Translations under genes and position numbers: made by a program
Shown here: piece after piece, positions 1-64,000 of the stretch
Layout of the letters: the number at the start of each line of letters is the position of its first letter
Numbering within the stretch: position 1 is the stretch's first letter
Source of the DNA: Symploca sp. SIO2E9
GTDB taxonomy: Bacteria; Cyanobacteriota; Cyanobacteriia; Cyanobacteriales; Coleofasciculaceae
Reading direction: 5' to 3'
DNA: 64,000 nt
Assembly (NCBI GenBank): GCA_010692645.1
Contig: JAAHGS010000005.1
Span: 1 to 64,000 of the forward strand
The notes under the pieces: model-generated
Seen by the model: the letters and a program-made list of their open reading frames with translations, nothing else
What the model was told of the DNA's origin: nothing
Database searches by the model: none

Positions 1-149
1 CTCGAAGAAAATTATCAACTTAGTAGGTACTTATACACCTGATGGAAGAAAATAGTTTGAGGCAAGTTGACCTAGTGGGAAGACTTGGCTCAAACTATTT
101 TCTTCCATCAGGTGTATAAGTACCTACTAAGTTGATAATTTTCTTCGAG
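1..149. repeat. 60-bp perfect inverted repeat at window edge
   Basis: Bases 1-60 are the exact reverse complement of bases 90-149. Pairing continues inward with one mismatch (62/88) to about 67/83, leaving a loop of about 15 nt. The right arm contains the last codons and stop of the Host_attach-family gene. The left arm starts at base 1, so the repeat may extend beyond the window. It could be a natural long hairpin or a fold-back artefact at a contig end; the sequence does not settle which. Confidence 0.9.
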
Positions 150-636
150 CTGGCAGAAGATCTTTATTAGCTAGACTCTGGTGTATTTCCATGGGTTTGA
201 GTTTACTGAGATCCTTTGCCAATTCCTGAATTTGTAAGTTTTTGAGTTGTGGGTTTCTAGGTAGTAAAGGAGCCAAAACCTCCCGAAGTAGTCCTAAGAT
301 TTGGGGTTCGGCAACCAGGATTAATTGCTGTGCTTGGTCAGTTTGAGCCAATTTAGCGATTTGATTAGCAATTATCTGAGCGAAGCGCCTTCCAAACTCA
401 CCGAGATGATTTTGACGATGATCGTCATAGGCATGACCTTGAGAACCTTTACCTTGGTTACGACCAGTTTTTACACTAGCCCAAAGTTCTTTGCCGGCGA
501 GTTCTTTTGCCCGATTGAAGAGAGTTTCACGCTCAACTAAATTTGGTCCTGACTCATATTCAGGCAATTGAACCTGCTCTAGAGAGAAAAAGCGTGCTCT
601 GGTTCCATCAACAACAGCAACGATTAATCCACTCAT
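127..636 (-). CDS. Host_attach-family protein
   Basis: A 169-residue soluble protein. The N-terminus (VAVVDGTRARFF) and the basic glycine-rich centre (KTGRNQGKGS, about residues 57-66) resemble the family named 'protein required for attachment to host cells' (Host_attach, PF10116). That name comes from a plant-associated bacterium, and the family is common in bacteria that attach to nothing, so the real role is unknown. The C-terminal half is leucine-rich and probably helical. No signal peptide or membrane segment is visible. The final seven codons and stop lie in the right arm of the inverted repeat at 90-149, so the 3' end deserves checking. Confidence 0.7.
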   Translation of the reverse strand: MSGLIVAVVDGTRARFFSLEQVQLPEYESGPNLVERETLFNRAKELAGKELWASVKTGRNQGKGSQGHAYDDHRQNHLGEFGRRFAQIIANQIAKLAQTDQAQQLILVAEPQILGLLREVLAPLLPRNPQLKNLQIQELAKDLSKLKPMEIHQSLANKDLLPARRKLST

Positions 637-744
637 TAGCTTATTAAACTAATAATATACTTCAATCCTAACAGTGGGTAACTGTCCACAGCTATTTGCC
701 AAATAAACCTTAATATTACTTGCTCAAATCTCATGGGGGCAGAG

Positions 745-842
745 GGGTGAACGAAATTTTGGTTGGAATTTTAATTCTCCGCGTCTGGAGCGTCTGGAGC
801 GTCTGCCTACTCCTTCCCCCACTATGCATTTTTCGCTCACCC
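745..842 (+). mobile_element. Family A mini-element, copy 1
   Basis: A 98-bp element starting GGGTGAACGAAATTTT and ending TTTTTCGCTCACCC, which form imperfect terminal inverted repeats. Inside are two units of CGTCTGGAG plus a partial third. It is nearly identical to copy 3 (4445-4540). No target duplication is visible (736-744 does not match 843-851), so this copy may have recombined or lost a flank. It lies 10 bp beyond the 3' end of the RHH gene. Confidence 0.75.
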
Positions 843-852
843 GTAGCTCAAG

Positions 853-1080
853 CTACTTATCCTCTTGCACTGCTGAGGTAGTTTCCATTTCCTGTAACTC
901 CTTTCTTGCTTTTAATGCTTCCTCGATCAGAATAGCTCCCATCTGACTTTGCGATCGCCTTTCATCTGTCGCCAGCTGTTCCAAATCTGCTGCTACATTG
1001 TTTTGCAGTACTACTGAAACTCGCTTACTCATGCCGCTTACTTCCTCAATTGAGTTACGAATATTACTATTTTCGCTCAT
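853..1080 (-). CDS. Small ribbon-helix-helix (CopG-like) protein
   Basis: A 75-residue protein. Residues 17-60 show the RHH pattern: a basic strand (KRVSVVL) followed by two helices (VAADLEQLATDE and QMGAILIEEALKAR). This fits a small DNA-binding repressor or an antitoxin-type protein. The start at 1080 gives MSENSN; an internal start at 1032 (MSKRVS) would give 59 residues and just the core. A longer reading frame to 1260 exists only because mini-element copy 2 is open in that frame, so it is rejected. No toxin gene adjoins it. The gene is bracketed by two inverted Family A elements. Confidence 0.6.
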   Translation of the reverse strand: MSENSNIRNSIEEVSGMSKRVSVVLQNNVAADLEQLATDERRSQSQMGAILIEEALKARKELQEMETTSAVQEDK

Positions 1081-1132
1081 TTGCGCGTTTTTTGGCAAAA
1101 GTAACACCTGCATCAATAACAGCATAAGGGAC

Positions 1133-1287
1133 TTCCAAATAGGGTGAGCGAAAAAAGGCGTGGGGAAATAAGTAGCAGACGCTCCAGACGCTCCAGACAC
1201 GGAGACGCTCCAGACACGGAGACGCTCCAGACACGGAGACGCGGAGAATTCAAGTCCCACGCAAAATTTCGTTCACCTTTCCAAATA
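1133..1287 (-). mobile_element. Family A mini-element, copy 2, with 9-bp target duplication
   Basis: The element proper is 1142-1278 (137 bp). It is flanked by a perfect direct repeat TTCCAAATA at 1133-1141 and 1279-1287. Left end GGGTGAGCGAAAAAAGG, right end AATTTCGTTCACCT. The centre has an expanded array of GACGCTCCA and ACACGGA units, the longest of the four copies. It lies about 60 bp upstream of the RHH start codon, so it may affect that promoter. Confidence 0.85.
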
Positions 1288-1300
1288 AAAAAATATCCCC

Positions 1301-2728
1301 TCAAGGTACTGGCACAAACTCATGACTGAAACTGGTACGAGAACCGGACTGAATCTTAACTAGTTGTACACCTTGATTGCGATCGCCCGATGGCAAAAAC
1401 CGAATTACACCAGAGGCACCACTAACATAAAAATTCGACGCCGAAAGTGCCTGCTGAACACCACTGCGACTAGGATTTTTTTCAATCGCACTAATCAAGG
1501 CTTTGGCAGCATCATAGGAAAGTGCACTGCGCCAATTAACCTCTCCTACCCAAAGTTGATTAGCAGTTTTAGTAAACTCAGATCGAGGACTTCCGAGAAT
1601 ATGCCAAGGAATCGCCACCACCATATCTTCAGCTTCCTCTGCTCCTACCTGTAAAGTCTTAGGCTTATAGACAGCATCTCCCCCAAGAATACTTAGTCGC
1701 TTGCGATTAACCTTAACCACTTGCAGTGCCTTATCGAGAGTGCTACCATTGGCAGCCAGCATAAGTACCTGAGCATCACTCTTAATTGCCTGAGCTAAGC
1801 TGCCTGCTGCACTAAAATTAGGATTGGACAAATCAAACTCACTTACGATTTGCCCTCCTCCCAGAGAAACTGCAGTTACAAACTCAGACTTTAAGGAACG
1901 GCTATAGCCACTTTCGGAATTATAGAAAACAGCTGCTTTTTGCTGCTTAAGTCCTCGCAACATATAATCAGCTAGTGCTCTAGCAGCAACGTAATCACTA
2001 GGAACAGTACGAAAAACATAGTTACTCAAACCAGAAAGTTTGACAGAAGTGCTGATTGGAGAAATTGCCACTAGTTCACCAGATTGATAAATATCGGCGG
2101 TTCCAATAGTGACATCGCTGGCATAATGACCGACAACCCCCAATACTTCTGATTTATTGACCAATTTTACCGCCACTTTTTTAGCCACCTCTGGGTGATT
2201 GTTGTCGTCGGCAATGATTACTTTTAAGGGAACACCTTTAATCCCACCAGTTTTATTAATTTCATTTTGAGCTTGAGCAACACCGCGCAGCATTTCCTTT
2301 GCGGCATTAACATCAGAACCAATAGGGACAGAAGCAGCAATGGTGTAGAACTTTTGCTCTCCAATGCGAGCATTGTTGAGATAGATCAGAATTTCTGGGT
2401 CATTGCGATCAAGCTTGAGAGCTGCTTCAAGTTTAGATACAGCCTTTTGGTAATCGCCAGCTTTGATTGCTTCGACAGCCACTTGTTTTTCTAGGTTGGC
2501 GATAGAGACAATTAACGCCTTTTCTCCTCCACTGAGGCGCACTTTAACTTCCGGATTGGAAGCCGTCATCGTAGTTAATGTGGTTGTAGCAGTTAATGTT
2601 GCTGTTTTAGGAGCAGGGTTTAGTTGGAGACGTAAACGACTAAGCAACCACCACGCACCAACTGCAACTAAAGACAGGGTGACTACTAAAGAAACTACAA
2701 GAACTCTGGTTTCGTTTTTCTGGTACAT
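1301..2728 (-). CDS. Type-1 periplasmic-binding receptor-like protein with TPR-like segment
   Basis: A 475-residue protein. A single hydrophobic segment near residues 9-30 acts as anchor or uncleaved signal. A Thr/Ala-rich linker follows, then a TPR-like helix pair (about 88-120, AGDYQKAVSKLEAALKL), then a LivJ-type ligand-binding domain (about 132-470) with the typical EINKTGGIKG and VVGHYASDVT motifs. It probably binds an amino-acid-like ligand outside the membrane. No ABC permease is adjacent. The gene starts 34 bp downstream of a membrane Ser/Thr kinase on the same strand, so the pair may be an operon in which this protein senses a ligand for the kinase; that is inference. There is no lipobox. 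Confidence 0.8.
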   Translation of the reverse strand: MYQKNETRVLVVSLVVTLSLVAVGAWWLLSRLRLQLNPAPKTATLTATTTLTTMTASNPEVKVRLSGGEKALIVSIANLEKQVAVEAIKAGDYQKAVSKLEAALKLDRNDPEILIYLNNARIGEQKFYTIAASVPIGSDVNAAKEMLRGVAQAQNEINKTGGIKGVPLKVIIADDNNHPEVAKKVAVKLVNKSEVLGVVGHYASDVTIGTADIYQSGELVAISPISTSVKLSGLSNYVFRTVPSDYVAARALADYMLRGLKQQKAAVFYNSESGYSRSLKSEFVTAVSLGGGQIVSEFDLSNPNFSAAGSLAQAIKSDAQVLMLAANGSTLDKALQVVKVNRKRLSILGGDAVYKPKTLQVGAEEAEDMVVAIPWHILGSPRSEFTKTANQLWVGEVNWRSALSYDAAKALISAIEKNPSRSGVQQALSASNFYVSGASGVIRFLPSGDRNQGVQLVKIQSGSRTSFSHEFVPVP

Positions 2729-2762
2729 GAACCGGTGATGCTCACCACATAAGTGCAGGCTT

Positions 2763-4220
2763 TTAGAGCCACCGGGATAGCAGCTGATAAATCAGCCTGA
2801 AAAGAGCTGCCGTTGCGATCGCCCCTGCCCCTGACACAATTGCTGTTATAATGACATCCCCTATAATCATATTTTCTAGGGGAAAATCACGCAGATCTGG
2901 AAGAAATGCTACAGCAGCTAAAGTTATCCCAGCAATTAATATTAAATCAATTTTTTCAATGATGCGGCGGAACTCAGCAAAAATGAGTCCCCCCATAATC
3001 ATACCCCACAATCCGATGCCCAACTCTACTGAAGAAACTAAGCTGCCCAAAGCAATAAATAGCAGTGCACCTTCAAAACCAGTGAAAGCCGCACCACTGA
3101 GTACTTCTAACAAAGAAAAGCGAGGCTTCCTGGGTTGAAGATTGATCGGCGCTGGTGGAGGATTTACAGGTTGAGGGACTGGGATTGCAGCTGGGACAGG
3201 ATTTTGCACCTGAGGTGGTGGTATCTGGGCTGAAAGTGATGGTGTTTGTGGCTTAACTTGTGGTACTTTTGCTCTGTTGAGGGCATTTATCACCTCCTGG
3301 GCAGACTGAAAGCGTTGCTCGGGAACAGGCAAAAGCATTCGATTCAAGACTGCTTCTAGATTGTCACTTACTGGAGAATAATTTATCCATAGCCATTGGT
3401 TGCTGTAGGAGTCGTAAAGTGTTTCTGGATTTTGGCCTGTGAGTAAGGTAATTGCAGTTACTGCCAGGGAATATAAGTCAGTTGAGGGATAAACTTGAGA
3501 GCCTCTGATTTGTTCTGGCGGCGCGAATACTCCAGAGTAAATTCTGGTGGACTTTCCCCCTGAGGCACTCCCAGCTGCTGTCACCTCCTTGACTGCCCCA
3601 AAATCTAAAAGATACAAACGCCCATGGCGCTGGCGCATGATATTAGAAGGTTTAATATCGCGGTGGATTTGACCATGGCTATGAACAAATTTGAGTACTT
3701 TGAGGATTTCCAGTAGCACTTCCAAGACTTGCGCTTGAGAAAATTGTCCTTTGGACTTTAGTTCCTCTTCCAAGTCTTGTCCATCAATAAATTCTTGCAC
3801 TAAGTAGAAAAACTCATCTTCTTTGCCTGGTTGTAGACTGGGAGTACTTAAGGAAAAGAAAGCGAACAAATCGGGAATTTGGGGGTGACTTCTGCCTAGT
3901 CTCTCTAGAACTTCTGCTTCCCGTCTAAATAGGTTTTGCGCTATTTCTAGCTGTTTTGGTGTCAAGTCACCAGTAGGCTGAAACTGTTTGACGACACATT
4001 GACGACAAGTTGGTGTATCACGATCCTTTGCCAAAAATGCTGCTCCAAAACCGCCCTGACCGAGTAATCTAAGTGGTATGTAACGACCGCGCAAAATCAG
4101 CGGCATACCGCAGCTAGTGCAATACTTCTGTTCTACCGTCTGGAGAGTGGTTTTGTTATCGAGATCAGCAAAGACATTGTGGGGGTAGGAACAGCCGGGA
4201 CGAGTACAGTGAATTTTCAT
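2763..4220 (-). CDS. Membrane Ser/Thr protein kinase with N-terminal zinc-ribbon-like motif
   Basis: A 485-residue eukaryotic-type kinase. Residues 5-37 hold paired cysteines (CTRPGC and CTSCG), a putative zinc ribbon common in cyanobacterial kinases of this type. The kinase domain (about 48-315) has the glycine loop LGQGGFGAAF, the lysine in VVKQF, the catalytic loop HRDIKPSN, DFGAVK in place of DFG, and APPEQ in the activation segment, so it should be active. A proline-rich linker follows, then about four hydrophobic helices (375-480) that would hold it in the membrane. The receptor-like gene follows after 34 bp, suggesting co-transcription. Target proteins are unknown. Confidence 0.9.
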   Translation of the reverse strand: MKIHCTRPGCSYPHNVFADLDNKTTLQTVEQKYCTSCGMPLILRGRYIPLRLLGQGGFGAAFLAKDRDTPTCRQCVVKQFQPTGDLTPKQLEIAQNLFRREAEVLERLGRSHPQIPDLFAFFSLSTPSLQPGKEDEFFYLVQEFIDGQDLEEELKSKGQFSQAQVLEVLLEILKVLKFVHSHGQIHRDIKPSNIMRQRHGRLYLLDFGAVKEVTAAGSASGGKSTRIYSGVFAPPEQIRGSQVYPSTDLYSLAVTAITLLTGQNPETLYDSYSNQWLWINYSPVSDNLEAVLNRMLLPVPEQRFQSAQEVINALNRAKVPQVKPQTPSLSAQIPPPQVQNPVPAAIPVPQPVNPPPAPINLQPRKPRFSLLEVLSGAAFTGFEGALLFIALGSLVSSVELGIGLWGMIMGGLIFAEFRRIIEKIDLILIAGITLAAVAFLPDLRDFPLENMIIGDVIITAIVSGAGAIATAALFRLIYQLLSRWL

Positions 4221-4435
4221 TGTCTACAGATCATCGAAAGCTTGGAGAAAGCAGATCGCAGCATTAATCATACTAAAATCACCCGCTGGGTAGTTGCTTT
4301 ATCTCTTAACTTTAACTTTCTTGAGATTTTGAGGCTCAATCTCTTAGCTCCTTAGCACTCCTTCGGCTACCTTCAACGGAATCTGAGACTCGACATTGAT
4401 CCCGAAGAGATTTATTGACACTCACCCACCGAGGG

Positions 4436-4549
4436 GGAGGCAGCGGGTGAGCGAAATTTTGGTTGGAATTTCAATTCTCCGCGTCTGGAGCGTCTGGAGC
4501 GTCTGCTTACTCCTTCCCCCACTCTTTTTTTCCCTCACCCGGAGGCAGC
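4436..4549 (+). mobile_element. Family A mini-element, copy 3, with 9-bp target duplication
   Basis: The element is 4445-4540 (96 bp) with a perfect direct repeat GGAGGCAGC at 4436-4444 and 4541-4549. It starts GGGTGAGCGAAATTTTGG and ends TTTCCCTCACCC. Its interior matches copy 1 almost base for base, including the CGTCTGGAG units. It lies in the 356-bp gap between the kinase start and the rbcR stop; I see no gene in the rest of that gap. Confidence 0.88.
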
Positions 4550-4576
4550 AGACCATTATTTTGGGTCAAAAAAACC

Positions 4577-5581
4577 TTAACTTTCTAATGGATTACTAGC
4601 AGCTGCTTTGATGGTCTCAGTTTTCGCTTTTGATGGATGCATTGTTATCTGTTGCCATCCTGGAGAAGCAAATCTCGGCAAAATTTCTTTGATGAAGGCT
4701 TCTGCTGCCTTGGAACGGTAGCGATTAGGGTTGGCAATTACCGAGAGGGTCCTCTTAACTACCACTTGTTCTATTATTGCCCGGTGCAGAATGCCCATTT
4801 GTAACTCTTTTTCAATGGCTGAAATTGAGACAAATGCTGCTCCTAGCCCCGACTGCACAGCATTTTTAATTGCCTCAATCGAGTTGAGTTCCATCTCAAT
4901 TTTCAGACGTCTAGTGTCAATTTCACAACGAGATAGTACTTGGTCAATGACTTTGCGGATTGTGGATTGGGAATCTAGGGCAATGAATTGCAACTTGTAT
5001 AAGTCTTCTCTGTGAATTGTCTCAACTTTGGAGAGTGGGTGAAAGGCTGGCAAAATCAGAGCTAGTTCATCTTCTGCATAGGGTATAATTTCCAATGTTT
5101 CTTGTAATTCTGCCGGAACCTCACCACCAATAATTGCCAAATCTACTTGTCCATTGGCTACACTCCAAGAAGTGCGGCGAGTTGAGTGAACCTGCAATTG
5201 TACGGCAACATCGGGGTAACGTTGCCGGAACATGCCAATCATGCGGGGCAAAAGATAAGTACCGGTGGTTTGAGAAGCCCCAACAATCAGAGTGCCGCCC
5301 TGGAGACTTTGTAAATCCTCAAGCGCGCGGCAAGTTTCCTGACAAAGGGAGAGAATTTTTTCTCCATAACTCAGGAGTAAGTATCCTGCCTCTGTCAGTT
5401 GGGCACGGCGTCCACCTCGATCAAATAACGGCACATCTAACTGTCGCTCTAAGTTTTGGACTTGTAGGCTGACAGCCGGCTGCGAAACATAAAGGCTATC
5501 GGCAGCGCGCTTGAAACTCCCCTCAGTAGCAATTGCTTTAAGAATTCGGAGTTGGTCAAGGGTAAAAGGAAGGTCAGACAT
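4577..5581 (-). CDS. rbcR: LysR-type regulator, RbcR-like
   Basis: A 334-residue LysR-family regulator. Residues 5-65 form the winged helix-turn-helix ([20 protein letters not shown]), and the rest is the effector-binding domain with the [12 protein letters not shown] and VHSTRRTSW segments characteristic of RbcR (Ycf30). RbcR controls rubisco genes, and its paralogue NdhR/CcmR controls carbon uptake. I chose [10 protein letters not shown] at 5581 because this N-terminus is conserved in the family; an upstream in-frame start at 5617 would add 12 residues. It is divergent from nnrU and near ndhF1 and ndhD1, which suits a role in carbon or redox control. Confidence 0.85.
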
Positions 5582-5771
5582 ACTGCTAAACCTCAAAAGG
5601 ATTTGGAACCAAGGCAACTAACGATTCCGGTAATGGGGTTTGACTCAAACCTTAGATTGCCCCTCATGAATGTGTAAGCCTCTGCTGACATTGACAGTAA
5701 CACAACACGGGATTAAGTCCCTCTTCAAATTTTTGCTAGGATGATATGTTTCCGAATTTATATCAATTACT

Positions 5772-6488
5772 ATGAACTTCTCTAGTTGGCTTAGTTCTAG
5801 CCACTTGGTGATGCTAGGATTGCTCTTGGGATTTGCCTCCGCTCACAGTGGTTTAGCTGCCCTACGACCTTGGGGTGAAAAACTTATTGGATCAAGGCTT
5901 TACCGCGTTTTGTTTGCGCTAGTGAGTCTGCCACTAGCAGTTGTATTAATAATTTACTTTTTCAATCATCGCTACGACGGCTTACAGCTGTGGCAGGTAC
6001 AGGGAATTCCAGGAATACCATCACTTGTCTGGGGAGTGTCGGCAATTTCTTTTCTTTTTCTTTATCCTGCTACTTTCAACTTGTTAGAAGTAGCTGCCAT
6101 TGCTAAGCCGGAAGTTCATTTGTTTGAAACTGGGGTCATGCGCATCACTAGGCATCCTCAAATGGTGGGACAATTCCTCTGGTGCATTGCTCACACCCTC
6201 TGGATTGGCACAACCTTTACCCTACTGACCTCAGTGGGGTTAGTACTCCATCACCTCTTTGCTGTCTGGCATGGAGATAGAAGGCTCTTAGCAAGGCATG
6301 GCGAAGCCTTTGAGACTCTTAAGTCTCGAACCTCTGTCATCCCCTTCTTGGCAATTTTACAGGGACGCCAGAGCCTGAAATGGGAAGAGTTTGTCTGTCC
6401 AGCTTACTTGGGAGTTATCGGTTTTATCTTGCTACTGTGGTGGGCACATCCGCTGCTGATGCAAGCGACGGCAAATGTTAATTGGTAA
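5772..6488 (+). CDS. NnrU-family integral membrane protein
   Basis: A 238-residue polytopic membrane protein with about six hydrophobic helices and the family signatures SAHSGLAALRPWGE near the N-terminus and TRHPQMVGQFLW in the middle. The histidines there are typical of the NnrU/Z-ISO family. In plants the homologue Z-ISO is a haem-containing 15-cis-zeta-carotene isomerase; in denitrifiers NnrU is linked to nitric oxide metabolism. In a cyanobacterium a carotenoid-related role is possible but unproven. The gene is divergent from rbcR with about 190 bp between starts and is followed after 71 bp by the thioredoxin-like gene. Confidence 0.85.
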   Translation: MNFSSWLSSSHLVMLGLLLGFASAHSGLAALRPWGEKLIGSRLYRVLFALVSLPLAVVLIIYFFNHRYDGLQLWQVQGIPGIPSLVWGVSAISFLFLYPATFNLLEVAAIAKPEVHLFETGVMRITRHPQMVGQFLWCIAHTLWIGTTFTLLTSVGLVLHHLFAVWHGDRRLLARHGEAFETLKSRTSVIPFLAILQGRQSLKWEEFVCPAYLGVIGFILLLWWAHPLLMQATANVNW

Positions 6489-6559
6489 AAATTGGCTTTC
6501 TATTGCTCAGAGTATCAAGATTAGATGTAGCATGATCCCAAGCGATTTAAAAAGCCTAT

Positions 6560-6967
6560 ATGTCTTGCCCAATCATGCTCTCGCCTGTTAACGAACAGAA
6601 TTTTTCACAAGAGGTTTTAGAATCTTCTGCGCCAGTTCTAGTGAATTTTTCAGCCCCATGGTGCGGGCTGTGCCGAATCATACAACCAATACTGCGAGAA
6701 TTTCAACCCCAATGGAGTGGTCAAGTTAAATTAGTTCGAGTTAATGCTGATGAAAATTTGAAGCTTGCTAATGCCTATCAACTCAAGTCCCTGCCCACAC
6801 TGCTTTTATTTGATCAAGGTAAGGTAGTTCAAAGGCTAGAGGGATTTAAAGGGCGAGATGATTTGTATATGGCGCTGGAAAAAATGATCGTCAATTTGCT
6901 ACCCAATTCTGCTCATTTGTTTGGCAAAGGCGCTAGCCCCACTAGCTTGGAGAAGGCGGTTCACTGA
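6560..6967 (+). CDS. Thioredoxin-family protein with WCGLC active site
   Basis: A 135-residue protein with a complete thioredoxin fold. The active site is APWCGLC (residues 34-40), with leucine replacing the usual proline, and the cis-proline loop SLPTLLLF is present. Thioredoxins reduce target disulfides in the cytoplasm; replacing the proline usually alters redox potential, so targets may differ from the m-type enzyme. MLSPVNEQNF at 6575 is an alternative start and aligns better with other thioredoxins. The last 20 residues lie in sequence resembling a dispersed repeat (GGCGCTAGCCCC...), so the C-terminal tail may have been gained recently. Confidence 0.85.
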   Translation: MSCPIMLSPVNEQNFSQEVLESSAPVLVNFSAPWCGLCRIIQPILREFQPQWSGQVKLVRVNADENLKLANAYQLKSLPTLLLFDQGKVVQRLEGFKGRDDLYMALEKMIVNLLPNSAHLFGKGASPTSLEKAVH

Positions 6968-7058
6968 ATTGCTCCCTGGAGTGGAGAGGGGGAGATGGGG
7001 GGATGGCTCGGGGAGAGGGGGAGATGGGGGGATGGGGAGAGGGGGAGAGGGGGGGATC
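6968..7058. repeat. G-rich tandem repeat (GGAGAGGGGGAGATGGGG)
   Basis: From about 6983 to 7056 the sequence is an imperfect array of GGGGAGA and GATGGGGG units starting just after the thioredoxin stop. The same units recur at 55481-55550, in short form at 15505-15525, and as the complement at 48041-48060 and inside the glycosyltransferase gene near 32579. It is a short tandemly repeated repetitive (STRR) type sequence with no coding potential. Confidence 0.8.
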
Positions 7059-7073
7059 AACTTCCTGTCTTGA

Positions 7074-7133
7074 GTGACATCTCCCACACCGAATCATAGA
7101 TTACGGTGTGGGCTTCTGGCTCCGCAAGGATTC
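7074..7133 (-). repeat. IS200/IS605-like right-end hairpin, solo copy
   Basis: A 60-bp segment whose reverse complement matches 21276-21335 at 59 of 60 positions. It contains the hairpin CCCACACCG / CGGTGTGGG (7083-7091 and 7104-7112) next to GTGACATCTC. A hairpin beside TGACATCTCCC is typical of the subterminal end of IS200/IS605 elements in cyanobacteria. No transposase remains nearby, so this is a relic or a mobile solo end. Confidence 0.6.
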
Positions 7134-7258
7134 GCTAAACAGAAAATAACCACGAGTGAGAGTGAGGGAGCTTTAGCAGATTCTAAAAACAGGATAAAAA
7201 GTTATCAACTCTGATTGGATTCCCTAAAACCCCGTCTGCCCACTCCTGAGCATACTCG

Positions 7259-7293
7259 ACCATCGGTATCTCTATTGACCGATGGTTTTTCTT
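7259..7293 (+). terminator. Rho-independent-type hairpin upstream of ndhF1
   Basis: A perfect 9-bp stem ACCATCGGT / ACCGATGGT (7259-7267 and 7278-7286) with a 10-nt loop, followed by TTTTTCTT. It points rightward and lies about 130 bp before ndhF1. The sequence at 7141-7258 has no ORF, so it may end a small RNA or act in the ndhF1 leader. Confidence 0.6.
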
Positions 7294-7423
7294 GTTGTGG
7301 TATGTAAGTCTTGATACTGGCGCTTCTAGTCGCTGTGAGTTAACTTTTTCTTTGACTTAGGTACATGTCACAGTTGTTGACGGTTTGCCAAAATAGTAAC
7401 GACATAAAAAGTAGGCATTAGTA

Positions 7424-9490
7424 ATGGAACCGCTTTATCAATATGCCTGGCTGATTCCAGTATTGCCCTTGACTGCTGCAATGCTAGTTGGTCTAGGGCT
7501 GATCTCATATAACAAAGCAACTAACCGTCTGCGGCAGTTGAATGCTGTATTTATTGTCTCCGTACTGGGGGCAGCGATGGCGTTTTCGTTTGCTTTGCTC
7601 TGGAGTCAGATTCAGGGACACGAAGTTTTTACTCGCACTATTGAGTGGGCTGCTGCTGGAAACTTCCACTTGACGATGGGTTACACCATTGATCATCTCA
7701 CAGCACTGATGCTGGTAATCGTGACTACAGTAGCCTTTCTGGTGATGATTTACACCGACGGCTATATGGCTCACGACAAGGGTTATGTACGCTTCTATGC
7801 ATATTTGAGTCTGTTTAGCTCTTCAATGTTGGGCTTGGTACTGAGTCCCAACCTCGTGCAGGTTTATATTTTCTGGGAACTAGTTGGTATGTGTTCTTAC
7901 CTACTGATTGGTTTCTGGTATGACCGTAAAGCAGCAGCAGATGCTTGTCAAAAAGCTTTTGTCACCAACCGCGTCGGTGACTTTGGTCTGCTGTTGGGGA
8001 TGCTGGGGCTTTACTGGGCAACTGGGAGTTTTGATTTTGAGGTGATGGGTGTCCGCCTAGAAGCCTTTGTAGAATCAGGATATCTCAGCGCTGCTCTAGC
8101 AGCACTGTTTGCTGTGTTGGTATTTTTAGGACCAGTAGCTAAATCAGCACAATTTCCCCTGCACGTCTGGCTTCCTGACGCTATGGAGGGTCCTACACCA
8201 ATCTCCGCTCTAATTCACGCGGCAACGATGGTGGCAGCTGGGGTATTTCTCATTGCGCGGATGTACCCAGTATTTGAAGGTATTCCTCTGGCAATGAGCG
8301 TTATTGCTTGGACAGGAGCCTTTACTGCCTTCTTGGGGGCAACCATTGCAGTTACACAAAATGACATTAAGAAAGGTCTAGCTTATTCCACCATGTCTCA
8401 GTTGGGTTACATGGTGATGGCAATGGGCTTTGGTGCTTATAGTGCCGGATTATTTCACTTGATGACCCACGCTTATTTCAAAGCGATGCTCTTCCTGTGT
8501 TCTGGTTCTGTAATTCACGGCATGGAAGCAGTGGTTGGTCATGACCCAATTCTGGCTCAAGATATGCGGTTAATGGGGGGCTTGCGCAAGTTTATGCCCA
8601 TTACCGCTTTGACGTTTTTAATTGGTACTCTGGCAATTTGCGGGATTCCGCCCTTTGCTGGTTTCTGGTCTAAAGACGAAATCTTAGGAAGCGCTTTTGT
8701 TGCTAATCCAGCACTGTGGGCGATTGGCTGGTTAACTGCTGGCTTAACTGCTTTTTACATGTTCCGGATGTATTTCTCTACCTTTGAGGGAGAGTTTCGG
8801 GGTAATGTGCTTAATATCCGGCATCAACTCAAAGCTTTAGCTGGTCAACCAGTACCAGCTTTTGGACCTGGTGCGATGGATGTTAGAGAATTGCCAGCAG
8901 AGGCTGCTCATGATCAAGAGCATGGTGGTCATAGCGAGTTTCCCCATGAGTCACCGCTGAGCATGACGCTACCGTTGCTTTTGCTAGCGGTGCCTTCAGT
9001 ATTAGTTGGTTTGGTGGGAACCCCATTTAACAACTACTTTGAGGAATTCATCCATCCAGCCTCAGAAACTGTTACCGCCGTGCTAGCAGAAGCAGAAGCT
9101 TTTGACTGGAATGAATTTCTAGTCATGGCTGGTAGTTCTGTTGGTATTGGTTTAATTGGGATTACTGTTGCTTCGCTGATGTACTTAGCTCGTAAAATTG
9201 ACCCAACAGTGATCGCTAAGAAAATCCAGCCACTATATGAATTATCCCTCAACAAGTGGTACTTCGATGAAATTTATAATCGACTATTTGTTTTCGGAAG
9301 TCGCCGCTTGGCAAGGCAGGTTATGGAAGTTGACTACAGAGTTGTTGATGGTGCTGTCAACCTGACTGGCTTGTTCACAATGTTGAGTGGTGAAGGTCTC
9401 AAATACCTAGAGAATGGTCGTGCTCAATTCTATGCCCTGATTATCTTTGGGGCGGTGCTTGGTTTTGTGGTTTTCTCTGGTATTAGCTAA
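7424..9490 (+). CDS. ndhF1: NDH-1 subunit NdhF1 (chain 5)
   Basis: A 688-residue membrane subunit of the photosynthetic NDH-1 complex, which takes electrons from ferredoxin to plastoquinone in respiration and cyclic flow and pumps protons across the thylakoid. The antiporter-type core is clear: YIFWELVGMCSYLLIGFW (about residues 149-166), HVWLPDAMEGPTPISALIHA (about 247-266) and MTHAYFKAMLFL. The membrane-crossing segments run to the C-terminus, with a long lateral-helix tail. A histidine/glutamate-rich stretch (EAAHDQEHGGHSE) sits about residues 490-502 between helices. It is followed after 86 bp by ndhD1 on the same strand, the usual NDH-1L pair. Confidence 0.97.
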   Translation: MEPLYQYAWLIPVLPLTAAMLVGLGLISYNKATNRLRQLNAVFIVSVLGAAMAFSFALLWSQIQGHEVFTRTIEWAAAGNFHLTMGYTIDHLTALMLVIVTTVAFLVMIYTDGYMAHDKGYVRFYAYLSLFSSSMLGLVLSPNLVQVYIFWELVGMCSYLLIGFWYDRKAAADACQKAFVTNRVGDFGLLLGMLGLYWATGSFDFEVMGVRLEAFVESGYLSAALAALFAVLVFLGPVAKSAQFPLHVWLPDAMEGPTPISALIHAATMVAAGVFLIARMYPVFEGIPLAMSVIAWTGAFTAFLGATIAVTQNDIKKGLAYSTMSQLGYMVMAMGFGAYSAGLFHLMTHAYFKAMLFLCSGSVIHGMEAVVGHDPILAQDMRLMGGLRKFMPITALTFLIGTLAICGIPPFAGFWSKDEILGSAFVANPALWAIGWLTAGLTAFYMFRMYFSTFEGEFRGNVLNIRHQLKALAGQPVPAFGPGAMDVRELPAEAAHDQEHGGHSEFPHESPLSMTLPLLLLAVPSVLVGLVGTPFNNYFEEFIHPASETVTAVLAEAEAFDWNEFLVMAGSSVGIGLIGITVASLMYLARKIDPTVIAKKIQPLYELSLNKWYFDEIYNRLFVFGSRRLARQVMEVDYRVVDGAVNLTGLFTMLSGEGLKYLENGRAQFYALIIFGAVLGFVVFSGIS

Positions 9491-9497
9491 GGATTTA

Positions 9498-9529
9498 AAG
9501 GATTGCCTTCTCCTTTGGAGGTAATCCTT
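9498..9529 (+). other. Hairpin in ndhF1-ndhD1 spacer
   Basis: AAGGATTGCC pairs with GGTAATCCTT across a short C/T-rich loop. No U-tract follows, so it is more likely an RNA-stability or processing element between the two ndh genes than a terminator. Confidence 0.35.
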
Positions 9530-9576
9530 ATATCTAAGGCAAATCAGCACTGACACATGCTACTGATTACTGACAA

Positions 9577-11160
9577 ATGACAGACTTTCCCTGGTTAACG
9601 ACGATTATTCTATTTCCGATTATCGCCTCACTATTTATACCTTTCTTGCCTGAAAAGAATGGTCTGTGGGAGCGATGGTATGCCTTGATTATCGGGCTAA
9701 TTGATTTTGCTCTAATTATTTACGCCTTCGTCACTGAGTATGACTTTGCTAAGCCAGGACTGCAACTGGTTGAAAAATACTCCTGGGTTCCCCAATTGGA
9801 CTTAAATTGGTCGGTAGGAGTTGACGGCTTAGCGATGCCCTTGGTAATTTTAACGGGCTTTATGACGACGCTGGCAACTCTGGCGGCTTGGCCTGTAACT
9901 TTTAAGCCGAAGCTGTTTTACTTCCTGATTTTGGCAATGTATGGCGGACAAATTGCCGTATTTGCTGTTCAGGATATGCTGCTATTCTTTCTAGTGTGGG
10001 AATTGGAGTTGGTTCCGGTTTACTTACTGCTTTCAATTTGGGGCGGTAAAAAGCGTCTGTATGCAGCAACCAAGTTCATTCTTTATACGGCTGGGGGTTC
10101 ACTATTTATTTTGTTGGCGGCTTTGTCGATGGCTTTCTACGGTGATACCATCACCTTTGACATGCAGTCGCTGGCTTTTAAAGACTACGCCCTCAACTTT
10201 CAACTTTTGCTCTATGCAGGTTTTCTGATTGCCTACGGTGTCAAACTGCCAATTTTTCCACTGCATACTTGGTTACCAGATGCTCATGGGGAAGCGACGG
10301 CACCTGTGCATATGTTGCTAGCTGGAATTCTGCTGAAAATGGGTGGTTATGCCCTGATTCGGATGAATGCTGGTATGCTGCCTGATGCCCATGCCTACTT
10401 TGCGCCAATATTGGTGATTCTGGGGGTTGTAAATATTATTTATGCAGCCTTGACTGCTTTTGCTCAACGCAGTCTCAAGCGAAAAATTGCCTACTCTTCG
10501 ATTTCCCACATGGGATTTGTGTTGATTGGTATTGGTTCGTTTACTGACTTGGGCTTGAGTGGTGCTGTATTGCAAATGGTTTCCCACGGTTTGATTGGAG
10601 CTAGTCTCTTCTTCCTAGTGGGAGCAACCTATGACCGTACCCATACTCTGATGCTGGATGAAATGGGTGGTGTGGGTAAAAAAATGCCGAAGATTTTCGC
10701 AATGTGGACTACCTGTTCGATGGCGTCTTTGGCTCTGCCAGGAATGAGCGGATTTGTAGCAGAGGTAATGGTGTTTGTCGGTTTTGCTACTAGTGATGCC
10801 TACACCTCTACTTTCAAAGTAATTGTGGTATTTCTGGCAGCGGTTGGGGTGATTCTGACTCCAATTTATCTGCTGTCTAATCTTCGGGAAATTTTCTATG
10901 GTGAGGAAAACAAAGAATTGGTTGCTCACCAAGCCTTAATTGATGCTGAACCACGAGAGGTATTTATTATTGCCTGTCTGCTGGTTCCAATTATCGGTAT
11001 TGGCTTTTATCCTAAGATTTTGACTCAGATTTACGACTCGACGACAGTTGAGTTGACTGCGCGATTACGGGCATCGGTACCTAGTTTGGTGCAGCCAGCA
11101 GAGGTGGCGCAGGAAGATGCCCCAGCTTTGTCTATGGCACCGATGATTGGTGAGCCTTAG
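9577..11160 (+). CDS. ndhD1: NDH-1 subunit NdhD1 (chain 4)
   Basis: A 527-residue proton-pumping subunit of NDH-1. Family motifs are intact: the glutamate in [13 protein letters not shown] (about residue 144), [20 protein letters not shown] (about 229-248), [11 protein letters not shown], and the late helix with [16 protein letters not shown]. Pairing with ndhF1 marks the NDH-1L type used for respiration and cyclic electron flow rather than the CO2-uptake paralogues NdhD3/D4. The C-terminal tail is hydrophilic and proline/alanine-rich. A hairpin with a U-tract follows after about 30 bp. Confidence 0.97.
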
Positions 11161-11190
11161 GGGTTGACTAGGTAAATCGGTTTTTGTAAT

Positions 11191-11228
11191 ATAGGGTTGG
11201 TATGATGTCAATCCTATTTCTTTTTTTA
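11191..11228 (+). terminator. Terminator after ndhD1
   Basis: ATAGGGTTG pairs with CAATCCTAT (11191-11199 and 11209-11217, one G-U pair) and is followed by TTTCTTTTTTTT. It is well placed to end the ndhF1-ndhD1 transcript. Confidence 0.75.
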
Positions 11229-11250
11229 CTAGTTTTTAAAATAAAAAGGC

Positions 11251-11357
11251 TATAGCAACGGACATATCAGTTAGGACATTCTATTTTGATTCAAAGGGAG
11301 CAGGGAGCAGGGAGTAGGGAACAAGGAAGTGTCCTAATCATAGTGGCGACGGCTATA
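11251..11357. mobile_element. Family B mini-element (TATAGC ends), copy A
   Basis: A 107-bp segment starting TATAGCAACGG and ending GACGGCTATA. Inside, TTAGGACA pairs with TGTCCTAA around a GGGAGCAGGGAGCAGGGAGT tandem repeat. The same end pattern and interior repeat type recur at 14410-14525 and 43046-43209, suggesting a miniature inverted-repeat element. No clear target duplication is seen. Confidence 0.5.
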
Positions 11358-11384
11358 TAAGTCAGTTTCAGTTTTCATGCTGAG

Positions 11385-12794
11385 TTAAGTTATGTTTTCT
11401 CTCTCCAGCAGCTTATTAAAATCTTTTTCTATCCAACCTTCCTCGCTATAATCTGTGTACTTTCCTGTATAGCCGATGATCAGGAAAATTAAGTGATGAA
11501 ACAAGACATAAACCTGTCTGCATAACTTAATCTCGCTTTCAACTTCCTCTGGCTTAATAGAATATCCATGAGCAGTTTTATTACGACATTTTTTCCAAGC
11601 TTTTACAAATTTTTCATCTACTAAACCCTTATCTGTTAAGTGTTTCAATATATCTGTAGCACTTGCAGGATTTGACTTTATGCTGTTCAGAAATCCATAT
11701 AACCTTTTTTTAAAGGAATCTTCAAGCTCTAATTCCTTTAATTTATCATGAACAAGTGAGACTTGTGATTCAATATTACTAGAATTATTACCTATATAAA
11801 CTTCTTTAAAAGACTCCATTTTTAGAAAATCTTCTACAGCAACGGAAACTCCCAACATTTCTGCTTCCAAGATGCTTATTCTCATGTTCATAACGTATCT
11901 AATCCATGCAGATATAGGATGCAACCTTGATTCTGGATGGTTGATTATATGAGATAAATACCTTTCATAAAGTTTCCAGACATCTTCCTTGCCAAATTCT
12001 GCATTAAAACGTATTGGTGGCATTACTATTGTCTTTTTCTCTCTATCCAATAAAGATCTAAGACGTATAGTTCTTTTATTTCTCTGATTAAGTTCCAGCG
12101 CAGACCATAATAGAAAATCACCAAGTACAAATTGTAAAGCTTCGCAAACTCTAGTTTCTATAAATTTTGGTAAATCATTGCCATTAGAATAGACTTCGAT
12201 AAGCGTGCCATTATTTTCGTACTTGATAATATAAAACGTGTAACCACAAGCAGAAAAAACTGCAGCATGTAGTACATGATTTATAGTAAATGGTACTATT
12301 TCTTCTTTAGAGACTATTGAGCATAGCCTGTTAATGTTAAAGGGAAATTCAATAATTTTACTCACATATAAGTATAGAGAAGCTTGTTGATCAGATTGAT
12401 TAGATGAGATGTCAGCTGTGTGAGAGATTTCATTTAACTGGGCTATTACTATTCCTTGATTATTTGAATTTGTTGTATATCTTGGCAGAAGCATGGTGCT
12501 TTTCCATTCTCTATCATGCTCATCAGTAGCACTAAGACAGAAATATCTGTTTTCTGGTATAAATTTTCCAACATAGTTTTCATTAAATTCTTCAATAAAA
12601 TTTTTTAATAATAATCTTTGATCATCAACACCTAAATATAATTTAAGCTCTAACTTTCCTTGCTCATTACGACTAATTGACCCTGAACCTTGATAAATTG
12701 TCGGGGAATCTGATGAATTTTGCGTTAAAGTTATTTGTGGACAGTTGATGCACAGGGATTTATCAAAAAATTCTGATGGGTTGTGAGGAAGCAT
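11385..12794 (-). CDS. Unknown protein with C-terminal HEPN-like domain, possible ApeA-like defence protein
   Basis: A 469-residue protein. The C-terminal 130 residues are mostly helical and contain RNKTAH (about residues 405-410), which fits the RX4-6H ribonuclease motif of HEPN domains. The N-terminal 300 residues look like a beta-rich ligand or sensor region (GSGSISRNEQGKLELKLYLG) and recall the N-terminal domain of ApeA-type abortive-infection proteins. I do not recognise a close family, so the defence role is inference. The gene is more AT-rich than its neighbours. It starts 12 bp after the amidase stop on the same strand, so it may be co-transcribed or have been inserted there. Confidence 0.5.
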   Translation of the reverse strand: MLPHNPSEFFDKSLCINCPQITLTQNSSDSPTIYQGSGSISRNEQGKLELKLYLGVDDQRLLLKNFIEEFNENYVGKFIPENRYFCLSATDEHDREWKSTMLLPRYTTNSNNQGIVIAQLNEISHTADISSNQSDQQASLYLYVSKIIEFPFNINRLCSIVSKEEIVPFTINHVLHAAVFSACGYTFYIIKYENNGTLIEVYSNGNDLPKFIETRVCEALQFVLGDFLLWSALELNQRNKRTIRLRSLLDREKKTIVMPPIRFNAEFGKEDVWKLYERYLSHIINHPESRLHPISAWIRYVMNMRISILEAEMLGVSVAVEDFLKMESFKEVYIGNNSSNIESQVSLVHDKLKELELEDSFKKRLYGFLNSIKSNPASATDILKHLTDKGLVDEKFVKAWKKCRNKTAHGYSIKPEEVESEIKLCRQVYVLFHHLIFLIIGYTGKYTDYSEEGWIEKDFNKLLERENIT

Positions 12795-12806
12795 AAAAAA
12801 TTTTAG

Positions 12807-14288
12807 TTAAGGTTGGTAATCAGCTGGATGTTGAAAGTCGCCAATCACTTTACTAACTTCAGTTGCGATCGCGAGTAATTCTAAATCTTTCCATCTTTTC
12901 CCAACAACCTGTACTCCAATTGGTAATCCTTCTTTACTTTGTCCGATGGGAATTACAACCACAGGGTTACCCGTTAAATTTAGAGGCATAGTGTAACCGC
13001 CACAAGCCAAAATATAGGGAAATTTTACCCCATCAACTTTAATCGGCTCACCGAAAGAGCAATGAGGAAAAGCAGGAGTTATGGACACCGGACAAATCCA
13101 AGCATCCCATCGCTCTAAAAAACTATCCATCTGTGCTATTTGGTAGTCGCGTTCGGTTAAAACAGCATTGTATTTTGCTAAGTTTGGAGGAAAGGCAAGA
13201 TTACCTTTTCTAGCTAGGGGAGTTCCCGATTTAAAAGCAGTTTGAGTTCGAGCTAAAAATTCAGATTTCATGCCGACTCGAAGTCCTCGAAAAAGATCTT
13301 TTACCGAACTAGAGGCAAATAATTCTAGGAAAGACCAAGCACCATAATTAGCTAAAGCTTCCTCCCAATCAAAATTAGTGGGATTAGATTCCTCCAAATA
13401 ACAACCAGCATTAGTCAAACGGTTAACTAAGGTTTGGATAGCCAAGCGTGTATCTTTATTTATAGGGAGAAAATCATATCCATAGGTCCAGGCAATTCTA
13501 ATCTCAGATAGTTTTTTCCCTGTTGGTTGATCTAAAGGAACAGGTGGAATTTCTGGCTGTTTTGAATCCGCACCAGCAATAATATTAAAGCATAATTGTA
13601 AATCTTCTACAGAGCGGGCAAGAGGACCAATTCTGAGCATATGGCGAAGATACTTTGGTTCTCCTGGCAATTCAGGAATATGCCCTGTAGTAGGAACTCT
13701 ACGAGCCGTAGGCATGAACCCATACACACCACAGCAATGGGCTGGATGTCGAATCGAACCCCCAACATCACTACCGAGATCTAAACAAGAAAAACCAGTA
13801 GCGATCGCACTTGCCGAACCACCACTACTACCACCAACTGTACAGTTTAAATTCCAAGGATTATTAGTTTGTCCGAAAATAGGATTATTGGTTTGATAAT
13901 CTCCTGCTAGTCTTGAAGGATTAGTCTTAGCAAAGATAATGGCTCCTGCTGCTCTCAACCTAGCTACAGTTGTGGCATCCTGTTTAGGAACGTAATCTTT
14001 TAAAGGTTCATAGCCACTGGTGGTAAGTAGCCCAGCAGTTTCTAAAGTATCTTTAATAGTAATTGGCACACCATGTAACACCCCCCAGCTTTCTCCTTTA
14101 GCTAAGGCGTCATCAGCTTCTTTAGCTCTTTTGAGCGCACCTACTTGATCTAAAGTTGCGATTGCATTTAGTTTATGGTTATGTTTTGCAATTTGTTCTA
14201 GATAAGCTTTGAGTACTTCTGTTGCTGAAATCTCTCGCTGGCGAATCATTTGAGCAAGCTGATAAGCGGGGGCAAATATGATATTCAT
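12807..14288 (-). CDS. Amidase-signature family hydrolase
   Basis: A 493-residue amidase. The Ser-cisSer-Lys triad can be placed at Lys79 (ITIKDTLE), Ser154/155 (VGGSSGGSASA) and Ser178 (SDVGGSIRHP). The family hydrolyses amide bonds in small molecules; the N-terminal region (QREISATEVLKAYLEQI) is typical of general amidases related to GatA. It is not the GatA subunit itself, because gatB/gatC are absent and the C-terminus differs. The substrate is unknown. It is upstream of the HEPN-like gene with only 12 bp between them. Length is normal and the frame is intact. Confidence 0.9.
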   Translation of the reverse strand: MNIIFAPAYQLAQMIRQREISATEVLKAYLEQIAKHNHKLNAIATLDQVGALKRAKEADDALAKGESWGVLHGVPITIKDTLETAGLLTTSGYEPLKDYVPKQDATTVARLRAAGAIIFAKTNPSRLAGDYQTNNPIFGQTNNPWNLNCTVGGSSGGSASAIATGFSCLDLGSDVGGSIRHPAHCCGVYGFMPTARRVPTTGHIPELPGEPKYLRHMLRIGPLARSVEDLQLCFNIIAGADSKQPEIPPVPLDQPTGKKLSEIRIAWTYGYDFLPINKDTRLAIQTLVNRLTNAGCYLEESNPTNFDWEEALANYGAWSFLELFASSSVKDLFRGLRVGMKSEFLARTQTAFKSGTPLARKGNLAFPPNLAKYNAVLTERDYQIAQMDSFLERWDAWICPVSITPAFPHCSFGEPIKVDGVKFPYILACGGYTMPLNLTGNPVVVIPIGQSKEGLPIGVQVVGKRWKDLELLAIATEVSKVIGDFQHPADYQP

Positions 14289-14409
14289 CCCTGGAACTAG
14301 ATTTGCTTTGGTTTGATCATAGCGAAGATTGAAATAATTTTTCTCTGAACTTTAAAATTACAGTTCATCATCTCCAAGTAGATTATCAAGTTGTCAGCAG
14401 TTTCCGTAC

Positions 14410-14525
14410 TATAGCAGTTTTCTTTCTTAGTGAGATACACTTCATATTCTTACCTGTTCCCTGTTAAGAGTTCCCTATTCCCTAAAGCCTGGGGACTGTA
14501 CCTGATCAATTTGAGAAACGCTATA
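14410..14525. mobile_element. Family B mini-element, copy B
   Basis: Starts TATAGCAGTTTTCT and ends GAGAAACGCTATA, imperfect inverted repeats of about 13 bp. The interior has TTCCCTGTTAAGAGTTCCCT, the complement of the GGGAACA-type tandem repeat found in copies A and C. It lies in the 249-bp gap between the amidase start and the ROK gene stop. Confidence 0.5.
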
Positions 14526-14537
14526 TCTATTTACCAA

Positions 14538-15485
14538 TTAAATTAAATTCTCTGCCAAAGCCACAGCCCCCCATAAAGGTGCATCATCACCTAAAGCAGC
14601 ATAAACAATTTCAAAATCTACTTCTGGCATCGCCGTTTCACGAGCAAACTTACGTAACATCCTCCAAAATATTTCCCCTGCTTTCGCAACCCCACCACCG
14701 AGGATAAACAGTTGTGGATTAATTAAATTAGCGCTATTACCAATACCAACTCCTAAAGCCCAAGCCGCTTTTTCTAGGGCTTGAAGAGCGAGTTCATCTC
14801 CCTCTGCTGCGGCTTGACTAACTACCTCTGCTGTAATAGCTTCTAAGTTACCATTAACTAAATTACGCAGAATTTGACCTTGTTCTGGCTTAGCTTGCAA
14901 CCATTCCCTAGCCTGTTGAGCGATAAAAGGACCAGAAGCCAGACGTTCAACACAACCCCGCCTACCAAACCACAAAGGACCATTAGGATCAATGGCAGTA
15001 TGACCAATTTCACCAGCCATGCCATTAGCGCCGCGCCAAGGTTTGCCATTGAGAATCAAGCCGCCACCAACGCCAGTGCTAACGGTAATATACATTAGGC
15101 TCTCGTACCCTTGACCAATACCGAAGCGATGTTCACCCAAGGCAGCAACATTGGCATCATTGTCAACACTGACAGGAACACCGAATTCCATTTCTAGTAG
15201 TTGTTGCAGGGGGATATTTTCCCAAGCAGTAACATGGTGGGAGAGGTAAACTGTGCCTGTTTTGAAATCCACAGGACCACCAAAACTAACACCAATTGCA
15301 GCTGGTTGCTTTCCTGCTAGCAATTCCTCTGCTAAAGAAGTCATAATTTCGATGTCAGTGCTGGCGTCAGCATTGGCAGGAGAGAAAGCACGCTTGTGGG
15401 CTTGCCAATTGCGCTCTCCAGGGTAGGTGATGGCGGCAGTGTGTTTGGTACCACCAAAGTCTAAGGCAAGGATTAGTGGGGGCAT
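14538..15485 (-). CDS. ROK-family sugar kinase
   Basis: A 315-residue ROK protein, probably a glucokinase or N-acetylhexosamine kinase. The N-terminal phosphate-binding motif is LDFGGTKH, the catalytic aspartate is in SVDNDANVAALGE, and the STGVGGGLI loop and GEIGHTAID motif are present. The ROK zinc site normally uses several cysteines (CxCGxxGCxE); here it reads LWFGRRGCVE, with one cysteine left, so zinc binding may be reduced or lost. There is no N-terminal HTH, so it is an enzyme rather than a NagC-type repressor. The exact sugar cannot be read from the sequence. Confidence 0.85.
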   Translation of the reverse strand: MPPLILALDFGGTKHTAAITYPGERNWQAHKRAFSPANADASTDIEIMTSLAEELLAGKQPAAIGVSFGGPVDFKTGTVYLSHHVTAWENIPLQQLLEMEFGVPVSVDNDANVAALGEHRFGIGQGYESLMYITVSTGVGGGLILNGKPWRGANGMAGEIGHTAIDPNGPLWFGRRGCVERLASGPFIAQQAREWLQAKPEQGQILRNLVNGNLEAITAEVVSQAAAEGDELALQALEKAAWALGVGIGNSANLINPQLFILGGGVAKAGEIFWRMLRKFARETAMPEVDFEIVYAALGDDAPLWGAVALAENLI

Positions 15486-15616
15486 GGGATTTTGGAAAGA
15501 TAAGTAAGAGGGGGAGAGGGGGAGGAGATTTGAAGAATCTCATGCAATCAGAAAATATACACTTTAGATGCACGCTAGCTTATCAATTTTTTGAGCACTG
15601 AGGTTGAATAGGTAAC

Positions 15617-16243
15617 ATGTCAAGAGTTTCCATCATCCAACCAGAGCAGTCTTATACCTTTGCCGACTATTTCAAGCTCAATTACGATATAGAGGACATT
15701 TTCTCCTATTTTGGTTATTCGTTCCAGGCGCAATTATTGACTTTGCCAAAGTCTGAGAGGAAGTTGGAACGGATCGAGGAACTAAAACATCGCTTTCAGG
15801 AGAGTCTGCCCTACCTTAGCCTTAATAGTGAGATTGCTAGAAGGGAGTTTCTGATTGCTCCTGTGATTATGGAGCTAATTCACTACATTCATGTAAAAGT
15901 CAGGGTAGAGTATCCTTTGGCTGTCAATGACCAGCTTAAAGGAACGTTGGATTATTATTTACAATCCGAGAATCAATTATTGGTGATTGAAGCCAAAAAC
16001 GCTGACTTGCAAAGGGGTTTCACTCAACTGGGAGTAGAGCTAATTGCCATTGATCAATGGTTTCCATCTAATAACTCAAGATTATATGGTGCGGTTTCAA
16101 TGGGAAACATCTGGCAATTCGGGGTGTTATCTCGTCAAACCCAGCAAATTGTACAAGATATTAATCTGTATCGTGTTCCTGCTGATTTAGAAGACTTGCT
16201 GAGAATTCTGGTAGAAATCCTGAAGCCAACTTCTACAATTTGA
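15617..16243 (+). CDS. Hypothetical protein with PD-(D/E)XK-like core
   Basis: A 208-residue soluble protein. Residues about 108-130 carry GTLDYYL followed by LLVIEAKNADLQRG, matching the D...ExK pattern of PD-(D/E)XK nuclease-fold proteins, with a Gln-containing helix after it (GFTQLGVELIAID). This suggests a nuclease-like fold in a conserved cyanobacterial family, but activity is not shown. An Uma2-type fragment, from another PD-(D/E)XK family, follows directly. The gene stands alone on the plus strand, between the ROK gene and wecB, both on the minus strand. Confidence 0.6.
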   Translation: MSRVSIIQPEQSYTFADYFKLNYDIEDIFSYFGYSFQAQLLTLPKSERKLERIEELKHRFQESLPYLSLNSEIARREFLIAPVIMELIHYIHVKVRVEYPLAVNDQLKGTLDYYLQSENQLLVIEAKNADLQRGFTQLGVELIAIDQWFPSNNSRLYGAVSMGNIWQFGVLSRQTQQIVQDINLYRVPADLEDLLRILVEILKPTSTI

Positions 16244-16253
16244 AGTCTTATGA

Positions 16254-16499
16254 CTAGCTTTCATAGCTTGCCACCCCAATCCAATCCGCCTGTTTCTCCT
16301 CGGCAGACCTTACCAACAATGTACGCCTCAGTTGGGGTTAAGGTTGGGCAGATGGCAAGGGAGTTATGAAAATATTGAGCGTTTGTGGTTAAGGTGGCTG
16401 ACAGCATCAGGAGAGTTGATTCTAACTCCTAGTGAAGAATCTATAGCAGCTAAAGCTAGAGCAACACAAGCTGAGGAACTTGCTCAAAGGTTAAGTTGA
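16254..16499 (+). pseudogene. C-terminal fragment of an Uma2-type endonuclease-family gene
   Basis: In frame with the stop at 16497-16499 the sequence reads about 80 codons ending in LGRWQGSYENIERLWLRWL, ELILTPSEES and AKARATQAEELAQRLS. That pattern (WLRWxxAxGxLxxTP plus an Ala/Glu-rich helical tail) is typical of the C-terminus of cyanobacterial Uma2-family proteins. No plausible start or catalytic core is upstream, where a stop lies at 16251-16253. It is most likely a truncated relic ending 10 bp from the convergent wecB stop. Confidence 0.65.
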
Positions 16500-16509
16500 G
16501 CAACCGTGC

Positions 16510-17625
16510 TTAGGTTTTGAGATAATTCTTGACAATCTCTAAAATTCTCTCAGCTGCTTTACCATCTCCAAAGGGATTAATTGCAGTTGCCATCGCCTTA
16601 TAGGCAATTGCATCACTCAACAGCAGGCTAGTTGCAGCCACAATCTGAGTTGGGTTTGTCCCCACCAACTTTGCAGTACCAGCATTAACCGCTTCTGGTC
16701 TTTCTGTAGTTTCCCGCAACACTAATACAGGCTTACCCAAACTCGGTGCTTCCTCCTGCAATCCTCCAGAATCCGTCAGTAGCAGATAACAACGTGCGAT
16801 CGCTCCTACTAGTTGCTCATAATTTAATGGTTCTGTCAAGAATATCCTGGGATGATCACCCAAAAGTGCTTGTAGTGGTTCTCTCACTGTGGGATTACGA
16901 TGCAATGGTAATAGTAAGGCAGTATCAGGAAACTTGTCTATTATCTGCATAAATCCCTGAGCAATCTGCTGTAGAGGTTCACCCCAATTTTCCCGGCGGT
17001 GAACTGTTGCCAATAGAGTGCGGTATTTTCCCCACTCTAAGCCACTGATTTGACATTGCGGTTGACCCTTTGCCACTGTCAGTAAGGCATCAATAACTGT
17101 GTTCCCAGTGAGGTGAATTTCTCCAACAACCCCCGAATTCTGTAGATTTTTCATCGCTAAGGAAGTGGGCGCAAAGTTCAGCTGCGCCAGTTGGGAAATC
17201 AAACGCCGATTTGCCTCTTCCGGGTAAGGATTAAACAAATTATCTGTACGCAATCCAGCTTCAACATGAGCCACCGGAATTCTTTGGTAAAAAGCAGCTA
17301 AAGCAGCGGCAAAAGCTGTACTAGTATCTCCTTGGACAATTACCAGTTTGGGCTTAATTTCCCTAAACACAGTTTCCAGGCCCTGCAAACTGCGACAGGT
17401 AATCTCTGTCAGCGTTTGCTTGAGCTTCATAATTTCCAAATCTTGGTTAGCCATGATTTCAAATAGCTGCATCACTTGCTCGACCATTTCGCGATGCTGC
17501 CCCGTCAAAATTACCCGTGTCTCAAAGATTTCACATTCCCGGAACTTTTGGATCACTGGTGCTAGTTTAATCGCCTCAGGACGAGTTCCTAGAGTGATGC
17601 AAATGGGAAACTTAGATACCGTCAT
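16510..17625 (-). CDS. wecB: UDP-N-acetylglucosamine 2-epimerase (non-hydrolysing)
   Basis: A 371-residue enzyme that interconverts UDP-GlcNAc and UDP-ManNAc for surface polysaccharide synthesis. Signatures include LGTRPEAIKLAPVI at the N-terminus, VQGDTSTAF, HVEAGLRT and NPYPEEANRR in the middle, and LLTDSGGLQEEAP and LRETTERPEA in the C-terminal nucleotide-binding half. Length is normal. It stands alone and is cytoplasmic. No other polysaccharide genes are next to it, so the pathway it feeds cannot be named. A minus-strand terminator lies upstream at 17653-17678 and separates it from the next gene. Confidence 0.93.
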   Translation of the reverse strand: MTVSKFPICITLGTRPEAIKLAPVIQKFRECEIFETRVILTGQHREMVEQVMQLFEIMANQDLEIMKLKQTLTEITCRSLQGLETVFREIKPKLVIVQGDTSTAFAAALAAFYQRIPVAHVEAGLRTDNLFNPYPEEANRRLISQLAQLNFAPTSLAMKNLQNSGVVGEIHLTGNTVIDALLTVAKGQPQCQISGLEWGKYRTLLATVHRRENWGEPLQQIAQGFMQIIDKFPDTALLLPLHRNPTVREPLQALLGDHPRIFLTEPLNYEQLVGAIARCYLLLTDSGGLQEEAPSLGKPVLVLRETTERPEAVNAGTAKLVGTNPTQIVAATSLLLSDAIAYKAMATAINPFGDGKAAERILEIVKNYLKT

Positions 17626-17652
17626 TAAGGTTGTTTATCTGTATTTAGTGAT

Positions 17653-17678
17653 AAAAAAAACCCGGTTTTTACCGGGCA
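17653..17678 (-). terminator. Minus-strand terminator upstream of wecB
   Basis: On the minus strand the sequence is a 6-bp GC-rich stem (CCCGGT / ACCGGG, loop of four) followed by eight Ts. It ends transcription from the small membrane-protein gene at 17768-18142 before wecB. Confidence 0.8.
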
Positions 17679-17767
17679 GCATCACTCTCTTATCTTATTT
17701 GCTTTTAGAAATTTGTCAAAGTTATTAAATCTTCGACTGACAATCACTTGAGGGCATGAGCCAACTC

Positions 17768-18142
17768 TTATCTGGTAATATCGCAAGTTAGCGGACAAGC
17801 TGCGTAAACAGAAGTATGCAAAGCGTCAGGTTCGCCATGCAACCAGTGCAACCAACGTACTTCCCTAGGATCAACTCCCTTAAAGGTTAATATTGCTGCA
17901 CTTAACAATACTGCTAAGACATTGATTCCAATTAGACTGCCTGCCACCAGCAAAACTGCACTAATTGGTAAAACTGCTTGTAGGGTAATTGTCAAAAGAC
18001 CACCAATCGTAGCCATCAAGACGATTAAAGGAAAGCCTACAACTAGTAAACAAACTATCAAAGTAAAAGCCCAAATTAAAAAATTCCTGACCATTACTAG
18101 TGAATAAGCCTTGGTCAAGCTCTCCCGTGTTGTCAATTCCAT
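17768..18142 (-). CDS. Small integral membrane protein
   Basis: A 124-residue protein. After a short polar N-terminus, residues about 20-100 form three hydrophobic segments (MVRNFLIWAFTLIVCLLVV; LTITLQAVLPISAVLLVAGS; INVLAVLLSAAILTF). A tail with GVDPREVRWLHWLHGEP follows. I do not recognise the family. The start at 18142 (MELTTRES) is chosen over 18163 because AGGAG lies 8 nt before it; the upstream ATG would place this ribosome site inside the coding region. It ends near the strong minus-strand terminator at 17653. The 865-bp gap upstream contains no gene. Confidence 0.65.
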   Translation of the reverse strand: MELTTRESLTKAYSLVMVRNFLIWAFTLIVCLLVVGFPLIVLMATIGGLLTITLQAVLPISAVLLVAGSLIGINVLAVLLSAAILTFKGVDPREVRWLHWLHGEPDALHTSVYAACPLTCDITR

Positions 18143-19008
18143 GATTTTTTCTCCTGTTGTCATTATTAAAAAAAGATTACAGCAAAGTCCTTGAACTAAT
18201 CTCTGAGGATTGAGTGCGATGAAAGTCAGTATAAATAAATTATTGAGTCAGATGAACGTATCTTCAAAAAAATTTACACTTACTAGCTTTCTAAATCTGA
18301 TTTGCCCCCAACAGTAAATTCAAACTGCAAAATCTGATACATAAATTGGATTTAGTTGAAAGTGTTAATTTTTATTAAAACCTTGAGCTGAATTACTTCA
18401 TAAATCTTTGGTTTCAGTAGAACCATGTAACTTGAATAAATGTAGTTTTACCTTGATCCCCAAGCATTTGAGCTATTAAAGAAACTTATAGAATGCCATC
18501 GCAGATAAATACGAAGCTTTATTAAGCAAAGATTCTGATCTGCTACTAAATTTGGACAAATCTTGTAATAGCAGTAGAACCTGCTATCGACTTTGACCAG
18601 AGTAACTCTGACTGGGGTTGCTTAAAAAATCTAAACGCGACATTCCTTGGGAAGAAGCATGCGCTTGATGTAACAAATACTAAATTAAGTCTATGGAAAC
18701 GATAAGCAATAGACATCTCCAATAATTATGCTAGAACCCTTATACTACTGTTCCCAAATCCAGGTTTCTGGAGATGTCTAATCGAGATAAGCCCTATTTC
18801 GGGGAGGGCTTACATATCTAAAATTCCAGTCATCATAACTTGGTTATACTTTTAAAATCTATAAGTAAAAATACTTAAAAAATTAGCCTTCTATCCCGTC
18901 GAGCATTTCAACATCGGTGTGTTGGTGGGTACGTGGTAATTCACTCCTCAGATTTGGGAACACTCTAAAGAGTGGTTCTTATTGCCACCTCCTGTTGCCA
19001 AATTGTGA
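18143..19008. other. Gene-free region upstream of the PilT-type gene
   Basis: About 865 bp without a credible ORF. It holds the TA-bounded inverted repeat at 18710-18780 and, just after it, a hairpin AAGCCCT / AGGGCTT (18789-18795 and 18805-18811). Much of the rest is AT-rich. It could contain the promoter and a long leader of the pilT-like gene. Confidence 0.5.
18710..18780. mobile_element. 71-bp inverted-repeat mini-element with TA ends
   Basis: TAGACATCTCCA at 18710-18721 is the exact complement of TGGAGATGTCTA at 18769-18780. The terminal TA on each side would fit a TA target duplication as made by IS630/Tc1-type transposases, some of which in cyanobacteria have GACATCTCC-like ends. No transposase is present. 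Confidence 0.45.
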
Positions 19009-20361
19009 GTGAACAGTATGACAGATTTACCGCAATCGCCGATTCAACCGCCACCACCACCCCGCATCCCACCACCACCACCCAGGAGTAGTAAACCTCT
19101 CGAAGCATCTACCAGAGCGACTCAAAGAACGCATTCATCAATGCCATCAGTACCTCAAACCAGCAATCAGTCAGGTTTAACTGCCAAGCAACGTTCTGTC
19201 TCAACTCCAGCAATTGAACACTCATCAACAGGTTCAGCTACTACTAAAGCCTCAAAGTCTCAGTCCCCAAACACTAAGAGCAGTGTAGACTTTACACCTG
19301 CTCAGCCAACTTTGTATCAGATTATCTACCAGGCTTATGAGCAGGGATGTTCTGATGTTCATCTTGGTGTTGGAGAGGTTCCTCGCTTGCGTAATCGCGG
19401 TGAAATGAAATTGACTGACTATCCAGAGACAGATCAAACAACTTTTATGAGTTGGCTGCGGGAAATTTTGAGCGACGCAGAAATTAAGAGATTTCAAGAA
19501 TATCTAGAATTTGACGGGGCAACTCAGTATGATTTTGCCCGCGTGCGGATCAACATATTTAACACCCTTAAGGGAGCAGCGTTGGTCATGCGCTTAATTC
19601 CATTGAAAATTATGACCATAGACGAACTGCGGCTGCCGAAAGTCTTTAAGGATATCTCTGATGTACACAAAGGTTTAGTTTTGGTAACTGGTCCAACTGG
19701 TTCGGGTAAATCCACCACTCTGGCAGCAATGGTGGATTACATTAACAAAGAGCATCGTAAGCACATTATCACAATTGAAGACCCAATTGAATTTATTCAT
19801 CAAAGCCGCAAATCACTTATCAAGCAGCGGGAAGTGGGAATCCATACCTTGAAATTTGATAATGCTCTTAAGGCTGCTTTGCGGGAAGATCCGGATTTAA
19901 TCTTGGTTGGAGAAATGCGGGATAAAGAAACAGTCAATACTGCCTTGAAGGCAGCTCAGACTGGTCACTTAGTTATGGGAACCTTGCACACGAACAGCGC
20001 TGTCAAGACAATTGAGCGTATTCTCAATCTTTACAGTGCAGAGGAGCAACAATCAACGCGGGTGGCGCTGGCGGAATCTGTGGTTGCTGTGATTTCCCAG
20101 GGTTTGAGTCGCACAACCGATGGCAAACGCGCTGCTTTTCATGACATTCTGGTTAATACCGAAACCATGAAAGATTACATTCGGGATGGGAAATACGAAG
20201 AAATGACACAGCTGATGGTTGATGGTGCCTATGACGGCATGGTTACCATGAATCAATCTCTCTTTAACCTCTATCAGGAAGGACGCATTACAGAAGAAAC
20301 TGCGATGGAATTGTCCCCTTCACAAAATGAAATGGCCCAGATGCTGCGTGGTCGTTGTTAG
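19009..20361 (+). CDS. pilT: PilT-type twitching-motility ATPase
   Basis: A 450-residue secretion ATPase. The first about 100 residues are proline/serine-rich and disordered (PPPPPRIPPPPPRSSK). The PilT core starts at LYQIIYQAYEQGCSDVHLGVG and includes Walker A GPTGSGKST, the Asp box (ITIEDPIEF), Walker B DLILVGEMRD and the His box (GHLVMGTLHTNSA). PilT powers pilus retraction and phototactic motility. The long N-terminal extension recalls the second cyanobacterial paralogue, PilT2. GTG at 19009 gives 450 residues; ATG at 19018 (MTDLPQ) is equally plausible. No other pil genes are nearby. Confidence 0.9.
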   Translation: MNSMTDLPQSPIQPPPPPRIPPPPPRSSKPLEASTRATQRTHSSMPSVPQTSNQSGLTAKQRSVSTPAIEHSSTGSATTKASKSQSPNTKSSVDFTPAQPTLYQIIYQAYEQGCSDVHLGVGEVPRLRNRGEMKLTDYPETDQTTFMSWLREILSDAEIKRFQEYLEFDGATQYDFARVRINIFNTLKGAALVMRLIPLKIMTIDELRLPKVFKDISDVHKGLVLVTGPTGSGKSTTLAAMVDYINKEHRKHIITIEDPIEFIHQSRKSLIKQREVGIHTLKFDNALKAALREDPDLILVGEMRDKETVNTALKAAQTGHLVMGTLHTNSAVKTIERILNLYSAEEQQSTRVALAESVVAVISQGLSRTTDGKRAAFHDILVNTETMKDYIRDGKYEEMTQLMVDGAYDGMVTMNQSLFNLYQEGRITEETAMELSPSQNEMAQMLRGRC

Positions 20362-20399
20362 CACAATTGCTTCCGAGAATGTACCTCATACAGCTACCA

Positions 20400-20420
20400 A
20401 AATTTATGTCCGACTACTTA
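20400..20420 (-). repeat. Dispersed motif TAAGTAGTCGGACATAAAT
   Basis: The reverse complement of this site matches 46334-46356 and resembles 43365-43384 and 50881-50903. It looks like one end of a degraded element. It lies just after the pilT-like gene. Confidence 0.45.
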
Positions 20421-20566
20421 GCGTTTTTGGATCGGAAGTGACTCTGAGGTCTATCACAAAAGAAATCCGACAGGTTCAATTCATTGGCCGTGTCATAATA
20501 TGAATAGCTTGCGGCTGTGAAGTCGGAGTTACTTGTTTGTAATTCATTTGGTAACAATTTTTTCAA

Positions 20567-20760
20567 GGTACGCCTGGACTAGGCGGAACCCAGACAGTTA
20601 AATCTGTTTGAAACCCCCAGCACTGAATTAACAGTGCCTAAAAGGAGATGACCCGACGCCCATAAGGGCAATCCTCGGGTGCGGTGGTAACCCGATAAAA
20701 CTGGATATATGGGATGAAACTTCCATAGAATCCCTCTTTTAGAAAAAGGGGAGTCTCAAA
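20567..20760 (+). ncRNA. Structured RNA resembling HEARO / IscB-type omega RNA
   Basis: About 190 nt with dense complementary segments and no ORF: CGCCT/AGGCG (20571-20585), GCACTG/CAGTGC (20620-20637), ACCCGA/TCGGGT (20651-20656 with 20675-20680) enclosing GCCC/GGGC, a second ACCCGA at 20690 that could form an alternative pairing, GGGAT/ATCCC (20711-20734), and a final CTCTTTT/AAAAGGGGAG hairpin. The layout, the cyanobacterial host and the IS200/IS605-like ends downstream suggest a HEARO (IscB/IsrB-associated omega) RNA whose protein gene is lost. The family assignment is from memory of its general shape and must be tested with a covariance model. Confidence 0.5.
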
Positions 20761-20770
20761 TTGTATGATC

Positions 20771-20800
20771 AGAGTGTGGGCTTCTCAAAGACTCGCAGCC
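20771..20800 (-). repeat. IS200/IS605-like end fragment
   Basis: GTGTGGGCTTCTCAAAGACTCGC resembles GTGTGGGCTTCTGGCTCCGC at 7106-7125. It is a short degraded copy of the end sequence, directly after the structured RNA. Confidence 0.35.
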
Positions 20801-20910
20801 ATTGCATTAGAGCGTTAATATCAATGGGAGTTTTAACGTCAATTAGCGAAAGTCCCCATACTCCTATGAGATGGGGTAGTTCATTTCCCGAGTTGCTTTA
20901 TAACCAAAGC

Positions 20911-20970
20911 TTTAGCAAGTCCTGCAAGAAGCCCCACGTCTGTACCCGGAGGGTCAGCGTGGGACGGGGC
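20911..20970 (+). repeat. IS200/IS605-like right-end hairpin
   Basis: TTTAGCAAGTCCTGCAAGAA followed by GCCCCACG and later CGTGGG, then ACGGGGC. The layout (TTTAGC, GGA or TCC, GAAGCCC, hairpin) matches the reverse complement of 31161-31193 and parallels 21276-21335. The dispersed copies suggest one end-sequence family. Confidence 0.5.
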
Positions 20971-21275
20971 GTTTAAACGCACCGAAATGAATTCGGTGCG
21001 ACAGCCCCTCATGAATTGCCTGTGTGAGTGGCGCAGCCACATCAATCGTCCTCTGTTCTGGTATACTTATCTCAAGTAGCAAAGCCTAAAATGCTGGCTA
21101 CACGTAGTACCTAGACAACTGAAGATATAGCGTTTTACAGGGAAATTGCCTCCTGTAAGTAAAATCTTCTCCGAACGTAGGCGAGTAGTACTAATGCTAT
21201 TCAAGTGGGGCTGGGCATGTTCCTCACTATAAAACGCCGTAGTGGGAAAGAGGGAGTACCACGAAGGAAGTTCTG

Positions 21276-21335
21276 GAATCCTTGCGGAGCCAGAAGCCCA
21301 CACCGTAATCTATGATTCGGGGTGGGAGATGTCAC
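21276..21335 (+). repeat. IS200/IS605-like right end, near-identical to 7074-7133
   Basis: 59 of 60 bases match the reverse complement of 7074-7133, including the hairpin and the GAGATGTCAC terminus. It closes a gene-free stretch of about 1 kb (20362-21359) that begins with the structured RNA, so the whole block may be the remains of one or more IS200/IS605-type insertions. The KaiB-domain gene starts about 60 bp further on. Confidence 0.6.
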
Positions 21336-21395
21336 TTTTAAAGCTCCTATCTATGAAGATTGCCCTTGAAATCAGACAAACTACTCCTCCCCCAG

Positions 21396-22535
21396 ATGTT
21401 TAAAGGCATTGCTATTTTTACGCCAGGGGGAGATTTAATTTATGCGATCGACCCTAGCAAGCGGGGGCAATGGCACCTGCATTTGTGTGTTGCTCTACAA
21501 GAAATTTTTGGTTTACCGGAACCTCCTCATTTTTTAGTGCCTGGGTATACTGCTACGATTGACCAATGGCTCGACCCTAGAACCAAGCAGTTGCAAACTT
21601 CAGCAGAAATTTATCGACCAGTGCAACATCATCAAGCACTGCTAAATTCTGTCTTTGGCACTAGTAACTTAGTCTGGCAAGTAGCTCCATGGCAAGAGGA
21701 TGCTTGTGATCCAACCGTGCTGGAGACTTATCGCCACCAGTTTTCTCCACTCTGGGAAGACCATGACTTAATTGTGTGCTTAGAGCGCCAGCAGGGGTTA
21801 TTTCGTCCTACTTTTCTGGAAGGGCTAAGCTCTAGTTCCTATGATCACCTCCAAGATATTCAGGGCAAAAGGATGTCTTTAGGTGAGACCAACAGCTATG
21901 CACATGAGCAACAAAGACCCACAGAGGAAGTTGATGCTAAGAGCAACTTTAACAATAAAGAAGCTGTTGCAAAGCAACTAATAGAGAGTGAGCAGGTATT
22001 TCTGCCATCCTCTTCGAGAACTTCTCCTCCTAAACCAGAAAATTACAATTTAGACAACGGCAATAGCCAGCAGCAAAAGACTGAGGAGAATTTTACCTCT
22101 GAGGTGGAACCTTACGGTAAGATCGAAGACTTTGCTAAACAAGATGCTGATCAATGTGATTATACTGAACCTGATTTGCTTAAAGGTTCAGCTACTCAGG
22201 AGCAAACAGCTATAGACTCTGAAAGAATAGACGAAACCTCACAGCTAAGACGTGCCCATGGCTACGTACTACGTTTATTTGTTTCTGGCAACAATGCGAC
22301 TACAGAACATACTCTCAAGAGCTTGCACCAATTGTTAGAGCATTCTCTTAGTTATCCTTACACTCTAAAAGTAATTGATGTTTTCAAGCACCCAGAGCAA
22401 GCAGAGGCTAATCAAATCTCGGCTACACCAACGCTACTTAGAGTCTGGCCGGAACCTGTTCGCCGGATTGTCGGTAACTTGAATGATCTTGAGAGAGTCT
22501 TGCAGGTAATGGCTGCCCCATCCGAGGTTTCTTAG
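21396..22535 (+). CDS. Cyanobacterial protein with C-terminal KaiB-like domain
   Basis: A 379-residue protein. Residues 1-150 form a conserved-looking region (MFKGIAIFTPGGDLIYAID, HWL-type tryptophans, PHFLVPGYTATIDQWLD). A polar, low-complexity linker runs from about 165 to 280. The last 90 residues are a KaiB/thioredoxin-like fold: YVLRLFVSGNN, LKVIDVFKHPEQAE, ATPTLLRVWPEPVRRIVG, closely following KaiB (LKVIDVLKNP, ATPTL, PPVRRIIG). KaiB binds KaiC in the circadian clock and the same fold occurs in SasA. Whether this protein touches the clock is unknown. A TTG at 21360 would add 12 residues; ATG at 21396 gives the more natural N-terminus. Its stop overlaps the convergent lipoprotein gene by 4 bp. 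Confidence 0.75.
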   Translation: MFKGIAIFTPGGDLIYAIDPSKRGQWHLHLCVALQEIFGLPEPPHFLVPGYTATIDQWLDPRTKQLQTSAEIYRPVQHHQALLNSVFGTSNLVWQVAPWQEDACDPTVLETYRHQFSPLWEDHDLIVCLERQQGLFRPTFLEGLSSSSYDHLQDIQGKRMSLGETNSYAHEQQRPTEEVDAKSNFNNKEAVAKQLIESEQVFLPSSSRTSPPKPENYNLDNGNSQQQKTEENFTSEVEPYGKIEDFAKQDADQCDYTEPDLLKGSATQEQTAIDSERIDETSQLRRAHGYVLRLFVSGNNATTEHTLKSLHQLLEHSLSYPYTLKVIDVFKHPEQAEANQISATPTLLRVWPEPVRRIVGNLNDLERVLQVMAAPSEVS

Positions 22536-24655
22536 CCAAGGGGATTTGGTGCAGGGCTTGGAGGAGTTGATTGCTCCAATGCTGGCAACTCAGATGGCTC
22601 TGGCAGCAAAGTCGATTCTGGAGGAGTAGTTTCCTGTGCTGGCTCTAGAGGCTCTTCTACAGAAACTGCTGCAGGGCTTGGAGGAGTTGATTGCTCCAAT
22701 GCTGGCAACTCAGATGGCTCTGGCAGCAAAGTCGATTCTGGAGGAGTAGTTTCCTGTGCTGTTTCTAGAGGCTCTTCTACAGAAACTGCTGCAGGGCTTG
22801 GAGGAGTTGATTGCTCCAATGCTGGCAACTCAGATGGCTCTGGCAGCAAAGTCGATTCTGAAGGAGTAGTTTCCTGTGCTGGCTCTAGAGGCTCTTCTAC
22901 AGAAACTGCTGCAGGGCTTGGAGGCGTTAATTCCTCCAATGCTGGCAACTCAGATGGCTCTGGCAGCAAAGTCGATTCTGGAGGAGTAGTTTCCTGTGCT
23001 GGCTCTAGAGGCTCCTCTACAGAAACTGCTGCAGGGCTTGGAGGAGTTGATTGCTCCAATGCTGGCAACTCAGATGGCTCTGGCAGCAAAGTCGATTCTG
23101 GAGGAGTAGTTTCCTGTGCTGTTTCTAGAGGCTCTTCTACAGAAACTGGTGCTTCGCTTTGGGTAGTTGATTTCTCTAATACCGGAGCGATTTCTGTTGG
23201 CGGCTCAGATGGTTCCGGCACCAAACTTGGTTCTAAGGAGGGAGCCTGCACTTCCTCAGAGGCTTCTGGTGAGGAAGCAGGAGCATCAGACTGGAGGAAT
23301 GGGAGTCGGAAGCGAGTAAAGAAGCGAGTAAAGATATTCCCCGATTCTGGTTTTTCAGCTGGTAATGGTTCAGTTAGAGCTGATTGCACTCCATTCGTCG
23401 ACTCCTCAGACGGCACAGATGATTCGCTAGGAATTGCTGATTCAGCAGCCGAGTTTTCTTCCTCTGCTGGCAACTCTGGTTCAGGAGTTAGAATTTCTTC
23501 CGGCTCAGGAGTTAGAATTTCCTCCGGCTCAGGAGTTAAAATTTCCTCTGGTTCAGGAGTTAAAATTTCCTCTGGCTCAGGAGTTAAAATTTCCTCTGGC
23601 TCAGGAGTTAAAGTTTCCTCTGGTTCAGGAGTTAGAATTTCCTCCGGCTCAGGAGGCACGACAGGTATAGGTGTTGCTTTGGGCTCTGCCTGGTAATTAG
23701 GTTCTACGATGCTACGAACTCTCTCAAAAGTTAGTTCACCGCGCACAAGCCTAGAAAGCGCATCTTTACCATTAGCTTCATAGTTAATTAGTCGCACGGT
23801 GTTATTGAAGACATTATTAACAGGGTTTCCCTGATCATCTATAAACTCCAACTGAACCCAGTTTTTGCCAGATTTGAAACCTTTGAGATAAACCGACTGC
23901 CAGCGATCAAGAATGAAACTTTCACCGTTAACTGTGACACGAATTCGCCAATCAGCAATTTCGTCATCAGGGCTTTCAGTGGCAATTAGGTGAAGTGGAG
24001 CATTAGTAAGGTAGAAATCGAGCAAAATTGGCTGAGATCCATAACTGCCAACAGGACTGTTGTAAGTCAGCAATGGCAAGGTTGAATCTGGATTATTATC
24101 AGCACTCTTAGTAAAGACGTGAAATGTAGTCTGGGCATAGGCTCCTTCATTCTTGAAGCTCTCATACCAAGGGCGGCAAGCAAAAACCCTCAGCGTGTGA
24201 GTTCCTGGTTCTAGATCCTTCAAAATTAAAGGCTGTTCCCAGTCATAAACCCTGGTGTAGGGTCGATTGTCAAGAATCACCTCAAGATGAGAACCAAGTC
24301 CTAGCTCTGAATCTTGAAAGATTGGCAAATCCTGAACTTGGAATTGTACATCTACTGTGGTATCTCGAATAATTTCATCAGTGCTAGGACTTATGAGCTT
24401 GACTTGAGGCTGATAAATATCCAAACTCCGATTCAGTTTCTGAATGGTTGGGGGCGGCGCAACCTCAACAAGTTGCCCTGATAGCCCAGTTTCAGACCTG
24501 ACTTTAGTCTCCGATACTTGCAAATTGTCAGACTCGATGCGATCCTGACAGCTCACTAGAGTCCAGCTAAGAAACACTGTGATCAGGAATGAAAAAAGTA
24601 CTCTTAGAGTTGCCCACCGGCGATTTTTACCCAACACGCCATCTCCTTTTGCCAC
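22532..24655 (-). CDS. Repeat-rich lipoprotein
   Basis: A 707-residue secreted protein. An N-terminal hydrophobic stretch ends in the lipobox LVSC, giving lipidated Cys36. Residues about 85-310 look like a folded beta-rich domain (HTLRVFACRPWYESFKNEGAY, WVQLEFIDDQGNPV). Residues about 335-393 are seven or more 8-residue PEPEEILT repeats. Residues about 500-700 are five 40-residue Pro/Glu/Ser/Thr-rich repeats (ESTLLPEPSELPALE). Function is not recognised; it may link the membrane to the peptidoglycan or outer layer. The repeats are nearly identical at DNA level, so copy number may vary between strains. Confidence 0.75.
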   Translation of the reverse strand: MAKGDGVLGKNRRWATLRVLFSFLITVFLSWTLVSCQDRIESDNLQVSETKVRSETGLSGQLVEVAPPPTIQKLNRSLDIYQPQVKLISPSTDEIIRDTTVDVQFQVQDLPIFQDSELGLGSHLEVILDNRPYTRVYDWEQPLILKDLEPGTHTLRVFACRPWYESFKNEGAYAQTTFHVFTKSADNNPDSTLPLLTYNSPVGSYGSQPILLDFYLTNAPLHLIATESPDDEIADWRIRVTVNGESFILDRWQSVYLKGFKSGKNWVQLEFIDDQGNPVNNVFNNTVRLINYEANGKDALSRLVRGELTFERVRSIVEPNYQAEPKATPIPVVPPEPEEILTPEPEETLTPEPEEILTPEPEEILTPEPEEILTPEPEEILTPEPEEILTPEPELPAEEENSAAESAIPSESSVPSEESTNGVQSALTEPLPAEKPESGNIFTRFFTRFRLPFLQSDAPASSPEASEEVQAPSLEPSLVPEPSEPPTEIAPVLEKSTTQSEAPVSVEEPLETAQETTPPESTLLPEPSELPALEQSTPPSPAAVSVEEPLEPAQETTPPESTLLPEPSELPALEELTPPSPAAVSVEEPLEPAQETTPSESTLLPEPSELPALEQSTPPSPAAVSVEEPLETAQETTPPESTLLPEPSELPALEQSTPPSPAAVSVEEPLEPAQETTPPESTLLPEPSELPALEQSTPPSPAPNPLG
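22549..23150. repeat. Five 120-bp tandem repeats inside the lipoprotein gene
   Basis: Units of 120 bp begin at about 22549, 22669, 22789, 22909 and 23029. They differ at only a few bases (for example GGCTCTAG versus GTTTCTAG). The repeat length is a multiple of three, so copy-number change keeps the frame. Confidence 0.92.
23472..23655. repeat. 24-bp tandem repeats inside the lipoprotein gene
   Basis: About seven copies of a 24-bp unit (GGCTCAGGAGTTAGAATTTC with TCC or TCT variants) encode PEPEEILT. The array is in frame. Confidence 0.9.
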
Positions 24656-25028
24656 CGGTCTTCCATCTTAACTAAAGCTATCCTAATCCTGAAGAGTCCC
24701 AAATCAGGTCTCAAGACATGTTTCACTATTGCAGTTTGTAACGTTTAGGTAAACTGATCTTGACTTTTTATTGACGCTTTTGCTTTGAAAGTCAGGATAG
24801 AGCTAGGTTTTCTTAAATTTTAATTTTTGTGAATTGCCTCCGAAGATGTTCATAAGAAAGGCATATCATCAACTACAGAAGGTATCCCCTTGGACCTAAA
24901 TTAAAAACGGAGATCTCGTTTCTCTTTCCCAAGGAAAGCCCTTATTGAGCGAGATTTCCTGATTGATAAAATCAAACTCCCCTGGGGGTATTGCTCATTC
25001 CTTCCTTGTCTAGAGAGGAGATTCCTAG
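24656..25028 (+). promoter_or_regulatory. psaA upstream region with HLR1-like site
   Basis: A 373-bp gap. On the minus strand, bases 24734-24754 read GTTTACCTAAACGTTACAAA, two near matches to the TTACA-type half of the HLR1 motif bound by RpaB, which controls photosystem I genes. TTGACG at 24771 may be a -35 element with a weak AGGATA 17 bp on. AGAGGAGATT lies just before the psaA ATG as ribosome site. The promoter call is tentative; the ribosome site is clear. Confidence 0.4.
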
Positions 25029-27272
25029 ATGACAATTAGCCCTCCTGAGCGAGGACCAAGGGTCGATAAGGATCCGGTACCAACTTCTTTTGAGAAGTGG
25101 GGCAAGCCAGGTCACTTTGACAAGACCCTTGCTAGAGGTCCAAAAACCACAACTTGGATTTGGAACCTTCACGCTAACGCTCACGATTTCGATAGTCACA
25201 CGAGTGACCTCCAAGATGTCTCTCGTAAAATATTCAGTGCTCACTTCGGTCACTTAGCCGTCGTTTTTGTCTGGCTAAGCGGCATGTATTTTCATGGCGC
25301 TAAGTTCTCAAACTATGAGGCTTGGCTAAGCGATCCGATAAACATTAAGCCTAGTGCTCAAGTTGTTTGGCCAGTTGTTGGTCAAGGTATTTTGAATGGG
25401 GATGTCGGTGGCGGCTTCCACGGCATCCAGATAACCTCTGGATTTTTCCAGCTGTGGCGTGCTTCTGGGATTACCAATTCCTACCAGCTTTACTGCACAG
25501 CAATTGGCGGTCTAGTAATGGCAGCACTGATGCTGTTTGCTGGCTGGTTCCATTATCACAAAAAGGCTCCCAAACTGGAATGGTTCCAGAATGCAGAGTC
25601 GATGATGAACCACCACTTGTCAGTTTTGCTAGGCTGTGGCTGTCTGAGTTGGGCTGGTCACCAGATTCACGTGTCTCTGCCAATCAACAAGTTGTTGGAT
25701 GCTGGAGTAGCACCTAGCGATATACCTTTGCCCCACGAGTTTTTGTTCAACAAGGACTTGATGGCAGAGCTATATCCTAGTTTTGCCCAAGGGTTGACAC
25801 CATTCTTCACCTTGAACTGGGGCGTCTATGCTGACTTCCTAACCTTCAAAGGCGGTTTGAACCCAGTAACCGGCGGCTTGTGGTTGTCAGATACTGCTCA
25901 CCATCACTTGGCTCTGGCAGTTCTGTTCATCGTCGCTGGTCACATGTACCGAAACACCTTCGGTATTGGTCACAGCATGAAGGAAATTCTAGAGGCTCAT
26001 AAAGGTCCCTTCACTGGTGAAGGACACAAAGGTCTCTATGAAATCCTGACAACTTCTTGGCATGCCCAGCTGGCAATTAACCTTGCTATGCTTGGTTCTC
26101 TCACCATTATTGTGGCGCACCACATGTACGCGATGCCTCCGTATCCGTACATTGCTACAGACTATGGCACGCAGCTATCCCTGTTTACCCATCACATGTG
26201 GATTGGGGCATTCTGTATTGTGGGAGGTGCTGCCCACGGTGCAATTTTCATGGTGCGGGACTACGACCCGGCAAAGAATGTTGACAACTTGCTAGACCGG
26301 GTAATCCGTCACCGAGATGCAATTATCTCTCACCTAAACTGGGTTTGCATCTGGTTAGGTTTCCACAGCTTTGGTCTGTACATCCACAACGACACGATGC
26401 GAGCTCTGGGTCGCCCCCAAGACATGTTCTCGGATACGGCGATTAAACTACAGCCAGTGTTTGCTCAGTGGATTCAGAACCTGCATTTTTCGGCTCCGGG
26501 AGGCACAGCTCCCAATGCCCTAGAACCTGTGAGCTATGCCTTCGGCGGCGGTATTGTTGCTGTCGGCGGGAAAGTGGCGATGATGCCAATTGAACTGGGT
26601 ACGGCGGACTTTATGGTTCACCATATCCATGCCTTCACCATCCATGTCACGGCGTTGATTCTGCTTAAAGGCTTACTTTATGCCCGCAGTTCTCGCCTGG
26701 TTCCAGACAAATCCAACATTGGCTTTCGCTTCCCCTGCGATGGTCCAGGTCGTGGCGGTACCTGCCAGGTGTCTGGTTGGGATCACGTGTTCCTAGGTTT
26801 GTTCTGGATGTACAACAGTATTTCAGTTGTGATTTTCCACTTTAGCTGGAAGATGCAATCTGATGTCTGGGGAACAGTAGCACCCGATGGTAGTGTGTCT
26901 CACATCACGTATGGCAACTTTGCCCAAAGTGCCATTACCATCAATGGTTGGCTGCGTGATTTCTTGTGGGCTCAAGCTTCTCAAGTAATCACTTCCTACG
27001 GCTCGGCACTGTCGGCTTACGGCATAATGTTCCTAGCCGGTCACTTCATTTTTGCCTTTAGTTTAATGTTCCTCTTCAGCGGACGCGGCTACTGGCAAGA
27101 GCTGATCGAATCAATTGTTTGGGCGCATAATAAATTAAAAGTAGCACCAAGCATTCAGCCTCGCGCTCTGAGCATCATTCAGGGTCGGGCTGTGGGGGTA
27201 GCTCACTACCTTCTAGGGGGAATTGTCACAACATGGGCGTTCTTCCTGGCACGGATTCTCGCAGTCGGATAA
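25029..27272 (+). CDS. psaA: Photosystem I core protein PsaA
   Basis: A 747-residue thylakoid membrane protein that with PsaB binds P700, most antenna chlorophylls and the Fx cluster of photosystem I. The N-terminus ([16 protein letters not shown]) and length are normal. The Fx ligand loop [12 protein letters not shown] lies near residues 567-580 with both cysteines. Eleven membrane helices carry many histidine ligands. AGGAG lies 10 nt before the ATG. psaB follows after 172 bp and is probably on the same transcript. Confidence 0.99.
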
Positions 27273-27444
27273 TGACTGTTGCAATCAAAGCCAAAAGATG
27301 AAGTGGGACATACTTGAAAGTGTCCTGCCTGTCGAGACCTAAACCAACCTGGAACGCAAGTTCCAGGGGGTCACTGAGAAAGAAAATGAGCAGCACTATT
27401 TGTGATCAGTCTCATATTTCAGCGAGGAGAATTTCCTAAGACAG

Positions 27445-29661
27445 ATGGCAACAAAATTTCCAAAATTTAGCCAGGACCTCGCTCAAGATCCGACAACACG
27501 TCGCATCTGGTACGGGATTGCCACGGCCCACGACTTTGAAACCCACGATGGCATGACCGAGGAGAATCTTTATCAAAAGATTTTTGCTTCTCACTTTGGT
27601 CATCTAGCCATCATTTTCTTGTGGACCTCTGGTACCGTTTTCCACGTCGCCTGGCAAGGTAACTTTGAACAGTGGATTAAAGATCCTCTAAATGTCCGTC
27701 CCATCGCCCACGCGATTTGGGACCCTCACTTTGGTCAAGGGGCAATAGATGCCTTCACCCAAGCTGGTGCCTCTAGCCCTGTAAACATTGCTTACTCTGG
27801 TGTATACCACTGGTTTTACACCATTGGCATGACAACAAATAACGACCTGTACACTGGTGCAGTGTTCTTGCTGGTGTTGTCTGCCCTGTTCTTGTTTGCA
27901 GGCTGGCTGCACTTGCAACCTAAGTTCCGCCCTAGCTTGACTTGGTTCAAGAGTGCAGAACATCGGCTCAACCACCACCTAGCTGGTTTGTTTGGTGTCA
28001 GCTCCTTGGCATGGACAGGACACCTAGTTCACGTTGCAATCCCCGAATCTCGCGGACAGCACGTAGGCTGGGATAACTTCTTGTCTACTCCTCCGCACCC
28101 AGCAGGTCTAGCACCGTTCTTCACTGGTAACTGGGGTGTCTATGCCCAGAACCCTGATACGGCAGAGCATGTGTTTGGCACTTCTCAAGGTGCAGGTACA
28201 GCAATCTTAACCTTCTTAGGTGGCTTTCATCCCCAGACTGAGTCCCTGTGGCTGACTGATATTGCCCATCACCACTTGGCGATCGCGGTAATCTTTATTA
28301 TCGCCGGTCACATGTACCGCACCAACTTTGGGATTGGTCACAGCATCAAGGAGATTCACAGCGCTCACCAACCACCGCAGAACACCCCCTTTGGCGGGAT
28401 GTTAGGTGAAGGTCACAAGGGCTTGTATGACACTATCAACAACTCCTTGCACTTCCAGTTGGGGTTGGCACTAGCTTGTCTAGGGGTAGTTACCTCCTTG
28501 GTTGCCCAGCATATGTACTCCCTACCTTCCTATGTCTTCATAGCGAAGGACTACACAACCCAAGCAGCACTTTATACCCATCACCAGTATATTGCTGGTT
28601 TCTTGATGGTTGGTGCCTTTGCTCACGGTGCAATTTTCTTTGTTCGGGACTACGATCCAGAAGCTAACAAGAATAATGTCTTAGCTCGGATGCTTGAACA
28701 TAAAGAGGCACTGATCTCTCACCTGAGCTGGGTAACTCTGTTCTTGGGCTTCCATACCCTGGGTATCTATGTTCACAACGACGTAGTAGTTGCCTTTGGT
28801 ACTCCTGAGAAACAAATCCTGATTGAGCCTGTGTTTGCTCAGTTCATTCAAGCAGCTTCAGGTAAGGCTCTGTACGGTTTTGACGTGCTGCTGTCTAATT
28901 CTGACAGCATTGCTGCCACTACTGGTGCTGCTTACCTACCAGGTTGGCTGGATGCACTTAACAGCGGCACCAACTCTCTGTTCCTGACCATTGGTCCTGG
29001 CGATTTCTTGGTTCACCATGCGATCGCACTAGGTCTGCACACCACTACCCTGATTCTCGTCAAGGGTGCTTTGGATGCCCGTGGCTCCAAGCTAATGCCG
29101 GACAAAAAAGACTTCGGCTATTCCTTCCCTTGTGATGGTCCTGGTCGTGGCGGCACTTGTGATATCTCTGCCTGGGATGCCTTCTACCTCGCCATGTTCT
29201 GGATGCTCAACACTCTTGGTTGGCTTACCTTCTACTGGCACTGGAAGCATCTAGCTGTTTGGCAGGGTAACGTTGCTCAGTTCAACGAGTCTTCAACCTA
29301 CTTAATGGGTTGGTTCCGCGACTACCTGTGGCTGAATTCTTCTCAGCTGATCAACGGGTATAACCCCTATGGCACTAATAACTTGTCTGTCTGGGCTTGG
29401 ATGTTCCTCTTCGGACACCTAGTTTGGGCAACGGGTTTCATGTTCCTAATCTCTTGGCGCGGTTATTGGCAAGAGTTGATCGAGACAATTGTCTGGGCAC
29501 ACGAGCGTACTCCTTTGGCGAACCTGATTCGCTGGAAGGACAAGCCAGTTGCTCTTTCTATCGTTCAAGCCCGTCTAGTAGGTCTAGCTCACTTTACAGT
29601 TGGCTATATCCTCACTTACGCGGCATTCCTGATTGCCTCGACTGCTGGTAAGTTCGGCTAA
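27445..29661 (+). CDS. psaB: Photosystem I core protein PsaB
   Basis: A 738-residue partner of PsaA in the P700 reaction centre. The N-terminus [20 protein letters not shown] and the Fx loop [18 protein letters not shown] (about residues 560-577) are intact, so each subunit gives two cysteines to the Fx cluster. Eleven membrane helices. Two hairpins with U-tracts follow within 150 bp. Confidence 0.99.
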
Positions 29662-29689
29662 ATTTGGCTGAAACTAGCACTTTAGGTAA

Positions 29690-29727
29690 TGAAAAAAGCC
29701 CCCTGCCCTTCGGTAGGGGTTTTTTAT
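29690..29727 (+). terminator. Terminator after psaB
   Basis: CCCCTGCC pairs with GGTAGGGG around CTTC (29700-29707 and 29712-29719, one G-U pair), followed by seven Ts. Confidence 0.88.
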
Positions 29728-29774
29728 ATCTCCAGATGAATCGGGATTAATCTTCAATCTGAGGGATTGACAAA

Positions 29775-29808
29775 AAGATACCCAGTCGTAAGGCTGGGTA
29801 TTTTTTAT
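29775..29808 (+). terminator. Second hairpin terminator between psaB and psaI
   Basis: ATACCCAG / CTGGGTAT (29778-29785 and 29794-29801) with a T-run after it and an A-run before it, so it could act in both directions, for psaB and for psaI on the opposite strand. Confidence 0.75.
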
Positions 29809-29836
29809 CATTTCTATTAGCCTTTACCTGCTTAAA

Positions 29837-29950
29837 TCAGGCATCGCTTTCGACGTAGATAAAAAGGAGACCCATAGTCATAAAGGCTAATATAGCTAGT
29901 GCTGGAACCATCGCTACGGGCAAAAATGAAGCTGCATATGCTCCTGTCAT
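29837..29950 (-). CDS. psaI: Photosystem I subunit PsaI (VIII)
   Basis: A 37-residue one-helix protein. It reads MTGAYAASFLPVAMVPALAI and ends GLLFIYVESDA, matching the PsaI pattern AYAASFLP...MGLLFIYIESE. PsaI helps bind PsaL and so supports photosystem I oligomers. It is encoded on the minus strand, divergent from psaL with 354 bp between the starts. AGGAAAAG-like bases before the ATG may serve as the ribosome site. Confidence 0.87.
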   Translation of the reverse strand: MTGAYAASFLPVAMVPALAILAFMTMGLLFIYVESDA

Positions 29951-30304
29951 ATCTTACTTTTCCTATTTCTAATTACAAGGGCAACATCATGGATATTACT
30001 TTGAACTCTGCCCAATTTTACCAAATATAAAGATTCTTAACAAAAATGGAACTCAAAGTTGATTACACCAAATTCTGCTGTTTCTTGTGAGTGGGATCAG
30101 ATGATCTGGATTTACACACAGCCACTGGCAAATTATTGCTAATTACTAAGAAAGCTAGTAAAAAGAGCAATATCTTTTATAATTCGTTACGAGAAGAAGC
30201 ACTTCTATGTAAAGATTACTTGCGCTGATTCTTGCAGCTGCTTTGCTAACCCTTACAGTAAGACTACTAAGGGTTTTGTAGGATTTTAGAGGAAATAAAC
30301 TCAG
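29951..30304. promoter_or_regulatory. Divergent psaI/psaL promoter region
   Basis: 354 bp, AT-rich, without ORFs of note. AGAGGAAATAAACTCAG precedes the psaL ATG as ribosome site. Both genes must have their promoters here; I could not fix -10/-35 boxes with confidence. Confidence 0.45.
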
Positions 30305-30796
30305 ATGACAATCGATGTAATTCAACCTGCTGGAGATCCCCAAATTGGTAATCTAGCCACTCCGGTTAATTCCTCAGGTTTCACAACAGCTTTCATAAAT
30401 AACTTACCTGCTTACCGCAAAGGACTATCACCCTTTCGCCGTGGCTTAGAAGTTGGTATGGCTCATGGCTATTTCTTGTATGGGCCCTTGGCTTTGCTTG
30501 GTCCTCTGCGTCATACAGATGTTGCCAGCATTGCTGGTGTACTAGCAACAGTAGGTTTAGTTTCAATTCTGACTATTGCTTTGTCTATTTATGGTGCGGC
30601 TAATTCCGGCAAACCTATAGCAACTGTTACTACACCTAATCCCCCTGAAGACTTGGGGACACCAGAGGGCTGGAGTGAATTTGCTAGTGGTTTCTTGATT
30701 GGAGGTTGTGGCGGTGCATTTTTCGCCTATCTTCTTTGCGAGACACCTCATGTAGCACCACTGCAAAAAATTGCTGGTGGAGTTTGGTCATCATAA
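30305..30796 (+). CDS. psaL: Photosystem I subunit PsaL (XI)
   Basis: A 163-residue thylakoid protein with three hydrophobic helices that governs photosystem I oligomer formation. It has the conserved LPAYRKGLSPFRRGLEVGMAHGY segment and a proline-containing loop (TTPNPPEDLGTPEGW) before the last helix. The C-terminus extends to GGVWSS. In trimer-forming cyanobacteria psaL usually lies elsewhere with psaI. Placement next to psaAB and this type of loop and tail have been linked to tetrameric photosystem I; that link is from the literature as I recall it, and the oligomer state here is inference. Confidence 0.96.
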   Translation: MTIDVIQPAGDPQIGNLATPVNSSGFTTAFINNLPAYRKGLSPFRRGLEVGMAHGYFLYGPLALLGPLRHTDVASIAGVLATVGLVSILTIALSIYGAANSGKPIATVTTPNPPEDLGTPEGWSEFASGFLIGGCGGAFFAYLLCETPHVAPLQKIAGGVWSS

Positions 30797-30929
30797 TTGA
30801 TTGAACGCCTGGCGGCAGTCCCTACCTGGAGTAGTTCATGAGATTAACTAATTGAGGGTCTGGGGGCTATAAGTCCCGCACTATACCAGTAAGGCCCTAT
30901 GATTTATCAAAATTTGCATTGCTCTGATT

Positions 30930-30977
30930 AGTTTAACGCACCATTTCCTGAGATAGTTCAGAATGGTGCGTTAAACT
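30930..30977. repeat. 16-bp perfect hairpin (AACGCACCATT)
   Basis: AGTTTAACGCACCATT at 30930-30945 is the exact complement of 30962-30977. The 16-nt loop and lack of a long U-tract suggest a REP-like dispersed hairpin, although it could also end the psaL transcript. Confidence 0.7.
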
Positions 30978-31058
30978 TTGTGTTGCCATGTGACGTTTAC
31001 TACACTGGCGCTGGGTTTCTAAAATTTCCTCGCTTCTTCCTAACTACTCCACACACTT

Positions 31059-31147
31059 AGGACTTACGCAAATAGCCAAATTAAACTCTATCTGTAGCGT
31101 GTGCAGACTTTTGCTCAGCCTACCAATACAGTCTGTGCCTAAGTCCT
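31059..31147. mobile_element. Inverted-repeat mini-element with AGGACTTA ends
   Basis: AGGACTTACGCA at 31059-31070 is mirrored by TGCCTAAGTCCT at 31136-31147 (imperfect). The interior has no ORF. Such ends suggest a short non-autonomous IS derivative; no clean target duplication was found. Confidence 0.45.
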
Positions 31148-31160
31148 GACACTACAGATA

Positions 31161-31193
31161 CAGACGTGGGGCTTCTCGCCGGACGAGCTAAAT
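31161..31193 (-). repeat. IS200/IS605-like end fragment
   Basis: CAGACGTGGGGCTTCTCGCC and GGACGAGCTAAAT match the reverse complement of 20911-20944. Only the end sequence remains. Confidence 0.5.
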
Positions 31194-31337
31194 CGAGAGG
31201 TATCAGACTTCTGAGGCTGCTTCATAGCACAGATTTTATATCATATTTGTGTAAAATTAAACATAAAGAAATGTTGCGTATTTTGGTAAATTAGGTTAAA
31301 TTTTATTACAGATACCAAATGCAAGGAGAGCATTCTC

Positions 31338-31481
31338 ATGCAAGAGCAAGAAAACAAGTTTGGCTTTACTAATTTTTCAGAAATCTGGAACGGTCGTTTG
31401 GCAATGCTGGGCTTCGTCATTGGTGTAGCTACTGAACTGCTCACCGGTCAAGGCATTCTGCAACAACTCGGTTTAATGTAA
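31338..31481 (+). CDS. High-light-inducible protein (Hlip), first copy
   Basis: A 47-residue one-helix protein beginning MQEQENKFGF. The chlorophyll-binding signature is EIWNGRLAMLGFVIGVATEL, with the E and N/R pair of the chlorophyll a/b-binding superfamily. Hlips (small CAB-like proteins) bind chlorophyll and carotenoid and protect photosystem assembly under strong light. AAGGAGAG lies about 8 nt before the ATG. A near-identical gene follows after 43 bp. Confidence 0.92.
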   Translation: MQEQENKFGFTNFSEIWNGRLAMLGFVIGVATELLTGQGILQQLGLM

Positions 31482-31524
31482 TCAACTCATCGCCACAGAT
31501 ATTAACTGCAAGGAGAAATTTGTC

Positions 31525-31668
31525 ATGCAAGAGCAAGGAAATAAGTTTGGCTTTACTAATTTTTCAGAAATCTGGAACGGTCGTTTGGCAATGCTGGGCT
31601 TTGTCATTGGCATAGCTACTGAACTACTCACTGGTCAAGGTATTCTGCAACAACTCGGTCTGATGTAA
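31525..31668 (+). CDS. High-light-inducible protein (Hlip), second copy
   Basis: A 47-residue protein that differs from the first copy at only two residues (MQEQGN and VIGIATEL). The ribosome site AAGGAGA is also duplicated, so the unit of duplication included the leader. It is likely co-transcribed with the first copy. The very close identity implies a recent duplication or gene conversion. Confidence 0.92.
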   Translation: MQEQGNKFGFTNFSEIWNGRLAMLGFVIGIATELLTGQGILQQLGLM

Positions 31669-31678
31669 TTGGCTGGTA

Positions 31679-31713
31679 TTGACATCTCCCCGCTTTGAAA
31701 AAATGGGGATTCT
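31679..31713 (-). repeat. IS200/IS605-type end hairpin
   Basis: TGACATCTCCCCGC ... ATGGGGATTC: CCCC pairs with GGGG across an A-rich loop, beside TGACATCTCC. This is the usual form of the right end of IS605-type elements read from the opposite strand. No transposase is present. Confidence 0.5.
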
Positions 31714-31786
31714 AATTAGTCCTCTTGCAAGAGAACTTCAGCTATTAATCTAGGGTTTGAACCCCAGGCGGGTGAATGGATTGGTG

Positions 31787-33304
31787 CTAAATCCAAGAGC
31801 GCAACCACATCCGCCATTGATAACCCTCAACAGACAAGGGAAGTCCCAAATAAATCGGCATCCAAAAGCAAAAAGCAATTATAATTAGCAAAATCAAAGC
31901 GATCGCAATCCCTTGATATTCCCTGCGATTGCTTTGCACTAACGAATCTACAACCAAAGCCAGAGCTAAACTAGCAAACACAGAAGCGCACATATAATGA
32001 TACAGAAATAGACAGCGACTCACCAGAGACCAAGGCAGTAAATTTGCTAGCCAGTTAATAACAAGATAAAGTGCCACCAAAGTAGCTCTAGTTGGAGGCA
32101 CTTTCCAACTCCGGCTTGACTTAAAGCGTAAAACTAATAGCACCAGCAATAATAAAATTGCCGCCGTTGATAACCACCACAAAACTGGATTTCCCATAGC
32201 ATGGACATCGTATATCGCATTCGCCACACCGCCAGTTACAGGTGATTCCAGGGAAACTGCCTCAGAATTATGATTAGGAGCATGATGAAAGTAAGCAATC
32301 GTGCGCAGCATCAAAGGCCAACTATACCAACGAGAACAATAAGGATGCACCTCAGGTCCACTACCAATATTTTGGTGATAGTTTAGAATTTCCTGCTGCA
32401 TTTGCCAGAATCCAGGCGTCGGATTCATCTGCAGATGAGGAATCCACAGCAAGCTATAGGTTAAAATCGGAATAATAGCAAAATTCACCAGGATGTGGAA
32501 AACATTCAACTCTCTCAGATTTTGCAGTGGTGTCTGAGAAAATTTTTCCTTCAGTGGCTTTACAGCAACAAACTCTTCCCCTCTCCCCCTCTCCCCCTCT
32601 CCCTTTTGCGCTATTTCAACATCAAGTCTTTCCAAGACTTTTCGCACCCAATGGATGATCCAAACTACTGCCCAAACCAGATAAACCCCCAACAGAAAAC
32701 CTAAACCATTCCATTTAGTTGCTGCACAAGCCCCAAAAAAGACACCGGATAAGGCAAGAATTCCCCGGCGTTGCTGCGTTGGTTTATTCAGTGCCATCAA
32801 TAGGAATAACTGAGCTAATAGCCCTAAAATGACAATGTATATATTATTGAGGGCATAGCGAGACTCTACCAAAAATAGACCATCAAGGACAGCCAACAGA
32901 GCAGCAATTAAGGCATAACTGCGACGCCGACTCAACTGATAGGCAACTGCGCCCACCACCACAGGAATCAAAGAGCCAGTCAAGGCATTAAGCCAACGGT
33001 AACTCCAGGTGGAACGTACAGAACCTGTCAAACTATTAACTGTATCCTGCCCAAAAGGAAGGTGAGAACCAATCCAGATTCCAATAGCAATGATGTACTG
33101 TGACAGAGGTGGATGGGCATTAAAAAAAGGCGTATTAGTGAGGTAATTGTTGGCAAATTTGGCGTAGTAAACTTCGTCGAATACTAAGCTATTAAACCGA
33201 CTCAGCCCCCAAAAACGTAGGGTAACTGATAGTAGAAAAATAGCGGTAAGACCGAGCCTAAACCAGGAAATAGACGAGTTAGAACGTTTTGACAACAAAC
33301 TCAT
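31787..33304 (-). CDS. PMT-type GT-C glycosyltransferase
   Basis: A 505-residue membrane protein with about ten hydrophobic helices. The first periplasmic loop has FDEVYYAKFANNY, the acidic catalytic motif of the protein O-mannosyltransferase family (GT39, DE motif), and HPPLSQYIIA follows. The C-terminus has the family FLYHYMCASVFAS segment. It should move a sugar from a polyprenyl donor to a protein or lipid. A charged insert KGEGERGRGEE (about residues 235-245) is encoded by a CCCCTCTCCCCCTCT tandem repeat and is probably a recent in-frame gain in a loop. Confidence 0.85.
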   Translation of the reverse strand: MSLLSKRSNSSISWFRLGLTAIFLLSVTLRFWGLSRFNSLVFDEVYYAKFANNYLTNTPFFNAHPPLSQYIIAIGIWIGSHLPFGQDTVNSLTGSVRSTWSYRWLNALTGSLIPVVVGAVAYQLSRRRSYALIAALLAVLDGLFLVESRYALNNIYIVILGLLAQLFLLMALNKPTQQRRGILALSGVFFGACAATKWNGLGFLLGVYLVWAVVWIIHWVRKVLERLDVEIAQKGEGERGRGEEFVAVKPLKEKFSQTPLQNLRELNVFHILVNFAIIPILTYSLLWIPHLQMNPTPGFWQMQQEILNYHQNIGSGPEVHPYCSRWYSWPLMLRTIAYFHHAPNHNSEAVSLESPVTGGVANAIYDVHAMGNPVLWWLSTAAILLLLVLLVLRFKSSRSWKVPPTRATLVALYLVINWLANLLPWSLVSRCLFLYHYMCASVFASLALALVVDSLVQSNRREYQGIAIALILLIIIAFCFWMPIYLGLPLSVEGYQWRMWLRSWI

Positions 33305-33407
33305 AAGACTAAGTTGGCTAGCTCCAAGGCTGTTGAAAGTGCTAGATCATTTAAAAGCTCTTCAATTAGATAATAATCTTATACTTAATATTTTTTGAAA
33401 ATATCTT

Positions 33408-34832
33408 ATGAATAATCTTGATGAAAATGAACCGAGTCATCCCCAAGCTGATTCTATTTCTGAAACTTCTGTAGAATCACCTCAACAACATGGAAAAATT
33501 GCTGGATTTTTTCAGTTTGAGCGATACCAAACCAACCTTACTACAGAGGTTTTGGCAGGCGTAACCACCTTTATGACGATGGCATATATCTTAGTGGTTA
33601 ATCCCGAAATTTTATCCCAGGCAATTTTTTTACAAGAATCCGGGGATTTATTTAGCGAACTAGTAATTGCCACCGCCATCTCGGCTGCGATCGCTACCAT
33701 AATAATGGGCTTAGTGGCTAATTATCCTTTTGCCCTTGCTCCCGGCATGGGACTTAATGCCTTTTTTGCCTACTCGGTGGTATTGGGATTGGGCATCGAC
33801 TGGCGCATTGCCTTAGCAGCCGTCTTCGTGGAGGGGCTAATTTTTATAGTTATGACTGTGTTCAATATACGCAGTCTGATTGTTAAAGCCATTCCCGACT
33901 GTCTCAAGCGAGCAACGGCGGCAGGAATTGGCTTTTTTATTGCTTATATTGCCTTGAGTAATTCTGGTATTATTGCTGCTAGCGAAACAACTAAAACGAC
34001 TCTGGGGGATTTGAGCCAGCCACCAACTTTTATCGCCATTATCGGTATTGTCATTACCTCAGCTTTCGTAGCTCGACGCCTTAAAGGAGCATTACTCTTA
34101 GGTATTTTCGCAACTGCCCTGCTAGCATGGATTCTTGGTATTGCGAACTGGCCTGAAGCAATAGTAAGTTTACCCCAATTGCCTAGAGATTTGCTAGGTC
34201 AAGCAATTTTCGGGTTAGGGCGTTTAGGCGAGGTTAATCTTGGGGATTTCTTCGCAGTAATCTTTGTGTTGCTATTTGTTGACCTCTTTGATACCATTGG
34301 CACTCTTGCAGGTGTGAGTATGCAAGCTGGATACATCAACGCCGAAGGGGAACTGCCCAAAGCTCAATTAGCTCTGATGGCTGATGCTGTAGGAACAACA
34401 GCAGGGGCAGTGTTGGGAACTTCCACAGTCACTACCTATGTTGAATCAGCTTCTGGAGTTTCTGAAGGAGGGCGCACGGGGTTGACAGCAGTTATTGTCG
34501 CCTTATTATTCGTTCTCTCGATATTTTTTATTCCCTTATTGGCTGGAATTCCCAGCTTCGCGACTGCCCCAACCTTGGTAATTGTTGGTGTACTGATGGC
34601 CCAAAATCTGCTGTGGATTCACTGGGATGATCCTGCAGAATCAATTCCCTCCTTTTTAACCGTGCTAATGATGCCTTTAACTTACTCCATTGCTGAAGGC
34701 TTGGCAGTCGGCTTCATTACCTATCCCTTAATTAAGGCGTTTCAGGGTAAATTTCAGGAACTTTCAGTAACTGTGTGGATTCTCGCTGCTATCTTCTTAG
34801 TGCGATTTGTAATCATGGCAATTGGTGTCTAA
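33408..34832 (+). CDS. NCS2/AzgA-type purine permease
   Basis: A 474-residue transporter of the AzgA group, which carries adenine, guanine or hypoxanthine with protons. Signatures: GVTTFMTMAYILVVNPEIL near the N-terminus, ALAPGMGLNAFFAY in helix 3, and FVDLFDTIGTLAGVS and GTSTVTTYVESASGVSEGGRTG in the second half. About twelve to fourteen membrane segments. Its start is about 100 bp from the divergent glycosyltransferase start. Its stop overlaps the convergent hypothetical gene by 4 bp. Confidence 0.92.
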   Translation: MNNLDENEPSHPQADSISETSVESPQQHGKIAGFFQFERYQTNLTTEVLAGVTTFMTMAYILVVNPEILSQAIFLQESGDLFSELVIATAISAAIATIIMGLVANYPFALAPGMGLNAFFAYSVVLGLGIDWRIALAAVFVEGLIFIVMTVFNIRSLIVKAIPDCLKRATAAGIGFFIAYIALSNSGIIAASETTKTTLGDLSQPPTFIAIIGIVITSAFVARRLKGALLLGIFATALLAWILGIANWPEAIVSLPQLPRDLLGQAIFGLGRLGEVNLGDFFAVIFVLLFVDLFDTIGTLAGVSMQAGYINAEGELPKAQLALMADAVGTTAGAVLGTSTVTTYVESASGVSEGGRTGLTAVIVALLFVLSIFFIPLLAGIPSFATAPTLVIVGVLMAQNLLWIHWDDPAESIPSFLTVLMMPLTYSIAEGLAVGFITYPLIKAFQGKFQELSVTVWILAAIFLVRFVIMAIGV

Positions 34833-35179
34833 CCTACCTGCTCCAAATATTGACTTAAATCCTCAATCAAGCGAGTCAATTCAGCTTCTGTGCTCAGGCG
34901 GATACGCTCATCTCGCAGAGTAATTAGAACTTTAGCAGCAAAAGGACTAGGGTAGATATTGGGATTACAAAATATTTCCAGAAAGACATCCCCTGTATAT
35001 CGGTATTCCATTGGTTTTTGGGGAGTAGGTTTGCCACCGCTTCCTGTCGCCTGAGTAACTGCTTTCATTTTCTGCATTAATTGGGAAATCTCAGCTTGCA
35101 AATTTCTAGCAGCATCGGCTGTAAAATTGAAATAAACAGAACCTTCGAGCAGATTTAGGGTTAGTTTGGTAGTGGTCAT
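34829..35179 (-). CDS. Hypothetical protein
   Basis: A 116-residue soluble protein. Sequence: an N-terminal beta segment, a helix (AARNLQAEISQLMQKMKAV), a flexible Gly/Pro loop, a beta region (EYRYTGDVFLEIFCNPN) and a C-terminal helix. I do not recognise the family. It overlaps the purine-permease stop by 4 bp in the opposite direction. Composition and codon use look ordinary, and the frame is intact, so it is likely real. Confidence 0.6.
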   Translation of the reverse strand: MTTTKLTLNLLEGSVYFNFTADAARNLQAEISQLMQKMKAVTQATGSGGKPTPQKPMEYRYTGDVFLEIFCNPNIYPSPFAAKVLITLRDERIRLSTEAELTRLIEDLSQYLEQVG

Positions 35180-35319
35180 TAGTAATTTTCCACTGAGAGT
35201 GCTTGTTGATCCATACTTATACCACTTTACTTTGCTGATTTTACAGATTGATTATTGTAGAGCTGTCTTGCCTCGTAGTATGCAGCAATTTGCCCAGTTT
35301 ACACAGACTTTAATAATTT

Positions 35320-36792
35320 TTAGCTAGAGGAGAGGCGGCGTCTACGTAATCTTCTTCTAGGAATTATATAGTCACCTCGTCGCGTCGGTCTACGATCAAG
35401 TACTTCTAAGGCAGATTGTGTCTTTCTAAGATTTAAGGCAAGTAGCTGCTCAAAGATCTCAAGACCATCCTCACGGTATGAGTCTTGACGATGTAACTTG
35501 ATAGCAATCGTGGTTAAACTTTCTGCAATAAATGCTGTTGCCCTAGCTGGATTAGTAAGTTCCACACCAATATCAACCAGGCTCTTACAAACTTTAACCA
35601 CTATTTCGGGATTATGATCTACCAGTTCCTCTACTTCGATAATTTCGGTCAAATTATTAGCGGCTTCTAGGAGTACACCTTGGTTCTTGCAGACTGCTTC
35701 AATAATTTTCCGCATTCGGCAGTTTAACTTAAAGTTATCACGACTCCAGCGGAAGACACTGGCTACAGCCTTTTGGACAGACTCTGAAGGAGAAGCAGCA
35801 AGATTGTAGAGAATTTCAGAGGCGATCGCTTGACATCTTTGTTCAACCCATAAATGGCTTGCTGCATGAGCGAGTCCGCAGAAGATTGCTTCATTTTCCT
35901 GCTTGGTAAGATGATGACGAATTCTCTCAACTGACCATTGATCTTGATATTGGAAATACTGGATGAACAATAATTCTCCATAGGCTTGCTGAGAGAAATT
36001 GGAGTGATTAGACTTGAGTATCTCCAGCCAACCTTGTACAGTTTCTTTAGGTTCAAACCAACCGATTGCAAGTGAGATAAAGTAAAGTGTCCAGGCATAT
36101 TGAAGAACTTCTGGGCAGTTACGAATAACTTGATCAAAAAGTTCGGTTGCCTCAGTGCGATTACCATTCAAAAGCAGCGGCATCTGTGTCAGGATATCAA
36201 CCCATACTTTTGGATGAGGTTCTACAACTAATTGCGATGTAATAAATCTTGTCCAGCCTTCTAAATCTGGAGAATTTTGCTTGAGATAACCTTCAGCGAT
36301 CGCTCGCACAATATTACCTCGACCATTAGGTAGAAAATGGGAGCGTCCTGATTTAAATAGGATAGGTGATTTTAGATCAAAACGTTGATTCTGATCATTA
36401 CTATAATTCTCTAACTTTGGTTGGGTTTGCGTAGGTAGCCAAATTTCCAGAAGAGCTAAAACTCCTGTTGGAAGCCCTTGATTACCTTCAGCAACTTTTT
36501 CTAGAGCGCTGGCAGCATCATCACGAAACTTTTCTGAGGTAAAGCCGCGTTGGTGGAGATTTTCGACAAGTTGAAATAGATTACTAGAGGGGAAATCTAT
36601 GTGGAGAGAATAGACATCATGTTCTACTTGACCAAAAGTAAAAAATGCTTGCCTCAACAAATATGTACCGCAATTGACTAGCTTGTTGGCTTGTTGACAG
36701 ATAAATACCAAAATCTCTTTTTCTAATATTTGTGGTAGGAGTTTAAGAAATGGACAGTAGGTGAGTGACCTTGACCTCATTTCCAAGGTCAC
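35320..36792 (-). CDS. Truncated or chimeric ORF: TnpB-like start joined to a helical-repeat C-terminal region
   Basis: A 490-residue frame. Residues about 25-60 (LVFICQQANKLVNCGTYLLR) resemble the N-terminus of TnpB/OrfB transposon proteins (ANKLxNCGxYxxRQ). From about residue 65 on, the sequence is a helical, HEAT/TPR-like region (GLPTGVLALLEIWLP, IVRAIAEGYL, WTLYFISLAIGWF) similar to the C-terminal part of large STAND or NTPase proteins. It ends in a basic tail (PRRRLRRRRL). I see no NTPase domain. The simplest reading is an IS200/IS605 insertion that removed the front of a larger gene and left a fused frame. Expression is unknown. Confidence 0.5.
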   Translation of the reverse strand: MTLEMRSRSLTYCPFLKLLPQILEKEILVFICQQANKLVNCGTYLLRQAFFTFGQVEHDVYSLHIDFPSSNLFQLVENLHQRGFTSEKFRDDAASALEKVAEGNQGLPTGVLALLEIWLPTQTQPKLENYSNDQNQRFDLKSPILFKSGRSHFLPNGRGNIVRAIAEGYLKQNSPDLEGWTRFITSQLVVEPHPKVWVDILTQMPLLLNGNRTEATELFDQVIRNCPEVLQYAWTLYFISLAIGWFEPKETVQGWLEILKSNHSNFSQQAYGELLFIQYFQYQDQWSVERIRHHLTKQENEAIFCGLAHAASHLWVEQRCQAIASEILYNLAASPSESVQKAVASVFRWSRDNFKLNCRMRKIIEAVCKNQGVLLEAANNLTEIIEVEELVDHNPEIVVKVCKSLVDIGVELTNPARATAFIAESLTTIAIKLHRQDSYREDGLEIFEQLLALNLRKTQSALEVLDRRPTRRGDYIIPRRRLRRRRLSSS

Positions 36793-37049
36793 AGGACAAA
36801 TTACATGAAATTCACTGTTTATATGATAACTTGAGAGCTATTTGAGCTAGGACATTGATATTGTACATGCTAGTTGTCCTTAGTGAAACCCAGACTTAGA
36901 CAGTATATGAGATATACAAAAATCTCCGCAACCTTTTTGCACTTTCCACATTTCCCCCTCTCTCTTGATGGAGAATTTAATCAACGGAGTTAATCAGTTA
37001 CTCAGTTATCGGTAGACTATTCACTGTTGACTAATAGCTGTTACACTCA

Positions 37050-37415
37050 ATGGATAGTATTCACATAAATAACATTCGCTGCTACGGATACACAGGCTAT
37101 CTGCCAGAAGAGCAGGTACTGGGACAGTGGTTTGAAGTTGATTTGACCATCTGGCTGGATTTGACAGCAGCAGGGCAGAGCGATGACATTGCCAAAACCC
37201 TTGATTATCGTCAAGCTATTGAGACAGTTAAGCAGCTGATGCAAACCTCAAAATTCGCCTTAGTGGAAAAACTAGCAACTGCGATCGCTGATGCTATCCT
37301 GAAAATAGATAAAGTCGCACAAGTTCAAGTTCAGTTAAGCAAACCAGCCGCGCCCATCCCTGATTTTAGCGGCAAGATTATGATTGATATCACCCGCACT
37401 CGAGCCAGTGTGTAA
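37050..37415 (+). CDS. folB: Dihydroneopterin aldolase
   Basis: A 121-residue enzyme of folate synthesis that converts 7,8-dihydroneopterin to 6-hydroxymethyl-dihydropterin and glycolaldehyde. It has the family segments IRCYGYTGYLPEEQVLGQWF near the N-terminus, LDYRQAIETVK, LVEKLATAIADAIL and KPAAPI. Length is normal. No other folate genes are adjacent. The stop is followed by heptamer repeats and the convergent hybrid kinase. Confidence 0.92.
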   Translation: MDSIHINNIRCYGYTGYLPEEQVLGQWFEVDLTIWLDLTAAGQSDDIAKTLDYRQAIETVKQLMQTSKFALVEKLATAIADAILKIDKVAQVQVQLSKPAAPIPDFSGKIMIDITRTRASV

Positions 37416-37460
37416 GTAAAAAAAGCGTTTGCTACAAATAGTATTTAAGAAATAAATTTT

Positions 37461-37527
37461 TAAGTAATAAGTAATAAATGTTCTTGTTTTCACTTATTAC
37501 TTATTACTTATTACTTATTACTTATTA
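37461..37527. repeat. TTATTAC heptamer repeats, hairpin-forming
   Basis: AAGTAATAAGTAATAA at 37462-37477 can pair with the TTATTACTTATTACTT array at about 37493-37525. The array runs into the stop codon of the hybrid kinase (37525-37527). It is a classic cyanobacterial STRR and may serve as a bidirectional terminator between folB and the kinase. Confidence 0.85.
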
Positions 37528-40500
37528 ATCTAGTGAAGCTTTTAGTTGCCTCCAAATCTGCTCCAACTTACTCATCAAATCACGAGCATCTTCTAGATTG
37601 CCGACTGCAACCTTAGCCTTTAGTTGAATCGCAATCTCTGGCATCCCTTTAATCGCTACCGAAGCACTAGCACCTTTAATTTGGTGTGCTTTCTGGGCTA
37701 AAGTAAGTTTGTCTCGATCTACTAATGCTTGCTTGGCTTCGGCAATCATCACCTCTCCGTCCTTGATAAATCCTTGCACCATGGCAATTTGCACAGAAGG
37801 ATTACCACCAGTAATTTCCTGCAAATGAGACCAATCCACCAAGTTAGAAACACTATGCAGATCATTTCCTTCTGGGCTGCTTTCTTGCCAAGACTCCTCC
37901 GGAACCGTCGATGACCATTGCTGGAGTACCTCTCTCAATTCTTTCACCAGCACTGGTTTACTCAGGTAGTCATCCATACCAGCCGTCAAACATTTCTCCT
38001 TGTCCCCTGGCATGGTATGAGCAGTCATCCCAATCACGATTGTATGACGGTTGCCACCTTCTCGTTGCCGCAATACTGCTGTTGCCCGGTAGCCGTCCAT
38101 TACTGGCATCTGGCAATCCATTAGGACTAGATTATAGTTATTCTGTGCTAACTTCTCTAGTGCTGCCAGACCATTGGTTACCGCATCAAACTGGTAGTTC
38201 AGCAGTTGCAATTGATGCTGTACTAATTTGAGGTTGACGGGGGTATCTTCTACAATCAGAACTTTCAAGTGGCTCTGTTGTTGGGAACTTGGGTGGGATG
38301 ATTGAACCGCCACCGATGAGTCAGTTACAACTGAAGACTGCTGTGGGAGAGTCACTAACTGCTCTGATATTATCCTTTGAGCTACAGTCGAATTTAGATT
38401 TCTTAGTCCTTTGAGACTGTTCAATATTTGCTCTAACTTAGTTACTAGCTCACCAGCCCGATTGAAATTTTTGGCTTGAGCATGATGATATAGTTGAGCT
38501 GCGATTTCTGGCATTTTTTTAACTGCTACCGAAGCACTAGCCCCTTTGATTTGGTGTGCTTTCTGAGCAATAATAAGGTTATTTTTATCTGCCAGCGCTT
38601 GCTTAATCTCAGCCAGGAAAGTTTCTCCATCTGTGAGCAAGGCTCGCACCAATTCCAGCTGAAATAAAATATTTCCCTCAGAGATTGCTTGCAAGCGAGG
38701 CCAGTCTATTAGCCCTAGAGCAATAGGAGTAGTGTTTTCTGCTTTTAATTCGCTAGTTACTTGAGGATTATCCTCAGTTTCTAGAAATGACAATTTCTCT
38801 AACAAAGGTTCCAATTCCTGGAGCAGTACTGGTTTACTCAGATAATCATCCATACCAGCTTCCAGACATTTCTCTCGGTCTCCAGACTGGTTATAAGCTG
38901 TCATTCCAATCACGATTGTATGACAGTTTTGACCTTCTTGTTGTCGTAAAGTTTGGGTTGTCTGGTAGCCATCCATGACTGGCATCTGACAATCCATCAG
39001 TACGATGTCATAGTCAGACTCTGCTAATTTATCCAAGGCGAGTTGACCATTTTCCACCGTATCCACTAAATCTGGCTCTTGACCAAGTACCTCCAACTGA
39101 TGTAGCACTAGTTCTCGGTTGAAGGGGGTATCTTCCGCTACCAAAATTTTCAGTTGCTTCCGTTTTTCTTGCTTAGGAGTTGATGGTTGAATCGAAGCTT
39201 GAGAAGGCAGAAGCGTCCTTTCTCCAGGGGATTGTAAATCTTGCTCCTTTCTAGTCACTAGAAGGCTTGGGCTATCGCTATTGGGATCAATTCCTTGGGT
39301 CATCTGCCCTGGAACCTGGGCATTTCTTTGTTGAGTCACTACTGGTGGCAAAGATTCCTGGTTAGCAGTTAATTGCTTTGCTATGGCTACGGTATGATCA
39401 CTATTTATTAACCATTTAAGACTCTCCAGAATTTGCTCTAACTCAGCTAACAAATCACCAGCCTCCTCCAGATTATGACTTCGAGCCAAATCATAAAGTT
39501 TAGCTGCAACCTCTGGCATCTTTTTAACTGCTACTGAAGCACTAGCTCCTTTAAGTTGGTGAGATTTCCAAGCAATATTTACAAAGTTATGATTTGCTAG
39601 TGCAAGCTTTAGTTGGGCAAGATGGTTATCTGCTTCTGTGATAAACTTTTGCAGCAGTTTTAGTGCTACAGAGGAGTTATCACCAGTAATTGACTTGAGT
39701 TGAGACCAATTAACTATGTTTAATCTAGAATAGATGTTGATTTCCCCTTTAGGCTGCCTAATTTCTGCTGGGTATTCCTTCTGGAGTGTAGATGACCATC
39801 GCTGTAGTACTGGCTTCAATTTTTTGAGTAATACAGGTTTACTCAGGTAGTCATCCATGCCAGCTTCTAGACATTTCTCCCTGTCTCCAGTCATCGCATA
39901 AGCAGTCATACCAATTACCACTGTATGACGCTGTGTACCTTCTCGTTGCCGCAAAGTTTGTGTTGCTTGATAGCCGTCTATGACTGGCATCTGGCAATCC
40001 ATCAGGACAATGTCATAGTCTGATTCTGCTAATTTATCCAAGGCAACTTTACCATTTTGGGCCGTCTCCACTAAATTCAACTTTTGACCCAGTACCTTCA
40101 ACTGATGCAAGACTAAATCTCGGTTGATGGGGGTATCTTCCACTACCAAAATTTTCAGCTGCTTCTGTTTATTTTGGTCAAGGGGTGTTAGTTGAGGCTG
40201 GGAAGAAAAAATTGAAGAGGGTTGTTGAGAAGAAAGTACCTTGAGCAGTGAGCTTAGCAGTTGAGATTCCTTAACTGGCTTAATTAAATAATCAGAAAAT
40301 CCGCTCCTAAGCAGTGGTTCATTAATATCACTGGCATGGAGAGAACTCATCATAATTAACTTTGTACTATTCCAATCTGGTTCCTCTAGAATCAGTCGCC
40401 CTAGGGTTGATCCATCCATTCTAGGCATTTTCATATCCACTAGAGCAATATCGTAGGGTTTACCAGCTTCAAAGGCTGCTTTCATGGCATTGAGGGCGAC

Positions 40501-43020
40501 TATACCACTAGCAGCTTCATCCACTTCCATACCTCTAGCAGTTAACTGATGCTGTACTATTTGACGATTGACGGGACGATCATCAATAACCAATACCTTC
40601 TTGCCAGTGAGAATTTCAGGGGAAGCAGAAGATTTGGTGGCAAATTGATTTCTGGCTTCTTGTTGAGAATCGGCAACTACCTGGTTCAGTTTAGCTGTGA
40701 ACCAGAAGGTAGAACCCACTCCCAACTCACTTTCTAAACCAATTTTACCTCCCATTATTTTCACCAGTTGCTTAGATATCGCTAAACCTAAACCAGTGCC
40801 AGTGTATTTTCGGGTAGAGGAATTGTCTAGTTGTGAAAAAGATTCAAACAGCTTTTTTTGATCCTCTATAGAAATGCCAATACCACTATCTTTGACAGCA
40901 AAGTGCAATTCTATTAGTTGTCCACTTTCAGACTGCTCAGAGGAAACTTTATCCCCATTTACTGCCTCGATTTCATCTCCCACTTGTTCAAACTCAGACA
41001 CCAGGATGAGAACCTCTCCTTCGTTAGTGAATTTGATAGCATTGCCCACTAGATTGGTAAGGATCTGCCGCAGACGTACCTCATCTCCGAGTAGTAATCG
41101 TGGCACCTTATTATCGATTAACAGAGCTAATTCTAAATTCTTTTCAGCAGCTTGGGTAGAACAGAGGTCTAAAACTTCTTCTAAGCAAAGGTTCAAGTCA
41201 AATTCATCGAGCTTGAGTCGCATTTCTCCAGCTTCAAGTTTGGAGAAGTCGAGAATATCATTGATTACCTCCAGCAAATGCTCACCACTCACTTGCAGCG
41301 TCTGTACAAACTTGAGTTGTTGAGCAGTAAGATTAGTACTCAAAAGTAATTCACTCATACCCAATACCCCATTCATGGGAGTACGGATTTCATGACTCAT
41401 ATTTGCCAAAAATCTAGCTTTAGCCTGCGCCGCCTCTAGAGCAGACTCTCGCGCTTTCACTAATTTATTTTCGTAGTTTTTGCGTTCAGTAATATCACGA
41501 TTGACCCCCATAGTGATTGATATTTGACCAGTCTCATCATCTAGAGGTACAAATGTGGTTTCGCAAACTCCAGTGCTACCATCTTTACGAATAAATTGAA
41601 TTTCTCTAGTCCAGCGTTGATCACGAAACAAGCCTTCTAACATCTCCTCAGTTAGCTTAGTTGCTTGTTCTGGCTGGTAAACAATTCCACTAGTTTTACC
41701 CAACACCTCAGCTTTATGATAACCGAATATACTCTCAGCAGCTGGGTTCCAATCAACGATTTCACCATTGAGGTTTGTGAGGATAACTCCATCATTAATT
41801 GTCTCAAACATTAAGGCCTGTCTTTGCAATGCAACCTCTGCCTCTTTACGCGCCGAGATATCCTGGATTAGACAAGCAATTCCCTCAATATTACCAGCTA
41901 CATTTTCTATGGCAGAGGCAGCAATAGAAACGGGGATAGGTCTACCATTTTTGTTCAATAGAATAGTTTCTACTCTTCCCAGCAAAGTATTACTTCCTAG
42001 GGAATGACTTCCTAAATTTTGCAGAAATTTTTCTTCGTTCAAGAGTAAAGATAAATGCTTGTTGACCAACTCATCGATTTGATATCCTGAAATATAAACA
42101 GTTGCCTGATTACAGCTCCGAATCAGGAATTCTTGATTGATGATAATCAGAGCATCACTCAGAGAAGCGAATATATTATTGAGATAGGTTCTAGAAACAG
42201 TAGTTTCTTCCAACTGTCCACCCATACGATTAAAAGCATCAGCTAAAATACTCAATTCGTCCCTAGTATTTATAGCTACTTTAGTATTAAATTGTCCTTC
42301 CCCAATCTTAATGGCTGCATTCTTAAGAGTGAGAATTGGTTTGGTTATCTTTTCTGCTAATATCAAGCCCAAGCTTATTGATATTGCTGTTACTAGTAAG
42401 ACTATGATTGTGTTTAAAAATACAGCCATGGTTGCAGCATTACTAGCGTCTTTTCTTGCCGAAGTCAATAATTTTGAGTTTTCATATATTGCTTGGTCAA
42501 TTATTTCTACAAATTCTTCTTCTGCTTCCTCAAACTTTTGGCGGTATTTGAGCACTTCATCAGCTTTGTTATCCTCAACTTTAATCTCGATAAGTTTAAG
42601 ACCAAATTGGTATAACTGCAAACTATATTTTTCAAATTTTTGATAGTAAACAAGGGAAGTTTCTGAATCTTTATACAATGCCTTTAGCTGTTCTAAAGCT
42701 GTCTCCAAATCTTCTATAGCTTCCTTGAATTCTTCTTCCTCTTCTCCCTGGTCTTCCTCTAGATCTAATTCAAGTTCTACTCCCTCTTGAAGACGATCCG
42801 ATTCGGATTTAATTAGAGCATTACTATAGGCTTCACTCATTGCTCTAAAGGAAGCGGATTTAAGTTTGTCTAATAATAACAATTCAGGGGATTGCTTTTC
42901 AGCGATATTCTCGAACTGTTGATTAACACTTTTTTGTGCTTGAATGTTAATAAATCCTAAAGCTACCACCAGGGAAGCAATTCCCAGAAAACCTGAAATG
43001 AACTTAGTTTTTATGTTCAT
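37525..43020 (-). CDS. Hybrid histidine kinase with three REC-Hpt modules
   Basis: A 1831-residue sensor kinase. Order: membrane helix (about 8-28), extracytoplasmic helical sensor (30-195) with a Glu-rich stretch, second membrane helix (197-220), HAMP (220-270), two PAS domains (275-395, 400-520), HisKA with the phospho-histidine in [10 protein letters not shown] (about 543), HATPase (650-775), REC1 (805-925), REC2 (950-1070), Hpt1 (about 1105-1200, SHQLKGASA), REC3 (1285-1405), Hpt2 (1440-1530, AHQIKGASA), REC4 (1580-1700) and Hpt3 (1735-1830, AHQIKGASA). The REC domains keep the aspartate in DCQMPVxDGY or DMKMPRMDG. The repeated REC-Hpt units share high identity and probably arose by duplication. 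The signal and output are unknown. It stands alone and is convergent with folB. Confidence 0.95.
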
Positions 43021-43045
43021 AAATTTATCTCACTTTAGTGCTGTA

Positions 43046-43209
43046 TATAGCAAGTATCATACTCATGAGGTACAAATTATTGGGTTTTAGGGAGCAGGGA
43101 GCAGGGAGCAGGGAGCAGGGAGCAGAGAGCAGGGAGCAGGGAAGAGGGAAGTCGGAAGTCGGAAGTGGCAAAAAATCCTGTGTAACTCATAGCTATGAGA
43201 AACGCTATA
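43046..43209. mobile_element. Family B mini-element, copy C
   Basis: Starts TATAGCAAGTATCATACTCATGAG and ends CTCATAGCTATGAGAAACGCTATA. The interior is an array of GGGAGCA heptamers (43089-43140) and GGAAGTC units. Same end and interior type as 11251-11357 and 14410-14525. This is the longest copy because the tandem array is expanded. Confidence 0.5.
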
Positions 43210-43364
43210 TTTTAGTTCTTAGGTAAAAAATTAGATGATTTTAGGTTTCATTGAGACCGATTATAGTACCTAAAAACTAAACCAGCAGAAAACTTGTCAT
43301 TCTACTGAGTTTATGATCATAGATCTGGATGATTTTGGCTGCAGACCCCTGATATTCCCTTTGA

Positions 43365-43384
43365 TAAGTAGTCGGAAATAAATT
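43365..43384 (+). repeat. Dispersed motif TAAGTAGTCGGAAATAAAT
   Basis: Variant of the motif seen at 20400-20420 (reverse), 46334-46356 and 50881-50903. It lies about 220 bp before the porin relic. Confidence 0.4.
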
Positions 43385-43600
43385 TCCTTTGTCAGCGACA
43401 AAATAACTGAAAACTAACTGGACTAGTTTGAGGGTTATTACCTGAGATTTCTAACATACATATCGCTGAGCGTCAAGTCAAAAATAATGATCATGATCAC
43501 ATTCACCTGTGACCTGACAGGTCAGAATTTAGTTGTACCTATTAGCAATTATTAAAGCTATTAGCTATCAGTAGCTTAATTTTTTGTGTGAGGATTAAAC

Positions 43601-44660
43601 ATGTTGAAAACTTACTGGAATAGTGCGGTCATTAGCTCAGTACTATTCGCTGGAACTGTAGTTGTTTGTACTAGGGCAATTGGTAAAGAAACTCCAGTAT
43701 TAACAGAACTAACTCAACAACCGAAATTAGAAGTATTGGCAGCTGAAAATAAAGCTGATCAAAATCAAATGGATGGACTACTAGTAGCAATGGAACCAAC
43801 AGAGAACTCAACTGAGTCAGAAGTTGTTAATACCAGGGAACAACTCCGGCAATACAGTCAGGAAAACTCAGTCAATTCTCTTCAACAGGTTACTAGTGTC
43901 TCTCAACTACAAGATGTTTCTCCTGGTGACTGGGCCTTTGAAGCTTTGCGATCGCTAGTGGAACGCTACGGTTGTATTGCTGGATTTCCTGATCGTACTT
44001 TTCGCGGTAACCAAGCACTTACCAGATTTGAATTTGCCGCCGGTTTAAATGCTTGTTTGCAACAGGTTGAGCGTCTAATTGCTGTGACTGTTCAATGGTG
44101 CTTTTGCTGCCTTGGCACAGTTGAATATTGAGCCTAGTGATAACATTGGTATTGGTTTAACCTATGTGCGCTCTTTCTTTCCTGGGGATGAAGTTGCTGT
44201 CTCTGGGGAAACTGGTAGTGAACTAGCCAATGAACCTTTTGGTGAAATTGCCACATCTGCTGACCATTTTGGCATAGAAACCAGCTTTCGTATTAGTCCC
44301 TCTGTTACCATTTCTGGTTGGGCAGGTGTAACTCTTGCTCATGCTGAAGATAGCGGTGTCGGTGTTAATGAAGGAGATGATGCGACGATTCTAAACTGGG
44401 CGGTGACTTTCGCTTTTCCAGATTTAGGTTCTGAAGGTTCTTTAGGTGGGATTATCGTAGGACAACCACCAAGAGTGCTGGATAATGATGGTGGTTCTGA
44501 AGATGGTGAGGCAGCTTGGCACATTGAAGCTCAATATCGTTACCAACTCAACGACAACATTGCTATTAATCCAGGCTTGCTGATGATTCTCAATCCTGAG
44601 CACGACGATGACAACGATACTATTTTTGTGGGAACTATTCGCACTATCTTTGAATTCTGA
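43601..44660 (+). pseudogene. SLH-domain porin gene with internal deletion and frameshift
   Basis: The first frame (43601-44131) encodes a signal peptide and one SLH domain (VSQLQDVSPGDWAFEALRSL and GFPDRTFRGNQALTRFEFAA), the N-terminus of a cyanobacterial OprB-like porin, then breaks into VTVQWCFCCLGTVEY. The second frame (44112-44660) encodes the porin C-terminus: GAFAALAQLNIEPSDN-like entry, beta strands and the final aromatic IRTIFEF. Together they are about 350 residues, against about 520-600 for the family; the coiled coil and most early barrel strands are missing. The junction lies near 44085-44100. Neither piece can form a full barrel. Confidence 0.85.
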
Positions 44661-44711
44661 GGAGTCTCCAAATCAGAAGTTAGGAGGTTTCTAGCTGTCT
44701 AGTTACTCCTT

Positions 44712-44950
44712 TACATAGGGTTTGCTGAATAAGTCTGGTGGTAAGGAGAGGGAGCTCTTAGCAGGGAGCAGGGAGTAGGGAAAAGCCGATAGTTCTAAGC
44801 TTGATTATCCATGATCAGCTCCGAGATTTTCCTATTAAGTGCAAGGATTTTGAGCCATTGGATGCTATAACAAAGCACTTGAAAGGGTCAAAAAAGGCTC
44901 AAAACCATTGTTTGGTATGCATTCTATATTAATTTAGCAAGCCCTACATA
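44712..44950. mobile_element. 227-bp mini-element with 6-bp target duplication
   Basis: The element is 44718-44944, with ends GGGTTTGCTGAATAA and TTAATTTAGCAAGCCC (about 13 matching positions). It is flanked by a perfect direct repeat TACATA at 44712-44717 and 44945-44950. Inside are a GGGAGCAGGGAGT tandem repeat and a pair TTTTGAGCC / GGCTCAAAA. The duplication size would fit an IS1634- or IS4-related transposase, but none is here. Its right end forms part of the stop codon of the next gene. Confidence 0.75.
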
Positions 44951-45696
44951 AAAGGGGTTTTTAAACCGGATTTTTTATCAGCAATCAGGAGAGGAAAAGT
45001 CTGCACCAAAGTTGTTTTCAACGAGGCATTATAAGTTGCTTGATACATATCTATCAGCACAACTACATGGCGTTGATTTGGTGATAAACGAACTTCTTTG
45101 ATGGCATATTTCCTTACGGTATCGCGGTATTGATCTAGTTTGCCTAAGGTTAGTTTACGGTAATTGTAATTAATTACCAGCTGCATAGAAGCACGGTCTA
45201 TATCAGAGGTGCCTCCTGATAAAATTGAAGGAATATATTTTTGTTCCAGACGAATTTCTATAGGTTCTGTTTGGTGATTAATAAAAAATTTAAACTGCTC
45301 AATACCATCTGGATCAACTGAACGGGCAATCATAGGTAATCTTATACCTATTTTCAGTTGATTGAGTCTCAACTCCCGTATGATTTTGATAGTTTTTTTA
45401 ATTAAGTCATCCTCTGCATTTTTATTAGTTAAGTTTGAAGATGAGTTGTCATAGTCAGTTTCTAGACAACCATTCCTCACACAGGAATTAGTTTCTAAAT
45501 TAATAATTTGGATTTTGGCAGTAGGAACTTGAGTAAGAGGATTGCGAGCACTCTCCAAATAAATATAGTGACTGCTATCTACCGAGAAACCAGCTAGTCT
45601 GCTAGTTGACTGTATTATGCTTGCCAATCCCTGTAAGTTAAAACAAACCAGAGCGCTAGCGGTGAACAAGAGTGAAAATAGAGAAAGATGTTTCAT
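44944..45696 (-). CDS. Secreted protein, possibly DUF2259-like
   Basis: A 250-residue protein with a signal peptide (MKHLSLFSLLFTASALVCFN). The mature part begins with LAGFSVDSSHYIYLESARNP, a pattern seen in the DUF2259 predicted secreted family (AGFSxDGxYxxxE). It has two cysteines (CVRNGC) and a beta-rich C-terminal half (EVRLSPNQRHVVVLIDMYQ). The role is unknown. The stop codon (44944-44946) is formed by the last base of a mini-element plus its target duplication, so the natural C-terminus may have been a little longer. Confidence 0.65.
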   Translation of the reverse strand: MKHLSLFSLLFTASALVCFNLQGLASIIQSTSRLAGFSVDSSHYIYLESARNPLTQVPTAKIQIINLETNSCVRNGCLETDYDNSSSNLTNKNAEDDLIKKTIKIIRELRLNQLKIGIRLPMIARSVDPDGIEQFKFFINHQTEPIEIRLEQKYIPSILSGGTSDIDRASMQLVINYNYRKLTLGKLDQYRDTVRKYAIKEVRLSPNQRHVVVLIDMYQATYNASLKTTLVQTFPLLIADKKSGLKTPFM

Positions 45697-45798
45697 CGGT
45701 TTTGATATTATTGATTTGTTGATTGTTCATTGTTCATTGTTATAGAAATATTAGCTATATTTGCGCAGCATGCGCGTGCCATGAACTATGAACCTTAT

Positions 45799-46257
45799 TT
45801 ATTTACATTTGCTTCTAATAATCCAATAGCTAATCGATAATGACAAAATAGCAACTCCCAGGCCAATCACCTCCAATCCTGAGGTTTTGTCGATATCGAG
45901 AATAATAATTTTACGAGCAACAGCAATAAGAGAGGTAACAATAACTAACTCTACTTGAACGACGTGTCTTTTGAGGTATGCGCTAATGTTTTCTAAAATT
46001 TCTAAGGCAATCAGAACATTAAGAAACAGACCAAAGGTTTTAAATAAAGTTGTTTTAAATACACCTTTTGTTTCTGAGCTTAATAGCTCTCGAAGAATAA
46101 AATAAGTTAGATCAAAAACTGCAAACAAAATGACGACTACCATCAATAAAGATAGTATTTTGGACACGATAACTTCGATGTCTTCAAGTAATGCTAAAAA
46201 ATTCTCATCTTTACTAGTTTTTTTCAAGTGCTGGGATAGTTTTTTTAACCAGTTCAT
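45799..46257 (-). CDS. PsiE-family membrane protein
   Basis: A 152-residue protein with four hydrophobic helices. The centre (ALEILENISAYLKRHVVQVELVI then ALIAVARKIIILD-like) is the signature of the PsiE (phosphate-starvation-inducible) family. Function in phosphate stress is inferred from expression in other bacteria, not proven biochemically. It lies about 100 bp upstream of the DUF2259-like gene on the same strand. Confidence 0.8.
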   Translation of the reverse strand: MNWLKKLSQHLKKTSKDENFLALLEDIEVIVSKILSLLMVVVILFAVFDLTYFILRELLSSETKGVFKTTLFKTFGLFLNVLIALEILENISAYLKRHVVQVELVIVTSLIAVARKIIILDIDKTSGLEVIGLGVAILSLSISYWIIRSKCK

Positions 46258-46333
46258 GGAAAAATGCTTAAAATAAGGGCAAGCGTAGCTCAGATTTTAT
46301 CAAAAAAAGCACCAACTAGGAATTATCAAACCA

Positions 46334-46356
46334 TTAAGTAGTCGGACAGAAATAAA
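46334..46356 (+). repeat. Dispersed motif TTAAGTAGTCGGACAGAAATAA
   Basis: Best-preserved plus-strand copy of the motif at 20400-20420 (reverse), 43365-43384 and 50881-50903. It lies in the 248-bp gap between the PsiE-like and NrtA-like genes, where I see no ORF. Confidence 0.45.
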
Positions 46357-46505
46357 CCTGGCTGTGTAAACAATTATGAAATCCTCCGAAGTTACCTTAC
46401 ACCCTACACCCCACACCCTGCCTCAACCAGTAACCTTTATCAATGTCGCAGGTACTTAGTTTATGCTCTCAACAAAGTTCCAAAACCTCTCTCTGCTGAG
46501 AAGCT

Positions 46506-47873
46506 CTAGCTCAAGGCAAATAGCTGAGGGCTTCCAGCGCGGATAGTAAAGCTGTTGAGGTACTCAACTGGTTGACTAGGATCAAACTCTCGTTTGTCGA
46601 TGAAAACTTCAGTTGGCTCAATCTTAAGACGCTCACTGGGTAGCTCTATTTCCAATGCCTTAGCACTGTCTTCATAAATTTTTACTGGATAAATTCGGTC
46701 GATAATTTCGTCAGCATCGGCAGGATATTGTCTCATCTCAAGCTGACGCCAGCGAATCATCTGAGTTAGTAACCAAATCCCATAGGAACGCCAGGGATAG
46801 TTAGCATGATTTGGTGGCTTCAGATAGTTGGTATCTTGAAAGTGAAATATGTAGAAATCAGTAATTTCTTCAACTCGTTGTTTTTGATCAAAACTACCAT
46901 AATTATAGTTCCCAATTAGAGATGCTTCTGTATACTTAACCTTGCTGTGAAGATATCGTTGGCTAGAGATTTTCTGGGCGATAGACTGACGATTATCTAA
47001 TTGGTCACAAAATTGACAAGCCTCAAGTACTGCAGCTACCAAAGCTCTGGCAGTGTTAGGATTTTCTTCAACCCAGGGCTGCATAGTTGCTAGCACTTTG
47101 CCTGGGTGTCCCTTCCAGATATTGCGGCTGACATAACTGGTAAATCCTGCCTTTTCCAAAGCTGCCTGCTGATTCCATGGTTCACTCACACAGTAACCAT
47201 TAACTATCCCAGCCTGTATTTTGTAAATCATTTGTGATGGTCCAAACTCAACCATCTCAACCTCTTTTTCAGGGTTAATACCCATTGCTGAGAGCCAATA
47301 GCGGCTGTTGTAGTTGTCCATTGAGGCGGGAAAATCTATTGCCAACTTTGGTGGTTGCTCTAATCCTCTAACATATTTTCTGTAAGCGTAGGCAAACTCC
47401 TGAAAATGGAAGTAATCTATTGAGGGTCTAACTCCAGCTTCCCAAACTTTTTTAGCAAGGGTAATACTGCTACCATTGAGGTTAAGTAGCATCAGGGAAA
47501 CTATGGGAGCATCCACTTTACCAAGCTGAGCCAGCATAGGCATGCCAAACAAGGCAACTGAAGCATCTAAACTCCCTTTAATTAAGGCATCCTGAACTGC
47601 TTTCCAGTCACTTTGCTTGCTAAAGCCTACAGTAAGACCATAGCGTTCAAAAAAGCCTTCTTCTTTGGCAATAATTAAGGGGGCACACTCAATTACTGGA
47701 ACAATTCCAAGAGTTAAATAAGTCTTCTCTAATTTACCAAAGATATCTTTTTGGGAGGAGTCAGAGGAGAGTTCACGATTAGAAGAATTAAAAAAGTTAC
47801 CTTTCCCGCAGGCAGTGAAACCAAACCCACCAGCTGCGAGACTAATGTATTTGAGAAAATTGCGACGATCCAT
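46506..47873 (-). CDS. NrtA/CmpA-family substrate-binding lipoprotein with Tat signal
   Basis: A 455-residue protein. MDRRNFLKYISLAAGG is a twin-arginine signal and GFTAC a lipobox. The mature part has the NrtA/CmpA fold: LTLGIVPVIECAPLIIAKEE, GSLDASVALFGMPM, NSRYWLSAMGINP and YPWRSYGIWLLTQMIRW. NrtA binds nitrate/nitrite and CmpA bicarbonate; which ligand applies here is not clear, since the binding residues were not aligned. No permease or ATPase genes adjoin it, so it may serve a distant ABC transporter or act as a sensor. The start at 47873 is chosen over 47891 because it puts the RR motif at the N-terminus. A mini-element lies 33 bp upstream. Confidence 0.85.
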   Translation of the reverse strand: MDRRNFLKYISLAAGGFGFTACGKGNFFNSSNRELSSDSSQKDIFGKLEKTYLTLGIVPVIECAPLIIAKEEGFFERYGLTVGFSKQSDWKAVQDALIKGSLDASVALFGMPMLAQLGKVDAPIVSLMLLNLNGSSITLAKKVWEAGVRPSIDYFHFQEFAYAYRKYVRGLEQPPKLAIDFPASMDNYNSRYWLSAMGINPEKEVEMVEFGPSQMIYKIQAGIVNGYCVSEPWNQQAALEKAGFTSYVSRNIWKGHPGKVLATMQPWVEENPNTARALVAAVLEACQFCDQLDNRQSIAQKISSQRYLHSKVKYTEASLIGNYNYGSFDQKQRVEEITDFYIFHFQDTNYLKPPNHANYPWRSYGIWLLTQMIRWRQLEMRQYPADADEIIDRIYPVKIYEDSAKALEIELPSERLKIEPTEVFIDKREFDPSQPVEYLNSFTIRAGSPQLFALS

Positions 47874-47905
47874 TTCTTCACGCCTGCACATTAATAATGT
47901 TTGTG

Positions 47906-48029
47906 TTTTAGGAGGGGTGAACGCAATTTTGCGTGGGATTTGAGTTCTCCGCGTCTGGGCGTCTGGGCGTCTGGGCGTCTGCCTGCTTAATTATTTCCCC
48001 ACACCTTTTTTCACTCACCCTTTTAGGAG
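47906..48029 (+). mobile_element. Family A mini-element, copy 4, with 9-bp target duplication
   Basis: The element is 47915-48020 (106 bp), flanked by a perfect direct repeat TTTTAGGAG at 47906-47914 and 48021-48029. It begins GGGTGAACGCAATTTTGCG and ends TTTTTTCACTCACCC. The central array uses an 8-bp unit (GCGTCTGG, three copies plus a partial) instead of the 9-bp unit of copies 1 and 3. It fills most of the space between the NrtA-like gene and the next gene. Confidence 0.9.
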
Positions 48030-48092
48030 TTCTTCCAACCCCCTCTCCCCCTCTCCCCTTTCATCCTTCTTTTAGTTGATTCGCCAACAGTA

Positions 48093-48719
48093 TCAATTAC
48101 TAGAAGGCTTTAGGGGAAGATTTGGTGCTGGTATAATATCCGGTGTAAACTCCAGAGGAGGGTTTGATTTATTAGGTGATGAGGGAGGGAATAATTCGCT
48201 GGGGAAATCCTCGGCAGCAATACAGGTTGCTAGATTTCTGGAAGTGGAAAAATCACTCTGATTACTCAAACCGATAACACATTCAGAAAAGCGAAGGGGC
48301 AAAAGGCTGCGACGGCAGTGATCTAGAACTGATAATACTTCTGGGTTTGGGGTGCGATGATTGATATTGATTACACAACGTGCCAATTCTACAGGACGCC
48401 TGACTTTAGTGCAGGCGTTAAGGGCATCGCTGCCACTAGTAGGTGTCTGTAAATTAATTCTGAGGACGCATTCAGATAAGTCCTCGGGAACAAAAGCCTC
48501 TGCACAGGCTTTAACTGCTTGTTCTGGAGGAATATTAGCACGATCTAACTCTAGAGCGCAGAGTTCAAAATTATTAGAGGCAGCGCTGGCAGGAGAACTT
48601 GGAATGGCAATAGCTAATAATCCAGCTATTGCTAGTTGACTGACACAAACTTGCCTCGAAAGTGCTAAGGTTCGATTTCTAAAACTCTGAATAGGTCTGA
48701 TGCCACTTTGCTTATTCAT
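48093..48719 (-). CDS. Secreted protein with repeated cysteine motifs
   Basis: A 208-residue protein with an N-terminal hydrophobic signal ending near ASAASNN (about residue 47). Residues 52-165 hold four related segments of about 34 residues with paired cysteines: FELCALELDRANIPPEQAVK, LSECVLRINLQ, LARCVININ and FSECVIGLSN, each followed by a second cysteine. The last 40 residues are proline-rich. The pattern suggests a small disulfide-bonded repeat fold outside the cytoplasm. I do not recognise a characterised family. Confidence 0.65.
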   Translation of the reverse strand: MNKQSGIRPIQSFRNRTLALSRQVCVSQLAIAGLLAIAIPSSPASAASNNFELCALELDRANIPPEQAVKACAEAFVPEDLSECVLRINLQTPTSGSDALNACTKVRRPVELARCVININHRTPNPEVLSVLDHCRRSLLPLRFSECVIGLSNQSDFSTSRNLATCIAAEDFPSELFPPSSPNKSNPPLEFTPDIIPAPNLPLKPSSN

Positions 48720-48751
48720 AATAGTTCTAAATATAGATCTCCTAGGTTATG

Positions 48752-49879
48752 CTAGCTGTTTTGGGGGCATTTATTCAGTTGAAAGCTCAAAATATAGAGA
48801 ACTAGAGCCAAAAAAATGAATTCATAGGCTAAGTAAGCTGGATCATCCAGCAAACTCAAGAATGCAGGTATAGAAGTTTTTCCGATGTAAGCTGCGTATA
48901 GCAAATAACTCAAGGCTACGTGACCACAGCGTTCTTGCAGAAGCGCAAACATTGTTGCAAATAGCGGCCCATAGAAAAATCCCGCTAGTGGGAAGAGCAG
49001 GGCTAGAGGGGGAATTAGGCTCAGTCCCAAGACTACTAAAGGACAAAATAGCAGCAAAGATAGTGATTGTACTGGTTTCTGTCCCACCCAACCTGCTAAG
49101 GTCATCCTGCCTAAGGTCAAACAGCCCCAATATAGAGAGAGCAAAGTTCCACTTAGAGTTATATCTCTACCTAAATGGATGAGATAAGCGCTGCTCCAGG
49201 TTCCAAGGGAACTTTCTAAGCCCATATAGAACATAACAATTAGTAAGAATATAGAAGCTCGACGCCAGGGTATGTTCTTGCCTTTTAGAGACAAGTCTTG
49301 CACTGGTGGAGAACCCCAAGCTAGGATAGCTGAGACTAGAGCAAGTAGGGCAACTAAGGTCACAACCATTCTCCAAGGCAGAAAAGAACCAAGCAGTGGA
49401 GCGCTGATTGCTCCTACACCAAAAGTTGCATTTGCCCAGTTGAGTATTGCTACCCTTCGTTTGGGGTGAAGTTCACCGACTAGGCTGTTACCTTGCAAAG
49501 TTAGAACACCATCTCCCAATCCCAGCAAAAAAGCAGCAACTAATAGTCCTTGTAAGCCTAGGGTAGAGGCAATTAGCAAGGCACATCCGATAGCACTACA
49601 AGAGAGACTCATCAGAGGGTGACGCTGACGGCGCTTAGAGGTAAGACTAATACCTAATAAACTGCCTAGTAGAAACAAGTTATAGAACGGTCCAATGCCA
49701 AAGTCAGCACCAAACTCAGCTTGCCACTGGGGTAAAATTCCTCCAGGCAAAGCAACAATGCTCCCATGTAAAAATAGACCAAGAAAGCCTGCGATCGTAA
49801 AACGAAGTTGAGAAACTCTGCCGGCTGCTAGTATCTTGCTCAAATCTAGTACGGTTGTCATCTGAGAAAAGTATTTCAT
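48752..49879 (-). CDS. Major facilitator superfamily transporter
   Basis: A 375-residue membrane protein with about eleven or twelve hydrophobic segments. It has the MFS loop between helices 2 and 3 (LLGISLTSKRRQRHP) and a repeated glycine-rich arrangement (LLGLGDGVLTLQGNSLVGEL, similar to the sugar-transport type). The substrate cannot be read. The N-terminus is a little long; MTTVLDLSK at residue 7 is an alternative start. It is separated from the upstream HAD gene by about 170 bp. Confidence 0.82.
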   Translation of the reverse strand: MKYFSQMTTVLDLSKILAAGRVSQLRFTIAGFLGLFLHGSIVALPGGILPQWQAEFGADFGIGPFYNLFLLGSLLGISLTSKRRQRHPLMSLSCSAIGCALLIASTLGLQGLLVAAFLLGLGDGVLTLQGNSLVGELHPKRRVAILNWANATFGVGAISAPLLGSFLPWRMVVTLVALLALVSAILAWGSPPVQDLSLKGKNIPWRRASIFLLIVMFYMGLESSLGTWSSAYLIHLGRDITLSGTLLSLYWGCLTLGRMTLAGWVGQKPVQSLSLLLFCPLVVLGLSLIPPLALLFPLAGFFYGPLFATMFALLQERCGHVALSYLLYAAYIGKTSIPAFLSLLDDPAYLAYEFIFLALVLYILSFQLNKCPQNS

Positions 49880-50051
49880 AAGACTTAAGCTTTGGCACTA
49901 CTAGCTGTGGTGCGGGAGATTTGTTGTGATCACTGGTCTTAAATAGTACAATTGAACTACATACTAAATATAGCAATTAACAAGTGGTAATACGCTATAT
50001 ATGAAATAAACTGAGTGATATAGATTTTTCCAGACCCTTCGACTAGCGAGA

Positions 50052-50735
50052 TCAAATACTCAACTTCTGCGAGGTTCCACTGCCAACTTCAGAGGATAAC
50101 CATAACCACAACTGCTCATCAGTGAAATCTGGAACTGCCATCATTGCTCCAGCAGAACACAGATTTTCTGGTTTGTGGGTTGAGGCAATGCCAATCGTGC
50201 GTATACCTGCTCCCACAGATGAACGAATACCGGAAGGAGAATCTTCAAAGGTAATAGCTGACTCTGGGCTTATTCCCAAGCGCTTGAGGGCTAACTGGTA
50301 AGGGGCAGGATCAGGCTTGCCTGCTGCTGCTTGTTCTGCTAAGGTGACACTCTCAAAAGTATCACTTAGGCCTAAAACTGACAGCATGAATTGAGCGTTG
50401 GGTGCTGGAGCATTTGTGACTACGGCTTTTTGTAACCTCAATTCATCTGTCCATGCTAGTGTCTTGGCAAGTCCAGGTAGCGGCTTTAACTGCAAAGCTA
50501 ACTGCCGAAAAAGAGCTTCTTTCTGTTCTGCAAGTTCTTGACCTGCTTCTAATGAAAGAGAGGGTAAGATCTCCTTGATGAGTTCTTGGTTGGTACGCCC
50601 ACTGATCTGACTTTGATAAAAGATTTCGTCTATCTCTAGTCCGTAGTCCCTCAAAATACCTTGCCAAACCTGGTAATGCAAAGGATCTGTATTGGCGAGA
50701 GTGCCATCTAAGTCAAATAGAATTGCAGCCAGCAT
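50052..50735 (-). CDS. HAD-superfamily phosphatase, beta-phosphoglucomutase-like
   Basis: A 227-residue enzyme. Motif I is FDLDGTLANTD (nucleophile Asp8, acid Asp10), motif II is VVTNAP, motif III the lysine in AAGKPDPAPYQ, and motif IV TFEDSPSGIRSS. The cap region is the helical type found in phosphoglycolate phosphatases and beta-phosphoglucomutases. The substrate is unknown; a sugar phosphate or phosphoglycolate is likely. The frame is intact and length is usual. Confidence 0.87.
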   Translation of the reverse strand: MLAAILFDLDGTLANTDPLHYQVWQGILRDYGLEIDEIFYQSQISGRTNQELIKEILPSLSLEAGQELAEQKEALFRQLALQLKPLPGLAKTLAWTDELRLQKAVVTNAPAPNAQFMLSVLGLSDTFESVTLAEQAAAGKPDPAPYQLALKRLGISPESAITFEDSPSGIRSSVGAGIRTIGIASTHKPENLCSAGAMMAVPDFTDEQLWLWLSSEVGSGTSQKLSI

Positions 50736-51164
50736 TTTTTTGCAGATGTGAAAATATTATTTTAAGTGATTGTTTCCCCCTCAACACTAGAAATATCCAT
50801 TAATAATTATGATTCCTTGACAATGAAACCTGAATCATCAATAATGAAGTAATTTGAATAAAGATTTAGTTAAGAAGGTAATTAAGCAGTCGGACACAGT
50901 TAGCTTTATTAACTGTGAGGGCGAGGAGACTTATTAACTAGGAGCTTTGAACAGTAAGGGTTTCAGTCTAAGTAAGACTTCTTAAGACAGTGACCAAAAT
51001 TTATGTTCAACTAATTAGTTCAACTAATTATCTTAGTAATTTAATAGTATTTGATTGTATCACATAAAAACAACAAAGACAATAGGGCAGTACCTTAGGC
51101 CGCACTAATTCAGATTCTCCCTTGTCTCTGTTGCCTAATTAAGTCTTCCTAGGAGGATATTGAG
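50736..51164. other. Gene-free region between the HAD and MoeB genes
   Basis: About 430 bp without a gene. It holds the motif at 50881-50903 and, near 51001, AATTTATGTTCAACTAATTA, which resembles the reverse complement of that motif, so an old element of about 140 bp may occupy 50877-51025. Confidence 0.4.
50881..50903 (+). repeat. Dispersed motif ATTAAGCAGTCGGACACAG
   Basis: Diverged copy of the motif found at 20400-20420, 43365-43384 and 46334-46356. Confidence 0.4.
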
Positions 51165-51227
51165 ATGAGTGCTATTGGCTTTAGTACTCAGGTATGGATG
51201 AGTCAATTTCCCGACTCCAGGCAGTAA
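51165..51227 (+). CDS. 20-codon ORF with a strong ribosome site
   Basis: AGGAGGATATTGAG precedes ATG at 51165, one of the best Shine-Dalgarno matches in the window. The frame encodes MSAIGFSTQVWMSQFPDSRQ and stops at 51227, inside the 3' end of the MoeB-like gene on the opposite strand. It may be a leader peptide, the start of a lost gene, or chance. Confidence 0.25.
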   Translation: MSAIGFSTQVWMSQFPDSRQ

Positions 51228-52353
51228 TTCCACCTTTAAGATTGACGCCTTCAATACCAACATCCTTTAAGATTGCTAAAGCTTTGGCTGAGCGGCCTCC
51301 CATCTTACAATGAGCAATTAACTGATGACCATTGAGCAGTTCTTTAACTTTTTCAACACCAGGGCCTTTTTCAATTTCTGGCAATGGTACCAGGGTTGAG
51401 CCAGGAATTCTAGCAATATCGTATTCATTTGGATTGCGAACATCAAGCAAGACAAAAGCATCCTTACCACTATCGAGGAGTTGCTTGAGTTCTTGCACCG
51501 TCATCTCTGAGATTTCCATCTTGCTTTGACGCTCCTGTTCTCTGGCTTGGGGGATTCCGCAGAATTGTTCGTAGTCGATGAGCTTGTCAATAACTGGTCT
51601 TTCTGGGTTTGGTCTAAGCTTCAGTTCGCGGAAGGTCATATCCAAACAATTGTAGAGCAATAAGCGCCCACTAAGGGTATTGCCTTTCCCCAGGATAATT
51701 TTGACGGTTTCTGTTGCCTGAATCAAACCAATAATCCCTGGTAAAATTCCCAAGACGCCTCCTTCTGCACAGGAAGGTACCATTCCTGGTGGTGGTGGTT
51801 CGGGGAACAAATCGCGGTAGTTGGGACCGCCTTCGTAGTTAAACACTGTTGCCTGCCCTTCAAACCGGAGAATTGAGCCGTAGACGTTGGGCTTGTCAAG
51901 CAATACGCAGGCGTCATTAACCAGATAGCGAGTAGGGAAGTTATCGGTGCCATCCACCACTATGTCATAGGGCTTGATAATCTCCAAGGCATTTTCGGAG
52001 GTTAAGCGGGTTTCGTAGAGGTCAATCTGACAGTTGGGATTGATTTCGAGAATACGACTTTTTGCCGATTCAATTTTGGGCTTGCCCACCCAAGATGTTC
52101 CATGAATCACTTGCCGGTGCAGATTGGAACTATCGACAATATCAAAATCTACAATGCCAATACGCCCGACACCAGCAGCAGCTAAATACAGCAGTAAAGG
52201 CGATCCCAACCCGCCAGTACCAATGCACAAGACACTGGATGCTTTGAGGCGCTTTTGACCTTCTAGCCCTACTTCTGGCAAGATAATGTGTCGGGAGTAG
52301 CGTCCGTATTCTTCTTTGGTCAGCTGGATTTCATCCAGATTGGGGTTTAACAT
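51181..52353 (-). CDS. moeB: MoeB/ThiF-type adenylyltransferase with C-terminal rhodanese domain
   Basis: A 390-residue two-domain protein. The E1-like domain (1-265) has YSRHIILPEVG, the nucleotide site GTGGLGSPLLLYLAAAG, the DNFPTRYLVNDAC motif and PSCAEGGVLGILP. It adenylates the C-terminus of a ubiquitin-like sulfur carrier (MoaD/ThiS type). The usual CxxC zinc pair is absent. The rhodanese domain (about 285-388) has LLDVRNPNEYDIARIPG and the active cysteine in AHCKMGGRS, which would pass sulfur to the carrier. Its partner is likely the JAMM gene just upstream, as in other bacterial sulfur-carrier systems. Confidence 0.9.
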   Translation of the reverse strand: MLNPNLDEIQLTKEEYGRYSRHIILPEVGLEGQKRLKASSVLCIGTGGLGSPLLLYLAAAGVGRIGIVDFDIVDSSNLHRQVIHGTSWVGKPKIESAKSRILEINPNCQIDLYETRLTSENALEIIKPYDIVVDGTDNFPTRYLVNDACVLLDKPNVYGSILRFEGQATVFNYEGGPNYRDLFPEPPPPGMVPSCAEGGVLGILPGIIGLIQATETVKIILGKGNTLSGRLLLYNCLDMTFRELKLRPNPERPVIDKLIDYEQFCGIPQAREQERQSKMEISEMTVQELKQLLDSGKDAFVLLDVRNPNEYDIARIPGSTLVPLPEIEKGPGVEKVKELLNGHQLIAHCKMGGRSAKALAILKDVGIEGVNLKGGITAWSREIDSSIPEY

Positions 52354-52517
52354 GGCGAGATCCTAGGGAGAACAAAACTAATAGCTTCTCTAGAAATTGA
52401 CACTGAGCATCAAGGTAACCAATTTTGGCTATTGGCTTTTGAGCAAGGTAACATACTGCCACTATCAGTGATTGTGCATCAAGAAGTCGCAGCCGTGAAC
52501 AAAGCCAGACCTGACTC

Positions 52518-52985
52518 TCAAACCATAAGCATTTCCTCTGGTTGGAATTGGTGATTGTCATCAAGTCTCCAGCTTTTGAGTTCACAAGCTTTACCCTTTT
52601 GAACGGAAATTATAATATATGAATACCGTTGCCAGGCGATCGCTCGGTCAAATTCTGAGGGAATGGCTTGGTGATCTGGGTGAGAGTGGTAGACTCCGAT
52701 TATATCGATTTGGCGATCGCGTGCGTATTTTTGTGCCTTAAGTATTAATCTTGGGGCAATTAAGAAACTACTGGATTTACTAGAGGAACGTGACTGTAAA
52801 CCATTGATGGTCATGAACTGGTCAGCTGTTTGTTTGTCCCAACTGTTTTCTGTAGGCAAGACCTCGATTAAGGTTTTGCTCTCGCCATTAATCTTACCAA
52901 GCAGCAAGCCGCAGCATTCCTCTGGGTAAGTGCTTTCTCCATGGGCTTTAAGTTTCTCGATCTGGTCATAGTGGATGTTTAACAC
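52518..52985 (-). CDS. JAMM (Mov34/MPN) metallopeptidase
   Basis: A 155-residue protein of the M67 type. It has the upstream glutamate in YPEECCGLLLGK and the zinc-binding motif HSHPDHQAIPSEFD (HxHP...SxxD). Such bacterial proteins remove extensions from ubiquitin-like sulfur carriers such as ThiS, MoaD or CysO. Lying 165 bp upstream of the MoeB-rhodanese gene on the same strand, it probably works with it in thiamine, molybdopterin or cysteine sulfur transfer. No sulfur-carrier gene lies in this window. Confidence 0.85.
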   Translation of the reverse strand: MLNIHYDQIEKLKAHGESTYPEECCGLLLGKINGESKTLIEVLPTENSWDKQTADQFMTINGLQSRSSSKSSSFLIAPRLILKAQKYARDRQIDIIGVYHSHPDHQAIPSEFDRAIAWQRYSYIIISVQKGKACELKSWRLDDNHQFQPEEMLMV

Positions 52986-53320
52986 TGCCAGTTAATTTTA
53001 AGTCAACTCAAGGTATACAGCGTTTCTCAAATTGATGAGATATCTTCGATTTGAGAGACGCTGAATTGGAGTATGAAATTGCCTTTGTTAGATCTAACGA
53101 ACCAACAATTCTTTAGGTCTTTGCGTCTTTGCGTCTTAGCGCGAAATTCATTCATCCCTTTAATTCAGCAATGCCCAATTTTATTACTCCCACTCCTCAC
53201 TCCCCATGACAAAAGTACTGAACCAGATAAAGAAGCGCTATAATAGTTAGCTCTTGCCTTACCCATACTAGTGATTGTAATTGTATGCCAGCATGGTAGC
53301 TATGAACGCATGGTATAGCG
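52986..53320. other. Gene-free region with hairpin and cgtcttagcg repeat
   Basis: 335 bp without an ORF of note. AGCGTTTCTCAAAT at 53019-53032 pairs with ATTTGAGAGACGCT at 53049-53062 (one mismatch); its left arm, GAGAAACGCT in reverse, matches the ends of Family B copies B and C. TTTGCGTCTTTGCGTCTTAGCG at about 53117-53140 is a second STRR type. Confidence 0.55.
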
Positions 53321-54487
53321 ATGAATGACTCTATAAATATAACTCAAAATTACGAAAATTTACCATCCTTATTTCATCAATATGCTAACCAACAATTGAG
53401 CGCGCAAGACCAGAAAGTGCACGAGTCTCTCCATCGAAGACAGATTCCTCTGAGCAATATTTCCAGACTTGAAGATGCTTACAAAATTTCCTTTGAAATT
53501 GCTAATAATATTTCTTTAAACTTTATAGAAAATCAAGTCTTGCGACAAATTGAAGTTGCCGCTGATTTTATTCGTGATTTCCAGATTGGAATTCTCGGTC
53601 AACGCACAGGAATATTCCAACTATACGAAATAGAAATTGCTATTGATCACCACCTCAGAAAGACATTAATTTTTGAAGCGGGAAAACTATCAATATATAT
53701 TCCCTATTGTCAGAGCAGATTTATCGGTCGCTATCTTCAATATCAGGAACTAAAAAAACTCTGGAACCGAGGCAAACATCTTGCCAAAGATTCACCTATC
53801 CGTAAACTTTGGTGGTTATTTAACCCAATTGGTGAGTTTCGTTCTAACCTCAGGGCAACCTTAGTGCTAGCTGCACAAAAACAAATTTTGGGAATTGATA
53901 AATTTGTTCTCAAGTTTGGGCTTGCTGATCTTAGCGATAGTGATGCTCAACCTCCAGAAAATCTGACCTTAGATTATAAAAGTTCTAGTTTCAAAGATAA
54001 CGTAATTGCTTTTCTAAAAGCTAGTGTAAATGAAGAAAAACTGGGTTTGAATCTAGAGCTTGCCCTTAAAGACCAAGATGACTCAAGTTTAATTAAGTTG
54101 CTGAATTTATATAGGGAAAACTTAACAGATTCAGCGCAAATAGAGGAACTAATTGAAACCAGTGCTTTAAGTTTACAGGAAGTGATTCACGAAGAAAAAT
54201 CTAAAGTTAATCTTAAAATGTTTGGATTTGTCAATGTGGGTAATTATCACCGCATTGATGTGGAACTTAACTTTAGTTCAGGTTACTTAAAAAAATATGT
54301 TGAGATCATTTCCAGAAAGGCAGAGGTCAAAGCCATTCAATTCGGATTTGTGAATGTCTACACAATTGATGATATTACTGTCAAACCAAGCTTTCATGGT
54401 GCAATCAAAGTTAATTTTGAAGCTGCCGCTTTAGAACGTGCCTTGAGAGAATTGTTCCCTCAGGATAGTTTACTTACTCCTAAGTAA
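53321..54487 (+). CDS. Hypothetical protein with internal repeat
   Basis: A 388-residue soluble protein. The N-terminal part is mixed helical and strand. The last 80 residues contain two related segments, MFGFVNVGNYHRIDVELNF and IQFGFVNVYTIDDITVKP, that look like a duplicated beta unit. No known motif was seen. Charge is balanced and there is no signal peptide or membrane segment. Its 3' end overlaps the convergent livF by 28 bp. I cannot name a family. Confidence 0.55.
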   Translation: MNDSINITQNYENLPSLFHQYANQQLSAQDQKVHESLHRRQIPLSNISRLEDAYKISFEIANNISLNFIENQVLRQIEVAADFIRDFQIGILGQRTGIFQLYEIEIAIDHHLRKTLIFEAGKLSIYIPYCQSRFIGRYLQYQELKKLWNRGKHLAKDSPIRKLWWLFNPIGEFRSNLRATLVLAAQKQILGIDKFVLKFGLADLSDSDAQPPENLTLDYKSSSFKDNVIAFLKASVNEEKLGLNLELALKDQDDSSLIKLLNLYRENLTDSAQIEELIETSALSLQEVIHEEKSKVNLKMFGFVNVGNYHRIDVELNFSSGYLKKYVEIISRKAEVKAIQFGFVNVYTIDDITVKPSFHGAIKVNFEAAALERALRELFPQDSLLTPK

Positions 54488-55179
54488 AGTTCTCCCACTT
54501 TCGGGTCATTAAGTAAATCTTTACCTAGTCCTTCAAAGCGATCGCGCCCTGTATCTAGCACATATCCACGGTGAGCCATTGCCAGAGCTTTCTGGGCGTT
54601 TTGTTCCACTAAAACAATCGCCTTGCCTGCTTGATTTATTTTAGCAATTTGCTCGAATACGCTATTAACTAGAAGAGGCGATAAAGCAGCTGAAGGCTCA
54701 TCAAGTAGCAGCAAATCAGGATCAAGCATTAATGCCCTTCCCATTGCCAGCATTTGGCGCTCCCCGCCAGAGAGAGTACCTGCCCGCTGACGGCGACGTT
54801 GGGCTAGCTTAGGGAACATGGTAAAAATTTTTTGTTTGAGTGGCTTCAAAGAGTCATTACGGATGAAAGCACCCATTTCTAGATTTTCTTCCACCGACAA
54901 GGTAGAAAACACGTTAGCAATTTGCGGCACGTAGCACATTCCTCGCCCTACAATTTGATCAGAGTTCAAGCCAACAATGTTCTCACCTTTGAAGGAAATA
55001 CTGCCTTGATTGGGAGTTAATAGCCCAAAGATGGTTTTGGCGAGAGTAGACTTTCCCGCACCATTAGGTCCAATTACCGCAACTAATTCACCTGGCTCAA
55101 TCCGGAAATTTACACCTTGTAAGATATTGAGGTCCCGGATATAACCTGCATAAACGTTTTTTACTTCTAATAAGCTCAT
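54460..55179 (-). CDS. livF: Branched-chain amino acid ABC transporter ATPase (LivF type)
   Basis: A 239-residue ATPase. Walker A GPNGAGKST, the signature LSGGERQML, Walker B LLLLDEPSA, and the LivF-like start LLEVKNVYAGYIRDLNILQG. It would energise uptake of branched-chain or neutral amino acids together with LivH/M/G, none of which is in this window, so the system is split. Its start codon lies 1 bp beyond the ferredoxin stop, indicating translational coupling. It overlaps the convergent unknown gene by 28 bp. Confidence 0.9.
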   Translation of the reverse strand: MSLLEVKNVYAGYIRDLNILQGVNFRIEPGELVAVIGPNGAGKSTLAKTIFGLLTPNQGSISFKGENIVGLNSDQIVGRGMCYVPQIANVFSTLSVEENLEMGAFIRNDSLKPLKQKIFTMFPKLAQRRRQRAGTLSGGERQMLAMGRALMLDPDLLLLDEPSAALSPLLVNSVFEQIAKINQAGKAIVLVEQNAQKALAMAHRGYVLDTGRDRFEGLGKDLLNDPKVGELYLGVSKLS

Positions 55180-55407
55180 CTATTGGAGAATTTTTTGTAA
55201 ATCTGGTCTCTCTTCTGGTACTATAGCCTCTTCTACTGGGCAGACTTGTAAACAGATACCACAATCAATACAAGTAGAAAAATCAATCCAGTACCAATCA
55301 GTACCCTTAACATTTTTACCTGGTCCTTGATGAATGCAAGCAACTGGGCAAGCGGCGACGCAATCAGCGACACCTTCGCAGATATTAGTAACAATTGTGT
55401 GCGACAC
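55180..55407 (-). CDS. Bacterial-type ferredoxin with two Fe-S clusters
   Basis: A 75-residue protein. Cysteines are in ICEGVADCVAACPVACI and CIDCGICLQVCP, giving one 3Fe-4S or 4Fe-4S and one 4Fe-4S cluster as in 7Fe/8Fe ferredoxins. The WYWIDFSTC spacer is typical of the cyanobacterial family. It carries electrons for an unknown partner. It abuts livF; upstream a G-rich tandem repeat separates it from hisZ. There is an overlapping out-of-frame ORF on the same strand that I reject. Confidence 0.88.
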   Translation of the reverse strand: MSHTIVTNICEGVADCVAACPVACIHQGPGKNVKGTDWYWIDFSTCIDCGICLQVCPVEEAIVPEERPDLQKILQ

Positions 55408-55480
55408 AGCTTTCTCTCTGTTGAAGGATTTGGCAAAACTTGCTGAATTAATCAGCTATTTCTAGACTACCAATATTGGC

Positions 55481-55550
55481 TGGGAGAGGGGGATGGGGAG
55501 AGGGGGAGATGGGGAGAGGGGGAGATGGGGGGATGGGGAGAGGGGGGGAG
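55481..55550. repeat. G-rich tandem repeat (GGGGAGAGGGGGAGAT)
   Basis: An array of GGGGAGA and GGGGGAT units filling most of the gap between hisZ and the ferredoxin gene. Same family as 6983-7056. Confidence 0.85.
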
Positions 55551-55573
55551 AATTTTGATAAATTTCCCAATCC

Positions 55574-56809
55574 CTAGCTCATTGTCTCGATTTTTGGCGT
55601 ACCATCAGCTTGAATCCAAGCCAGGTAAGTAACGCGGCGGCGACGGGCGTACTCCCGAATTTCATCTGCTTCTCGCCCTCCTAAATCCATCTCCACCCGC
55701 ACCAAATGCTCAGAATCTCTGAGCTTTTGTGCATAACTAAAAGCAGCAGCCTCAGCTTGAGGTGTCTGTGCAATTACTAACCAGTCACTAGCTGCTAACT
55801 GACTAGGTAATTGACTACCAGAGAGCAAAAGATTATGTAGCTCTTCGATGTAGAGACAAAAACCTATTCCTGGGTAGGTTTCCCCCTGAGGATGATAAAG
55901 CCCCAGCAGTTGATCATAACGACCACCACTACAAATTACCCTTTGATTAGTATTGGTATCACTGACAACTTCAAAGACAATGCCACTGTAATAGTCAAAA
56001 GTTTGAACTAAGCTGAGGTCAAGAACTAGATTAAAACAATTGGCACAGCTGTGGTTAATCAGTTCAATCAGGGATTTGAGATTGTTGACAATTTCATACT
56101 CTGACGGCTCTAAATCTAAGCTAATAACCTGTTGCAAAACCTCCACAGGATGTCCCCGCAAATCGAACAAAAATAATGCTCGCTCTCGCAATTGGGGCGA
56201 TAGGGGTAGGGTTTCCAAAGTAACTCGATCTAAATTTGCCATTGCCCGGCGTACCTTATCTCTTACTGGCACCGGGAAGGGAGAAAGAAGAGAGCGTGTT
56301 AGTCGAGCTTCCCCCAAAATCAAGTGCCACTGCTCCAAACCCAAATGTTTGAGAGCATCTGCGAGCAAGAGAATAATTTCGGCATCTGCCAACAACCCAC
56401 CTGCACCTAAGAGTTCCACTCCCGAATGGTAGAACTCTAGCTGACGCCCATGATTACCAATTGCCGGGCGACGGAAAACATTGGCACCATAATAGAGTCG
56501 TTGCGGCAGGGATACACGTGTTTCCGCTTTACTCCCTGCCAATCGTGCCGCCATTGCCCGCGCAATCGAAGCCGTTAATTCCGGGCGCAGTCCTAGAGTA
56601 CCCTCTTCAGCATCGTGGAATTGGATAACTTTTGAACGTTCAATAGCGCCACCTGCCATCAAGGTATCCAACCACTCCAAAGTTGAAGTGATAATCCGGT
56701 GATATCCCCAGCGTTGAAATACCTGTTGTACGTTGTTAATAATCCAGCGTTTTTGGGCAACTTCTAGGGGAAGTAAATCCCTTGCACCTGCTGGTGGTTG
56801 ATGAACCAT
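55574..56809 (-). CDS. hisZ: ATP phosphoribosyltransferase regulatory subunit
   Basis: A 411-residue class II aminoacyl-tRNA-synthetase-like protein, paralogue of HisRS. It starts with PPAGARDLLPLEVAQKRWI, has GLRPELTASIARAMA and RLYYGANVFRRP in the motif 2 region, and ICSGGRYDQLLGLYH in the motif 3 region. HisZ binds and activates short-form HisG at the first step of histidine synthesis. Length fits HisZ rather than HisRS, and the C-terminal anticodon-binding domain is short. hisG is not in the window. Its start overlaps the upstream DnaJ-TPR gene stop by 1 bp. Confidence 0.92.
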   Translation of the reverse strand: MVHQPPAGARDLLPLEVAQKRWIINNVQQVFQRWGYHRIITSTLEWLDTLMAGGAIERSKVIQFHDAEEGTLGLRPELTASIARAMAARLAGSKAETRVSLPQRLYYGANVFRRPAIGNHGRQLEFYHSGVELLGAGGLLADAEIILLLADALKHLGLEQWHLILGEARLTRSLLSPFPVPVRDKVRRAMANLDRVTLETLPLSPQLRERALFLFDLRGHPVEVLQQVISLDLEPSEYEIVNNLKSLIELINHSCANCFNLVLDLSLVQTFDYYSGIVFEVVSDTNTNQRVICSGGRYDQLLGLYHPQGETYPGIGFCLYIEELHNLLLSGSQLPSQLAASDWLVIAQTPQAEAAAFSYAQKLRDSEHLVRVEMDLGGREADEIREYARRRRVTYLAWIQADGTPKIETMS

Positions 56810-57747
56810 TACTTTTTCTTACCGCCAAACATTTTGCCAAATAAGCCGGAACCACCAGATTGATTCACCGATTTATTCTGAGGTGACTTAGGAGTTCCAG
56901 ACTTGCTGCCACCGGTTTTAGTAGACCGACTTTCGATAAACTTCTTGCATTTTAAGGCCGTTTCGTCCTTAGGATTCAATTGCAAGGCTTTATTAATGTG
57001 TACTTTAGCCATTGCTGCCTGTTTTTGCTTTAAATAGGAGTAACCCAGCAAGCTATGATATTTACTATGATCTGGCTTTTGTTTGAGTCCCTCTCGCAAT
57101 TCTAGAACGGCGGCGGCAAAATTCTCTTTCGCTATATATGCTTGTGCGCGACGTAAATGAGGATCTACAGGGGGAGCAGATGGGGGAGCGTTAGGAGTAA
57201 CTTTATCCTTATCAACCTTGTTATTCCCAGCTCCACCTCTAGGAACCTTGACTTTAGGAGCATTAAGCTCAACTCTGCCATTGAGCATCAAGTAAACCAT
57301 ATTGAGTTCACTCAGAGCAGCAATAGCATCTAAAACTTCATCTAGGGAATCGTACTGCTTGGAAGCTAAGTTGTTAACTGAACTTTTGTAGGAGTTTTCT
57401 AAACCTACACCTGCTTGGAATAGTTTTTTAGCAGCTTCGCTAGCAATGGGAACTTTATTGTCATCGGCAGCTAGACGCTTGCCCAAGCGTTCCAGCATTA
57501 CGAGATATTCGCGATCATCCTTAGAAAGTTGTTCATAGGCAGGATTGACGAGCTTTGACAACAGCTGATTTGCCTGCTGCTTTTCAGTTTCGTCTTTAGC
57601 TTTAGAGCTGTCAGGATGGAGGTTACGAGCAATTTTGAGATATCTTTTGCGGACTTCATTTTTATTGGCACCAATGGGGATGCCTAAAACAGCATGGTGA
57701 TCAGTGAAGTCAAACTTAAAGAGTCCACGTTCAATTTGAAAAGACAT
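56809..57747 (-). CDS. DnaJ-domain protein with TPR repeats
   Basis: A 312-residue protein. Residues 15-85 form a J domain: HHAVLGIPIGANKNEVRKRY with the HPD motif in ARNLHPDSS, which should stimulate a DnaK ATPase. A Pro/Ser-rich linker follows, then two TPR-like helix pairs (AQAYIAKENFAAAVLELREGL and YHSLLGYSYLKQKQAAMAKV), and a basic Gly-rich tail ending GKMFGGKKK. It lacks the zinc-finger region of DnaJ proper, so it is a J-protein of specialised use. It is the first gene of a likely unit with hisZ. Confidence 0.85.
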   Translation of the reverse strand: MSFQIERGLFKFDFTDHHAVLGIPIGANKNEVRKRYLKIARNLHPDSSKAKDETEKQQANQLLSKLVNPAYEQLSKDDREYLVMLERLGKRLAADDNKVPIASEAAKKLFQAGVGLENSYKSSVNNLASKQYDSLDEVLDAIAALSELNMVYLMLNGRVELNAPKVKVPRGGAGNNKVDKDKVTPNAPPSAPPVDPHLRRAQAYIAKENFAAAVLELREGLKQKPDHSKYHSLLGYSYLKQKQAAMAKVHINKALQLNPKDETALKCKKFIESRSTKTGGSKSGTPKSPQNKSVNQSGGSGLFGKMFGGKKK

Positions 57748-57909
57748 AGAGAGCTGTCCAATATCCGAGCCGAAATAATTGTTTCTAGTATGTCCTAGAT
57801 TTTGGCATAGCTGCTAAACCGTTAATTTCTAAGGCATTGAGAAAAATAAATATCGAAGATTTCAATTTAAAGATTCGGTAAAGTCAGCAATTTTTTACTC
57901 ATGAATCGA

Positions 57910-58731
57910 TTACCAAGAAGGCAAGGGCGATACGGTAGAAAGTTCTTTACTCAGTTTCTCGTGAATTTGACCATTTGTCGCCAGAATTCTGCCAGAATTA
58001 ATATCTAAGCTAGTACCATCGTAAGCTGTTATTGTACCGCCAGCTTCCTCTACTAGCACAATGCCAGCAGCAATATCCCACGGAGAAAGTCCGCGCTCCC
58101 AATAGCCATCGAGTCTTCCAGAGGCTACATCAGACAAATCAATTGAAGCAGAACCGCTGCGACGCACTCCCTGTGTCAGGTGAGTTAGGTGACAGAATTC
58201 GGCATAGTTATTGTCTGGGGTTTCTCGTCGATCATAGGCAAAACCAGTTACTAGGAGACTATTACCCAGTTGTGAGGTTTGAGAAACTCTGATTGGGCGT
58301 CGATTGCAAGTTGCTCCCAAGCCTCTAGCAGCACGAAATAGTTCATTGCGAAAGGGATTATAAACTACTCCCACTTGTGGTACTCCCGAAATCAGCAAAC
58401 CTATAGAGGTTGCAGCAATGGGGTACTGGTGAGCATAATTGGTTGTGCCGTCTAAGGGATCAATTGCCCAGAGATATTCATTCTGCTGGTTTCCCAATTG
58501 ACCAGATTCTTCGGCGAGAATTGAATGTTGGGGTAGATGACGCTGTATTACTTTGAGAATTTCTGCCTCAGCTTGTTTATCTGCGGCAGTAACTAAGTTT
58601 CCAGCGACTCCTTTCTCTTCTACTTCTTCTAATTTCCCCCAGTAATCTTGCAAGATGACACCAGCTGCCATTGCGGCTTCGGTGGCAATATCGAGGAACG
58701 TTTGCAGTTGTTCAGGGGTATCTTGACTCAT
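57910..58731 (-). CDS. Inositol monophosphatase family protein
   Basis: A 273-residue phosphatase. Metal-binding motifs: the glutamates in LAEESGQ, the WAIDPLDGTTNYAHQYP signature (DPLDGT) and the C-terminal LSPWDIAAGIVLVEEAGG. It could act on inositol phosphate, histidinol phosphate or fructose bisphosphate; nearby hisZ makes a histidinol-phosphatase role worth testing, but that is inference. I start it at 58731 (MSQDTPEQLQ); a frame open to 58914 would add 61 residues that overlap the SNase gene and do not fit the family. Confidence 0.88.
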   Translation of the reverse strand: MSQDTPEQLQTFLDIATEAAMAAGVILQDYWGKLEEVEEKGVAGNLVTAADKQAEAEILKVIQRHLPQHSILAEESGQLGNQQNEYLWAIDPLDGTTNYAHQYPIAATSIGLLISGVPQVGVVYNPFRNELFRAARGLGATCNRRPIRVSQTSQLGNSLLVTGFAYDRRETPDNNYAEFCHLTHLTQGVRRSGSASIDLSDVASGRLDGYWERGLSPWDIAAGIVLVEEAGGTITAYDGTSLDINSGRILATNGQIHEKLSKELSTVSPLPSW

Positions 58732-58798
58732 TAGTCTAGGAGTTACAGGAGCTAATAGCAATTGCCACTCGTAGCCTACCAGTAACTGGTGTTGAAAG

Positions 58799-59410
58799 CT
58801 AATGATTTTGACGCCTAAACTCTGAGGGTGACAAACGCATTGGTTGCCCCCGATTCCAAATTCCAAATCCCATGATTCTGGCGTATTCTTGGGCCCTGGT
58901 GAGGCGCTGATCATATTTATTGTTAGGAATTCGCGGTGCAGCTAGGGCATAACCTTCCTTTACCAGCTGCTCATTGAGCAATGTGTCATTATGCCAAGCA
59001 TAGGCCAAGGAACGACCAAAGCTGTCTTGCTTTTGTATATCTGGCTCAAAAAGAACTGTTGTTAAGACGAATTGCCCATCCCTCGCTTCACTGATAATTT
59101 GCTCAAGGCGTTTTTTGGCAACTAATCCCCATGGTTTTTGCCTCAAATCTGGTGCCTCAATGCCAATTAATCGTACTCGTTCAATTAATGGTGGTACCTG
59201 TGTTGGGTTAAGTACCTCCAATGTTTGTCCACTAACCACCCGCTGTACTTTCAGGGTAATTCCCTTAGGGAGATTATCTGATTGGCAACCCCCTAGCAAA
59301 AGAAGACAACAGCAGACTATAAAGAGTCTCCAGAGTAGTGGAATTACATCAATAAAAAAGATGGGGGTTTTGCTTAAGATTTTATAACGTTTCTTATTTG
59401 TTACCCTCAC
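58799..59410 (-). CDS. SNase-like (thermonuclease-fold) lipoprotein
   Basis: A 203-residue protein with an N-terminal hydrophobic helix ending in the lipobox LLLLGGC (Cys at about 42). The staphylococcal-nuclease fold is clear: RVRLIGIEAPD, KQDSFGRSLAYAW, NEQLVKEGYALAA and ARIMGFGIWN. The two catalytic arginines appear present, but the acidic pair of the active loop (DTPE in the model enzyme) reads EAPD, so activity may be changed. The protein should sit at the outer face of a membrane. It is on the same strand as, and 68 bp upstream of, the phosphatase gene. Confidence 0.82.
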   Translation of the reverse strand: MRVTNKKRYKILSKTPIFFIDVIPLLWRLFIVCCCLLLLGGCQSDNLPKGITLKVQRVVSGQTLEVLNPTQVPPLIERVRLIGIEAPDLRQKPWGLVAKKRLEQIISEARDGQFVLTTVLFEPDIQKQDSFGRSLAYAWHNDTLLNEQLVKEGYALAAPRIPNNKYDQRLTRAQEYARIMGFGIWNRGQPMRLSPSEFRRQNH

Positions 59411-59476
59411 TCCCTAATCCCTAGTCTCTAATCCCTAGTCTCTAATCCCTACTCCCTACTCCCTAATCCCTAATCC
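59405..59476. repeat. CCCTAGT/CCCTAAT heptamer tandem repeat
   Basis: About nine 7-bp units (CTAATCC, CTAGTCT, CTACTCC) between the SNase and ferredoxin genes. The array runs into the stop codon of the ferredoxin gene (59470-59472). Confidence 0.85.
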
Positions 59477-59838
59477 TCATCCAGTGGCAGTCCAAACCTA
59501 ACCTTGCCTTTAGCGAAATAGCGACCAAACTGAAGTTCATAGACTTCATCTTCATCCTGCGTCTCTACTTCCAAATCTGAGCGGGGATAGGCGACACATA
59601 AGAGAGCATAACCTCGATCGCGCAGATTTTGGGATAGTCCCAAGGCTTCAGGTTGGTATACTTGACCTGACTTTATGCGCACGGCACAGGTAGTGCAAGC
59701 GCCATTGCGGCAAGAAAAGGGCAGTTCTACGCCTTGATTTTCGGCAGAGTGCAGAATATAACGGTCTTCTGGCACTTTTAGGGTGTGTTCGGTGCCAGTT
59801 TTTCGATTGTGAATCCGAATGGTATGAATTTTTCTCAT
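59470..59838 (-). CDS. 2Fe-2S ferredoxin with C-terminal extension, FdC2-like
   Basis: A 122-residue plant-type ferredoxin. Cluster ligands are CRNGACTTC and the cysteine in ALLCVAYPRSD. It differs from PetF by extra residues after the last strand (YELQFGRYFAKGKVRFGLPL), as in FdC2 proteins of plants and cyanobacteria, which have an altered redox potential and are not the main photosystem I acceptor. The partner here is unknown. The stop codon lies in a tandem repeat. No operon partner. Confidence 0.87.
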   Translation of the reverse strand: MRKIHTIRIHNRKTGTEHTLKVPEDRYILHSAENQGVELPFSCRNGACTTCAVRIKSGQVYQPEALGLSQNLRDRGYALLCVAYPRSDLEVETQDEDEVYELQFGRYFAKGKVRFGLPLDED

Positions 59839-59910
59839 ACACTTAGTGTATAATGGTAAATCGTGTGTTGAATTAGCTCAATTCAGCAGTTAAAGTTAAA
59901 TAACTCACCT

Positions 59911-59997
59911 GGAGAGGTGGCCGAGTGGTTGAAGGCGCAGCACTGGAAATGCTGTTTGGGGGTAACTTCAACGAGGGTTCGAATCCCTCCCTCTCCG
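59911..59997 (+). tRNA. tRNA-Ser (anticodon GGA)
   Basis: A class II tRNA of 87 nt. Acceptor arms GGAGAGG and CCTCTCC pair perfectly; the anticodon stem CAGCA/TGCTG encloses CTGGAAA, anticodon GGA, reading UCC/UCU. There is a long variable arm (GGGGGTAACTTCAAC), and the T loop is GGGTTCGAATCCC. CCA is not encoded. It lies between the ferredoxin and TpsA-like genes, which are on the opposite strand. Confidence 0.97.
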
Positions 59998-60000
59998 TAT

Positions 60001-60045
60001 TAATGTTCATGATTAATGTTCATGGCTCATGGTTCATGGTTCATT
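60001..60045. repeat. TTCATGG short tandem repeat
   Basis: AATGTTCATG and GGTTCATG units directly after tRNA-Ser. A similar TTGTTCA array occurs at 45720-45742. Confidence 0.7.
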
Positions 60046-60115
60046 GGAATTTATCGTGAAGGATTTTTACCAAGTTTTGAGCGAAGCTCTAATCTTTCAA
60101 GTGGGGGATGTAAAG

Positions 60116-63100
60116 TCAGCGAGAACATTCTCGACCCATAACTAGCTTTCCATTGGGCAGTTGATATACTCCAGTTGGTTCTATAATTGGGTCTCCTTTT
60201 TGCCATCGACGATGAGTTCGAGGGGCTGAGTCAGGTGAATCACCACTACTGCCTATGGGTTTTACAATCCCTGTGGGGTAAGGTGCCACTGAGATATCTC
60301 CAGGGCGAGTTGGTAAACCCCCAGCTCCTATAATATATAAGCTTCCCTGTGGCTCATTAGTGGGAATGATACAGCTACCAGCAATTAAACTATCTGGATT
60401 TACTAATTCATCAGGCAAATCGGTGATGCTATTTTGAATAAAACTGACATCGGGTAGGATAATTACTCCATCTATTCCACCAGAGGCATTAATATCGACT
60501 CGATTATTGCCATCAAGGGTAACTGGATCAGTACCTCTTGGGGCAGGGCGATAGTTTTCACCGAAGAAGGCAGGAGTTTTGAAGGTAATATCGCCTCCTT
60601 TACCATCTCGGGCAAAGGCGAGGATGTCACTATCATCAAAAGCGATAATCGAATTAGCAGTAAGCTCGATGTCTCCACCATTGTCTTCACCATTGGAGAC
60701 GTTGGTTCTGATGTCACTATCACCAAAGAGTTGGATGTTTTGGGCGGTAATTTTAATGGCACCACCAGCAGATTGAGAAGCATTGGTGGAGATTTCACCA
60801 TCTGTGGCGCTTAAAAGTCTCCCAATATTGAGAGTAATGTCACCTGCCGGAGCTGTTCCTTCACTGCGTGCCGATACCTGTGCACCATCAGTAATAAGTA
60901 ATTCTTTGGTGTTAAGGATTAAATCTCCTGCGGAGCCTTCTCCTACAGTGCTGGTAGATATGGTTGCTCCATCTCGAAGAATGAGGATGTCAGCATCAAT
61001 CGTGACAATTCCACCATCTCCAGCAGCAGTTGATTCAACTGCACTAAAGATCCCGCTGCTTCCAGAACCGTCAATGAATTCTCCCTCTATCAGCACAAAA
61101 TCACGAGCATTAATGTGAATATTTCCGGCAGGTCCCAAATCACGAGTATTAACAACTAATTGACCACTATCGCGAATGATAAGAGAACCTGTATCAATGC
61201 TGATGTCTCCTCCTTCACCTACTGCATCCTCGGCAACTATGCTAGCAATAGCTGTCAAGAAGGTATTACCTTCTCCCTCCAGCACAACAGAATCACTCGT
61301 CTTGATAAGGATATTGCCTGCTAAACCTTCTCCTACAGTGCTGGTAGAGATGGTTGCTCCATCTCGAAGAATGAGTGAATCAGCATCAATTGTGATAATT
61401 CCACCATTTCCAATAGCGGTTGACTCAACTGCACTAAAAATGCCGCTTTCTCCCTCGACTTTGATAGTCTCACGGGCATTAATGCGAATATCACCCGCAG
61501 AACCTTTACCACGAGTGTTAGCAACTAACCTACTGCCATTGCGAATGCTGAAAGAGCCTGTATTAATATCAATGTCGCCACTCTCACCCTCTGCATTCTC
61601 ACCAACTATGTTGACAATAGCGCTTACAAAATTATCACCCTGCCCCTCAAGCAGGATAGAATCACGGGCATTGATTCTGATATTGCCTGCTAAGCCTTCC
61701 CCAACCGTGCTAGTAGAGATACCGGCTCCGTCTCGAAGAATGAGGGAGTTAGCATCAATTGTGATAATTCCACCATTTCCAACAGCGGTTGACTCAACTG
61801 CACTAAAGATACCGTTGCTTCCAGAGCCGTCACTGAATTCTCCCTCTATCAGTACTAGCTCACTAGCATTAATATGAATATTACCTGCAGACCCCATCCC
61901 AAGAGTGTCTGCTATTAATTGAGCGCTATCGCGAATAGTAAGAGAACCTGTCTCAATGCTGATGTCTCCTCCTTCACCTACTGCCCCCTCGGCAACTATG
62001 CTAGCAATAGCTGTAAAGAAAGTATTGCCCTCTCCCTCGAGCACAACAGAATCACTCGTCTTGATAACTATATTGCCTGCTAAACCTTCTCCTACAGTGC
62101 TGGTAGATATGGTTGCTCCATCTCGAAGAATGAGGGAGTCAGCATTAATCGTAACAGTTCCACCATCTCCAACAGCAGTTGATTCAACTACACTAAATAT
62201 GCCGCTGCTTCCAGAACCATCACTGGCTTCTCCCTCAATTAGTACTTCCTCACGAGCATTGATACGAATATTACCAGCAGAGCCTTTGCCAAGAGTATTA
62301 GCACTTAGTTCGTTACCATCTTGAAGAGTCAATAATCCTGTATTGATTTCGATATCACCTGCATCACCAGTTCCCTGAAGCCGAGTGACAATTGATCCAC
62401 CTACTAGCTTAGTTTCACCTTGGGCAATTAACCTAACATGACCTGATGAACCTATTGATGAGAAGGTTTGGATATTCCCAAGAACATTAATATTTTCGCG
62501 GGAATCAAGAAAAATACTGCCTCCTTGTTCACCAGCAATGCCTGTATTAATACCAATATTGAGTATTTCGTCTCCAGCCACTAATATGTTTGCACTGGGT
62601 AGTTCCGGATTGGGTCGATATTGATTAGTCAGTAGTACTAATCCATTTGAATCTGTAATCAATACATTTCCAATAGTGATGTTGCCACTAGAGGATGCTT
62701 CTGTCACGTTTTCAGCAATGACATCTGTTGCTGGGTTAAAACCCGTCAATGACTCTAGAGGAGGAATACCAATACTTTGTGGCAAGACACCAGCCCTTAT
62801 ATCGAGAGTGGGCTGGATTTCGCCATTAATCTCTACAGGCGTATCATCCGAAAGTTCAATAGTTTCCTTGAGAAAATCAACCCCTGCTGTCCCTGGATCA
62901 GGCGCTGAAATAGTTGCACTATTCAAGGTAACTGATCCCCCGGCCAAAATATGAAGGGAAGTACCTGTATATTGACCAATTACAACATCTCCGAAGGTAC
63001 GTATAATCGGGTCAATCGGACTAAACAAACTTCCCAAACTCCCATCCAATTTCTCAATCCGAAAACTGCCCCCACTCCAATAGTGAGCATCACCACCGAC

Positions 63101-63934
63101 ACTATTAGCAGAACGCAATAGTAAATTACCACCAGCAAACAACCCACTGTCTGGGTGATTCAAAGCAAAGATATCAACACTTTCGTTACCCTGAATTACC
63201 AACTCTCCGCCAGCAGCAGCAATAAACTGTTGCGCTACACTATCGTTAATCTCCACTGCATTTTCTGCTTGCAGCTTCAAATCTCCTCCAGCGTATAGCT
63301 GTCCATGCAAATCCAGATTATTACCTGCCAGTGTCAAATCCTCAGGCACTGCTAAATTACCAGAATTAGCGATCGCAGCTGTAGAATTGGCTCCATACTG
63401 TAATCCCAGTGGCGCACTAACTTTCAATAACGGTGGTTGATTAGGATTGGTGGCACTAAACTCAGAACCATCGCCAAACACCAAGCTATTGGCTGTAGTA
63501 CCAAAAAAGGAACCTTCCACATCCAATTGGGCATTATTGCCAAAGACAATACCATTGGGATTGAGCAAAAATAAATTGGCTGCTCCATCTACTCCCAAAG
63601 TTCCCAGAATATTAGAGACATTATTCCCTGTCACTCTGGTGAAAATACTCTCAATCCCTGCTGGATTAGCAAAATAAACTCGCCCTCCATCTGGGACATT
63701 AAACTCTAAGAAACTGTGGAATAGATTTATATCTCTTATCGCCCCACCCTCAATCAAATCTGCCAGCCCACCTTTGAGATCAACATTGGGTGTAACCACA
63801 GAACTTTCATTACCCAAACTGGTATCTGGTGTAATTTGAGCAAAAGCACGATTAAACCAAGAAGCGTAGGCTAACCATGCTATTAAGGGAATAGATCCAG
63901 CAATTGTCAGGGAATTCTTTAGTTTCAACACCAT
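60116..63934 (-). CDS. TpsA-like filamentous haemagglutinin family adhesin
   Basis: A 1272-residue secreted protein. After a signal peptide (ending near NRAFAQI) comes the TPS haemagglutination-activity domain, residues about 35-290, with the typical FANPAGIESIFTRVTG and LFLLNPNGIVFG motifs. A long beta-helix follows. Residues about 530-1000 contain about four copies of a 123-130 residue unit (SLILRDGATISTSTVGEGLA, GSGSSGIFSAVEST). The C-terminus (GSCIIPTNEPQGSLYIIG, ending VMGRECSR) holds two cysteines and is typical of cyanobacterial members. It would be exported by a TpsB partner not seen here. It starts near the window end and is complete. Confidence 0.88.
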   Translation of the reverse strand: MVLKLKNSLTIAGSIPLIAWLAYASWFNRAFAQITPDTSLGNESSVVTPNVDLKGGLADLIEGGAIRDINLFHSFLEFNVPDGGRVYFANPAGIESIFTRVTGNNVSNILGTLGVDGAANLFLLNPNGIVFGNNAQLDVEGSFFGTTANSLVFGDGSEFSATNPNQPPLLKVSAPLGLQYGANSTAAIANSGNLAVPEDLTLAGNNLDLHGQLYAGGDLKLQAENAVEINDSVAQQFIAAAGGELVIQGNESVDIFALNHPDSGLFAGGNLLLRSANSVGGDAHYWSGGSFRIEKLDGSLGSLFSPIDPIIRTFGDVVIGQYTGTSLHILAGGSVTLNSATISAPDPGTAGVDFLKETIELSDDTPVEINGEIQPTLDIRAGVLPQSIGIPPLESLTGFNPATDVIAENVTEASSSGNITIGNVLITDSNGLVLLTNQYRPNPELPSANILVAGDEILNIGINTGIAGEQGGSIFLDSRENINVLGNIQTFSSIGSSGHVRLIAQGETKLVGGSIVTRLQGTGDAGDIEINTGLLTLQDGNELSANTLGKGSAGNIRINAREEVLIEGEASDGSGSSGIFSVVESTAVGDGGTVTINADSLILRDGATISTSTVGEGLAGNIVIKTSDSVVLEGEGNTFFTAIASIVAEGAVGEGGDISIETGSLTIRDSAQLIADTLGMGSAGNIHINASELVLIEGEFSDGSGSNGIFSAVESTAVGNGGIITIDANSLILRDGAGISTSTVGEGLAGNIRINARDSILLEGQGDNFVSAIVNIVGENAEGESGDIDINTGSFSIRNGSRLVANTRGKGSAGDIRINARETIKVEGESGIFSAVESTAIGNGGIITIDADSLILRDGATISTSTVGEGLAGNILIKTSDSVVLEGEGNTFLTAIASIVAEDAVGEGGDISIDTGSLIIRDSGQLVVNTRDLGPAGNIHINARDFVLIEGEFIDGSGSSGIFSAVESTAAGDGGIVTIDADILILRDGATISTSTVGEGSAGDLILNTKELLITDGAQVSARSEGTAPAGDITLNIGRLLSATDGEISTNASQSAGGAIKITAQNIQLFGDSDIRTNVSNGEDNGGDIELTANSIIAFDDSDILAFARDGKGGDITFKTPAFFGENYRPAPRGTDPVTLDGNNRVDINASGGIDGVIILPDVSFIQNSITDLPDELVNPDSLIAGSCIIPTNEPQGSLYIIGAGGLPTRPGDISVAPYPTGIVKPIGSSGDSPDSAPRTHRRWQKGDPIIEPTGVYQLPNGKLVMGRECSR
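60930..62340. repeat. About four 369-390 bp internal repeats of the TpsA-like gene
   Basis: The segment GTGCTGGTAGA-ATGGTTGCTCCATCTCGAAGAATGAG recurs at about 60948, 61338, 61707 and 62097, i.e. at spacings of about 390, 369 and 390. Units keep the frame. Confidence 0.85.
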
Positions 63935-64000
63935 GCACCCGCTTCTCCTAAGCCTAGGATTACGCCTGCTAAATTTAGCTTAAGCCCAACTTACCACTGA

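Follow-up and report, generated by a model that had tools for sequence, protein, structure and literature searches.

The window analyzed here, a 64,000-nt stretch of DNA from Symploca sp. SIO2E9, contains four copies of a mini-element with similar ends and different tandem arrays between them. This raises the question of what moves such an element and how its core can change between ends that stay fixed. All four copies that a sequence-only reading of the window had grouped into one family were found where that reading placed them (Table 1). In each, the left arm (GGGTGARCGNAATTTTG plus 15-20 bp) is followed by an array whose units are 8 or 9 bp long and built on GCGTCT; the right arm then ends near ...TTTTTTCGYTCACCC, up to a few differences. 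As had been read, copies 2, 3, and 4 are flanked by perfect and mutually different 9-bp direct repeats; the flanks of copy 1 are not duplicated (GGGGCAGAG / GTAGCTCAA). The GGGTGARCG ends proposed for the family are indeed shared, but copies 2, 3, and 4 each have one mismatch to them at the high-coordinate end. Likewise, the description of the core as 8- or 9-bp units holds for copies 1 and 3 (9 bp) and copy 4 (8 bp), whereas copy 2 is built from a 17-bp higher-order unit (positions 1186-1242: period 17, 3.4 copies, 100% matches).

Table 1. Copies of the mini-element in the window, with their arrays, target duplications, and facing gene ends.
Feature	Start	End	Strand	Details
MITE copy 1	745	842	+	no target duplication
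Array of copy 1	781	805	+	9-bp units, 2.8 copies
Right end of copy 1				10 bp from end of ORF 853-1260 (minus strand)
Target duplication of copy 2, low side	1133	1141	.	9 bp, TTCCAAATA
MITE copy 2	1142	1278	-	137 bp
Array of copy 2	1176	1242	-	17-bp higher-order unit
Target duplication of copy 2, high side	1279	1287	.	9 bp, TTCCAAATA
Target duplication of copy 3, low side	4436	4444	.	9 bp, GGAGGCAGC
MITE copy 3	4445	4540	+	96 bp
Array of copy 3	4481	4505	+	9-bp units, 2.8 copies
Right end of copy 3				36 bp (duplication counted) from the facing end of minus-strand ORF 4577-5617
Target duplication of copy 3, high side	4541	4549	.	9 bp, GGAGGCAGC
Target duplication of copy 4, low side	47906	47914	.	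9 bp, TTTTAGGAG
MITE copy 4	47915	48020	+	106 bp
Array of copy 4	47951	47981	+	8-bp units, 3.9 copies
Right end of copy 4				72 bp (duplication counted) from the facing end of minus-strand ORF 48093-48719
Target duplication of copy 4, high side	48021	48029	.	9 bp, TTTTAGGAG

The two flanks of copy 1 match two different contigs of a genome of the same genus (G001), and copy 1 may therefore sit at a rearrangement joint. Two further repeats were seen in the window. By eye, positions 1-148 form a long inverted repeat at the contig start (arms of about 60 bp, loop of about 30), which is perhaps an assembly hairpin of the contig end, and a 120-bp tandem repeat (22550-23180, 5.3 copies) lies inside ORF 22532-24655. 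Rfam at its gathering threshold reported only one tRNA in the window.

The sequence-only reading had proposed a genome-wide search with the element ends. In the SIO2E9 draft genome (G000; 7,745,768 bases in 383 contigs), the 17-base left end occurs 186 times as an exact match, and the reversed pattern, used as a control, is absent. Six of the 57 genomes searched contain the exact left end, SIO2E9 included, and all six belong to one family (SIO2E9 186, G013 76, G002 55, G017 23, G001 9, and G003 1). Among named species, the matches listed for the left-end pattern include Symploca, Calothrix, and Xenococcus records. Candidates from a plasmid collection were rejected, as the 14 records matching a 102-bp consensus did so mostly through the array-rich middle and none covered more than 80% of the query. 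Apart from one, all of the 73 intact copies parsed from the SIO2E9 loci that we retrieved are 78-137 bp long (72/73), and they carry no transposase gene. The exception, a 201-bp copy (L008, 1501-1701), has GTCGACCT-type units separated by roughly 100 bp of extra core sequence, and a second MITE is inserted at its right junction.

Target duplications accompany most copies. A first pass over 78 left-end places gave 49 perfect best-fitting 9-bp duplications and 10 with one mismatch, a few of these best fits being low-complexity chance matches, as at L037. Under the stricter parse, the 9-bp duplication is perfect at 50 of the 73 intact copies (it abuts the element end in 48 and is shifted by one base in two) and has a single mismatch at nine. 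Of the control pairings between flanks of different copies, 1 of 5256 is perfect, the one-base shift being allowed in both. The relatives behave similarly: duplications are perfect at 27/40 copies parsed from G013 and at 28/35 from G002. One MITE has inserted into the right end of another and duplicated the host's TTTTTTCGC, so that the empty site is here the known right end itself. The comparison with empty sites in relatives, which the sequence-only reading had suggested, succeeded at one site and gave no clean empty state at four others. At the successful site, a host repeat in G001 (L188) holds one TTAGGGTGA, and the same repeat in SIO2E9 (L038) holds the element and two TTAGGGTGA, the second with one base changed. 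The repeat itself is dispersed (GGGAGCATGTCA ... TGACATGCTC; L188 about 409-580, L038, and L034) and is used by the MITE as a landing site in SIO2E9. At the sites of copies 2, 3, and 4 and of L048, G001 lacks the element, but these candidates were rejected because the spacers differ in other respects too. No insertion site was shared between the 40 copies retrieved from G013 and the 35 from G002; one pair lies in a common spacer, but at different positions and in opposite orientation. The mini-element thus constitutes a transposing MITE family that generates 9-bp target duplications, which bears out the transposition claim made from the window.

A full-length IS with the same ends, which had been suggested as the thing to look for, was found in relatives. 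The best-preserved one, in G014 (L084), is 1932 bp long, has perfect inverted ends over 22 of 22 bp (GGGTGAGCGAAAAAAAGCGTGG), and is flanked by a duplication (GTTATTGGG) of 9 bp, the same length as that of the MITE. Its intact transposase of 429 aa scores 281.7 bits against NF033572 (cut-off 205) and is assigned by this match to the ISKra4 family. A second frame in L084 (1022-1438, minus strand) encodes 138 aa without a Pfam or NCBIfam match, and L072 also carries a second frame of about 138 aa. Three decayed ISs with perfect inverted ends of this kind were recovered as well: one of 1280 bp with GGTTGG-type ends in G002, one of 1093 bp with GCGTGGG-type ends in G001, and one of 1916 bp in G042. 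Those in G001 and G002 fall below the NF033572 cut-off, and none of the three has a 9-bp duplication, which is present only at L084.

The terminal inverted repeats of the MITE are common to the full-length ISKra4-family IS. The IS ends GGGTGAGCGAAA...TTTCGCTCACCC are found in L072, L074, L084, and L190, and the right end of the MITE, read outward-in, is GGGTGAGCGAAAAAARGCGTGGGG in one arm type. Two MITE arm types (GCGTGGG and GGTTGG) match two IS end types; for the third (GGGTGG), no partner was found among the ISs recovered. A profile search for ISKra4 in five genomes led to the decayed ISs of G002 and G001 and gave no match above the cut-off (0/5), and a protein search with the transposase across 291 genomes of the order returned six at E <= 1e-30. 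The SIO2E9 draft yielded no intact matching transposase, only a fragment aligned to query residues 258-357 (about 100 residues, 70% identity, G000:C135). A further ISKra4-like frame of 394 aa in this genome (L073, about 1500-2604) was rejected as the parent, its locus being without the ends of the MITE. Based on the shared ends, an ISKra4-type transposase is a candidate mobilizer and probably moves the MITEs.

The two ends of the MITE are not equivalent. The left end reads AAATTTTG in 118 of 124 copies and the right end AAAAAAAG or AAAAAAGG in 117 of 124, with AAAAAARG in most; base 7 is A on the left versus G on the right in 100 of 124. Since this asymmetry is common to the MITEs and absent from the ISs with matching ends, the MITEs look like a single shortened lineage rather than the product of repeated independent deletions.

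Between the arms, the 73 copies from SIO2E9 contain 141 units of 8 bp and 66 of 9 bp, and three full units are present in 44 copies. Among the 52 copies that contain at least three units, 26 have uniform arrays, but the unit differs from copy to copy: 10 are of the CC type, nine of the GG type, six of the GGA type, and one is other. Unit identity inside copies is 0.60, as opposed to 0.26 after shuffling (maximum 0.34). Pairs of copies with letter-identical arms have different arrays in 12 of 13 cases, which are partly non-independent as six of the pairs come from one group of four. The arms are linked to each other (mutual information 0.377 versus 0.099 shuffled; 0/2000 shuffles reach the observed value). 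Linkage between arm and array was not detected (916/2000 shuffles reach the observed value for the left arm and 460/2000 for the right) in a test of low power that pooled 23 mixed arrays as one class and whose table shows a mild trend.

One insertion is common to SIO2E9 and G001. Unit number is equal in the two copies, and none of the three unit pairs matches: the units are of the CC type in one species and of the GG type in the other. Both copies are damaged, with a 15-bp gap in the right arm in SIO2E9 and a worn left end in G001, and the shared site may represent two independent insertions at one place. The proposal that the array changes after insertion gains support from this one site and, indirectly, from the pairs with identical arms. 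Between the same ends, copies in G013 and G002 carry 9-mers of the AGCTCCCTC type and 8-mers of the CTCCTCCG, CTCCCCAT, and GCGTCTCC types; three longer copies in these genomes (L250, L256, and L259) contain 7-mers of other sequence, and copies in Calothrix and Xenococcus have CTCCCCACA-like units. Parsed copies in G013 and G002 reach 417 bp, where the long arrays (up to about 400 bp) of these drafts could contain assembly errors. At the other extreme, two 78-bp copies (L040 and L267) have no full unit at all. They are flanked by perfect duplications, so movement probably does not depend on the array, provided that these copies already lacked it when they inserted. In the zero-unit core TCTCYGCGTCT, TCT is repeated 8 bp apart.

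Similar arrays also exist outside the element. Of ten retrieved SIO2E9 arrays without a nearby exact left end, seven are free-standing, and the other three are parts of MITEs whose left ends are altered. The GCGTCTSS array occurs in five of 57 genomes, exactly those with at least nine MITE left ends, a co-occurrence confounded by kinship as the five are close relatives. The CTCCCCAT array is present in 28 of 57 genomes, many of them without the MITE. In L012 and L037, the right arm is lost where the array runs into a free-standing array, which suggests that MITE arrays and free-standing arrays exchange.

The insertions avoid genes: open frames of 120 aa contain seven of 54, as opposed to 62% of 1080 positions picked at random in the same flanks. 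To place copies relative to gene ends, we used simple ORF calls (100 aa) and copies of at most 420 bp with no more than one duplication mismatch and 400-bp flanks. This left 130 placed copies (54 from SIO2E9, 32 each from G013 and G002, and 12 from G001), the rest being dropped; 20 lie inside frames and 110 are intergenic. The median gap to a facing gene end is 39 bp for the right end of the element (n=59) versus 125 bp for the left end (n=43; p=1.7e-4), and in convergent pairs the right end is the nearer one in 17 of 20. Orientation between tandem genes is 36:20 (p=0.044; 1:3 in G001). Within 50 bp after a stop codon we found 32 of 91 evaluable right ends, evaluable meaning that both neighboring genes were called, versus nine of 91 left ends, where the null expectation is 14.4 each (sd 3.0), and none of 5000 simulations reached 32 right ends. 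By genome, the ratio of right to left ends near a stop is 16:6 in SIO2E9, 10:0 in G013, 5:1 in G002, and 1:2 in the small G001 set. This bias was noticed in the data after several classes had been viewed and was not predicted. The gap to gene starts does not differ between left and right ends (p=0.96), and a called start is no more than 50 bp away at nine insertions versus about 20 under the null.

With the right end toward the gene, the G-rich strand of the array is on the sense strand. As RNA, three of four tested sequences fold better than their shuffles (z -4.6, -6.4, and -6.9), among them the minus strand of L007 (-37.2 kcal/mol, z -6.4) and L048 (z -6.9); window copy 4 has z -1.68. A sense-oriented MITE transcript can thus, by prediction, fold into a long hairpin. 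A DNA hairpin was rejected as the basis, given that only copy 2 of the four window copies folds clearly better than shuffles as DNA. A terminator-like reading of the plus orientation (GC stem plus TTTTTT) gained no support either: a scan of window positions 600-5000 that allows only loops of 3-8 bases gave no site within an element.

As a control for orientation, we used 40 free-standing CTCCCCAT arrays, 32 from G013 and eight from G017; a smaller control of seven free-standing arrays was too few. The arrays were masked before ORF calling, as 26 of the 40 fall in open frames when unmasked. Both neighbors were called for 38. In 19 of these, a frame with the G-rich strand as its sense strand runs into the array, versus one in the other sense. 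Around the remaining 18, gene ends face the G-rich-sense side in 12 and the other side in three, and a stop lies within 50 bp in eight versus none (null 2.7 each; P(R>=8) 0.0018); the comparison of right and left distances taken alone (12 versus 3) is not significant (p=0.097). Arrays without the MITE therefore have the same orientation, and the stop-codon rule is not specific to the transposon.

How do these observations bear on the nature of the element? For the elements to be immobile, the 9-bp repeats would have to be chance matches or part of the repeat itself. We found no evidence supporting this, and the different perfect 9-mers set against the control pairings, the MITE inside a MITE, and the host repeat that is empty in G001 make it next to impossible. 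It is also conceivable that the arrays change slowly and mark old subfamilies, each handed down from one of several master copies. The identical-arm pair L006/L007, which has the same array, and the many near-identical 125-bp copies in G002 would agree with such a history. Nevertheless, we regard it as improbable in view of the arrays that differ between nearly all identical-arm pairs, the lack of detectable arm-array linkage, and the units that changed at the shared site. Very probably, the family is a non-autonomous MITE derived from an ISKra4-family IS (p-MULT 4), with ends that are fixed and a core that is free to change.

The position after stop codons leaves two readings. The bias may be a property of G-rich arrays, produced by selection or by transcription-linked expansion, with the MITE only as their carrier; we give this an even chance. 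The free-standing arrays without MITE ends, which share the orientation, speak for it, despite the nonsignificant distance comparison. Against it, the MITE copies look young, because of their perfect duplications and because no site is shared between G013 and G002, which would leave little time for selection. The left and right ends have moreover been kept different, and unequal ends of p-MULT elements have been proposed to orient insertion in the accessible part of PMC3942029. Alternatively, the transposase may target gene 3' ends, oriented by the unequal ends, as a counterpart of the promoter targeting of p-MULT elements. The excess of right ends near stops, their shorter distances, and the recurrence of the pattern in SIO2E9, G013, and G002 separately, if not in the small G001 set, would fit such targeting. 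The pattern is, however, post hoc, gene-start distances are equal for both ends, and MITE-free arrays obey the same rule without needing a transposase; targeting is therefore a serious possibility that falls somewhat short of even.

If the family is a MITE of ISKra4 origin, an ISKra4-type transposase acting in trans would recognize the ends, move whatever content they enclose, and make the 9-bp duplications, and the middle would be free to change between the recognized ends. Slippage and exchange between copies might then expand, contract, and homogenize the array more quickly than mutations alter the arms. The TCT repeat in the zero-unit core could seed 8-bp units by slippage, and the GGAG unit could come from fold-back copying of CTCC. 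The enrichment of insertions just downstream of stops would arise via targeting or selection. More speculatively, and in our view rather unlikely as a whole, the element might be a mobile cassette with an ISKra4-type chassis and a slot rewritten with the current 7-9-bp array, which spreads G-rich minisatellites in sense orientation to gene 3' ends and exchanges units with free-standing arrays.

Nezha, another cyanobacterial MITE, has a TA target of the IS630 type. PMC10969869 lists it among its references. According to the available portion of PMC3942029, p-MULT/ISKra4 elements have ends of 18-39 bp in which the terminal C is conserved, their duplications measure 8 or 9 bp, and part of the ISKra4 group inserts upstream of promoters. 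The hallmark of promoter-targeting p-MULT elements is a single orientation of insertion immediately upstream of sigma-A promoters. The present family resembles the ISKra4/p-MULT 4 elements (NF033572; PMC3942029, as far as the excerpt goes) in its outer ends, the terminal GGG/CCC, and the 9-bp duplications. Unlike these ISs, its copies are mostly 78-400 bp long, lack a transposase, and contain an internal tandem array, and they are biased to gene 3' ends, whereas insertion upstream of promoters is described in that excerpt for part of the ISKra4 group. BrickBuilt of Porphyromonas gingivalis, as described in the accessible text of PMC4596501, has IS5-like ends, 19 copies, a 23-nt unit, and inconsistent duplications. 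The two are alike in being MITEs with a minisatellite core between a conserved leader and tail (PMC4596501, same text). Hence the view that such a core is unusual for MITEs is right, but the feature is not unique. Membership in the BrickBuilt type was rejected, since neither IS5-family ends nor 23-nt units are present. In contrast to BrickBuilt, the family described here has ends of the ISKra4 type and 9-bp duplications, its exact left end occurs 186 times in a single genome, and its units, 8-9 bp in SIO2E9, differ in sequence among copies and species. The G-rich heptamers of Nostoc and Xanthomonas are plain repeats in the part of PMC4692102 at hand, whereas here the array rides on a transposable element; the rule for stop codons and orientation agrees with that report to the same extent.

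Precedents thus exist both for MITEs with an internal minisatellite and for p-MULT ISs whose duplications are 8 or 9 bp long. In our limited literature search, partly on excerpts, we came across neither an ISKra4-derived MITE with such arrays nor a MITE whose array takes on another sequence while the arms stay fixed. The family provides a natural experiment, as the many near-identical arms in each genome form a fixed background on which the birth, expansion, homogenization, and replacement of minisatellites can be read. It also connects MITEs with another feature of cyanobacterial genomes, the short G-rich tandem arrays that follow stop codons. If targeting underlies the 3'-end rule, the rule would represent an insertion specificity absent from the p-MULT description in the accessible part of PMC3942029; if it reflects selection, it would point to a function of transcribed G-rich repeats.
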